From the IMG/VR virus record IMGVR_UViG_3300037502_000755, positions 1 through 35,022 of that record: a DNA stretch of 35,022 bases. The stretch is one strand, 5' to 3'. A model generated the notes under the pieces. The model saw only the letters and a list, made by a program, of their open reading frames with translations, made no database searches and was not told where the DNA came from. Shown here piece by piece: positions 1 to 35,022 of this stretch. Each line of letters opens with the position of its first letter. Position 1 is the stretch's first letter. Both the position numbers and the translations under genes were made by a program. This DNA comes from a virus.

Positions 1-127
1 GAAACTTGGAGTTTGTAATCCCCGGCGTCGGTGGTGGTGCCAATTAATACTTTACCGCTTCCGCTATTAATAATTGTGTTATTGCCTTGACTATTAAGAT
101 TCAGATTTCTTGCACCCCATGTTTGTA
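1..127. repeat. left copy of 127-bp terminal overlap
   Basis: Identical to positions 34896-35022. It lies inside the fibre gene, and the reading frame continues when position 1 is joined to 34895. The length of 127 matches a common maximum assembler k-mer, so this is most simply the overlap of a circular contig. It shows a circular or circularly permuted molecule rather than a biological terminal repeat. Unit length is 34,895 bp. Confidence 0.95.
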
Positions 128-1412
128 TATATCCATAATTTGCATCTGTACCAAATGACATTATCTGCCTTGAACTATTCCCTAAAATAAGTGCATAAGT
201 TCCAACCGTTCCCGCAGTTAATGTTCCACCTAATAATTCCAATTCACCGTCAGGATTCGTAACCCCAATACCAACATTTGTACCGTTATCAAATATCTGA
301 CTATTCCCAATGGTTGATGTCCCGGTAAACTTCGGCACATAGTTAGTCGTACCCGTTCCCGTGACGGGATTCGTTAGTACGTTTTGCTTCACTAATGACA
401 ATGAATCTACGACCTTGCCCACTCTCAAACGTGATGCGACAAAGTTGGAATCAGCAATAATCGTTCCCGTGGTGGTGATTGTGCCACCGGATAAGCCGTA
501 TCCCGTTGCGACACTTGTCACCGTACCGCTTCCTTTCGTTGCGATGATTGCACCTAAACTATCGTCACCTTTTTGTCTCCATGCTCTTGTAGATAATACC
601 GTAGTGTCAACTAATCCCGTAGCAGATGATGTTGCAGATAGTACACCATTTGCGTCAGCCGTTACAATACGATTACCCGTACCCGTTAAACTATTAAGGC
701 GAAACGTTCCGTCAGTCTGAAAACGACCTCGCAGTGTTGATGATGTGTAAAATCGTATATCTCCGGCTTGGGTATTATTTATGTCCATCGTCGCACCATT
801 GTGGCCAATGTAACCGCGTGATGTGTCACCCTTTTTAAATGCGAGTAGTGAGGCCGTAGAACCATTCAAATCAAATGTGCCATACCCGGATGCCGTGACT
901 GATGGCGTGGTGGTATTGAATAGAAGGTTAGTATTGACCTCGTAAACTTTGGAGTCGATAATCGAACGTGATGCGTTTAATTTAGGTAAGTAGTTTGCAG
1001 TGCCTGAACCACGAACGTAAGGATTCAGCATCGAAGATGTGTCCGCGATGTTTACTTTCAGGTTGATGCGATTTGAAAGCCATACCGTGTCGGATTCTTT
1101 GAGGTATGGGGAAAGCATTGCGGTCGTATCCGCATCGCGTAGGTAGGGCAACAACATTGCAGCCGTATCGATGTGAACGCCCAACCTTCGCCATTGGGAA
1201 CCCGTCCAATAATACACCGATGAATCGGAGATTTGATAACGTACCGCTCCGGAATCCGTCGGCAACTTTTGACGCTTCGGAAGATAAAAAATAGAATCCG
1301 TGCGAAAGTTTCCACGGGATACGACGGTCGTCGTCGGTGCGCCGATCGTCTGGATGGTTTGCGATTGAGCGGTCGCGAATAATGCCGCGATGATGAAAAG
1401 TAATCGTTTCAT
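1..1412 (-). CDS. tail fibre/receptor-binding-like protein, N-terminal part (continues at 34895)
   Basis: First 470 codons of an 875-residue protein that crosses the ends of the window; I translated the whole stretch and found no stop. The start at 1412 overlaps the upstream stop as ATGA, which supports it. The first ~20 residues (MKRLLFIIAALFATAQSQ) look like a cleavable Sec signal peptide, unusual for a virion protein. Then come repeated TAMLLPYL / TAMLSPYL / SSMLNPYV segments typical of Bacteroidota fibre-like proteins, glycine/threonine-rich beta repeats and NVGIGVTNP units. The last residues before the join are TTTDAGDYKLQVS. Likely role: host recognition at the tail tip or an extended surface fibre. 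Confidence is high that it is a gene and moderate for the fibre function. Confidence 0.8.
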   Translation of the reverse strand, partial: MKRLLFIIAALFATAQSQTIQTIGAPTTTVVSRGNFRTDSIFYLPKRQKLPTDSGAVRYQISDSSVYYWTGSQWRRLGVHIDTAAMLLPYLRDADTTAMLSPYLKESDTVWLSNRINLKVNIADTSSMLNPYVRGSGTANYLPKLNASRSIIDSKVYEVNTNLLFNTTTPSVTASGYGTFDLNGSTASLLAFKKGDTSRGYIGHNGATMDINNTQAGDIRFYTSSTLRGRFQTDGTFRLNSLTGTGNRIVTADANGVLSATSSATGLVDTTVLSTRAWRQKGDDSLGAIIATKGSGTVTSVATGYGLSGGTITTTGTIIADSNFVASRLRVGKVVDSLSLVKQNVLTNPVTGTGTTNYVPKFTGTSTIGNSQIFDNGTNVGIGVTNPDGELELLGGTLTAGTVGTYALILGNSSRQIMSFGTDANYGYIQTWGARNLNLNSQGNNTIINSGSGKVLIGTTTDAGDYKLQV

Positions 1413-1786
1413 ATTTTTATTACGAGTGCTTGAATTTTTTCGCCCAATGCGAGCGCGGTTGAAAATGTGATTGTGTCGCCGGATTGCGTGTGATAAGACG
1501 ACCCGTCGCCGGGATCCGCCCAATCCGATAAAATGGAGTTACGATATAGCCATACCGTTGCATCCTCGAAATCCGCGTCCGTCCATGTCGTGTCACCGTC
1601 ACCGGGATAACCAACGTCGCCAACGATGAACCGCTTTTTCACGGTGCCGATGTTCGCGGAGATGAACGTAATGATGTCCGCGATGTTCGCTTTGTAGGAA
1701 TACCCCGTAAGCGGATCTCCGACGATCATCAGATCGGTCAGCGTCGGCGTGCGTTCATCGAGTTGATTTATGCGTTTTGTTAGCAT
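1409..1786 (-). CDS. virion-associated protein upstream of fibre
   Basis: 125 residues. The N-terminus (KRINQLDERTPTLTDLMIVG, then a TGYSYKANIADIITFI segment) matches the short 'I..L...T.LT..D...V.......KA...DI..FI' module that often begins phage fibre and fibre-linker proteins. The remainder is a small beta-rich domain with no recognised family. It ends in an ATGA overlap with the fibre start, so the two are probably co-translated; a role as fibre linker or adaptor is inferred. No signal peptide or membrane segment. Confidence 0.65.
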   Translation of the reverse strand: MLTKRINQLDERTPTLTDLMIVGDPLTGYSYKANIADIITFISANIGTVKKRFIVGDVGYPGDGDTTWTDADFEDATVWLYRNSILSDWADPGDGSSYHTQSGDTITFSTALALGEKIQALVIKI

Positions 1787-1789
1787 CCC

Positions 1790-2227
1790 TTAAAATATAA
1801 AATCGGACGGAACTTGACAACGATCCGCGGCGTAAGGTATATCGATGAACACGCGGGCAGTAACTCCGGCGAGTAGATCCGGCGTCGTATCGGTTATGAA
1901 AGTGATATCGCTCGAATTGCCCACGGTGAACTCGAATCCCGGATACCTTAATTGTGCGATGATGTCTTGCGCCACGGATAGCATTTGCGATTGAATCTCT
2001 CGCTCGTTTTCCAGATCCGCAACAAGGCGATCAATGAAAAACATTTGAAACGGTATCGACATTGATCCAACGGAAAGCGATCCGGTTGTAGCGTCAAACG
2101 TGAACAAAGGATATTTAACGTCCCCGATTGCGAGTCGATCCATTACCGCGCCGTTGTACGTCGTTTGGATCATTTCGTGAGATTCCCCGAGCCGCTGTAT
2201 TGTGTCGATCACTTGTTTTAACGTCAT
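1790..2227 (-). CDS. putative neck/tail-completion protein
   Basis: 145 residues from ATG at 2227; an upstream in-frame codon at 2236 is TTG and less likely. The sequence opens MTLKQVIDTIQRLGESHEMI, followed by a segment on parameter D-V-K-Y-P-L-F and a long helix. This resembles a short conserved protein placed after the adaptor in many Bacteroidota phages, thought to act at the head-tail connector. No motif proves this. The gene overlaps the small upstream ORF by 113 bases and lies 3 bases before the next gene. Confidence 0.6.
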   Translation of the reverse strand: MTLKQVIDTIQRLGESHEMIQTTYNGAVMDRLAIGDVKYPLFTFDATTGSLSVGSMSIPFQMFFIDRLVADLENEREIQSQMLSVAQDIIAQLRYPGFEFTVGNSSDITFITDTTPDLLAGVTARVFIDIPYAADRCQVPSDFIF

Positions 2228-2300
2228 CGCTTTCAATTTTACGCAAGTACGCCCGGAGGCGTTCCTGATTCTTAACGGAATATGTTTTGTTTCCCTTCAT
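2115..2300 (-). CDS. small basic protein, overlapping ORF
   Basis: 61 residues, starting with an ATGA overlap at the adaptor stop. The first ~25 residues (MKGNKTYSVKNQERLRAYLR) form a plausible helical domain and fill what would otherwise be a 72-base gap. The remaining residues are Arg/Asn-rich and lie in the 113-base overlap with the next gene, so they may be constrained by that gene. No family recognised. It may be a real short gene whose tail extends into its neighbour. Confidence 0.45.
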   Translation of the reverse strand: MKGNKTYSVKNQERLRAYLRKIESDDVKTSDRHNTAARGISRNDPNDVQRRGNGSTRNRGR

Positions 2301-2884
2301 CAATCGCAGCAATTCGGAGAGTCGCCTTGGTACTTTTGTTCGTAGGTTTTCGGGCAATGCTTGTCGTGACCGAGATATACCGTCGATGCGTAAACTTGCC
2401 GCTCCGGTTGAATGATGTCGACCCCCGTTCCCGGGTTGATGTACTCCTGAAAATACACACCTTTCGACGCGGTTTCCTTGACGTACAATATCATCCGGTT
2501 GGCGTAGAACTCCGCACGTGCTTTGTAGCGATTGGCGACCTCGATCAACTCTTGAACGTTCGGTTCCGTTTGGTCGGTTCCGGTTTTCCGGATCACCCCT
2601 TTGTTGTAGAATTGAAACGACATTCCCATCGGCAACTCGGCCAATGTGTAATAAACAAGCGCGGGCGTGATGTACGTGTCGAGTAAGTCTTGTTCCTTGT
2701 CGGTGAGATTGTTGTTCTCGATGCCGTCTTGCAATCGCGTGTATAACCCCGTTCCCAATGCCGGATGGATGAACATATCTTGCGCCGTCATTATTTCCGG
2801 GTTGACCAACTTTTCGTCAACGTTTGCGTGTAATCCGGTGCGCTCTTTTATTGTGGCCGGGGATATGAAAAGTATTTTTCGCAT
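2300..2884 (-). CDS. head-tail adaptor-like protein (DUF6712-type)
   Basis: 194 residues, starting one base after the portal gene. The pattern KILFISPATIKERTGLHANV ... PEIMTAQDMFIHPALGTGLY ... LLDTYITPALVYYTLAELP matches a family (DUF6712, by memory) conserved beside the portal in Bacteroidota phages and probably a connector/adaptor. The middle is largely helical, like HK97 gp6-type adaptors. The C-terminus has a HCPK...NCCD cysteine cluster of unknown purpose. Function rests on position and pattern. Confidence 0.65.
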   Translation of the reverse strand: MRKILFISPATIKERTGLHANVDEKLVNPEIMTAQDMFIHPALGTGLYTRLQDGIENNNLTDKEQDLLDTYITPALVYYTLAELPMGMSFQFYNKGVIRKTGTDQTEPNVQELIEVANRYKARAEFYANRMILYVKETASKGVYFQEYINPGTGVDIIQPERQVYASTVYLGHDKHCPKTYEQKYQGDSPNCCD

Positions 2885-2885
2885 C

Positions 2886-4877
2886 TTATTTCTTTTTGCG
2901 GATTACAACGTTTGATCTCCATTCATGCCGACATGACGGCGACGCGGGTTTCCCGACGCCTTGACCCCACCAACCGCCGCCACGGTCGAACACGGAATAC
3001 CCGAGGCGTTGGGAAAGCGTTTCGATTTCGCGGCGTGTCCAGTATCGATCGAGATCCATCAATTTCACGCAGAACGGACGGGATGGATGTTCTTCGGTGT
3101 TGCGTTGCGATTGCGGAACCTCCGGTTTCCATTCATAGGAATAACGGATTTCAAACCGTGTGCGTGATGGTTCGTCCACGATTTCACTCACCGGGCGTGT
3201 CGGACGCAATCCTCCGCCCCTTCCGGTCGCCAAAACTTCCATGTCGACCATTTTCTTGATCCGTGCTTCCACGTCCGTGATCGGTCTGCGGATCGCTTTG
3301 GCGATGTCCGCCGGAGGTGTGAGCGGTTGACGTTGTAGGATCTCGAGGATCTTCACATCATCCGCCTCCGTTATGTCCGCGAACTTGAGCGGCGAAGATT
3401 GAACGATGTCGAAATTCTCGCGGTGTTCGCCATACTCACGGAACGCCGCGATCGTGTCATCGAGCGACAAATATTCGTCGAATTGTTCCTCCGCTCCGAT
3501 CATCGTATTCACTTCCTCGTCACTCAATCCGTATCCGCTGCGCAGCATCATTGACGCTTGCTCACGTGTGATCTTCCCCTTGGAAAACTCCCGTACTATC
3601 CGCGTCATTTGCTGCCATTGGCGGCCACTCATTGACCGAAGGTTATCATTCACCGTTTCGGAAGATTGAGCGGCGGGAATGCCCGTTTCCGTGGGCGTGG
3701 GAGCGGTTATGTACTTGCTTTCATCGATACCCGCTTTCTCGAGGATCCACTCACGCGGAGCGACGGAGGTAATCGCCGCCTCCGATAATTCCAACGCGAT
3801 CGGTTCGACCGGAATTATTTCCAATTCCGACGATGATCCGGAATAAGACAATAGCCGCGTGAACACGCCCTCCAAATATTGTTGTTTGTCGTTAACGTAT
3901 GTGTTTTTGAATATTTCGTAGGCATCCCGCATCTGCGAACGTGTGCCGAGTTGCCCGGGCTCTTGGATACCGAATAGCGTGGGCGTGGTGATTTGATGCC
4001 CCGCAAATATGTTTTGCTGGATGATCGTATCGACCCGCCCGAAATCCTCTTTTGTCAAGTCCGACGCGCCCAAATCCTCAATGATCGGTTTTTGTTTCTC
4101 GTTATCGACGAACGAGATCATAAATTTCTTCCCGTCGGATCCGCCGAACGTATCCCGGAAACGGCGATCAAGGTTTCTTTGTTCTTCGACCGGAGGTGTG
4201 CCGTTGGGAAGGGTGATCAGTTTCGATGCGTTGAACCCGGTTTGAGCGTTGCCTAAAACGTGCTTTGATACTTCGATGTCGGATTCTATGTAGTTCAACG
4301 CGCCCAAATATCCGGGCAAAGCATAAGCATCAAGACCCGGACGATATTCTTTGATGTATAGAATCTGCCTTCCTTCTGGTTGCTTTGGATTGAATGCCGG
4401 GATCGTATCGATCTTACCGCGACGATCACGCCATCCGTCGGCCTTGTACCAAAACGATGTATTGTCGGTTGAGGTACGAACTTTTGTATAATCAATGTGC
4501 GACATGGACGCGATGGATCCGCCGACGACAGACCAAACGATATCGAGGTATGCGCCGCCGAAGATCTCAATGTCCAGCGATACTTTGCGCGTCAACTCCG
4601 CGAGAGATTCGTAGGCATTCGGTTGATCAATGAACCTTTGCGCGGCGGCATCATCCGGGCTGTCGGATTTCCATCCGTTGCCCGTGATATAGTTTACCTT
4701 CCCTTTGACGATCGCGTTGTGCTTCGCCGACTTATTGAATAGGTCGAGCAAATAATCGGGATAGTCGTTTAACTCCCCGAACTCGATGTATCCTTGCCCT
4801 TTGCGTTCACGGTACTCCGGTTGACGCGCTTCGGCGAACCTTAACACCGCGATATTGTTCAAATATTGTTCCGTCAT
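2886..4877 (-). CDS. portal protein with C-terminal extensions
   Basis: 663 residues. Residues ~30-400 have the layout of a phage portal: an early YPDYLLDLF / HNAIVKGKVNYITGNGW region, a DIEIFGGAYLDIVW strand and a long helical stretch around residue 300 with QNIFAGHQITTPTLFGI. The C-terminal third is extra: ~520-570 resembles a winged helix (VKILEILQRQPLTPPADIAK), and ~600-663 has HPSRPFC, TRREIE and GWWGQGV...CRHEW, resembling the C-terminal zinc/HxW module of MuF-type minor head proteins. The portal forms the dodecameric DNA gate and docks the large terminase. It starts with an ATGA overlap. Confidence 0.8.
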   Translation of the reverse strand: MTEQYLNNIAVLRFAEARQPEYRERKGQGYIEFGELNDYPDYLLDLFNKSAKHNAIVKGKVNYITGNGWKSDSPDDAAAQRFIDQPNAYESLAELTRKVSLDIEIFGGAYLDIVWSVVGGSIASMSHIDYTKVRTSTDNTSFWYKADGWRDRRGKIDTIPAFNPKQPEGRQILYIKEYRPGLDAYALPGYLGALNYIESDIEVSKHVLGNAQTGFNASKLITLPNGTPPVEEQRNLDRRFRDTFGGSDGKKFMISFVDNEKQKPIIEDLGASDLTKEDFGRVDTIIQQNIFAGHQITTPTLFGIQEPGQLGTRSQMRDAYEIFKNTYVNDKQQYLEGVFTRLLSYSGSSSELEIIPVEPIALELSEAAITSVAPREWILEKAGIDESKYITAPTPTETGIPAAQSSETVNDNLRSMSGRQWQQMTRIVREFSKGKITREQASMMLRSGYGLSDEEVNTMIGAEEQFDEYLSLDDTIAAFREYGEHRENFDIVQSSPLKFADITEADDVKILEILQRQPLTPPADIAKAIRRPITDVEARIKKMVDMEVLATGRGGGLRPTRPVSEIVDEPSRTRFEIRYSYEWKPEVPQSQRNTEEHPSRPFCVKLMDLDRYWTRREIETLSQRLGYSVFDRGGGWWGQGVGKPASPSCRHEWRSNVVIRKKK

Positions 4878-5254
4878 CGTGTTATGAATGTGTTATCCGT
4901 ATTGTAATGGGTGACTTCGTACGTATCGCCATCGGCTTCGACAAGCGATGCCACGCCGAAGGTAAGCAATGATCCGGCGGCGGTGTAATCGAGATTCGAC
5001 GACGACATTTGTTCGTACACATAGAAATAATATTCGCCAATCATGCCGCAGAAAAGTTGATCGACATCAAATGAAAATTTCCGGTATCGATCCGGATATG
5101 CGGATGTGTCTTGCGCGGATGTTTTTACGAACGCGATTTCCTCATTAGTCGTCCGTTGAACGAAACGGAAAAGATAGTTCGGGGATGTCAGCGTCTCCGC
5201 ATCTTTGAGCGGGAGCAACACATCGACGACGGTTCCGAGTTTCAGATACATCAT
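4874..5254 (-). CDS. conserved virion-module protein
   Basis: 126 residues from ATG at 5254, chosen because the CTAATTA motif lies exactly five bases upstream; ATGs at 5260 and 5251 are alternatives. Pattern: MMYLKLGTVVDVLLPLKDAE, then NYLFRFVQRTTNEEIAFV and YRKFSFDVD...GEYYFYVYEQMS. It is a beta-sandwich-like protein that I recall as frequent between tail and portal genes in Bacteroidota phages; exact role unknown. It is preceded by a terminator and followed by the portal with an ATGA overlap. Confidence 0.6.
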   Translation of the reverse strand: MMYLKLGTVVDVLLPLKDAETLTSPNYLFRFVQRTTNEEIAFVKTSAQDTSAYPDRYRKFSFDVDQLFCGMIGEYYFYVYEQMSSSNLDYTAAGSLLTFGVASLVEADGDTYEVTHYNTDNTFITR

Positions 5255-5259
5255 GAACA

Positions 5260-5266
5260 TAATTAG
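5260..5266 (-). promoter_or_regulatory. CTAATTA start-site motif
   Basis: CTAATTA followed by TGTTC and the ATG at 5254. One of five copies with 5-6 base spacing; it selects the third-position ATG rather than the first ATG at 5260. Confidence 0.55.
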
Positions 5267-5292
5267 CGGATCCGCGAAAGTTTGGACAAATG

Positions 5293-5318
5293 AAAAAGCC
5301 GAGGTAGAAACCCCGGCT
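5293..5318 (-). terminator. Rho-independent terminator after tail tube gene
   Basis: On the minus strand, AGCCGGGG / CCTCGGCT (one mismatch) encloses TTTCTA and is followed directly by a TTTTT tract. It lies 26 bases after the tail-tube stop and before the gene at 5254. It probably cuts read-through of the very highly expressed capsid/tail-tube message into the portal genes. Confidence 0.75.
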
Positions 5319-5343
5319 CTTACAAACCCATTATCCCAAATGC

Positions 5344-5856
5344 TTATGATGTCAGTCCTGCAATGATGCCGGATGATACGGTCGGAGCGAGTTCCTTTTC
5401 GCCTCCGGTGAAGGTAAGTTGGTACCCGTTCCGGTCGGCTTGTGCAAGACCGGAGGATGCGGTTCCGGTCGTGATGTCCAGACCGTTGTAGCGTCCGAGC
5501 AACCAATACGTTCCGTTCTGATCCTCGACCACGGCCATCAGCGTATTCTTCGCGAGCAACAGAATTTCGTTTCGCATGGAGGTGTTCATCTTGTTGATCG
5601 TGACGAGCAACTCTTGGTTATAAACCACGGTACCGTTTTCGATCGTCGATGCGATGTTCTCCGTGTAGGACGAGGTATTCCGGACGAGTTGGTATTTATA
5701 GAACACCTTCCCGGCGGCCTTCGTGATCGCGGTTATATTTCCGCTCGATTCGGTGACGGCGGTTACATCGTTGTAGCCGATGAACCAGACATTTTTGATG
5801 CCCCCGATGTTATCTTTACAGTCAAAGGAGTAACCCTGACTTAAGGCGCATGGCAT
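5344..5856 (-). CDS. putative major tail tube protein
   Basis: 170 residues. Pattern: GYSFDCKDNIGGIKNVWFIG, then FYKYQLVRNTSSYTENIAST, QELLVTINKMNTSMRNEI, a YWLLGRYNGLDITTG stretch and RNGYQLTFTGGE. This matches the tail-tube-type proteins I know from Bacteroidota phages (order of strands and length fit a tube subunit). It directly follows the major capsid gene and is bracketed by two terminators, as expected of a protein needed in hundreds of copies. A second in-frame ATG lies at 5851 out of frame and was ignored. Assigned from pattern and context. Confidence 0.65.
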   Translation of the reverse strand: MPCALSQGYSFDCKDNIGGIKNVWFIGYNDVTAVTESSGNITAITKAAGKVFYKYQLVRNTSSYTENIASTIENGTVVYNQELLVTINKMNTSMRNEILLLAKNTLMAVVEDQNGTYWLLGRYNGLDITTGTASSGLAQADRNGYQLTFTGGEKELAPTVSSGIIAGLTS

Positions 5857-5875
5857 ATTTGTAATATTTTATATT

Positions 5876-5905
5876 TGAAAAATAGGGCGGATATTTCACC
5901 GCCCT
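5876..5905 (-). terminator. Rho-independent terminator after major capsid gene
   Basis: Minus strand AGGGCGG-TGAAATAT-CCGCCCT is a perfect 7-bp stem followed by ATTTTTC. It begins 8 bases after the capsid stop, so part of the transcription ends here, giving more capsid than tail-tube message. Confidence 0.8.
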
Positions 5906-5912
5906 TTTACTT

Positions 5913-6866
5913 TTACACCTCGAATTTGACGATTTCGGAAGGGAACGCAACTTGCACACCCATTTTGAACTCAACTACGAACCGGACTTGGTCAGATTCG
6001 CGTGCGAAGAACAACTCGAAACGGTTCTGATCCTCATCAATCAAGTCGGTACCGAGCCACATATTTGACAAGCGCATGGCGTAAATGCCATTCTTGCCGT
6101 TCAAGCCGGGCGTTCCGATTACGCGGATGTCGGTGCCGGGGAGGAAAAATTCACCGTTCGGACGCGCTTCGGTTTGGTAATGGAACAGATCGTCGTTTTT
6201 GATCTTCACCGTCAGCGTACGGAATACGTCCATGCCGCAGAAAATAACCACATCATCCTTGTCGATCACCTCGGCCGGGATGGCTTTGTAAATCGAATCA
6301 AAGATCGCAACCACGTTTGAGTTGGTGATCGACGTTTCAACGCTTCCGTGATATGCCACGCTATTCGCGTTTACAACGGCGGCCCCGGCATCCTTGATGA
6401 TCTCGCAGAAACCATCGAAACGGGAAAGGTTCGCGTCGACGCTTGTGGTGTCACCTTGCCAGATGGCCTTTTCAAGTTGGGCGGCGATCTTCTGCGCTTT
6501 GCGCGTGGTGTAATCACTCGCGAAGGCGATCGTATCGTAGCGGCTTCCGGCGGGGAGTGCCTTTTGCGTATAGTACGCTTCCAGATCTTTCGGACAAAGT
6601 GCCTCGTTGACCTTGATCTTTCCGACCGTGATTTGCCGCTGCGTGATGGAGGTCGTGCCAGAGGTTGTGAATCCGCAAGTTCCGCCCGCTTGGAAAATCG
6701 CGTCGGTGTCCATGATGTTGATCGTGGCGGCGGATTTAACGTCAGCCTGAATATTTCCAGACCTCTGAATGAGTGTAGCCGTTTTCGGGCCGAGGACAGA
6801 AGATGCGACGAGCAGTTGCTCGTTTTGCTCAACGTAGGCGGTTAATGTACCCAGTGAAAATGCCAT
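5913..6866 (-). CDS. major capsid protein (HK97-like)
   Basis: 317 residues. Short N-terminal arm, ATINIMDTDAIFQAGGTCGF strand region, then a long spine-like helix (SDYTTRKAQKIAAQLEKAIW), DDVVIFCGMDVFRTL, and a C-terminal GIYAMRLSNMWLGTDL with HK97-fold-like alternation. It lies directly after a scaffold-like gene, is followed by a terminator and has an A-rich leader without Shine-Dalgarno site. Position, length and pattern support a capsid subunit. It lacks a long N-terminal delta domain, matching a separate scaffold. Confidence 0.8.
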   Translation of the reverse strand: MAFSLGTLTAYVEQNEQLLVASSVLGPKTATLIQRSGNIQADVKSAATINIMDTDAIFQAGGTCGFTTSGTTSITQRQITVGKIKVNEALCPKDLEAYYTQKALPAGSRYDTIAFASDYTTRKAQKIAAQLEKAIWQGDTTSVDANLSRFDGFCEIIKDAGAAVVNANSVAYHGSVETSITNSNVVAIFDSIYKAIPAEVIDKDDVVIFCGMDVFRTLTVKIKNDDLFHYQTEARPNGEFFLPGTDIRVIGTPGLNGKNGIYAMRLSNMWLGTDLIDEDQNRFELFFARESDQVRFVVEFKMGVQVAFPSEIVKFEV

Positions 6867-6897
6867 GTTATACGGTTTTTCTTGTTTGTGTTATTGT

Positions 6898-7470
6898 TTA
6901 CTTTCTTTCTTTCAGTTGGTCGAAGATTGAGGCGACGCGCTTCAACTTATCTTCTTTCGTGGATCCGGTAGCGGCGAAGGCGTTCCGAGGCTCTTGCAAC
7001 GGAGCGGCGGCAGGCATCTCAACGAGTGCGGACACTACGTCAGCCAATCCACGGAGTTTCACGTTCATGGATTCGAGTTCGGCGCGGAGTGCGTCGTTTT
7101 CGGCTTTGAGCGTGTCGCGGAGTGATGCGGCGGCGGCTTCAACCTCGGCAAATTTCGCGCTCATATCCTCCGGCATTTCTACGGGAGCGGCGGGCATAGC
7201 CACGGATGTGATCACACCATTTTCGGCCACGGTGATCGTGGTGCCGTCGGCCAACTTATGATCTCCGGCCGGAGCGGGAACGGATGATCCGTCATCCTTC
7301 ACGACGGCGACCATGCCACCAACTTCGAGTTCGGATACCATTACTTTCGTGCCATCTTCCAGAACGTACTCTTTCGCTTCCATCTTCACGGGAGCGGGTT
7401 CCGGATCGGGTGTCATTGCCGCATCTGCGAACAATTCCCGGATTTTATCAAGTGCTTCTTTTGCGTTCAT
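6898..7470 (-). CDS. capsid scaffold-like protein
   Basis: 190 residues, Ala/Glu/Lys-rich. Residues ~32-88 hold a repeated DGT-type beta element (YVLEDGTKVMVSELEVGG; HKLADGTTITVAENG). Residues ~98-140 form a predicted coiled coil (KFAEVEAAAASLRDTLKAEN), and the C-terminus is basic (KLKRVASIFDQLKERK), as in scaffolds that bind the capsid shell. It ends 31 bases before the major capsid start. Scaffold function is inferred from these traits and location; an alternative is a capsid decoration protein. Confidence 0.6.
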   Translation of the reverse strand: MNAKEALDKIRELFADAAMTPDPEPAPVKMEAKEYVLEDGTKVMVSELEVGGMVAVVKDDGSSVPAPAGDHKLADGTTITVAENGVITSVAMPAAPVEMPEDMSAKFAEVEAAAASLRDTLKAENDALRAELESMNVKLRGLADVVSALVEMPAAAPLQEPRNAFAATGSTKEDKLKRVASIFDQLKERK

Positions 7471-7520
7471 CTTGCTTTTATTTAGGATGATTTACGTTGT
7501 GTACCATTTAGGAACGACGC

Positions 7521-7760
7521 TCAATCGTTTGCGGGTTTCTCCGCTGCGAGCAATTCGCCGTTTGAGTTGGTGAAAAGATTCTTTGCGATGTACGCGCCAA
7601 GTGCGGTGGCGGCGGCCATGCCGATCGATTTCCAATCTTCCGCGTTCGGGAAATGTCCGGCATTCAAGATTGTGGAAACCATCCCAAGGACGGTGGCGAG
7701 TGCGGCGACGACGGCACCTTTTGCGAGGTCGCTAAAATTGATCGTGAAAAGTTTGCTCAT
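7521..7760 (-). CDS. holin-like small membrane protein
   Basis: 79 residues. Two hydrophobic segments: ~14-33 (KGAVVAALATVLGMVSTILN) and ~46-61 (IGMAAATALGAYIAKNLF), joined by a short loop (AGHFPNAEDW), with a charged C-terminal tail. Size and two-helix topology fit class II holins and a family seen in Bacteroidota phages. It lies among virion genes, about 9 kb of unit genome from the endolysin, so timing with late transcription is plausible. A structural membrane role is possible. Confidence 0.5.
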   Translation of the reverse strand: MSKLFTINFSDLAKGAVVAALATVLGMVSTILNAGHFPNAEDWKSIGMAAATALGAYIAKNLFTNSNGELLAAEKPAND

Positions 7761-7772
7761 GTCTATTTTGTT

Positions 7773-8183
7773 TTATTGTTGAACGGTTGCGGCGGCTCTT
7801 GTTGCACGTATGGCGCGACGGCGTGCGGCCTCTTGTAAATTGAGATGTTTCATCGCATAATTAGTCGCCGTGCGGTTATGGAATGGCTTCGATGCCCATT
7901 CCTTGTAATCATCCCCGGCGATGATGATATTCCCATCTGCGACGATTTGCCCGGTTGAATCGGACAACTTGTAGTAAATCGTTGCGGAAGATTCGCAGTT
8001 GTCGAAGGCGATGACGACATCAATATCGTTTGCGTCGTATTGAACGCCATCACGCCATATTTTGACTTCACGGATAGGCCGCTTGTTCGGGCGAACGGAA
8101 TCCGCGGCGACGGACGGGATGGAATCTTGCGCGTATCCGGTTACGGAAAATAGCGCGATGAATAGGATCAGTAAATACCTCAT
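7773..8183 (-). CDS. secreted protein of unknown role in virion operon
   Basis: 136 residues beginning with a textbook Sec signal peptide (MRYLLILFIALFSVTGYAQ, cleavage after YAQ), very like Bacteroidota host signals. The mature part has a beta-rich region (IREVKIWRDGVQYDANDIDV; TIYYKLSDSTGQIVADGNII) and an Arg/Ala-rich C-terminus (AARRRAIRATRAAA). No family recognised. ATGA overlap with the fibre-like gene upstream. It could be a periplasmic superinfection or lysis factor, or a structural protein whose leader has another purpose. Confidence 0.6.
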   Translation of the reverse strand: MRYLLILFIALFSVTGYAQDSIPSVAADSVRPNKRPIREVKIWRDGVQYDANDIDVVIAFDNCESSATIYYKLSDSTGQIVADGNIIIAGDDYKEWASKPFHNRTATNYAMKHLNLQEAARRRAIRATRAAATVQQ

Positions 8184-8680
8184 ATTTGTGTGACGGTTAA
8201 GATGACAGAAGGGATCGCCGGGCGTGTCGGGTTACTTGCGGCGGCGACATAGTTAAGGAATACCCCAGTATCGGAAGAGTGCCAACATATTTCGAAATAA
8301 TCCCCGGTGGACGCTGCGACGACGAAATTCCACGCGGCGACGTGCTTCCCGTTATTCCCGACAAGCGTCATTTGTGTATTGCTATTGGCGACCGGAGATC
8401 CGTTTTTGCATAGCCAAATATCGACGATGTCATCCCCGGAATCCGTCTTGTCGAGTTGAGCGGAAAATTGGATGTTGTAAATTCCGGCATTGGCAATCGT
8501 CACCCGCGAATTGGAAACAATCGATACTCCGGATGCGATGTCGGTAACGTTCAAAGTCATCTTATTCGTCGCCGTCGCTCCCGCGTTGGTTTGGTCTTGC
8601 GTCGAATAGAACGACCCGTAAAATGAGCGTCCGTCGAATATCTCGACTGTTTGTTCGGTTATGTTTATTTCGTAACTCAT
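8180..8680 (-). CDS. C1q/TNF-like head or tail fibre
   Basis: 166 residues. From residue ~19 the sequence follows the jelly-roll pattern of phage C1q-like fibre heads: YGSFYSTQDQTNAG, MTLNVTDIASGVSI, ITIANAGIYNIQFSAQLDK-like stretch, VDIWLCKNGSPV, VAAWNFVVAASTGDYFEICW. This family trimerises and is used as decoration or receptor-binding knobs. It sits in an overlapping trio with its neighbours (ATGA at both ends), suggesting one appendage made of several chains. Confidence 0.65.
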   Translation of the reverse strand: MSYEINITEQTVEIFDGRSFYGSFYSTQDQTNAGATATNKMTLNVTDIASGVSIVSNSRVTIANAGIYNIQFSAQLDKTDSGDDIVDIWLCKNGSPVANSNTQMTLVGNNGKHVAAWNFVVAASTGDYFEICWHSSDTGVFLNYVAAASNPTRPAIPSVILTVTQI

Positions 8681-9027
8681 GCGGGTTCGGTGACCTCCTC
8701 GACCACTTCAAATTTGCCTCCGATGTATGTTTTGTAAACTCCGGAATTTATGGTGAGCATATCCCAGACATAATCCCCAGCGGCGATGTTTACGCGCTTC
8801 GATACCGTGACCTCATTCGACGATGCACCGCCGACGGTGATCCCGTCCGCTTCGGTGATTGTCACCTCCGCCGTCGTGGATGTGGCTTTGCGCCGGATCT
8901 GGATCCGCACTTCCGCGCCGGATAGGTTGACCGCAACGGAATCTTTGAAGATGACGAACGTGGATTGCCACGTGTTGCCCTTCGTGAGTTTTATGTTGTA
9001 CGTTGCCGGAAGAAAGTTGCCCGCCAT
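8677..9027 (-). CDS. BppU-like Ig-fold virion protein
   Basis: 116 residues. Pattern: YNIKLTKGNTWQSTFVIFKD, VNLSGAEVRIQIRRKA, TEADGITVGG, VTVSKRVNIAAGDYVWDM and YIGGKFEVVEEVTEPA. This is the 'G.T....F...D....LTG...R.QIR....' signature of upper-baseplate/fibre-anchor Ig-like domains. It starts five bases after a CTAATTA motif and overlaps the C1q-like fibre gene by ATGA, so it probably anchors that fibre. Confidence 0.6.
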   Translation of the reverse strand: MAGNFLPATYNIKLTKGNTWQSTFVIFKDSVAVNLSGAEVRIQIRRKATSTTAEVTITEADGITVGGASSNEVTVSKRVNIAAGDYVWDMLTINSGVYKTYIGGKFEVVEEVTEPA

Positions 9028-9032
9028 GTCGT

Positions 9033-9039
9033 TAATTAG
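9033..9039 (-). promoter_or_regulatory. CTAATTA start-site motif
   Basis: CTAATTA-ACGAC-ATG(9027). Here the motif is in the 28-base gap and is not part of the preceding stop codon, showing that its conservation is not only a stop-codon effect. Confidence 0.55.
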
Positions 9040-9055
9040 GTGTTATGATGAATTG

Positions 9056-10111
9056 TTACCCGATGGATTGCAGAATATCGATGATCCGCGCCATTATTTC
9101 CTCGTCCTTGGTTTGTTCGGCGCGTTCATATTGGAATATTCCCTCAACCGAAAATCCCTTCACTTCCCCGGCTTCGACCTTCGCCCAACCCTCATCGTCG
9201 GTGATTTTCATCGATCCGAACCACGTGCCGTCGGGAAGATCTTCGTACCCTTTCATTCCGCCGATCCCGCGTTCGCTATCCTTTACCCATGATTCGAATA
9301 GTACCGCGTCGACCCGCTGATCCTTGTCGTGTTGTAAGTTGACGTTCCGTTGATACCCTTGTTTCGCAAATCGGATGGCGATTTGCTTAATCGTCTCTGG
9401 CGAAAACTTGATGAAATATTCTCCATGCGCATCGCGGCGAAGGATCAATTTATCGGGGATCATCAACGCGCCGGATACGATCCTTTGCGCGGAATCTTGA
9501 ATCGCCAACTTAACTTCCGACGCTTGGCGAAGTACATTCCGCGACCAACGGAGACCCGCTTTGCCACCCCATGCGTCGTACATAAGTTTCCCGCATCCGT
9601 CGCCGTAGCCCTTCGATGCTTCGAGATCCCCCTCATGCCGGGAAAGGTAGGAGTACATCCGGCGTACCGTGTCGAGCGATACGGCCCCGGAAGGATCGGC
9701 GAGTTGCGATGCGCGGCGTTTCCCGACGGGAGTACCGCAAGATCCCCATCCGTTTTTGTCCGCCCATTCTACCGCGTTCCGGGCATTTGCGCGAACGTCG
9801 TCGGGGATGTCCTTTATGGATTCCTCGAACTCTTCGCCATTTTTCGCACGGTTACCCCATTGCCCATAGCACATCGCGACGGCTTGATCTTGTTCGTAAC
9901 CTTCGCCAATCATTTTCGGAACACATCGCCCAATGAACTCGTCTTCGGATTCGCCTTCGTTTGGCTCCATGAATAGGTCGCTGAACGCTTGGAAATTGCG
10001 TTGTATTGCCGGGCGATCGACGAGTGCGATGTAGTCGACCTCAAAATTCCCCTCGTCCGCTTCGGATATGGTGAGTTCGTAAATTGGTAACTCTTCTTGC
10101 ATTGTTGCCAT
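9056..10111 (-). CDS. XkdF-like prohead protease with inserted domains
   Basis: 351 residues. Residues 10-42 (YELTISEADEGNFEVDYIAL...) and 211-330 together form an XkdF/peptidase S78-type fold: MIPDKLILRRD, FSPETIKQIAIRF, His261 in NLQHD and Ser321 in GFSVEG are the likely catalytic pair. Between them sits an insert: ~59-90 (RCVPKMIGEGYEQDQAVAMC) and ~104-195 (ARNAVEWADKNGWGSCGTPV...GKLMYDAWGGKAGLRW), two helical modules also known from portal- or capsid-linked proteins. It should process scaffold and capsid during head maturation. It lies directly after the tape measure, not beside the capsid genes. Confidence 0.75.
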   Translation of the reverse strand: MATMQEELPIYELTISEADEGNFEVDYIALVDRPAIQRNFQAFSDLFMEPNEGESEDEFIGRCVPKMIGEGYEQDQAVAMCYGQWGNRAKNGEEFEESIKDIPDDVRANARNAVEWADKNGWGSCGTPVGKRRASQLADPSGAVSLDTVRRMYSYLSRHEGDLEASKGYGDGCGKLMYDAWGGKAGLRWSRNVLRQASEVKLAIQDSAQRIVSGALMIPDKLILRRDAHGEYFIKFSPETIKQIAIRFAKQGYQRNVNLQHDKDQRVDAVLFESWVKDSERGIGGMKGYEDLPDGTWFGSMKITDDEGWAKVEAGEVKGFSVEGIFQYERAEQTKDEEIMARIIDILQSIG

Positions 10112-10117
10112 TTTTGA

Positions 10118-10124
10118 TAATTAG
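10118..10124 (-). promoter_or_regulatory. CTAATTA start-site motif
   Basis: CTAATTA, six bases (TCAAAA), then the protease ATG at 10111. Confidence 0.5.
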
Positions 10125-10129
10125 AAATC

Positions 10130-12397
10130 CTACCCTAACCTTGCCGCACGATTCAATCGTGTGACGCGCTCTTGCGATGATGTGATGTCGGACTCGACGA
10201 CGTATGCCCGCTGCGTCGTAGAATTTATGCCTTGGATAGATTGTTGATCGAGGCGGAATACTTGCGCCGACGGGCGATCCGGCGACAATGGTGCGGCTGC
10301 ATTGATGCCGGGCAGCGAACCTCCGGCGGATGGCGCGGGAATCGACGGAACGGATCCTCCGCCTCTACCGCCAACGCCCGGTACCTGAACCTTGGCGATT
10401 TCACGGATTTGCTTTATACCCGTAGCCGTGGCAAGACCAGCGGCAGCAATACCGACAAACGGAGCCGGAGGAACTTTCGACATCGTGGCGAACGCATTCG
10501 ATGCGGAAATGAATGTGTTAATCGTCGCCGCTGCTATCGCCGCCGCCTTCCCCGCCACGGTATTTTTTCCGAGTAACTCCGCCGCTTGGTTCAGGAGTTG
10601 GGCGTAAGCCGCGAGATTCGCTTGGAGTTGTGCGCGTTTTTGATTGTCAATCTGAACCTCTGCGTCGGCTAATTTTTTGACGTTCTTATTGAACTCCTCT
10701 TGCGATATTAGGCGATCGTCGAGGTATTGTTGGTTCAGCGTTTTGAGTTGCTCGATCGCCGCCGTCCGCGCATCGAAATCGAGTTGATCGTTCGCCGTGA
10801 TTTCCTCGAGTTCCGCGATCCGTTCGGCTGCACGTTTTTCGCGTCGCTCTTGTTCGACCGCGTCCTCCTCTTGCGCTTGCCGCTCCTTTAGTGCCGCAAC
10901 CAATGCCGCGACATCGCCCTCGCCTTTTTCGACCTCTGCGATTTCGGCGGCGTACTTTGCGCGAATACCAAACAATCGACGTTCGGTTTCGTCGGTCATA
11001 CTATTCTCGACAATCTCCGTTCGGATCTCTGCGACCCGCTTCGCCGTTTCTTCAGCGCGTTGTTTTTCCTCGTCGTCTATTTTCTTTTGGACTTTATCGC
11101 GCTCGATTTGTGCTTTTTTTTCGAGTTCGGCGATAATCTTGGCCTTTAGTTCTTGCGATAATTTCGTGGCATTAACGCGGTCGGCATCTTGCTTTAACTG
11201 AATGTCGATCAGTTTTTTCGCCCGCTCATTTTCGTTCTCGATCGACGTTTCGGTGACGGCCTTTTCGTTCTCGTTGATCAGTTGAGCGAGTTCCTTTTGT
11301 CCTTCCTCTTGTATCTGTTGTTGCTCTTTTTGCGCCGCCTTCCTTTTATCCGCCGCTTCCTTTGCCGCCTTCGCCGCCTTGTCCGCCGCTTCTTTGTTCG
11401 CCTTATCGACCGACGCTTGCCGATCCGCGTCCGCTTTCGCAATGTCGCGATCCGCCCTTGCTCGTGCTTCGGCGATGAATTTATCACGCTCGGCGATCGA
11501 AAGGCTTTCATCCTTGGTGAGTTCCTCAAATGACTTCCGGTACTTCAGGTTCGCCTCAATCTTTCGCGTCGTATACTCGTCGTATTTATCGCCGTTTACC
11601 TCGAGTTCGCGCTCCGTGGCCTTTATCGCTTCGGCATTATCCTTCAAAAGTTTAGCCGTTTGCCGTTCGGCTTCGGATGTAATGCCGATGAAATCACCGA
11701 CTTTCGTGACGAGGTTGCCGATGAAATCCGCGACGGCACCCAGACCCGGGATGAGGTTTAGGACAACTTTTTTAACCTTGTCGAAATTCTGCACCAACGC
11801 AATCAACCCAATGGCGAGCGCGCCGATGCCCGTTCCGATGATGGCACCGCGCAAAACCTTGAACCCGGTAGAGGTGACATTCGTCGCAACCCCGAGTACC
11901 TTTTGCGCCGCGGCGGTGACAAGGTTTGCGGCGGCGAGACCTTTCTGGAATACGGAGGTTTGCTGGATGACGGCGGACAATCTCTGGAAATCCTTTGCCG
12001 AATCCGTGACCTTGGACAATCCCTCCGACAATGCAAGGGCAGATTGAACTTTCAGGAGTTGCTTTTGCAGATCCTCGGATTCTACCCCGACCAATCCGAG
12101 CGCGCCTTGGACGGCGGCGAACCCTCCGGCGACGGCATTGATCGCTCCGCTGAATGCCGCAAACTTTGCCCCCGGATCGAATAGTTTAGCCGTTTCAGCC
12201 GCTTCGGAGATCTGGTCACGGAGTTGCGCGACTTTCTTTGCCGCTGCGACCGCTTGCTCGGAATAATCGCCGAACTCTTGTTGCGCTCGGACGAGTTCCG
12301 CGTTGGCCTCTTTTAGTTCCTTGCGGACGTTCCCGACGGATTTCGTGACTTGCGAACCGTCGACCTCTATTTTTATACCTACCTTTTCTTCCGCCAT
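10130..12397 (-). CDS. tail tape measure protein
   Basis: 755 residues. N-terminal ~1-60 helical (SVGNVRKELKEANAELVRAQ), then a hydrophobic glycine-rich region ~180-245 with at least one membrane-like segment (GAIIGTGIGALAIGLIALVQ). A very long Ala/Lys/Glu coiled coil follows (~280-560), then a second hydrophobic region (~590-650) and a Gly/Pro-rich linker (GVGGRGGGSVPSIPAPSAGG). The C-terminus ends YVVESDITSSQERVTRLNRA, typical of Bacteroidota phage tape measures. It sets tail length; at the usual ~0.15 nm per residue this would be roughly 110 nm. Long plus-strand ORFs here are shadows of the biased composition. Confidence 0.85.
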   Translation of the reverse strand: MAEEKVGIKIEVDGSQVTKSVGNVRKELKEANAELVRAQQEFGDYSEQAVAAAKKVAQLRDQISEAAETAKLFDPGAKFAAFSGAINAVAGGFAAVQGALGLVGVESEDLQKQLLKVQSALALSEGLSKVTDSAKDFQRLSAVIQQTSVFQKGLAAANLVTAAAQKVLGVATNVTSTGFKVLRGAIIGTGIGALAIGLIALVQNFDKVKKVVLNLIPGLGAVADFIGNLVTKVGDFIGITSEAERQTAKLLKDNAEAIKATERELEVNGDKYDEYTTRKIEANLKYRKSFEELTKDESLSIAERDKFIAEARARADRDIAKADADRQASVDKANKEAADKAAKAAKEAADKRKAAQKEQQQIQEEGQKELAQLINENEKAVTETSIENENERAKKLIDIQLKQDADRVNATKLSQELKAKIIAELEKKAQIERDKVQKKIDDEEKQRAEETAKRVAEIRTEIVENSMTDETERRLFGIRAKYAAEIAEVEKGEGDVAALVAALKERQAQEEDAVEQERREKRAAERIAELEEITANDQLDFDARTAAIEQLKTLNQQYLDDRLISQEEFNKNVKKLADAEVQIDNQKRAQLQANLAAYAQLLNQAAELLGKNTVAGKAAAIAAATINTFISASNAFATMSKVPPAPFVGIAAAGLATATGIKQIREIAKVQVPGVGGRGGGSVPSIPAPSAGGSLPGINAAAPLSPDRPSAQVFRLDQQSIQGINSTTQRAYVVESDITSSQERVTRLNRAARLG

Positions 12398-12398
12398 C

Positions 12399-14546
12399 TT
12401 ATTCGTATGAAAGTTCCATGACCTTTAATAACTCAACCTTGGTCGATTCGCCGCTCAACGGATTGAAATCGATGATCCGGTTCAATCTCCACAACGCGCC
12501 ATCGATGTAAATGAGCCGAGCGAAATCCAATCCGTATATGTCCATCTCGTTCAGCCGGAAATATGCCGTCATCAATTTGGAATCCTTGTCGGTGATTTCA
12601 GCCACATAGTCGAACCAGAACCCGGTAAACAAATTAGCCGACGGATATTGATTCGTGAGGTTGAAATATATTTCCTCCGGAGTTCCGAAATTGATGTCTG
12701 CTTGCGGCGTATCCGGATCATCGAGGTGTCCACCGTATCCGTAGGTGGTGAGCGATTGTTTCACCGTTCCGCCGTCCTTAACGTCGTATGATGTCACTCC
12801 GGTTTTTTTCTTGATCTGGAGGATCCGGATATTATGTTCGGTTTTATCCTCCGTCGTCCCGGACAACTTCCACACCGTCGATACCTTTTTATCCTTCCCG
12901 GTATAGCCAACCAATGCGGATGCGGAGAATATTAGTTCCGCCGTTTGTTTTTCCTTGGCGAACTCATATCCGGAATCCTCGAGGTAATCCCCGTATCCCC
13001 GACCGAATTTTTTAAGATACTGCTCGTTGTAATAATCCGCGTCGGGCTTGTACTTATACTCGAAATACCGCCCGTTCAATTCCGACATTGGTTTCAGTCG
13101 AATTGGCTTGGAACGATCAAGGCGATACGTCCAATCGCGGGAGGTCGTCGATCCATCCTCCAACAATAGCGCGTTGGTTTGATCCACCATGAAGATCGTC
13201 GTAAAATCATCCGTCGCCAATACCGTGAGCGCATCTTCGTAGTAATCCCGGTACGGTTGGATAATAAGATGTTTTTCCCGTGAGGTTGATTCCGTCACGT
13301 ATAGGTTGAACATTTTCACGACCGACGAAAAGAAATCCCGCTGAAATACCCCGCGCGGGATCGTGTCATTGATCGCGATCGTGTCTCCGTATCCGAGCGT
13401 GACCGCCGTAGGTGTGGCGGAATTTAGGCGGAGGTATCCTTCCGTTATCGATATACCCAACCCGCGAATGTCTGTCGATAGGTACACGGATAACGTATCG
13501 TTTTGGTTGAACGTCGTATTCGTGATTTCCGCGAACATCGAAATAATATCCCCGGCGTTCGAACTATTGACATGGGTAAAAATAGCGGTTCCGTTTTTTC
13601 TGACTTCGATGTTTATGTACGTTCCGCCTTCCAATACTTCACCGATCACCTCGACCGTTAGCGTTCCCGTGAACGGCGTGGCGGAATTATAGGTGAATAT
13701 TGTTTTGGGAGCGTTCACCGTGAAATCACCGAGCGATCCGGTGACCCATGCAATATTCCCGACGTTGGTATAAGTTTCGACCTTCGCCTCCGCCGACAGA
13801 CCTAACGTCGTCGATTTCTTTAACACCTTCTGATTGTTGGGAACTACAAGGCGGTGGAATAGTTGGGTATCGAAAAACTCTGATTCGTAAGTATAACCGG
13901 ATCCCGCGATAATCTTCCGGAGGTATTCTTTAACGTACAATGCCGGACGATATGCCCGGAAATCCCAATCCTTTTTATTGGTGGAAACGCCGCCGTAATC
14001 GATCAACGGGTAAAAATAACCGCTGGCCGGATAATACCCCGTTAGCGTCACGCCGGACACCTGAACGCCCGTCGTCGGCTCCCAAGACCCGGTGATATTG
14101 GCCATCGTCCATTCGTGATCGTATGCGCTAAAATCAAGATCCTCGATTTTTGAGTTCCCCAATGCGTTCACGAATCCGCCCAATTCGCCGAAGATGGCAC
14201 ATTCGTACTCGATTTCCCCGCCATCGCGGACGATTTCGAGCAACCGAATCACGCCTTTCATAATCTGGATTTTGTCGACGTAAACGTAACAAGTCGCGGC
14301 CTTCGATGCGTTGAAATTATACCCCCGGTTCGCGGTGTTTTCGTCGTATGCGTTTTGGGATCCGAACTCGAAAACGAACCCGAACAATTTGTTATTATTT
14401 GCCGTGCCGGGAAGTACGACCGTTTTGGAAAAGTTGGTTTCGCGGGATCCGAACTCCTTAATGTCGTCGATCTGATACGTAAACTCGACGGATAAATCCT
14501 CCGTAAGATCGAGGCGACGGCCTTCGATGTAGATTTCCGTCCTCAT
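12399..14546 (-). CDS. tail tip/baseplate hub-like protein
   Basis: 715 residues. The opening (MRTEIYIEGRRLDLTEDLSV...IDDIKEFGSRETNFSKTVVL PGTANNN) is the pattern of a large tail-tip protein that recurs next to tape measures in Bacteroidota phages. Later parts are beta-rich with domains around 200-300 (WDFRAYRPALYVKEYLRKII) and a C-terminus with YFRLNEMDIYGLDF and LIYIDGALWRLNRIIDFNPL. It overlaps its upstream gene by ATGA and ends one base before the tape-measure start. Likely distal tail hub; enzymatic activity not seen. Confidence 0.6.
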   Translation of the reverse strand: MRTEIYIEGRRLDLTEDLSVEFTYQIDDIKEFGSRETNFSKTVVLPGTANNNKLFGFVFEFGSQNAYDENTANRGYNFNASKAATCYVYVDKIQIMKGVIRLLEIVRDGGEIEYECAIFGELGGFVNALGNSKIEDLDFSAYDHEWTMANITGSWEPTTGVQVSGVTLTGYYPASGYFYPLIDYGGVSTNKKDWDFRAYRPALYVKEYLRKIIAGSGYTYESEFFDTQLFHRLVVPNNQKVLKKSTTLGLSAEAKVETYTNVGNIAWVTGSLGDFTVNAPKTIFTYNSATPFTGTLTVEVIGEVLEGGTYINIEVRKNGTAIFTHVNSSNAGDIISMFAEITNTTFNQNDTLSVYLSTDIRGLGISITEGYLRLNSATPTAVTLGYGDTIAINDTIPRGVFQRDFFSSVVKMFNLYVTESTSREKHLIIQPYRDYYEDALTVLATDDFTTIFMVDQTNALLLEDGSTTSRDWTYRLDRSKPIRLKPMSELNGRYFEYKYKPDADYYNEQYLKKFGRGYGDYLEDSGYEFAKEKQTAELIFSASALVGYTGKDKKVSTVWKLSGTTEDKTEHNIRILQIKKKTGVTSYDVKDGGTVKQSLTTYGYGGHLDDPDTPQADINFGTPEEIYFNLTNQYPSANLFTGFWFDYVAEITDKDSKLMTAYFRLNEMDIYGLDFARLIYIDGALWRLNRIIDFNPLSGESTKVELLKVMELSYE

Positions 14547-15685
14547 CTATATTGCGAATTTACCGGGCGTGAATAGTTTATATCGAGCGTCAAGTTGAAC
14601 ATTTTATCGGCGGCGCGTATTTTCTCCGCCCAATTATTTGTCCCAATCGTCACGGGATAATAGTAGCCGGATTTTTCCAAATAAACCTCCGGCGACATAA
14701 TTAAATCCCGCAGCCACGTGTGATCGGTTTCGGTTAGGAAATCGGATGTGAGGCGGAACGTCACACCTTGCGATATGACATGATTCACCCTCCCGGCATA
14801 CATTTTTTTATACGAATCATAACGAGCGACGGAATCCGATACGACCTCCCACCCCGGGCGTTGGTACGATTCCCTCGTCGCCGTGCGTTCCTCCCGGTTG
14901 ACGAGCCGGAATGTCATTGTGTCATATCCGCCGAGTGAGTTCAGGAAATGTAGCGTTTCGACTTCGTATCGATTACACGCTAATTTGATCGTGAGGTAAT
15001 CGCCCGTATTGATGCGGACGCGGTATTGTGTCGCCGTGGATGGAATCACCGTCGATCCGAAATATGCGTTAATCGCGCCGGGGGATACGTCAAATATTTG
15101 CAGCGCGTTCGTGTAGGCTCCCGTTCCGGTTTGTTCGGATCCGCCATCGACCGTAACTTTCAACGCTTGGAGTACGTCCGGGAATCCGTAGTTCAGCCAT
15201 GACACGTATAACTTTTCAGAATAGCCAACCTCAAGCGCGGAACGATCGCGACCCGTTAACCACTTCCCGTTGAACGTGTCCAGATATGACGTACTCCAAT
15301 CCCGGAAAATCGGGTTGTAGAAATTGAATGCTTCGTAATTCGCGGTCGTGAGATTCGTGTAAAGTGTGCCGCCGTACTCTTCGCCAAACTTGATCGTATA
15401 AGCGACAAAGATGCCATCGGTCGAGTGGCTGAATGCCGTCTGCGTTGTGTTCGGCTTAAAGTACGTCGTCCAATAATTCCGGATGATGTTCCCGGCATTG
15501 AAGGTTCCGCAATCCTCGTTTGGATCGGGGAATAATTTTATCCGGGCAACAAGCGTCGTCGAGATGTAAACGTCGAATACATACTTGAATCCGGTTTGCC
15601 CGGTATTGTTTGATGTCACAACGTGCCACAAGTCTTCGTGCATCGATGCCCTCGCTTCGGGCGATTGAACGATGGTGATAGCCAT
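14543..15685 (-). CDS. distal tail-like structural protein
   Basis: 380 residues beginning AITIVQSPEARASMHEDLWH, followed by beta-rich sequence (YVFDVYISTTLVARIKLFPD; GTFNAGNIIRNYWTTYF). The C-terminal ~100 residues contain GVTFRLTSDFLTETDHTWLR and VYLEKSGYYYPVTIGTNNW, a pattern I know from proteins adjacent to the hub in related phages. Its start follows a CTAATTA motif by five bases; a nearby ATG at 15690 is out of frame. Presumed tail-tip ring component (Dit-like role) by context only. Confidence 0.55.
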   Translation of the reverse strand: MAITIVQSPEARASMHEDLWHVVTSNNTGQTGFKYVFDVYISTTLVARIKLFPDPNEDCGTFNAGNIIRNYWTTYFKPNTTQTAFSHSTDGIFVAYTIKFGEEYGGTLYTNLTTANYEAFNFYNPIFRDWSTSYLDTFNGKWLTGRDRSALEVGYSEKLYVSWLNYGFPDVLQALKVTVDGGSEQTGTGAYTNALQIFDVSPGAINAYFGSTVIPSTATQYRVRINTGDYLTIKLACNRYEVETLHFLNSLGGYDTMTFRLVNREERTATRESYQRPGWEVVSDSVARYDSYKKMYAGRVNHVISQGVTFRLTSDFLTETDHTWLRDLIMSPEVYLEKSGYYYPVTIGTNNWAEKIRAADKMFNLTLDINYSRPVNSQYR

Positions 15686-15690
15686 GCCAT

Positions 15691-15697
15691 TAATTAG
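15691..15697 (-). promoter_or_regulatory. CTAATTA start-site motif
   Basis: CTAATTA-ATGGC-ATG(15685). The TAA inside it is the stop codon of the preceding gene, so stop and start signal overlap. Confidence 0.55.
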
Positions 15698-16389
15698 GCA
15701 TTCTGCGCGGGATTGAACTTCCGGATGGCAATCCGGATGTCGAACGCGGCGGCTTTGGCTACCGCCTCCGCGAAATTATCCCCGAAATATTCGGCGACGG
15801 GTTTGTCGAAATACCCCGTGTACGGCAAACCCTCTCGTTTTATCTTCCGGGCGGTAAAGTATGCAAACGAGTCGAGCGGATCCTGAACCGCCGCGATACT
15901 CTTCCGTTTTTGTTGTAGCGCGGATAGGTTTGTTTTCTGCGATTCGTTCGCCGTTGGAGTTATGCCGTTTTGTCGGAGCCATCCTTTGATGGCCTCGACC
16001 ATGACGGGCGGAGCGGATAATTTGCGGAACTTGTACGGACTATTGGCTGGCTCACCGGACACCAAACCCTTCACCCCTTTGTTTACAAAATCCCAATATT
16101 TAGCGGACGGATCATTTTTATCGTATCCGATTTCGAGGATATACATCCCCTTGTACTTCAGGATTTCGCCGGAATCAACGCCATCAGAAAGTCCACCCGT
16201 GGATATTTTCCCGGCTGAATTTAGGTTGTCCTTGATCGCTTGGACAAACTCGTTGGCATAACGAGCGAGCAATTCCTCAATCGTCGGTGTACCGCTTCCG
16301 CCCGTTCGATCGACTTTTTCGACGGCTTGCCGATCGATCCAACCTTCCGTTAATAACTCCGCTTGCGCTTGGGATTCGGATTTCGCCAT
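15694..16389 (-). CDS. putative tail completion/HK97 gp10-like protein
   Basis: 231 residues. N-terminal helices (PTIEELLARYANEFVQAIKD), a GKISTGGLSDGV turn, then YILEIGYDKNDPSAKYWDFV and NKGVKGL, which resembles the basic alpha/beta core of gp10-like tail-completion proteins (positioned '..YW.FV..G..G'). The C-terminus is helical and basic. It lies between the tail chaperone genes and the tail-tip gene. Function inferred from this pattern and place. Confidence 0.5.
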   Translation of the reverse strand: MAKSESQAQAELLTEGWIDRQAVEKVDRTGGSGTPTIEELLARYANEFVQAIKDNLNSAGKISTGGLSDGVDSGEILKYKGMYILEIGYDKNDPSAKYWDFVNKGVKGLVSGEPANSPYKFRKLSAPPVMVEAIKGWLRQNGITPTANESQKTNLSALQQKRKSIAAVQDPLDSFAYFTARKIKREGLPYTGYFDKPVAEYFGDNFAEAVAKAAAFDIRIAIRKFNPAQNA

Positions 16390-16390
16390 G

Positions 16391-16657
16391 TCATTTCAGC
16401 GCGGACTTTTCGAACTCCGCTTTTGCTTTTAAGTAGGCAACGGCGTTTAAATATTCCAAGGTTGGGATTTCCCATGCGTCGGTCATTGGGATTCGGAGGT
16501 ACGCCGCAACTTGTTCGGTTGTATAATGCCATCCATAACGCTGCATAAATCGTTCACGAACGCTTCCGCCTCGGCCACCGGAAGATTCTGGCGTTTCATC
16601 AGTTCCCTCACCAAATAGACCCGGGAATTGTTTATCAACGTCAGATATACGTCGCAA
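16391..16657 (-). CDS. tail assembly chaperone, frameshift extension (gpT-like)
   Basis: 88 codons in the -1 frame relative to the upstream chaperone. It has no ATG: the frame opens through the T9 run and its first codon after the slip is TTG at 16657. Residues: LRRISDVDKQFPGLFGEGTD, glycine/serine linker, then RERFMQRYGWHYTTEQVAAY LRIPMTDAWEIPTLEYLNAV and a helical end, typical of the second half of G-T chaperones that recruit tape measure. It would be made only as the 251-residue fusion (163 residues of the 0-frame plus 88). Confidence 0.8.
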   Translation of the reverse strand: MRRISDVDKQFPGLFGEGTDETPESSGGRGGSVRERFMQRYGWHYTTEQVAAYLRIPMTDAWEIPTLEYLNAVAYLKAKAEFEKSALK

Positions 16658-17145
16658 AAAAAAATCACGGAACCGAGTACGGCGGTAATCGGAGCGTGGA
16701 GCATATCCTCGGCATATTCGCTATGTTTCGCCGCGTCATACTTGTCATCGACCCAGCCAAACAACCAATGGCGACGCTGCGGTATGACCATACACGCGGC
16801 GATCTTGTGTAGTTCCTTGTGAACGTCTTGGCCGAATACCTTCGATTCGATATACCGCGCGGCGGGCATCATCGTCACATCATAGACACACCGATACCGC
16901 TTCCCGCGTACCTCGATGATTCTTTGCGCTTGCGGCTCAACGGCGGTATGCACAAACGCGATTTGCTTCCCTATGTCGTTAATCTCGGAGGTTGACAATG
17001 AATCGAGTTCATGCTCCGTCCGATCCATTATGATTGCCGCCGGGCGGACAATAAGATCGAGCCATGAGTTTCCGCGTTCGCCGAAGATGGACATTATTTG
17101 CTGCCATTGTCCGACGTTGATATCGTTCCACGTGTAACATTTCAT
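16483..17145 (-). CDS. tail assembly chaperone (gpG-like, 0 frame)
   Basis: 220 residues. MKCYTWNDINVGQWQQIMSI then a helical protein with RYRCVYDVTMMPAARYIE and ITAVLGSVIFFCDVYLTLIN. The 0 frame reads ATT TTT TTT TGC at 16665-16654, a T-TTT-TTT slippery heptamer, and continues to 16483, overlapping the -1 frame by 175 bases. In lambda and most long-tailed phages this arrangement makes an abundant G protein and a rare G-T fusion that chaperones tape measure before tube assembly. The leader has CTAAATA twelve bases upstream of the start, a weak match to the late motif. Confidence 0.75.
   Translation of the reverse strand: MKCYTWNDINVGQWQQIMSIFGERGNSWLDLIVRPAAIIMDRTEHELDSLSTSEINDIGKQIAFVHTAVEPQAQRIIEVRGKRYRCVYDVTMMPAARYIESKVFGQDVHKELHKIAACMVIPQRRHWLFGWVDDKYDAAKHSEYAEDMLHAPITAVLGSVIFFCDVYLTLINNSRVYLVRELMKRQNLPVAEAEAFVNDLCSVMDGIIQPNKLRRTSESQ
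16656..16664 (-). other. -1 programmed frameshift slippery site (T9)
   Basis: Nine T residues on the minus strand, read in the 0 frame as ATT TTT TTT TGC. Tandem tRNA slippage by -1 re-pairs perfectly and continues TTT TTG CGA into the second chaperone frame. A small 6-bp hairpin (CGACGT/ACGTTG, one G-U pair) starts one base later, closer than most stimulators. Confidence 0.8.
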
Positions 17146-17155
17146 ATAATGTTAT

Positions 17156-18319
17156 TTAGACAAAAGTATATTTTCCGCTCGTCCTCGACCTTTGGAATTT
17201 ATGCCATGCCAACCCTAACGCCATTACGCAGTCGTCCGTGAACCCCGTCGGCGCGGCATATCGTACCCCGTGCGCGGTGTATTGATATTCGAACACTTCC
17301 AACTCCCGCGTAATTTGCCCCTCCGGGAATGATATGATCCGTTGCTGAATCGCCGTTACCAACCCGTCCATGAGTTGTTGTTTGGATTGCGACGAAAACT
17401 TGTAGCCTTCCACCGGACGACCATCCCGGGCGAGATCCTCGAATATCGGATCCCCGACACCCGTGGAATCGATTAGCGTCGGAACGCGTGGGAGTGCCGA
17501 AATCGCTTGTTTCGTTTGCCTCCAATCGCGTTGGAAACGTTCATAATGGCACACCCCGCCATTGGCATCGATTCCAACGATCACCGTCCAATCGACGGAC
17601 TTCGCCAGATCCACGCCGAAACAAACGGGCGGCGCGGTGCTGATCGGATAGATACATTGACGGATGTACGTTCCCCCGAACGGATTCGCTGCATTGTCCA
17701 TCGGATCCGCGAGGTACTCTTGACGGAATACGTCCGCCGGGAGTTGATCCCGTGCCGCGTCGATCTCCATTCCGGAGATGTGCGGGTTGTCGTATGATGA
17801 ATATTTGAACGATGCCCAGTCCGGATCGGATCCGTCACCCTTCATGAAGAGGGAATAAAAGTAGTTTTTACCGCGTGGCGTGGAAAGGAATAACGCGTTC
17901 CCGGAATAATCGGTAAGCGTTGGACGGATTGAGTTTTGCCATCCGCTTTCAAGGTTTGGAATGAATGATGCCTCGTCGATTATCGCGGTGTGGAACGATT
18001 GACCCCGTAGGCGATCAAGTTTTTCCCCGGTGAAAAATCTGATTTGTCCTCCGTTGAACTCAATCAATTTATCCGATCCGTTCCGGTATATTGTCGGCGG
18101 TAATTCTTTGGCGAGCGCATCGAAGAATACCCCGGCGAGTAAATACGTCGGCGTGATATAGGCCACCTTTTTCCCCTCCCCGCATTTCATCAACGCGATG
18201 ATTTGCGCGATCAATGATTTCCCAAACCTCCGACCACACATGAGAACGCGGAACCTCGCCGAGGAATCGAGGACGGTTTGTTGCGCGGGGTGCGGTATGT
18301 TAGCAATCTGGATTTGCAT
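17156..18319 (-). CDS. terL: terminase large subunit
   Basis: 387 residues. Walker A-like CGRRFGKS (28-35), Walker B with catalytic Glu AIIDEAS (112-118), and coupling motif STPRG (146-150). The RNase H-fold nuclease has Asp237 in GVDLAK, Asp284 in LIDSTGVGD and Asp362/363 in GFTDDCVMAL. This packs DNA into the prohead by ATP hydrolysis and cuts it. The length is short for the family but both domains are complete. Start ATG immediately follows the stop of a small upstream ORF (TAAATG). Confidence 0.93.
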   Translation of the reverse strand: MQIQIANIPHPAQQTVLDSSARFRVLMCGRRFGKSLIAQIIALMKCGEGKKVAYITPTYLLAGVFFDALAKELPPTIYRNGSDKLIEFNGGQIRFFTGEKLDRLRGQSFHTAIIDEASFIPNLESGWQNSIRPTLTDYSGNALFLSTPRGKNYFYSLFMKGDGSDPDWASFKYSSYDNPHISGMEIDAARDQLPADVFRQEYLADPMDNAANPFGGTYIRQCIYPISTAPPVCFGVDLAKSVDWTVIVGIDANGGVCHYERFQRDWRQTKQAISALPRVPTLIDSTGVGDPIFEDLARDGRPVEGYKFSSQSKQQLMDGLVTAIQQRIISFPEGQITRELEVFEYQYTAHGVRYAAPTGFTDDCVMALGLAWHKFQRSRTSGKYTFV

Positions 18320-18451
18320 TTACCAACCTTGATTCCGGCTTGTATCATGCCATGATTTGCATTCATCGCAATATGCGAACCCTTGCATATAGTTTGGATC
18401 TTTTTTAGGCTTATGCTCCGTTTTGTCCTCCTTTGTGTCACGCTCCGCCAA
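18320..18451 (-). CDS. small cysteine-pair ORF before terL
   Basis: 43 codons from a TTG at 18451, with the TAA abutting the terminase ATG. Sequence starts AERDTKEDKTEHKPKKDPNY and ends with a CDECKSWHDTSRN segment, a CxxC knuckle that looks meaningful. No ATG start except an internal one 22 codons from the end, so its start is uncertain. It fills an otherwise empty 118-base gap between two genes. Possibly a short zinc-binding peptide; function unknown. Confidence 0.4.
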   Translation of the reverse strand: MAERDTKEDKTEHKPKKDPNYMQGFAYCDECKSWHDTSRNQGW

Positions 18452-18944
18452 TGTCCGCCCATTCTTTGTTTACTGCGATCTTGTCTTGTTTCTTTTGCTC
18501 CAATTCCTCATCGATTCGCGCTTGCTCCGCTTTCATCCTTTCCCGCGCTTGCGGATCGACGTGGCTATCCATCCAATCGTTAATAAGTATTTCGATGTAA
18601 TGCTTCGCCTTCCGAAGATCATCCAAGCCACCTTTTTCGGCGTACCTCGAAACGTACTTTACGATATTACCTTCGCAGAATCCCAATCCGTTGGCCATGA
18701 TGTACTCAATCGGCTGGATCTTCATGTCGTAATGTTCGGGCGTGTTCATGTCGTTCATGTTTTTTGGTTTCCCGCAATCAAAACAAGTTCTGATTATAAT
18801 AAAGTATGACCCTTCATTATACAGATCTTTATTTACAATAGGATTATCACTCTTTTGATATTTGCTTGGCCGCAAATATGTGCGTTCTACCGGCTTATCT
18901 TGACGGCAAAAATCACACACATCTTGTTCTACTTCTCCAGACAT
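18438..18944 (-). CDS. DUF3310-type protein with zinc-ribbon-like N-terminus
   Basis: 168 residues from ATG 18944 (the upstream in-frame codon is TTG and overlaps the previous gene). Residues ~10-60 carry CDFC and CFDC pairs, a possible zinc ribbon. Residues ~68-130 (HYDMKIQPIEYIMANGLGFC then EGNIVKYVSRYAEKGGLDDL RKAKHYIE) are the DUF3310 signature, a family common in phages and sometimes called nucleotide kinase, without proven activity. The C-terminus is a charged helix (ERMKAEQARIDEELEQKKQD). Confidence 0.75.
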   Translation of the reverse strand: MSGEVEQDVCDFCRQDKPVERTYLRPSKYQKSDNPIVNKDLYNEGSYFIIIRTCFDCGKPKNMNDMNTPEHYDMKIQPIEYIMANGLGFCEGNIVKYVSRYAEKGGLDDLRKAKHYIEILINDWMDSHVDPQARERMKAEQARIDEELEQKKQDKIAVNKEWADIGGA

Positions 18945-18945
18945 T

Positions 18946-19296
18946 TTATTGATTTTCAGTTTCAACCGTAATAATTAACCTTTCCCCGCTTATTAGTTGA
19001 TCGATTATGTCCTCTACAATCGCCCGTTGATCTACCGGGAGCAATGCCACCTTTTCGGAGATGGCCGGGATACTGAAATTATCCGAGTTCCACTCCTTTC
19101 GGATGCCATCGCGGACAAGATCCGGGAAATGTGGGCATGATAACAAATCGTTGGCGATCCATTCCAGACGTTTGCAGTAACCGCCGAACATCCTTTCTGC
19201 GAGTGATCCCGGACGCTCCCGGACGAAACTTTGCCAATGATCGTAAGCGCGGCGGATGGATTGAATGCCGGATACGATGTCGGATTCTCCTTTCAT
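18946..19296 (-). CDS. hypothetical helical protein
   Basis: 116 residues, no family recognised. Tryptophans and basic residues in the first half (IRRAYDHWQSFVRERPGSLA) and an acidic helical C-terminus (VEDIIDQLISGERLIITVET). Its ATG is part of an ACACACTATG motif and lies just after a terminator-like hairpin with a GAAA loop, so its translation or transcription is probably controlled separately from the gene before it. Confidence 0.6.
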   Translation of the reverse strand: MKGESDIVSGIQSIRRAYDHWQSFVRERPGSLAERMFGGYCKRLEWIANDLLSCPHFPDLVRDGIRKEWNSDNFSIPAISEKVALLPVDQRAIVEDIIDQLISGERLIITVETENQ

Positions 19297-19303
19297 AGTG
19301 TGT
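19294..19303 (-). promoter_or_regulatory. ACACACTATG start motif
   Basis: Exact ACACACTATG including the ATG at 19296; one of four exact copies. Confidence 0.55.
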
Positions 19304-19304
19304 A

Positions 19305-19333
19305 AAATTAAGCCGGAGGATTTCTCCCCCGGC
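19305..19333 (-). terminator. GAAA-capped hairpin, likely terminator/attenuator
   Basis: Minus strand GCCGGGGGA-GAAA-TCCTCCGGC: nine pairs (one G-U) closed by a GNRA-type loop, followed by TTAATTTTA. It lies six bases after the stop at 19340 and just upstream of the 19296 start, so it may terminate partly or protect the message end. Confidence 0.6.
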
Positions 19334-19339
19334 GGTTAT

Positions 19340-19534
19340 TTAGTTTTTGATCATCATTTGTACCGCGCGTGCTACGACCTCAATCGGCTTAATTTCGTTC
19401 GTTTCGTCAATCTTATCCCAATTTGCGAAAAAATCATCATCTTTTTCAGCGGCATCTCCATATGTTACGAAACCATTTTTGATCTGCACATATTGATCAT
19501 TGATGTAGATGCGGGCGATGTTTGGTTTTCCCAT
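19340..19534 (-). CDS. small hypothetical protein
   Basis: 64 residues from ATG 19534 (MGKPNIARIYINDQYVQIKN, then acidic DAAEKDDDFFANWDKIDETN and a helical end). The frame is open up to an ATG at 19624, but residues before 19534 look like an out-of-frame reading of the small ORF at 19465-19614, so the shorter form is preferred. No family recognised. Confidence 0.5.
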   Translation of the reverse strand: MGKPNIARIYINDQYVQIKNGFVTYGDAAEKDDDFFANWDKIDETNEIKPIEVVARAVQMMIKN

Positions 19535-19614
19535 GTTTTTACAATCCAGCAACCCATGCGGCGGTGGCAGTAATTCCCTGCATTGAGTTTTTCGGCGATT
19601 TGTTTGATTGTCAT
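19465..19614 (-). CDS. small ORF with HTH-like opening
   Basis: 49 codons from the ATG of an exact ACACACTATG motif and 20 bases after a strong promoter -7 element. Opens MTIKQIAEKLNAGNYCHRRM GCWIVK, similar to short phage DNA-binding or regulatory peptides. Its last ~23 codons overlap the next gene in another frame. The alternative start ATG 19624 belongs to the other frame. Chosen because promoter and start motif point to it. Confidence 0.45.
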   Translation of the reverse strand: MTIKQIAEKLNAGNYCHRRMGCWIVKTWENQTSPASTSMINMCRSKMVS

Positions 19615-19621
19615 AGTGTGT
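19612..19621 (-). promoter_or_regulatory. ACACACTATG start motif
   Basis: Exact copy ending in the ATG at 19614, downstream of the 19635-19667 promoter. Confidence 0.55.
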
Positions 19622-19634
19622 CATTTTGATATAT

Positions 19635-19667
19635 CAAAGATAACACATCTTCAACACAAGTTCCAAA
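19635..19667 (-). promoter_or_regulatory. Bacteroidota-type promoter
   Basis: Minus strand TTTG (19667-19664), 21 bases, TATCTTTG (19642-19635): a full match to the Bacteroidota -33/-7 consensus. The surrounding ~38 bases are nearly identical to the promoter at 27152. It drives the small ORFs at 19614 and, by read-through, the genes before terminase. Confidence 0.8.
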
Positions 19668-19689
19668 TTTATTTTTGGTTTCGGGAAAA

Positions 19690-20055
19690 TTATTTTCCGA
19701 GCGTGATCACGATTTTTTCCTCGGACTTTACATCGATCGATTCGCGTGGTTTCCCGTACACCCGGGTTAATAGCGTTTCGATCGAATATAGCGACCCCTT
19801 CTCGATACTCTTTCGGATCGCCGCCGCGATTGTCTTTTCCAATACCGTCGCCTTCGGGTTTTTCCACACCTCTCCGAGTTCCTCGATCGTCATGGATAGC
19901 ATGACTTGAATTGAATCATTAACTTCCGAAATTTTGTATCCTTGCGCTCGGAGTTCCGACACGAACTTGCGCGGCCTTCCGTTCGGGTTTCCAGATTCGC
20001 CCTTATTCGGCACAATTAGCGTTCCGCCTTTCTTCGTCGTTATCTTTCTGGGCAT
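19690..20055 (-). CDS. putative terminase small subunit
   Basis: 121 residues from ATG 20055; the longer frame to 20178 overlaps the methyltransferase end. It holds NKGESGNPNGRPRKFVSELR, the GNPNGRP signature of a DUF5681-type domain found in small terminase-like proteins. A helical core follows (VMLSMTIEELGEVW; KATVLEKTIAAAIRKSIEKG) and a C-terminal VYGKPRESID. It lies 1.4 kb before terL. The small subunit recognises phage DNA and stimulates the large subunit. No distinct HTH seen by eye, so the assignment is moderate. Confidence 0.6.
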   Translation of the reverse strand: MPRKITTKKGGTLIVPNKGESGNPNGRPRKFVSELRAQGYKISEVNDSIQVMLSMTIEELGEVWKNPKATVLEKTIAAAIRKSIEKGSLYSIETLLTRVYGKPRESIDVKSEEKIVITLGK

Positions 20056-20072
20056 TCTGTTGTAATTCTGTT

Positions 20073-21176
20073 TTAGACCACTTCCCCGTTCCGCTTGATT
20101 ACCAATGCCGGATCGAGTTTGCGCATCCGATCGACGATGACTTGGCAATATTTCGGATCCAATTCCATCCCGTAACATTTGCGCCCGAGTTGATGCGCGG
20201 CGACCATTGTCGAGCCGGATCCGCAGAACGGATCGAATATAGATTTTTGATCACCCGCATAATTGATGCAAAATTCCATGACCTTTATCGGCTTTTGTGT
20301 CGGATGTTCGCTTCCTTTTAATGCGGAACGATTCACCGTTATTGATCGTAACGGCTTGTCGATTGATGTCCACGCCAATTCTCCGTCGCTCATTGTTAGG
20401 CCGTCTTGACCCTTCGACCAATATAGCCACCCCCTTGATGCGGGGAGCATATCGGCGAAATAATTGCCGCCCCAGATTATTGCGGTGTCGCAATGGAGCA
20501 ACAAAAAATCGAAAGTAGATTGTTCTGGCCTTTGCGAATCCCACCCTCTAAACTCGTGAAATTTCCGATTATGCTTTGGATTTTTTGCTTTGCTTTCCTT
20601 TTGCCCATCGATTCCTATCCCGTATGGCGGATCTGTTAAAATTAGTTCCGCCTTGTCGTTATTCATCAACCGCGCCACATCATCCGCGTTTGTGCTATCC
20701 CCACACAATAACCTATGATCCCCAATCTCGAATAGATCCCCCGGCACGATGTCCGTCGTGATCGTTTCCGGCACGTCGTAATCGTCCTCCTCGGCTTCCG
20801 GCTCTAACTTAAAATCCGGCACATCCAATCCCCATTCCTCCAATTTATCCGCCTCCCAATTATTCGCGAGTTCTTCCCAATCCCACTCACCGAATCCGAC
20901 GTTATCCTTGATGATAAATTCCCGTTGCTGATCCTCCGTCAGATCCTCCGCCCGGATTATCGGCACCATCTTCAACCCCGCTTCTTTGCACGCCTTCAGC
21001 CGCATATTTCCGCCCAGAACGATCATATCATCATTGACGACGATCGGGCGGAGTTTCAGCATCTCCGGGAATGTCTTGATCGATTCGACCAACTTCCGGA
21101 ACTTTTCATCTCGAATTGTCCGGGGATTGTTCGGATTCGCTTTGACCTCCGATATTTTGACCTCTTGAATTTTCAT
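20073..21176 (-). CDS. ParB-domain DNA methyltransferase
   Basis: 367 residues from ATG 21176, chosen for its ATGA overlap (an ATG at 21206 would run into the upstream gene). Residues 1-90 are a ParB/sulfiredoxin-like domain (VKANPNNPRTIRDEKF; GGNMRL 55-60). After an acidic linker, a DNA methyltransferase has DPPY (182-185) for base flipping and FDPFCGSGST (314-323) for AdoMet binding. DPPY before FxGxG indicates the beta class, methylating adenine N6 or cytosine N4. No cognate endonuclease is visible, so it likely protects phage DNA. It ends the coupled cassette. Confidence 0.88.
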   Translation of the reverse strand: MKIQEVKISEVKANPNNPRTIRDEKFRKLVESIKTFPEMLKLRPIVVNDDMIVLGGNMRLKACKEAGLKMVPIIRAEDLTEDQQREFIIKDNVGFGEWDWEELANNWEADKLEEWGLDVPDFKLEPEAEEDDYDVPETITTDIVPGDLFEIGDHRLLCGDSTNADDVARLMNNDKAELILTDPPYGIGIDGQKESKAKNPKHNRKFHEFRGWDSQRPEQSTFDFLLLHCDTAIIWGGNYFADMLPASRGWLYWSKGQDGLTMSDGELAWTSIDKPLRSITVNRSALKGSEHPTQKPIKVMEFCINYAGDQKSIFDPFCGSGSTMVAAHQLGRKCYGMELDPKYCQVIVDRMRKLDPALVIKRNGEVV

Positions 21177-21841
21177 AAGTTCGTCCTCCCTTCGTAGTTC
21201 GGCCATTTATACTCTGGATAAAATACATCGTACTTTTTATAGTGCGCGTACATCGATGTTACTTTCCCCCATACCTCCCCGCATTTTTGCAACCCGGCAT
21301 CCTTCATCCTCCGGTATTCGGAATCCTGCCCGACATCGTGGCCGATGTGTTCCGATCTCGGCGCGTCGATATAGTAATTATTGAACCCCATCGCATGGGC
21401 GCGGTGACACCAATCCGAATCTTGCATCCCGTATGGATCAAACATTTGATTAAAATGTCCGACGCTTGTCAACGCGAGCCGGGGATACAATGCATTCCCG
21501 AACACTATCTCGCCGGGGTACACCTTCACGCCTCCGATCATCTTTTCAGCGTAGAGATCTTGCACCGTGTAGAGTGCCGCGCAACCCGTTTCCGGGATCG
21601 CTTCCGCCGCCTCTACGGCCTTCGCGAGCCATCCGTCCGGCATGAGGATGTCGTTGGACATCGTAAACAGAGCGTCGTAGTGTTCGGCTTGCTCCATCGC
21701 TACATTCAACGCCCGGGCGATGCCGAACTCGTCGATCGTCGCAAGATCGAATCCGCATCCCGCGTTCGCGGAGTTATGCTCGACGACTTGTTTCGTGAAC
21801 GTATGACGCGAGTAATCCAATAGCGCGACGAGTACCCTCAT
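21173..21841 (-). CDS. GT2-type glycosyltransferase
   Basis: 222 residues from ATG 21841 (ATGA overlap; the TTG at 21865 was rejected). A GT-A pattern: MRVLVALLDYSRHTFTKQVV, ARALNVAMEQAEHYDALFTM, SNDILMPDGW in the DxD position, GNALYPRLAL and YGMQDSDWCHRAHAMG, the acceptor-side ED-type motif of GT2 enzymes. It transfers a sugar from a nucleotide-sugar donor; the acceptor is unknown. It ends with an ATGA overlap into the methyltransferase. No membrane segment, so it acts in the cytoplasm. Confidence 0.75.
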   Translation of the reverse strand: MRVLVALLDYSRHTFTKQVVEHNSANAGCGFDLATIDEFGIARALNVAMEQAEHYDALFTMSNDILMPDGWLAKAVEAAEAIPETGCAALYTVQDLYAEKMIGGVKVYPGEIVFGNALYPRLALTSVGHFNQMFDPYGMQDSDWCHRAHAMGFNNYYIDAPRSEHIGHDVGQDSEYRRMKDAGLQKCGEVWGKVTSMYAHYKKYDVFYPEYKWPNYEGRTNL

Positions 21842-22512
21842 TTTTTGTTTTTTTGCTCGATCCAATTTTTGGCAAAGTTCGCACCTTCGACGAACGCTTC
21901 CATTTCCTTATGGGTAAAATTATTCATAAGCGACGCTCCGTAAACCGCCACGTCGAACGCGTCATCCTTTTCCGTCTTCGCCCCGGCATACTTCACATTC
22001 AACCCGAGCATCCGTACCGGAACCCCGGCGTATTTATGCCCCCTCTGAAGTTGTGCTTTATGTCCGACGAACGCGGAGGCTCCAATCATGCATCCGGCCG
22101 GGATCGTGACCTTTTGATGAATGACGGCATTCAGGCCAATGTTCACGTCGTCCTCGATCACGCAATGCCCGCCGATCTTCACACCGCATGAAAGGGTTAC
22201 GCCGTCGCCGACATGAGCGTCGTGTCCTACATGTGCGTGTTTCATGATGTAGCAATTTTCCCCGATGTACGTTTTCTTTTCACTCCCGGAGTCGATCGTT
22301 ACCAATCCCGTGATTCGAGTCCCTTTGCCAATGTGTACCCCCATCATGTTTGATTCCCGTCCGCGATATTCCGGCGGTGCGCCGATGATGCAATACGCGC
22401 CGATTATCACATCCGCGTCGATGGTTACGTTTTCGTAAATCACCGCCGTTTTATGGATGTACGCGCTCTTATGAATTTTTGCGGGTTGCCATCCGCTTCC
22501 GTCGTTTGTCAT
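21838..22512 (-). CDS. left-handed beta-helix acyltransferase-like protein
   Basis: 224 residues from ATG 22512 (ATGA overlap). Hexapeptide repeats are clear: IHKTAVIYENVTIDADVIIG, IGENCYIMKHAHVGHDAHVG, VTLSCGVKIGGHCVIEDDVN and IGLNAVIHQKVTIPAGCMIG. HAHVGHD resembles the active-site region of LpxA/FdtC/NeuD-type acyl- or acetyltransferases. The C-terminal ~50 residues are helical. Its substrate might be a nucleotide sugar used by the adjacent glycosyltransferases. LpxA-like lipid A synthesis in the strict sense is unlikely, as the usual fixed motifs were not all found. Confidence 0.75.
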   Translation of the reverse strand: MTNDGSGWQPAKIHKSAYIHKTAVIYENVTIDADVIIGAYCIIGAPPEYRGRESNMMGVHIGKGTRITGLVTIDSGSEKKTYIGENCYIMKHAHVGHDAHVGDGVTLSCGVKIGGHCVIEDDVNIGLNAVIHQKVTIPAGCMIGASAFVGHKAQLQRGHKYAGVPVRMLGLNVKYAGAKTEKDDAFDVAVYGASLMNNFTHKEMEAFVEGANFAKNWIEQKNKK

Positions 22513-23549
22513 TTGATTAAGGTTTGATAAAGTTCTTTGCGTGTTGCGTTCCATTTTTTAAGGTCGTGATTCTCCCGGCACCATTCGCCGTTCTCCTCTC
22601 CAATCTCTTTTCGATACCAATCGTACTTTACAAGTTTTTTGAAACTTTCGTACCAATCACGTTGATGTTTTACTTTGATCGCATAAGGACAATCGTCATA
22701 TGGCGGAACGTTGGACACGATGATCGGGATATTTTTACAACCCGCTTCGAGTACCTTGATGTTCGACTTGCAAGCGTTGAACGTTGATTCAATCAATGGA
22801 GCGACCGCGATATCCGCCTCCGCGTAAAATGCCATGTATTGGTCTGGCGGTAAAGGATTCCGCACGTAACCCTCCATGCGGAACCCGCAAAGGTAGTCGC
22901 TGATCATGCGATGCCATATCGGAGTCACTTTCGGATTACTATCATCGTACCCGGCCATAATCATGAATAACCGATCTCGGAGCCACGTATCCGACGCGAT
23001 TCTTTTCATCGGATTCTGCAATAATGCGACATCTCGTTCGTGAGTAATCCCTCCGGCATACAATACTCGAAGGCGTTTCGTATCCTCGAAAATTCCATCC
23101 TTGTGTATCCCGGCTACCTTCTGCATTGTGAACTGATCCTCCCCGTATGGTAAGGCGTTCGGGAGTATTTCACAATTCGGATTGTGCATCAACACCGCAC
23201 GGCGGAGGCGTTCATGTGTGACGGTTACCAGATCAGCGGCGGCGATATGATCGACGACGACGGCGGAGGGGAATCCGGCGGCGAGGATATGCCACGGATC
23301 TAATTTCCAATAATCGTCAATGTCAACAACGATTTTGAAACCGTACTTTGTTCGAAAATCCAACAATGTTTGAAGTTCAACGCCGGGGATGTAGCGATTG
23401 AACATCACGATGTCGAAACCGCGCTCCAAGACCTCGTCATTGATGAAATCCGTAAATAGGACATACACCCCCGGTATCTTGGAAAGCGGGAGCATGACGC
23501 GGTGGTACCCTACCCCGGACATTGGTTGAGTGACGGCAAGGATTCTCAT
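22509..23549 (-). CDS. GT4-like (GT-B) glycosyltransferase
   Basis: 346 residues from ATG 23549 (ATGA overlap). N-terminal Rossmann-like MRILAVTQPMSGVGYHRVML, VVDIDDYWKLDPWH, LVTVTHERLRRAV, then PNALPYGEDQF. In the second half YAEADIAVAPLIESTFNACKSNIKVLEAG matches the donor-binding E-x7-E region (APL.....N..KS.IK..E). GT4 enzymes of this kind act on glycans; acceptor unknown. The architecture is complete and no membrane helix is seen. Translationally coupled to the PP-loop gene before it and the beta-helix gene after it. Confidence 0.78.
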   Translation of the reverse strand: MRILAVTQPMSGVGYHRVMLPLSKIPGVYVLFTDFINDEVLERGFDIVMFNRYIPGVELQTLLDFRTKYGFKIVVDIDDYWKLDPWHILAAGFPSAVVVDHIAAADLVTVTHERLRRAVLMHNPNCEILPNALPYGEDQFTMQKVAGIHKDGIFEDTKRLRVLYAGGITHERDVALLQNPMKRIASDTWLRDRLFMIMAGYDDSNPKVTPIWHRMISDYLCGFRMEGYVRNPLPPDQYMAFYAEADIAVAPLIESTFNACKSNIKVLEAGCKNIPIIVSNVPPYDDCPYAIKVKHQRDWYESFKKLVKYDWYRKEIGEENGEWCRENHDLKKWNATRKELYQTLIK

Positions 23550-24403
23550 GTTAGTTCGCAATATCCGGTATCGCATGAGGTGAAATCCTCTGCGAATAGC
23601 GTCATTTGTTTTAGCATATTTTTAATCCGGGAATATTTGATCACCTCCCCGTTTACTGATTTCCAATACCCATTTGTCCCGCCCTCTTGCTTTTCAAACC
23701 AATCCATTTTGGCTGGATGTTCTTGGTACATGAACCGAAGGAAAGGCGGATTTCGATGAAAGCACCCGACACAATTATTGTATTCCGCAAACTTTACGGG
23801 CTTGCCTTTCCAATAATTTTGTATGTCAATTTTGTAAATATTGTCATCGATAAGCGGGAACGCTGGCCGCTGCCATTCAATTTCTGCCCATCGGTTTCGT
23901 CCGTCCTTTGTTTTGCCGATAACTGATCGATGCGTAAGATAACCGGATCCGTTAACCTTTTCGATCATGCGGTTTGCCCGCTTGGTTTCATTTGCCCGGA
24001 AACCGATTTGCATCGTCACCGGATCGGTCGAAAGTGAATCCCAATACTCGAACATTGGTTTTATTTTTAAAAACGATGTGCAGTATCTCGTCATAATGTT
24101 CGGAAGATAACCGCCTCGGCTTTTTATTGCCTCATCAAACGTCATCCCGGTGACCCATTTTATTTCACGCCCCAAAAATTGCTCGAGGTCGAGCATCGTC
24201 CTGATAATTGCATCATCTTCAGATGTTGCAATAAATTCCGCGCCAATCTTATCCGATACGATCTTGCGGATGCCTTCATCTGGGTACATCGATTCATGAT
24301 GATCAATTCGAACGAGTGCAAAAATTAATACATCCGATGGATAATTTGCGGCGATGTACGCCGAGGTCTGCCCTCCTGAAACCGATGTCCATACTTTACT
24401 CAT
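23546..24403 (-). CDS. PP-loop ATPase / PAPS-reductase-like protein
   Basis: 285 residues. Starts MSKVWTSVSGGQTSAYIAAN: SGGQTS (9-14) is the PP-loop that binds ATP pyrophosphate. Cysteines at RYCTSFLKI, NNCVGCFHRNP and SCDTGYCELT may bind a metal or Fe-S cluster. This family includes PAPS reductase, DndC (DNA phosphorothioation) and other sulfur/adenylate enzymes; many phages carry uncharacterised relatives. It opens the coupled cassette behind an ACACACTATG start motif. No DndB/D/E partners are present, so classical phosphorothioation is not supported. Confidence 0.75.
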   Translation of the reverse strand: MSKVWTSVSGGQTSAYIAANYPSDVLIFALVRIDHHESMYPDEGIRKIVSDKIGAEFIATSEDDAIIRTMLDLEQFLGREIKWVTGMTFDEAIKSRGGYLPNIMTRYCTSFLKIKPMFEYWDSLSTDPVTMQIGFRANETKRANRMIEKVNGSGYLTHRSVIGKTKDGRNRWAEIEWQRPAFPLIDDNIYKIDIQNYWKGKPVKFAEYNNCVGCFHRNPPFLRFMYQEHPAKMDWFEKQEGGTNGYWKSVNGEVIKYSRIKNMLKQMTLFAEDFTSCDTGYCELT

Positions 24404-24410
24404 AGTGTGT
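24401..24410 (-). promoter_or_regulatory. ACACACTATG start motif
   Basis: Exact copy ending in the start codon of the PP-loop gene at 24403; AAA precedes it. A weak TAACTTTA sits ~15 bases upstream but no clear -33 element. Confidence 0.5.
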
Positions 24411-24429
24411 TTTATGTGCTAAAGTTAGG

Positions 24430-24804
24430 TTATTTCTTTTTAGGGCGACCCGCTTTTCTTTTGATGGGAGTGTCGACGACGCTTTCGCCGACCTGAACCG
24501 GGATTGTATCGAGATCATCCGGGAAAACGAATTGCGCCGCTACGTTATCCGATCCGGCTTGGAGCGATAACATTTCCTCGTCGATAATGCCGTCGTACCA
24601 TGCCGCGAGTTTCTGCACCATTTCGACGACACATGACGGACACCACGGCGTAAGGATGTAGCCCGGCTGCACATATTTGACGAAGATTGCGTTGAATCTA
24701 TCCATGACGTACGGACTGAATCCGTGCAGAAAATTCATTTTCGCCTGCTCGAAATATACTTTGTGCGATTCGAGGAAATCGCGATCATCTTGCGTCAAAA
24801 TCAT
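24430..24804 (-). CDS. hypothetical protein with AT-hook-like tail
   Basis: 124 residues. Helical start (ILTQDDRDFLESHKVYFEQA), an FVKYVQPGYILTPWCPSCVV segment with a CxxC pair, then acidic linker and a C-terminal KRKAGRPKKK, which resembles an AT-hook (GRP flanked by lysines). This could bind AT-rich DNA. I recall similar proteins in Bacteroidota phages without known function. It overlaps the preceding membrane-protein gene by 20 bases. Confidence 0.55.
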   Translation of the reverse strand: MILTQDDRDFLESHKVYFEQAKMNFLHGFSPYVMDRFNAIFVKYVQPGYILTPWCPSCVVEMVQKLAAWYDGIIDEEMLSLQAGSDNVAAQFVFPDDLDTIPVQVGESVVDTPIKRKAGRPKKK

Positions 24805-25045
24805 GCGACTTGTTTTTTAAGTTCTTCATCATGTTGTTGAATAGCCACGCCACGACCGAAGATCCGAAAACGATTGCGGTTGCTTCGGATACCCAATCGG
24901 GCGCGAAATATAAGGCGGTGGATACGTACACGGGCAAACAAACCACACATCCGAACGGACGGGCGGGGAGTTTCCATTTTTGCGGCAAGCCTGACAATGT
25001 GGCAAACCAAAACGTAAATAATGCGGAGGCGATTATTGTGATCAT
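24785..25045 (-). CDS. small membrane protein with CVVC motif
   Basis: 86 residues. Hydrophobic segments at ~2-20 (TIIASALFTFWFATLSG) and ~56-70 (EATAIVFGSSVVAWLF), with a PFGCVVCLPV segment between them that may form a third, short helix; the C-terminus is basic. Similar small membrane proteins occur in Bacteroidota phages, unnamed. Start by ATGA overlap with the preceding gene. Confidence 0.55.
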   Translation of the reverse strand: MITIIASALFTFWFATLSGLPQKWKLPARPFGCVVCLPVYVSTALYFAPDWVSEATAIVFGSSVVAWLFNNMMKNLKNKSHDFDAR

Positions 25046-25242
25046 TTGCCAAAGGTTTCGTTGTAGTATTGTTCAGCAATTTCTTGACGATTTGTGTAAA
25101 TACATTCAGACCTCACAGCATTAATTATCTGATCTTTCTCCATTTGCTTTGCTTGTTGGTATGCGTCGAACGCGTATCTCGTCGATGTCCATTCTACCGG
25201 GATTTGCTCGAATAGCCAATCGACCGCCGTTTTTTGTGCCAT
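25042..25242 (-). CDS. conserved small phage protein (YYNETF type)
   Basis: 66 residues: KTAVDWLFEQIPVEWTS, AKQMEKDQIINAVRSE and the ending EQYYNETFGK. This acidic helical pattern, with the invariant YYNETF end, recurs in gut and environmental Bacteroidota phages. Function unknown; probably a small early or middle protein interacting with a host factor. Leader has CACAT/ACACC sequence only weakly related to the ACACACTATG motif. Confidence 0.65.
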   Translation of the reverse strand: MAQKTAVDWLFEQIPVEWTSTRYAFDAYQQAKQMEKDQIINAVRSECIYTNRQEIAEQYYNETFGK

Positions 25243-25247
25243 GGTGT

Positions 25248-25922
25248 TTATGTGTTTCGTGTTAAAATGATTCTTAAATCGCTCATCCTCCGGAATGCCG
25301 GACGATTCTTTATGGCTTCGGATATCCCCTCTTGCATCGCCTCGAGTTCATCGCAAACCTCGTCCGTGTTCGCATCCCTTCCGACGGCGATTTCCACCGT
25401 GAGCCGGGCGCGAATTATGCGTGTCGGTTTGTCGCCTTGCTTTATGTCCTTTGCCAATGTTCGTTTTGTTTTTTTGATCGTCTTAAAAAGTGATCGGTAA
25501 GGGATCCCGGTTTCCCGGCTGATCTTCGCCACATTGCGTCCGTTCTCGGAATATATCTCGATCAATTTACGTTCGTACCAATGTAACCCGGATAAATGCG
25601 CCTCAATCGTTTTTTCCGCCCCTTCCGCGCCCTCGTCCGGTATCCGTTCTCCGATGTCTCCAAGTTCGTCAAATCCTCGCCGGAATCGGTTGTAAAACGT
25701 CGATCGATCCGACTTTATCATGTTCAACATAGTGCGGACGATGTAGTATCTTAACCAACCCTCGCGGTAGCGTTGAATTAACAATGCCTCATCCATTTCA
25801 GCCAACACCAAAAAAATCTCTTGTCGCAGATCGTCCCGGAGTTCCGGCGGATCCATCTTCCCGATCGCGGCGGAAATATCCGGATCGGAATACATGGCCT
25901 CAAGGATTTGCGACCTTCTCAT
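25248..25922 (-). CDS. sigma-70-like RNA polymerase sigma factor
   Basis: 224 residues. Residues ~25-78 read as region 2 (PPELRDDLRQEIFLVLAEMD, RYREGWLRYYIVRTMLNMIK SDRS). Residues ~112-158 are region 4: LHWYERKLIEIYSENGRNVA KISRETGIPYRSLFKTIKKTK, a clear helix-turn-helix. The C-terminal ~60 residues are extra. Such phage sigma-like proteins can redirect host polymerase to late genes; it lies in the middle region before the cassette and virion genes. The anti-sigma or late promoter has not been identified. A general DNA-binding role is an alternative. Confidence 0.65.
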   Translation of the reverse strand: MRRSQILEAMYSDPDISAAIGKMDPPELRDDLRQEIFLVLAEMDEALLIQRYREGWLRYYIVRTMLNMIKSDRSTFYNRFRRGFDELGDIGERIPDEGAEGAEKTIEAHLSGLHWYERKLIEIYSENGRNVAKISRETGIPYRSLFKTIKKTKRTLAKDIKQGDKPTRIIRARLTVEIAVGRDANTDEVCDELEAMQEGISEAIKNRPAFRRMSDLRIILTRNT

Positions 25923-26289
25923 TCACGTATTTTTCCCATCCGATCATGTCCGCTTCTCCATCTACCTCCGTCACTATAAACACCAGACATTCCTTGCGAG
26001 TTGCTAAACTCATAAACTCGACTTGATCCTTTGATAACCGATCACTCACCGTTTTCACCTCTGCGTACACCGCGCGGCCTTCGAGATCGTGTCCGATAAT
26101 ATCCGGAACCCCTTTCATGCCGATGAACTTCCGGCCGCGTGTGGCGTGGTTATTTTGCCTCCAGACCGTGCATCCCCAAGCGTTAAGCACCCGGAGCGCG
26201 TACGTTGTCAGTTCCCCCGCCGTCAGGTGCCGGGGCGCATAGTTGGTCGATGCAGTAGATGACTTTCGCGGCTTTGATGCGTCGCTCAT
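25900..26289 (-). CDS. VRR-NUC-like nuclease
   Basis: 129 residues from ATG 26289; an in-frame ATG at 26316 is also possible. Core: WGCTVWRQNNHATRGRKFIG, then KGVPDIIGHDLEGRAVYAEVK with the PD...(E)xK catalytic pattern (Asp in PDI, Glu-Val-Lys in AEVK), and LSKDQVEFMS after it. This is the small VRR-NUC fold used in phage recombination or replication junction cleavage. The first ~35 codons overlap the preceding gene by 107 bases. Confidence 0.75.
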   Translation of the reverse strand: MSDASKPRKSSTASTNYAPRHLTAGELTTYALRVLNAWGCTVWRQNNHATRGRKFIGMKGVPDIIGHDLEGRAVYAEVKTVSDRLSKDQVEFMSLATRKECLVFIVTEVDGEADMIGWEKYVNEKVANP

Positions 26290-26542
26290 GGTCGGTAGTG
26301 TATTTTTTCGCCTCATCCCAAAAATACCGTTTTAATTCGGTCGGAAGTTTTTCGATAGTGGGAAAATGTTTTCGGCTTGTGTGATGTCGATACTTGATCA
26401 TGTACAACTCCAAGATTGAATCATTCCGCATTACGAAATCGAGATCGACGACGGATTTGATCAATGCCTCGAAAGAAACGCCGATCGCCCGATCGAAGAT
26501 GCAGCCGGATTTAGCCAACTCATTCCACATCAACTTTGTCAT
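26183..26542 (-). CDS. hypothetical protein
   Basis: 119 residues from ATG 26542. Opens MTKLMWNELAKSGCIFDRAI, followed by helical segments (FEALIKSVVDLDFVMRNDSI; TELKRYFWDEAKKYTTDHER). Its last ~20 residues (Gly/Pro/Ala-rich) lie in the overlap with the nuclease and may be poorly constrained. No family recognised. It overlaps the upstream membrane-protein gene by 23 bases, suggesting coupling. Confidence 0.5.
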   Translation of the reverse strand: MTKLMWNELAKSGCIFDRAIGVSFEALIKSVVDLDFVMRNDSILELYMIKYRHHTSRKHFPTIEKLPTELKRYFWDEAKKYTTDHERRIKAAKVIYCIDQLCAPAPDGGGTDNVRAPGA

Positions 26543-26711
26543 CTTGTGCAAGTTTATAGACGACTGCGCCCAGAACGAGAAGGCCGACGCACATCATCGC
26601 GGAAATAATTTGCATGGCGATAGATGGCGCGAGATATAGGCAACCGAGCATCGCCACCGCCATTGTGACGGTAGCGATGCAGACGATGTTGTATGCCGTT
26701 TGTTCGTTCAT
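26520..26711 (-). CDS. small two-helix membrane protein
   Basis: 63 residues from ATG 26711. Hydrophobic ~7-26 (YNIVCIATVTMAVAMLGCLY) and ~31-54 (SIAMQIISAMMCVGLLVLGA), then acidic tail KLAQDDKVDVE. A cytoplasmic-membrane protein with holin-like size, but early position away from lysis genes argues for another role such as superinfection control. Lies four bases after the stop of the gene upstream. Confidence 0.55.
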   Translation of the reverse strand: MNEQTAYNIVCIATVTMAVAMLGCLYLAPSIAMQIISAMMCVGLLVLGAVVYKLAQDDKVDVE

Positions 26712-26715
26712 AGCA

Positions 26716-27132
26716 TTAAAATGGTGCGGTGATGGATTCGTATTTACCGGAAATGTCGCGCTTGTACTTTTCGACGACTTCAATGATCTGCTTTGCTGGT
26801 CGATCCCATTCAACGCCGCCGGAAATTCGGTATACAACGTCCTCTGGTTTTTCAATGTGGATCTTTTGTGCTCGCTCCCATACGTGATACCCTTTGTTCA
26901 CCGCCTCCCATAGTGCGTAAATGTCGTCGCGGAGTAGTGATTCTCCGCCAGGGATGACGCAAACTGATTCGACGAACTTAATGAAGGTGGCCGCCTTTTC
27001 AATGTGCAGAAGGTGAAACGCTTGATACTTTGACGGCCGATCCTCGACGTCGTTCATGTGCCGGATAATTTCATCCGCTGCCGTGTAGATCAGCGCGTAC
27101 TTGTCGACCTTGTGTCCGAAACTTTGATTCAT
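26716..27132 (-). CDS. hypothetical protein of middle region
   Basis: 138 residues from ATG 27132, part of an exact ACACACTATG motif downstream of a good promoter; the ORF is open further upstream to 27240 but that part overlaps promoter DNA. Helical: FGHKVDKYALIYTAADEIIR, HLLHIEKAATFIKFVESVCV, then ISGGVEWDRPAKQIIEVVEK. No family recognised. Having its own promoter suggests that its dose matters, perhaps as a regulator. Confidence 0.6.
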   Translation of the reverse strand: MNQSFGHKVDKYALIYTAADEIIRHMNDVEDRPSKYQAFHLLHIEKAATFIKFVESVCVIPGGESLLRDDIYALWEAVNKGYHVWERAQKIHIEKPEDVVYRISGGVEWDRPAKQIIEVVEKYKRDISGKYESITAPF

Positions 27133-27139
27133 AGTGTGT
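27130..27139 (-). promoter_or_regulatory. ACACACTATG start motif
   Basis: Exact copy ending in the start at 27132, preceded by AA (AAACACACTATG). Confidence 0.55.
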
Positions 27140-27151
27140 TTATTTGTGATG

Positions 27152-27184
27152 TGAAGATAAAACAAGTTCAACACAATTTCCAAA
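27152..27184 (-). promoter_or_regulatory. Bacteroidota-type promoter
   Basis: Minus strand TTTG (27184-27181), 21 bases, TATCTTCA (27159-27152). The -7 element deviates at its last two bases. The DNA around it matches the 19635 promoter at about 34 of 38 positions, so the two are duplicates. Confidence 0.7.
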
Positions 27185-27190
27185 TTTATT

Positions 27191-27817
27191 TTACCCTTTA
27201 ACGTAAATATCCCGCGTTCCGGTTTTCTTGGCGAGTTCAAACAACAACCAGACCATTTGTTGCCCGTTGCCGAGTTTACGTTTTTGATCGTTGTCCAACT
27301 GATTCACCCGCACATTTTCGAAAACCGTCGCATCTTCGTCGTGTTCGATGTAGCCGTCGATGACGAGTTGCGCCCACCATTCATACGGAATATATCGTCG
27401 ATCGGTAAGGATGCCCCGGATGAAATTTTCATATCCGTGCTGAATCTCTCCACGCAATACTCCACCTGGGATGCGGCGGTAGATGTGATACGACCAATCC
27501 GGTTTGTCGGCTTCCGCGTTAATGTCGCCATCCGGGCGGAGGTACTTGTACGTCGAGGATGCCCACCGCTTATAAGCGTTCAAAAGTTCGTTTACGTAAA
27601 GCGGTGAAAAGTTTTGATATGTTCGTGGATCGAAATCGAGTTTCAACGCCGCCGCCATGTCGAAGGCGAGTTTTAATTCCTTGATCGTTAACGTTCCGTG
27701 GTTCGTACGGATATTCTCGACATGAACCGCCATGAACATTTCCTCGCCCATCTTGTCGATCTTCATCCCGAGTTGAACCGCCGCGAGTTTCAACACCGCG
27801 ACGATGTGATCGTCCAT
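27191..27817 (-). CDS. replication-associated hypothetical protein
   Basis: 208 residues from ATG 27817, seven bases after the stop of the DnaD-like gene; an ATG at 27973 would overlap that gene by 149 bases. Helical, with HIVAVLKLAAVQLGMKIDKM, ELKLAFDMAAALKLDFDPRT, ELLNAYKRWASSTYKY. It is consistently found after a DnaD-like protein in phages I recall, so a partner in helicase loading is possible. No Walker motifs or HTH seen. Confidence 0.6.
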   Translation of the reverse strand: MDDHIVAVLKLAAVQLGMKIDKMGEEMFMAVHVENIRTNHGTLTIKELKLAFDMAAALKLDFDPRTYQNFSPLYVNELLNAYKRWASSTYKYLRPDGDINAEADKPDWSYHIYRRIPGGVLRGEIQHGYENFIRGILTDRRYIPYEWWAQLVIDGYIEHDEDATVFENVRVNQLDNDQKRKLGNGQQMVWLLFELAKKTGTRDIYVKG

Positions 27818-27824
27818 CGTCCTC

Positions 27825-28577
27825 TCAATCTTCGGGGAACCCAAGCATTTCAGCAAGTTGTCTTCGTCCTTTGTCAAGGTCTGTGCCGAGGTTTTTCCAA
27901 CGTTCGAACTCGGATTCTGCTTTTGTTTGTCCGGTAAATTGCTGCCCGGAAATAGGTTGCTGATATGTTCCATTCGTTTCGTTTAATGCCCAATTTTTAA
28001 ATGTCGCTTTCCAATTTTTCATCGGGTTTTTAGATACCCGCCATCCGTTTGATTCGTAGTAATTGTGGAATTTCTCCGGGAGTATTTTTGATCCGATCAT
28101 CTCCGTTTCCGCGAATTGCCGGACCTCATCAATCGTTGGCGGAACAAATTTTTCGCGTGGTTTCTTTTGTTTTACAACTTCATTTTTAACTACATCTCTA
28201 TTTTCATTTCTATTTTCATTTTCATTTTCCATATGATTAAGCATATGCTTTTCATGTGCTTTTACATATGGTTCATCATGTGCTTTGTTTTTCTTCTTTG
28301 ATGCGTTATTTCGACGCGTTGCGGTATAACTTGCCCGTTTTTTCGCCTCTTCATCCATCCGGGCGTTGTAATAACCGTCATCGTCCTTTTCAAACTTTGC
28401 CCAGATGTCTGCATCATATGTTTTGCATATGTAAAGCATATGCTTTTCCGTTAATCTTCGGTGTTGATGTTGCAGACATAAAAGCCGGATATATTTCCCG
28501 ACTTGTTCATCGGACATAATCATCGTCCCCGTAAGGAAATCAGACGTATAAAAAAGTACCGCTGGATCTTTTGCCAT
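27825..28577 (-). CDS. DnaD/DUF1376-like replication protein
   Basis: 250 residues from ATG 28577 (ACTATG context). Residues 1-75 (MAKDPAVLFYTSDFLTGTMI MSDEQVGKYIRLL, then LTEKHMLYICKTYDADIWAK) match the DUF1376/Lin1244 winged-helix domain of phage replisome organisers. A low-complexity linker with repeated EN (HMENENENRNENRD) follows, then a C-terminal segment (EKFHNYYESNGWRVSKNPMK NWKATFKNWALNE) like DnaD/replication-initiator tails. It likely binds the origin and helps load the host helicase. Its message has an unusual 107-base leader with two terminator-like hairpins. Unit genome has no phage DNA polymerase or helicase. Confidence 0.72.
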   Translation of the reverse strand: MAKDPAVLFYTSDFLTGTMIMSDEQVGKYIRLLCLQHQHRRLTEKHMLYICKTYDADIWAKFEKDDDGYYNARMDEEAKKRASYTATRRNNASKKKNKAHDEPYVKAHEKHMLNHMENENENRNENRDVVKNEVVKQKKPREKFVPPTIDEVRQFAETEMIGSKILPEKFHNYYESNGWRVSKNPMKNWKATFKNWALNETNGTYQQPISGQQFTGQTKAESEFERWKNLGTDLDKGRRQLAEMLGFPED

Positions 28578-28683
28578 AGTGCAAAAAAATAGGGGCATCC
28601 ATCCGCCAGAATGAAACGCCCCTTGTAAAGGTTCGAAAAAACCGGATTGATCGCTGGCGGTCAACCCATCCGGTTCGTCACTA
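28578..28683 (-). promoter_or_regulatory. structured leader with two terminator-like hairpins and complementary loops
   Basis: Between promoter 28684 and ATG 28577 on the minus strand there are two hairpins. Hairpin A: AACCGGAT (28675-28668) pairs with ATCCGGTT (28647-28640) and is followed by a T run. Hairpin B: AGGGGC (28623-28618) pairs with GCCCCT (28596-28591) and is followed by ATTTTTTT. The loop of A holds CCGCCAG and the loop of B holds CTGGCGG, perfectly complementary over seven bases. Pairing would give a kissing complex that could alter termination. The T tracts overlap the start region of the replication gene. Confidence 0.6.
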
Positions 28684-28714
28684 CAAATATAAAACTATTT
28701 TTTCAATCGATCAA
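28684..28714 (-). promoter_or_regulatory. Bacteroidota-type promoter for replication gene
   Basis: Minus strand TTG (28714-28712), 20 bases, TATATTTG (28691-28684). The -7 is perfect. It overlaps the end of the DNA-binding gene at 28695, so regulation by that protein's own product is possible. Confidence 0.65.
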
Positions 28715-28961
28715 TCATTTCCGGTGTGGCAACTCGAATCGCCCATTCCTTTCCGTTGGCATCTTTGAACCGCTTACCAATCTTCCGGTGAGTGTATATC
28801 GTCGTCGATGATACTTTGAAATGCCGGGCGAGATATGCGATCGATCGGAATACTATGGCCTTCTCACGTCGTTCCGGGAGCGGAAGGGATAGGTCATAAA
28901 TCACGTGCGGTTGTGCGTTCTCCACGCCCTCGCTGATCGGGTTCTGTCGTCGTTTCGTCAT
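28695..28961 (-). CDS. HTH DNA-binding regulator
   Basis: 88 residues. Helix-turn-helix around 43-66: SIAYLARHFKVSSTTIYTHR, followed by KIGKRFKDANGKEWAIRVAT, a recognition-helix-plus-wing arrangement seen in small phage excisionase/MerR-like proteins. N-terminus is Arg/Pro-rich and disordered. Start by ATGA overlap with the membrane gene. The promoter for the replication gene overlaps its end, so repression of that promoter is plausible but unproven. Confidence 0.6.
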   Translation of the reverse strand: MTKRRQNPISEGVENAQPHVIYDLSLPLPERREKAIVFRSIAYLARHFKVSSTTIYTHRKIGKRFKDANGKEWAIRVATPEMIDRLKK

Positions 28962-29167
28962 CTCGTTCTATCGTTTGGAGCGGTCAGTAAGTAGCGCAGA
29001 ATGAGAAAAATAATAGCCGCGCCCCATATTCCGGCGATGATCATAAATCGGCGGGTGCCGACCGGAACCTCCTGCCATTCCTTATCCGTCAATCGTTTGA
29101 TGATGTCGCAACCTTCCGATTGGGTGACGATGGCGGCGTAAATGGCCGCGAGTATCAATGATTTCAT
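28958..29167 (-). CDS. small membrane protein, two hydrophobic segments
   Basis: 69 residues: N-terminal hydrophobic SLILAAIYAAIVTQSEGC (a signal-like segment with a Cys at residue 20), a charged middle (DIIKRLTDKEWQEVPVGTRR) and a C-terminal helix FMIIAGIWGAAIIFLILRYL. Could be a small inner-membrane protein or a lipoprotein-plus-helix. No family recognised. Confidence 0.5.
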   Translation of the reverse strand: MKSLILAAIYAAIVTQSEGCDIIKRLTDKEWQEVPVGTRRFMIIAGIWGAAIIFLILRYLLTAPNDRTR

Positions 29168-29184
29168 GTATTTTCTTTTGTGGT

Positions 29185-29215
29185 GAAAATTGAGTCCAGC
29201 GTGGAAACGCCGGAC
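29185..29215 (-). terminator. hairpin with GCGTTTCCACGC core
   Basis: Minus strand GTCCGGCG-TTTCCA-CGCTGGAC... pairs over eight positions with one G-U, followed by TCAATTTTC. It lies in the 73-base gap after the SSB-like gene and shares a GCGTTTCCACGC core with the terminator at 32130-32160. Weak terminator or processing site. Confidence 0.5.
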
Positions 29216-29240
29216 GTTTTATATGGATGACCAAAACGAT

Positions 29241-29522
29241 TCAGAAAGGTAAGCCATCAAGATCTTGGTTGGTTACGGGTGTAGGCTTCGGCTTCGGAGA
29301 TGTTTCGCCCACGATCTTCGCGTTGCCAAGGATCGCGCCCTTTACGCCCGCCGCCCGGAGTTCCTTCGTGATACCCTGCGTCAACATCCCATGATTTCCG
29401 TACTGATCCGGCGTGTCATTAAGATGCAGCACTACGTCGAGATATATACCTTTCTCCCCCTTGAATAGATGCTCCTTGTTTACCGACGATAAATTCACCT
29501 TTAGAATTACCAATTGTCCCAT
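29241..29522 (-). CDS. single-stranded-DNA-binding-like protein
   Basis: 93 residues from ATG 29522, where the protein proper begins; earlier codons belong to another frame. Beta-rich N-terminal part (MGQLVILKVNLSSVNKEHLF; YLDVVLHLNDTPDQYGNHGM) and an acidic/aromatic end DLDGLPF, which mimics the C-terminal tip of SSB (DDDIPF) that recruits partners. Short compared with host SSB (~140-170), as in several phage SSBs. Adjacent to a probable annealing protein. Confidence 0.6.
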   Translation of the reverse strand: MGQLVILKVNLSSVNKEHLFKGEKGIYLDVVLHLNDTPDQYGNHGMLTQGITKELRAAGVKGAILGNAKIVGETSPKPKPTPVTNQDLDGLPF

Positions 29523-29727
29523 GATATTTAGATTGTCTTGTTTTGTAACCGTCCGCGAATCCTTGGACGAAAATTGATTGCTCGTATTCACATTGATACT
29601 GATGGAATTTCTCGAGTTCTTCGATGACCTCAATCATGTAGTCTTTCTTCCACCCCATCGGTGCCTGAAGGATGCGCGACCTCATTTTTGAGATCGCGCG
29701 ATCCAGAGGAGAGTCGGCCGTTTTCAT
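29419..29727 (-). CDS. hypothetical protein overlapping the SSB-like gene
   Basis: 102 residues, starting with an ATGA overlap. First ~70 residues are plausible: SPLDRAISKMRSRILQAPMG, YMIEVIEELEKFHQYQCEYE, FVQGFADGYKTRQ. The last ~34 codons share 104 bases with the SSB-like gene in another frame. The unusual overlap is discussed separately. No family recognised. Confidence 0.5.
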   Translation of the reverse strand: MKTADSPLDRAISKMRSRILQAPMGWKKDYMIEVIEELEKFHQYQCEYEQSIFVQGFADGYKTRQSKYHGTIGNSKGEFIVGKQGASIQGGERYISRRSAAS

Positions 29728-30086
29728 TGGGGAATAGTTTTGATGAACCGGAATGATGCCACCCGTTTGCGTTGTGTTCCGAGATGTGCATGATAAGTAA
29801 TTTCTACAATGTCCCTGCTTTTCATTGTCGTGAGAAAATTATCGATGCGCATCATTCCGGTATCGGCCTGCATCTTCGGTACCCGTGAATCTTTCGGATT
29901 AATTGAGTTCATGCCAAAGGTACGATATAACACCCCCGCCAATTCTTTCACGGGCGTAGAAAATCCTTTAAGATCGGCGACGGCGGGCGGTTGAATTAAC
30001 GGGAGTTGTTCGCTCCCGTTTTCGGCCATGACTTCACGGATTAATCGCATCGCCTCCGCTAATTTATTTCGTTGATTCTGATTCAT
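29724..30086 (-). CDS. hypothetical early protein
   Basis: 120 residues. Helical and charged start (QNQRNKLAEAMRLIREVMAE), then LADLKG-like linker and VKELAGVLYRTFGMNSINPK, KMQADTGMMRIDNFLTTMKS, with a basic C-terminus. It may interact with nucleic acid or the preceding proteins. Start is an ATGA overlap with the upstream stop (30083). Unknown family. Confidence 0.5.
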   Translation of the reverse strand: MNQNQRNKLAEAMRLIREVMAENGSEQLPLIQPPAVADLKGFSTPVKELAGVLYRTFGMNSINPKDSRVPKMQADTGMMRIDNFLTTMKSRDIVEITYHAHLGTQRKRVASFRFIKTIPQ

Positions 30087-30523
30087 TTGGCGAGGTTTAC
30101 TTTGAGTGATTGTGTAACCGACAAGACGGGCAATTCACCCCGGCGGAGTTTCTTTTCTTCATCCTCGATCGCCTTACGCTTTTCGGTGGCGACGGCGATG
30201 GCATCGCTCAACTCTTGCCACTCCGGGATGTGACGATAGTCGTACTTCGGTACGTCCACCGCTTGCAACTTCGCCCCGGCAATCTCCGCGACTTGTTTCG
30301 GATGTTTGAATAGTTGCTCCTTTGCCGCCTCCGCGATGCGATCCTTTACCGCCTTCGTGAGTTGCTCGAGTGCCGCCATTTGAACCATGACGGCGAGCGG
30401 ATCGAGTTTACCGCCGAGAGTTTCCTCTGCGATGGCATCGGCCATCATTTCGATTCCGAACTTTGTCGGCGCGATGTCCGCGATGCGGATTTCCGCGAGT
30501 TCTCTGGTTTCCATGTGTTTCAT
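30083..30523 (-). CDS. coiled-coil early protein
   Basis: 146 residues from ATG 30523 (an ATG at 30514 is equally possible). Acidic/helical: LAEIRIADIAPTKFGIEMMA DAIAEETLGGKLDPLAVMVQ, then a coiled coil (ATEKRKAIEDEEKKLRRGEL). I recall proteins of this size and kind beside recombination or SSB genes, but no enzymatic motif is visible. Likely an accessory factor of the annealing/SSB pair. Confidence 0.5.
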   Translation of the reverse strand: MKHMETRELAEIRIADIAPTKFGIEMMADAIAEETLGGKLDPLAVMVQMAALEQLTKAVKDRIAEAAKEQLFKHPKQVAEIAGAKLQAVDVPKYDYRHIPEWQELSDAIAVATEKRKAIEDEEKKLRRGELPVLSVTQSLKVNLAK

Positions 30524-30525
30524 TT

Positions 30526-31257
30526 TTATGCTTGTGATTGAATGAACTTTTTACGATCGCTGAACATTGGCCGGATGCCGGATGATTCGACGACCGCTTT
30601 GTTGTGCTGATACAATGCATTAAGATGTGCGACGGTGTTGCAGTATTTCAGCACCTCGACGATGTCATCCGGGCTATCGTATTGCAAGGTCACCGCCTTC
30701 GATACATCGAACGTTTGCTCTTCCTCCGCGTACACCTCGACCGGATCTGGTGTCGTTGGCGGAGCAATCTCCACGCGTTCGCCGGGGAGCGTGACGGCCT
30801 CCTCTTCTGAAAGGATGCCTAACCCCAACAAGTCGAGCGTGGAGCGTCGCTTGGCCTTCGTTTCGGCCTTCATGAGCGCGTTGCAATATTGTTCGCCTTT
30901 CAGGTTCGCGATCGATACGGCGGACATTGATTCGGTGAACCGTCCGTCCGGGAGTGTCGCTCGTGCAATGACCTGAAATATCCCCGGCTCTTGCATGAGT
31001 TCGCGCGAGATGATTTGATGCGATACCCCGTGCATCTTATTGAGTTGTTGCGCTCCGCTCCGGGTGAGGTACAATACCTCGCGGCCTTGGAGGCGTAACA
31101 AGTCGAACGGCTTTGTAAATGGATCAAGTCCGAGGCGTTCGCAATACCCGCGATAATACAAGACCTTGTCAGATGGATGCAGACGGGAAAGATCGCCGTC
31201 GATGATGATGGACGCGGTGACCGCCGCCTCCTTTTGTTGGAGTTCCTTGTTGGACAT
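30526..31257 (-). CDS. RecT/Red-beta-type annealing protein candidate
   Basis: 243 residues from ATG 31257 (CACACTATCATG); the ORF extends to 31329 without support. Pattern: IIDGDLSRLHPSDKVLYYRG, YCERLGLDPFTKPFDLLRLQG, LTRSGAQQLNKMHG and EQYCNALMKAETKAKRRSTL DLLGLGILSEEE. This resembles a widespread phage family with the GLDP and MKA.TKAKRR signatures, near Red-beta/RecT single-strand annealing proteins. The next gene regions are SSB-like and a nuclease, as expected of a recombination module. Confidence 0.6.
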   Translation of the reverse strand: MSNKELQQKEAAVTASIIIDGDLSRLHPSDKVLYYRGYCERLGLDPFTKPFDLLRLQGREVLYLTRSGAQQLNKMHGVSHQIISRELMQEPGIFQVIARATLPDGRFTESMSAVSIANLKGEQYCNALMKAETKAKRRSTLDLLGLGILSEEEAVTLPGERVEIAPPTTPDPVEVYAEEEQTFDVSKAVTLQYDSPDDIVEVLKYCNTVAHLNALYQHNKAVVESSGIRPMFSDRKKFIQSQA

Positions 31258-31258
31258 G

Positions 31259-31270
31259 ATAGTGTGTTTT
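31259..31270 (-). promoter_or_regulatory. variant ACACACTAT motif
   Basis: AAAACACACTAT lies just before CATG of the annealing-protein start at 31257: same core, shifted two bases from the ATG. Confidence 0.45.
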
Positions 31271-31282
31271 GATTGTGTGAAT

Positions 31283-31483
31283 TTATGGCAATTTTTGGTA
31301 AATGCGTTCCTTTTCTGCAAAAAATTCATACATAACTTTCAGCAACTTCGGGGATCCGCGACGTTTCGAAATCGTGTTGAAATACGTGTTTTTGTGTACA
31401 CCGGCCATCTTGGAGATCTGTTCGGCATCTCCCCGGTCGTAGAGCCGTTGCCATTTCGCGAGCGTTTCTTTTGGAATTTCCAT
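31283..31483 (-). CDS. small HTH regulator
   Basis: 66 residues. EIPKETLAKWQRLYDRGDAE QISKMAGVHKNTYFNTISKR: helix-turn-helix centred on EQISKMAGVHKNTYFNTIS, followed by a helix (SPKLLKVMYEFFAEKERIYQ). Typical phage Cro/excisionase-size regulator. Third gene-sized product of the early operon and the best candidate to bind the ACACACTAT sites, although this is only an inference. Confidence 0.65.
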   Translation of the reverse strand: MEIPKETLAKWQRLYDRGDAEQISKMAGVHKNTYFNTISKRRGSPKLLKVMYEFFAEKERIYQKLP

Positions 31484-31489
31484 GTGTAT

Positions 31490-31609
31490 CTATTTGGTTA
31501 AAAGTTCGGCGATGATGTCGACAATAGCCACCCCGACGGCGGGGAATACGATGATAAAAAGCGTGATGCCGATGGCGGTGATGTCTTGCTTTGTGATGAT
31601 GCGTTTCAT
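31490..31609 (-). CDS. 39-residue single-span membrane peptide
   Basis: ATG 31609 by ATGA overlap; the longer upstream reading is another gene's shadow. MKRIITKQDITAIGITLFII, VFPAVGVAIVDIIAEL: one membrane helix with positive start and short acidic tail. Too short for a database-style assignment; may modulate host membrane or be a spacer peptide. Confidence 0.5.
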   Translation of the reverse strand: MKRIITKQDITAIGITLFIIVFPAVGVAIVDIIAELLTK

Positions 31610-31911
31610 TTGTGATCGTTTTGGTTGGTGGTGATTAATGTAATAAACTGCTTGATCATGTTCTGGAGTTTCTCCCACATCTCGTCGAGTTCCATTTCGC
31701 AATCGGCGACAAGCCTAAACCAGAAATCCTGCAACCGCGCGTCGTTGCCCTCGCCGAGTACTGAATGAACTACCGCGTAACTATGTTCATTGTCGGCGTA
31801 ATCATCTTCGTGATCGAAAATAAAATGCCATCCCATGTATACCGACATTTCGGCCATTTCGCGAGCAAGTTCCGGAGTAATCTGCGTGTACGTTTTCATG
31901 TTGGGAATCAT
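31606..31911 (-). CDS. acidic early protein
   Basis: 101 residues, start at ATG 31911 by ATGA overlap; a second ATG at 31899 is possible. Acidic and aromatic-rich: ITPELAREMAEMSVYMGWHF IFDHEDDYADNEHSYAVV, ending with a basic patch (TTNQNDHK). The charge resembles small phage DNA-mimic or host-takeover proteins, but no specific identity is supported. Confidence 0.5.
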   Translation of the reverse strand: MIPNMKTYTQITPELAREMAEMSVYMGWHFIFDHEDDYADNEHSYAVVHSVLGEGNDARLQDFWFRLVADCEMELDEMWEKLQNMIKQFITLITTNQNDHK

Positions 31912-32048
31912 TTTACGATACGTACGCGGGTGAATTTTTCGCCGGAGTGACGGCAAATGCGGCGACCCGTTGCAAGGGCTTCGCGATAGTTGGCGGCGGC
32001 GATTGCGAATGACCAATCGGATGCGGTGTGGACGATGTACTTTTTCAT
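31908..32048 (-). CDS. first early gene, 46-residue basic protein
   Basis: ATG 32048, 26 bases after the early promoter -7 element. MKKYIVHTASDWSFAIAAAN, YREALATGRRICRHSGEK: resembles small phage proteins of the 'YIV...S....A.....EAL..GRRI...' kind with unknown role. Probably the first protein made on infection. The longer frame to 32171 is rejected because it runs through terminator and promoter. Confidence 0.55.
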   Translation of the reverse strand: MKKYIVHTASDWSFAIAAANYREALATGRRICRHSGEKFTRVRIVK

Positions 32049-32060
32049 AATAGTGCGTTT
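32049..32060 (-). promoter_or_regulatory. variant ACGCACTATT motif at first early gene
   Basis: AAACGCACTATT directly before ATG 32048. It is an 11/12 inverted match to AAACACACTATT at 32166-32177 on the other strand. Confidence 0.45.
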
Positions 32061-32074
32061 TTGCTTTGTTCCCA

Positions 32075-32107
32075 CAAATATAAAACAAGTTTGGAACAAT
32101 AAACAAA
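32075..32107 (-). promoter_or_regulatory. major early promoter
   Basis: Minus strand TTTG (32107-32104), 21 bases, TATATTTG (32082-32075), a perfect Bacteroidota-type promoter placed just after a terminator and before the first early gene. It likely starts transcription of the whole leftward genome. Confidence 0.8.
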
Positions 32108-32129
32108 TAATTCCGAAACTTTTTTTCAT

Positions 32130-32160
32130 AAAAAACCCCGGGCGTGGAAACGCGCGGGGG
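32130..32160 (-). terminator. Rho-independent terminator of the lysis operon
   Basis: Minus strand CCCCCGCG-CGTTTCCA-CGCCCGGGG followed by six T. Stem of CCCC/GGGG plus GCG/CGC with small internal bulge. It lies 43 bases after the endolysin stop and directly before the early promoter, marking the natural end of the transcription map. Confidence 0.85.
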
Positions 32161-32165
32161 TAATG

Positions 32166-32177
32166 AAACACACTATT
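32166..32177 (+). promoter_or_regulatory. inverted ACACACTATT copy without a gene
   Basis: AAACACACTATT on the plus strand between endolysin stop and terminator; no ORF starts after it. With 32049-32060 it forms an imperfect inverted repeat flanking terminator and promoter, which suggests a DNA-binding site instead of a ribosome signal. Confidence 0.4.
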
Positions 32178-32202
32178 CGATTTGTCAGATCTCGCGAAGG
32201 TA

Positions 32203-32706
32203 CTAAATTCGGACGTATCCGTTTGCTGTTACGTTCCCGGCGGTGTGCATCGCGAATAATTGCCGGACGGGATAACCAAAGGTTTTCTGAAAGTGCGGAG
32301 CGTCCACGAATTTCCAATCGATTCCGGCTTCCCAACCGTACGACTTGAAGATCTGAACAACCTCTATCCAATCCGCCCGGCCATCTCCGTCGAAATCCGA
32401 GCGCGTATCCCATGATGCGGTGTCATACTTCCCATCGTTGTTGGTGTCGACGATCAACACGATATCGATCGCGAGCCCGTAATTATGATAACTCAATCCG
32501 CCTCGGGCATTGGTGACAATCTTGCCCGGTGCCGTGCGTCCTTGGGCGTATAGTTTATTCTGTTCTGCAATCGTCCGGAGCGTGAACGCAAAGCGGCACA
32601 TCGCTCGCCCGGTCAACGCTTGGCAAATCTCCGCGTATATCTCCCCGGCTTCCTCGCGGACTTTTGGATGTAGGAGTTGAATCCTTTCGAGTGTAATTTT
32701 ATCCAT
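32203..32706 (-). CDS. M15-type endolysin with calcium-loop insertion
   Basis: 167 residues. LSYHNYGLAIDI gives His74 and Asp81, and DAPHF gives His138: the zinc triad of M15 D-Ala/L-Ala-D-Glu peptidases that cut peptidoglycan stems. Between them lie DTNNDGKYD (87-95) and DFDGDGRAD (104-112), two DxNxDG calcium-binding-like loops. M15 phage lysins such as that of T5 are known to be calcium-controlled. It has no signal peptide, so it needs a holin. Last gene of the late transcript. Confidence 0.85.
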   Translation of the reverse strand: MDKITLERIQLLHPKVREEAGEIYAEICQALTGRAMCRFAFTLRTIAEQNKLYAQGRTAPGKIVTNARGGLSYHNYGLAIDIVLIVDTNNDGKYDTASWDTRSDFDGDGRADWIEVVQIFKSYGWEAGIDWKFVDAPHFQKTFGYPVRQLFAMHTAGNVTANGYVRI

Positions 32707-32712
32707 GTGGTT

Positions 32713-33174
32713 TTATTTACGTACCGCTAAAGCAATCAATCCGACGAGCGCGATCAATAGAAACCCGGTAATCGTCCGGTAACGCCGCGCACTATCTCCG
32801 ACCTCTTTGAGCCTCCCTTCGAGTTCCGATACTTGCCGGATATGCGCATCGCGCCCCGACGCATCCACTACCGTCAATTTCAGCGTATCGCGGATTGTTA
32901 CGGTTCGTACTATCTCCCGCCACTTCGTCGTCGCAATGCGCACCGTATCGCGTTCAATGGTGGTATCCGTGAATATGACGATTTCGTCGATCGTGTCGGT
33001 TCGGATGATTGTGTCCCGCTTTACGATCGTGAGCGTGTCATATCGGCATAATCCGTCGCGGAGCAATTGATCGGCGACGCGGATACGATGCGCGGGATCA
33101 TCCAACACCCGACGAACCGGATCGCAGCCGATGGCGGAGATGATGAGCAATATAACGGCGATATGTTTAACCAT
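32713..33174 (-). CDS. unimolecular spanin candidate
   Basis: 153 residues. N-terminal lipobox-like signal MVKHIAVILLIISAIGC with Cys17, a periplasmic stretch of beta/coil repeats (DTLTIVKRDTIIRTDTIDEI; RDTVRIATTKWREIV) and a C-terminal membrane helix at ~134-150 (TITGFLLIALVGLIALA). Outer-membrane lipid anchor plus inner-membrane helix in one chain is the u-spanin design (T1 gp11), for fusing the two membranes in lysis. Caution: residue -3 of the lipobox is Ala and +2 is Asp. Sits directly before the endolysin. Confidence 0.65.
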   Translation of the reverse strand: MVKHIAVILLIISAIGCDPVRRVLDDPAHRIRVADQLLRDGLCRYDTLTIVKRDTIIRTDTIDEIVIFTDTTIERDTVRIATTKWREIVRTVTIRDTLKLTVVDASGRDAHIRQVSELEGRLKEVGDSARRYRTITGFLLIALVGLIALAVRK

Positions 33175-33424
33175 TGCGGTCGGCTTTGTCTTTTAGTTCA
33201 AGCCGGATGTCCATGAGTAAAGATTCAATCCGATCCAACCGACGGGATATTTCGTCGTCCTTTCGTTCGACCGCTTCGAGCCGAAGGTTTGTCGCCTTTT
33301 CCATGACTTGCAACCGCGAGGATAATTCCGCAATCTTCCTCCGCAATCCGTCGATGAACTTCCAGAACGCAAGGGCGTACGTCGCCGTCTGAATCAAAAT
33401 TGTCGTAACCAATTCCGTCGTCAT
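33167..33424 (-). CDS. membrane coiled-coil protein of lysis group
   Basis: 85 residues from ATG 33424, which the CTAATTA-N5 spacing selects over ATG 33430. N-terminal membrane helix (VTTILIQTATYALAFWKFI) then a long charged coiled coil (RKIAELSSRLQVMEKATNLR; DDEISRRLDRIESLLMDIRL). Could be a holin regulator, antiholin or structural partner of the spanin. Overlaps the spanin start by eight bases. Confidence 0.55.
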   Translation of the reverse strand: MTTELVTTILIQTATYALAFWKFIDGLRRKIAELSSRLQVMEKATNLRLEAVERKDDEISRRLDRIESLLMDIRLELKDKADRNG

Positions 33425-33429
33425 GCCCA

Positions 33430-33436
33430 TAATTAG
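33430..33436 (-). promoter_or_regulatory. CTAATTA start-site motif
   Basis: CTAATTA-TGGGC-ATG(33424). The A of the motif also begins an ATG (33430), which the fixed spacing argues against. Confidence 0.55.
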
Positions 33437-33445
33437 TTCCGTTCG

Positions 33446-33670
33446 TTATTTCGTACCGTTTGCGTTCTGCTCCCCGACTTGCTTCGCTACTTTCGCCCGT
33501 ATCCCTTCGGACACCTTTGCCGGGAGTTCACCCAATGCATCATAAATCACTTGCACCTCTTGCGTTGTTAGTTCCAATTTGTACACTTTCGCTTGTTGTA
33601 CACGTAACGTGAACGACATAATAGCCATAACAAAAACGAAAATGATTGCGTAACCGATTGATTTTTTCAT
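33446..33670 (-). CDS. small membrane-anchored protein downstream of fibre
   Basis: 74 residues: N-terminal membrane or signal helix (IGYAIIFVFVMAIMSFTL), then KVYKLELTTQEVQVIYDALG ELPAKVSEGIRAKVAKQVGE. The VYKLELT..EV..I...L.ELP..VS pattern is common in Bacteroidota phages and has no assigned role. It is the first gene after the fibre and could belong to lysis or membrane protection. Confidence 0.6.
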   Translation of the reverse strand: MKKSIGYAIIFVFVMAIMSFTLRVQQAKVYKLELTTQEVQVIYDALGELPAKVSEGIRAKVAKQVGEQNANGTK

Positions 33671-33679
33671 GTGATAAAG

Positions 33680-35022
33680 TTAATGTAAGTCAGTCCATGA
33701 CGTTGTATAAACTTGCAATTTTGAGTCTGTCGTGTTGTAGATTACCAGCCCCGCTGCCGGAGATGATATGGCGTTACGTTGCGTGGTTGTCATACGGGGC
33801 GGGAGGAAACCGCGTGTGTTGCTCGTGACATCCAAAATTGCGGAACTGTTTGGCGAATTGTTATTTATAGAAATTATACCATCGTTTGTTATTCGCATTT
33901 TTTCCGTGTTGTTGGTTCTAAAGACCGCGGGATGATTTGTTGATGAACCAATAATTACCCGCAAGTCCGCACCGCTCGCGTCTGCTTCGAATTGACCTTC
34001 CACAACTGTAGACCCGGAAGATGTTGCAAGTGTTAAAAGAGCTGCACGACCTCCGGCATTTCCATCCCTAATTTCTGCCTTTGTGGCTGCACCATTTGTT
34101 GCAGATTGCGAACCACCGCCAACGTGTAAAAACGATAGCGGATTTGTAGTTCCAATACCAATTTTGCTACTTCCGCTTGGTAATATTAAGTTATTTGTTA
34201 TGTACCCACTCCCCGAAACTTGTAGTTTATAATCCCCGGCGTCAGTAACCGTGTTCACCAAAACCTCCCCATTTGCAGTTATTGAAACCCTATCCGTTGC
34301 ATCGCCCACTCTAAACCTCAATGTCTTGGTACTTGCTCCCGCATCATAAAACATTATTGCGTTTGTATTTGCAGTTGTTTCGGTCAAAATTAATTGCGGA
34401 TACAACGGTTGCTGTGATTTTATAGCACCAACCACATCAAGTTTTTGACCGGGTGATGCCGTACCAATCCCCACATTCCCACTCGTCGCAGCAAGTACCG
34501 TTGTACCCGTTACGTAAGCATTCCCCGAAACTTGGAGTTTGTAGTCCCCGGCGTCGGTGGTGGTTGCGATGAGTAATTCCCCATCGCTTGTTATACGCAT
34601 CCGCTGCGTTGAGTTTGTGTGAAATATAATCGGATATGCACCTGAATGGTATATGTTCGCTGAATATGCCGCCCCTGTTGAAAGACCCGAACCCGCTGAA
34701 TTTTCTAATCCAATAAAAAGAGTACCGCCTGAATTTTGCGCCCGATACAAACTATAATTTGTACCCGTAGTTGCGTTTAACCGCATTTGTGGCTGCGATG
34801 CTAATATATCCAAATTGTAACTTGGTGTACCGCCAATACCCACATTGCCCGAACTTGCAGCGAGTATTGCACCGCCCGTTACGTATGCATTCCCTGAAAC
34901 TTGGAGTTTGTAATCCCCGGCGTCGGTGGTGGTGCCAATTAATACTTTACCGCTTCCGCTATTAATAATTGTGTTATTGCCTTGACTATTAAGATTCAGA
35001 TTTCTTGCACCCCATGTTTGTA
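33680..35022 (-). CDS. tail fibre/receptor-binding-like protein, C-terminal part (continues from position 1)
   Basis: C-terminal 405 residues of the fibre that begins at 1412. Its frame joins exactly at 34895/1, and the apparent GTG start at 34843 is internal. It holds repeated modules: TTTDAGDYKLQVSGNAYVTG, then GNVGIGT..P..KLDVVG, and a third diverged copy (VTDAGDYKLQVSGSGYIT). The last ~55 residues (SSAILDVTSNTRGFLPPR, then VIYNTTDSKLQVY) match a C-terminal module widespread in Bacteroidota phage and secreted fibre-like proteins. Downstream is the lysis group. Codons are more AT-rich than in neighbouring virion genes, consistent with a fast-evolving or exchanged receptor-binding gene. Confidence 0.82.
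   Translation of the reverse strand, partial: QTWGARNLNLNSQGNNTIINSGSGKVLIGTTTDAGDYKLQVSGNAYVTGGAILAASSGNVGIGGTPSYNLDILASQPQMRLNATTGTNYSLYRAQNSGGTLFIGLENSAGSGLSTGAAYSANIYHSGAYPIIFHTNSTQRMRITSDGELLIATTTDAGDYKLQVSGNAYVTGTTVLAATSGNVGIGTASPGQKLDVVGAIKSQQPLYPQLILTETTANTNAIMFYDAGASTKTLRFRVGDATDRVSITANGEVLVNTVTDAGDYKLQVSGSGYITNNLILPSGSSKIGIGTTNPLSFLHVGGGSQSATNGAATKAEIRDGNAGGRAALLTLATSSGSTVVEGQFEADASGADLRVIIGSSTNHPAVFRTNNTEKMRITNDGIISINNNSPNSSAILDVTSNTRGFLPPRMTTTQRNAISSPAAGLVIYNTTDSKLQVYTTSWTDLH
34215..34933 (-). repeat. dispersed ~38-bp direct repeats inside the fibre gene
   Basis: Near-identical units begin at 34215, 34527 and 34896 (the last also read at position 1), each starting gaaactt and containing ccccggcgtc. 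They encode the TDAGDYKLQVSG module. Spacings are 312 and 369 bases, both multiples of three, so recombination between units would keep the frame. This would allow the fibre to grow or shrink by whole modules. Confidence 0.8.
34896..35022. repeat. right copy of 127-bp terminal overlap
   Basis: Exact copy of positions 1-127. Only its first ~38 bases resemble the internal fibre repeats at 34215 and 34527; the remaining bases occur nowhere else in the window that I can see. That argues that the match marks closure of a circle and is not a chance repeat of the fibre gene. Confidence 0.95.

Follow-up and report, generated by a model that had tools for sequence, protein, structure and literature searches.

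Do the genes of a closely joined viral cassette serve one pathway, or do several systems stand side by side within it? The question is raised by a locus in the window (the whole stretch of DNA analysed here, 35,022 nucleotides of the IMG/VR virus record IMGVR_UViG_3300037502_000755), in which five minus-strand open reading frames at positions 20073-24403 encode a PP-loop protein, a GT-B glycosyltransferase, a left-handed beta-helix (LbH) acyltransferase, a GT-A glycosyltransferase and a ParB-methyltransferase. An initial annotation had described these genes as linked by four ATGA overlaps, and the ORF coordinates confirm this, with ATGA at each junction (23546-23549, 22509-22512, 21838-21841 and 21173-21176), of which the one between the PP-loop gene and GT-B was also read directly; the longer starts that the ORF finder gave GT-B, LbH, GT-A and the methyltransferase lie upstream of the overlap ATGs. 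The domain names it had assigned to the five proteins likewise agree with the domain, PHROG, PDB and structure matches. It had also proposed that the overlaps keep the proteins in fixed ratios, a suggestion that finds no support, since such junctions are commonplace both in this genome (10 of the 45 called) and in the loci of its relatives (251 of 1380), where they are retained when neighboring genes are swapped. The cassette is nonetheless no chance assembly, because GT-B, LbH, GT-A and ParB are conserved in many relatives. Our comparison set comprises about 80 related phage contigs of 30-36 kb, most of them possibly incomplete, so that the absence of a gene from a record is not proof that the phage lacks it.

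The sugar genes and their exclusive decorators

The GT-B glycosyltransferase (346 aa, 22509..23549, minus strand) is present in 39 of 40 records and is a core gene of the lineage; its dN/dS reveals purifying selection, with values of about 0.02-0.10 for GT-B, LbH and GT-A alike. It matches phrog_7162 (E 7e-52), and its AF2 model (pLDDT 93.8) has GlgM, MshA and BshA as best PDB matches. Glu268 is among its invariant residues, and the GT-B fold is combined with the conserved glutamate of the E-x7-E region, as in GT4-type retaining enzymes. In the relatives' loci this gene is accompanied by a second glycosyltransferase and one decorator.

The decorator in the window is the LpxA-like LbH acyltransferase (224 aa, 21838..22512, minus strand). 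It forms a fixed pair with its obligate partner GT-A (222 aa, 21173..21841, minus strand), which follows LbH in 32 of 32 cases. LbH matches Hexapep (E 2e-22) and, in the PDB, LpxA chains and 8e62 (E 1e-37), an entry on which the literature yielded nothing useful. Its histidines align to the 'HxxHD', 'GH' and 'HQ' of LpxA, and the H of HD and the H of HQ are invariant in all 26 LbH proteins compared; a left-handed beta-helix and a catalytic histidine are thus both in place. The likeness to LpxA, the UDP-GlcNAc acyltransferase (PDB 1lxa, 8e62), lies in this fold and in the aligned catalytic histidines; however, the LbH proteins of this lineage have only about 158-224 aa, are without the standard LpxA C-terminal domain and adjoin glycosyltransferases. 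GT-A matches phrog_2456 (E 1e-8), its AF2 model (pLDDT 81.9) has a GT-A fold that matches GalNAc-T2, SpsA and WrtF, and its invariant residues are N63-D64 and D141/D143.

Among 46 loci the decorator is LbH in 26, a Methyltransf_23 enzyme in 12 and an RMNT_CmcI-type methyltransferase in 4. Two decorators never occur together, either in these 46 or in all the loci fetched, an exclusivity that partly tracks clades: the independent pairs number only 4-5, and a sign test does not reach significance. Some relatives have a GT2, a PLOD-type glycosyltransferase and an O-methyltransferase in place of the GT-A/LbH pair, and in others GT-B stands with the Methyltransf_23 enzyme; by analogy only, these methyltransferases may be glycan O-methyltransferases. 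We suggest that GT-B would transfer a first sugar, that GT-A would add a second and that LbH would put an acyl group, probably acetyl, on the sugar, the sugar nucleotide or the finished glycan. Across the relatives, one core transfer would then be capped in mutually exclusive ways.

The proposed glycan and its acceptor

Most probably the sugar genes assemble a decorated glycan on one of the virion's proteins. Since each of these enzymes appears soluble, the likeliest acceptor is either a cytosolic structural protein of the phage, to which we give a little less than an even chance, or a lipid-linked precursor of a host surface glycan, which we hold to be distinctly less probable. Virion glycosylation accords with the conservation throughout the lineage of glycosyltransferase genes whose products appear cytosolic, none of the five cassette proteins having a membrane-grade hydrophobic segment. 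Phage-encoded glycosyltransferases are also found in the mycobacteriophages, where Che8 gp110 and Corndog gp38 are virion glycosylation genes and proteins of the capsid and the tail tube carry glycans (Freeman et al. 2023, cited in PMC12363180). That system is set beside ours by description, and it differs in that the text consulted (PMC12363180) describes no exclusive acyl or methyl decorators like those seen here.

Weighing against a virion target, most structural proteins remain about 88-100% alike when phages that differ in their sugar module are compared. Divergence with the module is largely confined to the fibre, the tape measure and a single protein of 231 aa (15694-16389); as a means of finding the target, this covariation was abandoned, the divergence being insufficient to name one. 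Nor were Ser/Thr-rich glycosylation tails conspicuous.

The sugar genes could instead act on the cytosolic side to modify the LPS or capsule of the host and thereby block superinfection or the re-adsorption of progeny, a reading that we consider unlikely although it has several points in its favor. Enzymes of lipid A and O-antigen synthesis belong to the LbH family, GT-A resembles the surface-polysaccharide enzymes WrtF and SpsA, and the polymorphic glycosyltransferase clusters of jumbo cyanophages, which make sugar nucleotides and have epimerases, have been so interpreted (PMC7824862). These clusters (PMC7824862) resemble our loci in combining glycosyltransferase, sugar-modifying and O-methyltransferase genes that vary between close relatives; the loci described here differ in that one core GT-B is accompanied by a minimal and exclusive decorator, in small phages of 30-36 kb. 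A search of the literature on Phapecoctavirus glycosyltransferases gave nothing useful. Against such a host-directed role, the five proteins have no membrane-grade segment, and there is no flippase, polyprenol glycosyltransferase or membrane acyltransferase of the kind found in gtr/oac cassettes; a seroconversion cassette of that type (flippase GtrA, polyprenol glycosyltransferase GtrB, membrane glycosyltransferase or acyltransferase) was rejected on this ground. Moreover, the near-universal conservation of the core gene exceeds what an optional exclusion gene would need.

Next door to the cassette lies a conserved gene for a small membrane protein (24785-25045, 86 aa) that could serve a membrane-linked glycan. 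It belongs to the genomic backbone, being found also upstream of TerL in Mucilaginibacter records that have no cassette.

The ParB-anchored slot and the PP-loop gene

At the other end of the block, the fifth reading frame (20073-21176, minus strand) joins an N-terminal ParB domain (20892..21176; PF02195, E 4e-8) to a beta-class DNA N6-adenine/N4-cytosine methyltransferase domain (20073..20714; PF01555, E 2e-20; phrog_498, E 7e-84). The latter matches solved methylases including DpnA, CcrM and RsrI and carries the motifs DPPYGI and FDPFCGSGST in the order IV-I; ParB_N and N6_N4_Mtase domains with DPPY and FxGxG motifs characterize it as a ParB-fused beta-class enzyme. In relatives that lack the methyltransferase part or have another protein in its stead, ParB stays as a stand-alone protein of 147-221 aa and is the constant anchor of a slot, situated before the terminase gene, that may hold Mom, a Tet/JBP oxygenase, an ABC-GNAT protein, an IbrA-like PP-loop enzyme or nothing. 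A DUF5681 gene (19690..20061, minus strand; PF18932) forms the right border of the exchange region and directly follows ParB or ParB-methyltransferase in 31 of 43 cases; its position upstream of TerL (17156-18319) makes it the probable small terminase subunit. An N6/N4 methyltransferase is found in 17 of 40 records, no PF01555 match occurs in the records of L073, L077, L088, L090 and L107, and 10 loci with the LbH-GT-A pair have neither ParB nor methyltransferase in the slot.

By analogy with Mom, a known anti-restriction protein that occupies the same slot in relatives, the ParB-methyltransferase is most likely a separate anti-restriction gene, which would protect the phage DNA from host restriction independently of the sugar genes. 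The slot thus resembles the systems of ParB-fused methyltransferases (phrog_498) and Mom-like proteins (phrog_1384) in its domain combination and in having Mom at the same place; here, however, ParB is the fixed element, and partners of at least five kinds alternate beside it. ParB-superfamily partners are known from other DNA-modification systems (DpdB and DndB; PMC12839542), and the literature on ParB, Tet and Mom together offered nothing useful.

The initial annotation had weighed two readings, the first being that a DNA base is modified and then glycosylated and acylated by the cassette enzymes; we considered it with hydroxylation as the initial step. In its favor, Tet/JBP (PF12851) occurs in 4 of 37 records (L004, L042, L043 and L046), where the oxygenase occupies the neighboring slot, and the GT-B fold is common to T4 alpha-glucosyltransferase, a low-rank match. 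Nonetheless, no base hydroxyl is visibly made, because the window and most relatives are without Tet/JBP and all 37 records are without a thymidylate-synthase homologue (PF00303), a partner that the initial annotation had already reported as missing from the window. N6/N4-methylated bases offer no hydroxyl either, and GT-B is retained whichever DNA modifier is present and also where there is none. From these sequence comparisons, glycosylated-DNA hypermodification is disfavoured and appears improbable. A 300-aa protein beside Tet/JBP in L042 and L043 was considered as a candidate Tet-associated glycosyltransferase, but searches of Pfam, PHROG and the PDB gave no match for it, and it showed no relation to GT-B.

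The PP-loop, or PAPS-reductase-like, protein (285 aa, 23546..24403, minus strand) is the product of an accessory gene. It matches phrog_424 (E 2e-22) and, over residues 68-148 (81 residues only), the PADLOC SspD (E 8e-11); the SGGxTS motif and Cys108, 211, 214 and 282 are invariant in the aligned phage homologues, and comparison with the PDB by sequence and by profile gave no significant match. Apart from one marginal match, the gene is found in 2 of 37 records, and a scan of viral contigs gave no confirmed relative. In close relatives g24.4 leads straight into GT-B, through an ATGA junction in 26 of 32 of them, and the left edge of the insertion is visible at 24404..24429 (minus strand); judged from this boundary, the gene is a clean, recent insertion. 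Only one further record has a clear copy; there the gene is flanked by a DnaB-like helicase and a RusA-like gene, and the region read contains no LbH, GT-A or ParB. Homologues in other phages sit among replication genes, with methylases alongside in two. The enzyme would most likely carry out sulfur chemistry on nucleic acids or nucleotides, and the sugar genes would not need it.

It is very improbable that this enzyme and ParB are a reduced unit for Dnd/Ssp-like phosphorothioation, or for some other sulfur-based modification of DNA, the sugar genes being merely enclosed by them. The SspD-type match, the four invariant cysteines, the replication and methylase neighbors elsewhere, the membership of DndB in the ParB superfamily (PMC12839542) and the slot of L086, which holds a second ParB and an IbrA-like PP-loop gene that matches DndC, would all suit such a unit. 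But the two genes stand at opposite ends of the block, the other bearer of the PP-loop gene shows no ParB in the region read, and ten further window proteins scanned gave no match to DndD, DndE, SspB or SspC. The protein shares with SspD, DndC and the PAPS reductases the SGGxTS PP-loop and cysteine pattern, and differs from them in that no partner genes of those systems were found and in its lack of a significant PDB sequence match.

Probably three units in one operon

In the related contigs the block splits into three independently changing parts, with modular swaps at constant flanks. A TerL tree of 45 loci shows at least 15 switches of the DNA slot and 7 of the glycosyltransferase module, and no coupling between the two was detected. 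That all five genes form one obligate pathway can practically be discarded, for all its four ATGA overlaps, given the gene distributions (PP-loop gene 2 of 37 records, N6/N4 methyltransferase 17 of 40, GT-B 39 of 40) and the independent swapping of parts. We consider it likely that the cassette contains three functionally separate units, namely the glycan module, the DNA slot and the PP-loop enzyme. The initial annotation could name no system for this combination because several stand side by side; its second reading, a sugar module with a separate anti-restriction methyltransferase, gains from the comparative evidence as regards separability. Independent loss in relatives, which it had proposed to look for, is seen for the PP-loop gene and the methyltransferase and not for the LbH-GT-A pair or GT-B.

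Two kinds of phage self-modification that had seemed possibly one are hence separated, and ParB emerges as the partner that stays the same across many kinds of DNA-modification chemistry. We tentatively propose, as a possibility short of probable, that a whole lineage of small phages, probably infecting Bacteroidota, may depend on a core glycosyltransferase for decorating their own virions, each phage carrying one of several mutually exclusive caps (an acyltransferase or one of at least two methyltransferase families). The virions would then fall into serotype-like glycan types, and these would be exchanged without regard to the ParB-anchored slot. The relatives constitute a natural experiment, in which one backbone carries varied sugar decorators and varied DNA modifiers, and in a lineage with a core glycosyltransferase the targets of such phage enzymes become a testable question.

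Layout of the exchange region in the window and its relatives

The virus record is linear (35,022 bases), and its five minus-strand genes between 20073 and 24403 lie exactly where the initial annotation had placed them, coupled by ATGA overlaps at 23546-23549, 22509-22512, 21838-21841 and 21173-21176. Downstream are a DUF5681 protein, the probable small terminase (TerS), and the large terminase (TerL, 17156-18319); portal, protease-like, tape-measure and fibre genes are found elsewhere in the record. About 80 related loci were gathered by a scan with the block's GT-B glycosyltransferase and then with TerL. The exchange region has fixed flanks, a 124-aa gene upstream and TerS with TerL downstream, between which the close relatives were compared; their TerL, where present, is about 89-98% identical to that of the window. 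A small membrane protein (24785-25045; two or three helices by eye, CxxC motif) is a backbone gene, kept upstream of GT-B in most relatives.

The window carries the order PP-loop gene, GT-B, LbH (a hexapeptide beta-helix enzyme), GT-A and a ParB-methyltransferase fusion. Among the close relatives, locus L002 has GT-B, LbH, GT-A, ParB and Mom on a short contig that ends before TerL, and L003 has GT-B, LbH, GT-A and ParB, with a methyltransferase two genes past TerS. A different sugar set, GT-B, GT2, PLOD and an O-methyltransferase, is followed by ParB and a Tet/JBP oxygenase in L004; it occurs with an HNH gene and the ParB-methyltransferase fusion in L005 and L006, and with ParB alone in L007. 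The initial annotation had observed the block correctly but interpreted it as too much of a unit.

The top cellular matches to TerL are Mucilaginibacter records (48-50% identity) that have one or two backbone genes in common with the phage. Two minus-strand matches to the promoter form TTTG-N-TAnnTTTG, at 19667 and 32107, would be weakly in line with a Bacteroidota host.

The sugar module and the target of its glycan

GT-B (22509-23549) matches phrog_7162, and its predicted structure is a confident GT-B model (pLDDT 93.8) whose top solved neighbours are the GT4-type enzymes GlgM, MshA and BshA. LbH (21838-22512) is near PDB 8e62 and LpxA; the LpxA-type histidines align, those of the HD and HQ motifs being invariant in 26 sequences. 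GT-A (21173-21841) has no Pfam family match, and its GT-A model (pLDDT 81.9) matches GalNAc-T2, SpsA and WrtF. The dN/dS of all three is about 0.02-0.10, and from their sequences the enzymes look soluble. A distant GT-A homologue sits inside a sugar cluster of the podovirus ctQWt234 (MW202801, 4920-9583), close behind the major capsid gene; the six genes of this cluster encode an Fe-S oxidoreductase, a glycosyltransferase, PhyH, a methyltransferase, NodB and another glycosyltransferase.

GT-A follows LbH in 32 of 32 loci, the pair standing before or after GT-B. At the 46 loci with both flanks present, the enzyme that accompanies GT-B, its decorator, is LbH in 26, of Methyltransf_23 type in 12, of RMNT_CmcI type in 4 and none of these in 4; two decorators never occur together (0/46). 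Fisher's test of LbH versus Methyltransf_23 gives 3e-6, a value uncorrected for kinship among the loci; over independent pairs, which number only 4-5, the exclusivity falls below significance. LbH and the methyltransferases may be alternative caps, acyl or methyl, on a glycan started by GT-B. One phage scored as decorator-free (L068) has a further set between GT-B and TerL, GT-like, methyltransferase-like and GT2-like by eye.

Glycosylation of the virion is our first choice for the function of the sugar genes, at somewhat less than an even chance, because a route to a base hydroxyl is not visible, the enzymes appear soluble, their dN/dS is low, the ctQWt234 cluster exists, and there is a precedent in mycobacteriophages, in which virion glycosylation is established (PMC12363180). 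Action on a surface glycan of the host comes second and is rather unlikely. Glycosylation of DNA requires a hydroxyl on the base, and the proposal of DNA base glycosylation is disfavoured for want of any visible route to one in the window phage or most relatives. In the tail region, a 231-aa protein (15694-16389) is 62% identical in the related phages G003 and G004, and its direct neighbours are 89-95% identical; G003 and G004 are alike here, and they have in common a sugar module other than that of the window.

The PP-loop gene

The product of the first gene (23546-24403) belongs to phrog_424, a phage family of PAPS-reductase-like PP-loop proteins. PADLOC gives it an SspD-type match, and four of its cysteines are invariant across the aligned phage homologues. 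In relatives the upstream gene joins GT-B directly by ATGA; in the window the PP-loop gene has been placed exactly at this junction and the ATGA re-formed. Only one relative has a clear counterpart (42% identical), which is preceded by the gene of a DnaB-like helicase and followed by a RusA-like gene; the region read in that phage holds no LbH, GT-A or ParB. In other phages its neighbours are SSB, RecT, helicases and replication initiators, with methyltransferases in two. It is a mobile accessory gene, linked to DNA metabolism and not to sugars; a paper on Thermus phages reports PAPS-reductase homologues as phage inserts (PMC11437467).

The ParB-anchored slot and its independence

The last gene (20073-21176) fuses ParB_N to a beta-class N6/N4 DNA methyltransferase. 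An anti-restriction role for this enzyme is supported, because the ParB slot is mostly filled by known or predicted DNA-modifying enzymes; the Dpd and Dnd systems also have ParB-superfamily partners (PMC12839542). Tet/JBP-family oxygenases occupy the slot in L004 (9729-10517), L042 (7690-8604), L043 (8726-9640) and L046 (3-449), where the phrog_6059 label "queuine tRNA-ribosyltransferase" is at odds with their Tet_JBP match. Between ParB and the oxygenase, L042 (6809-7711) and L043 encode a 300-aa protein, GT-B-like by eye and without a Pfam, PHROG or PDB family match, which is a possible candidate for a DNA glycosyltransferase. Among more distant loci, L051 pairs ParB with an ABC-ATPase-GNAT fusion (8550-9626), which replaces the methyltransferase; for proteins of this type an acyl modification of DNA bases has been predicted (PMC7824862). 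In L086 (7437-9611) the slot holds, beside ParB, an IbrA-like PP-loop PAPS-reductase (DUF3440), a 165-aa protein and a second, IbrB-like ParB, with matches to DndC and BrxP models; some other distant loci have no ParB at all. The short ParB proteins of L003 (4443-4886) and L007 (5581-6024) end in a zinc-ribbon-like CPHCGEVI tail at the position otherwise taken by the methyltransferase.

Each common sugar module is found with several states of the DNA slot. On the TerL tree of 45 loci there were at least 15 changes in the slot and at least 7 in the sugar module, and no coupling of the two appeared among the few independent pairs, in which a weak one could have been missed. GT-B is present in 39 of 40 records, the N6/N4 methyltransferase in 17/40, Tet/JBP in 4/37, the PP-loop gene in 2/37 (a marginal hit set aside) and thymidylate synthase in 0/37. 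The notable feature of the region is a different one from that initially proposed: a glycosyltransferase that is a core gene and whose decorators exclude one another, adjoining a slot, anchored by ParB, in which DNA modifiers are interchangeable.
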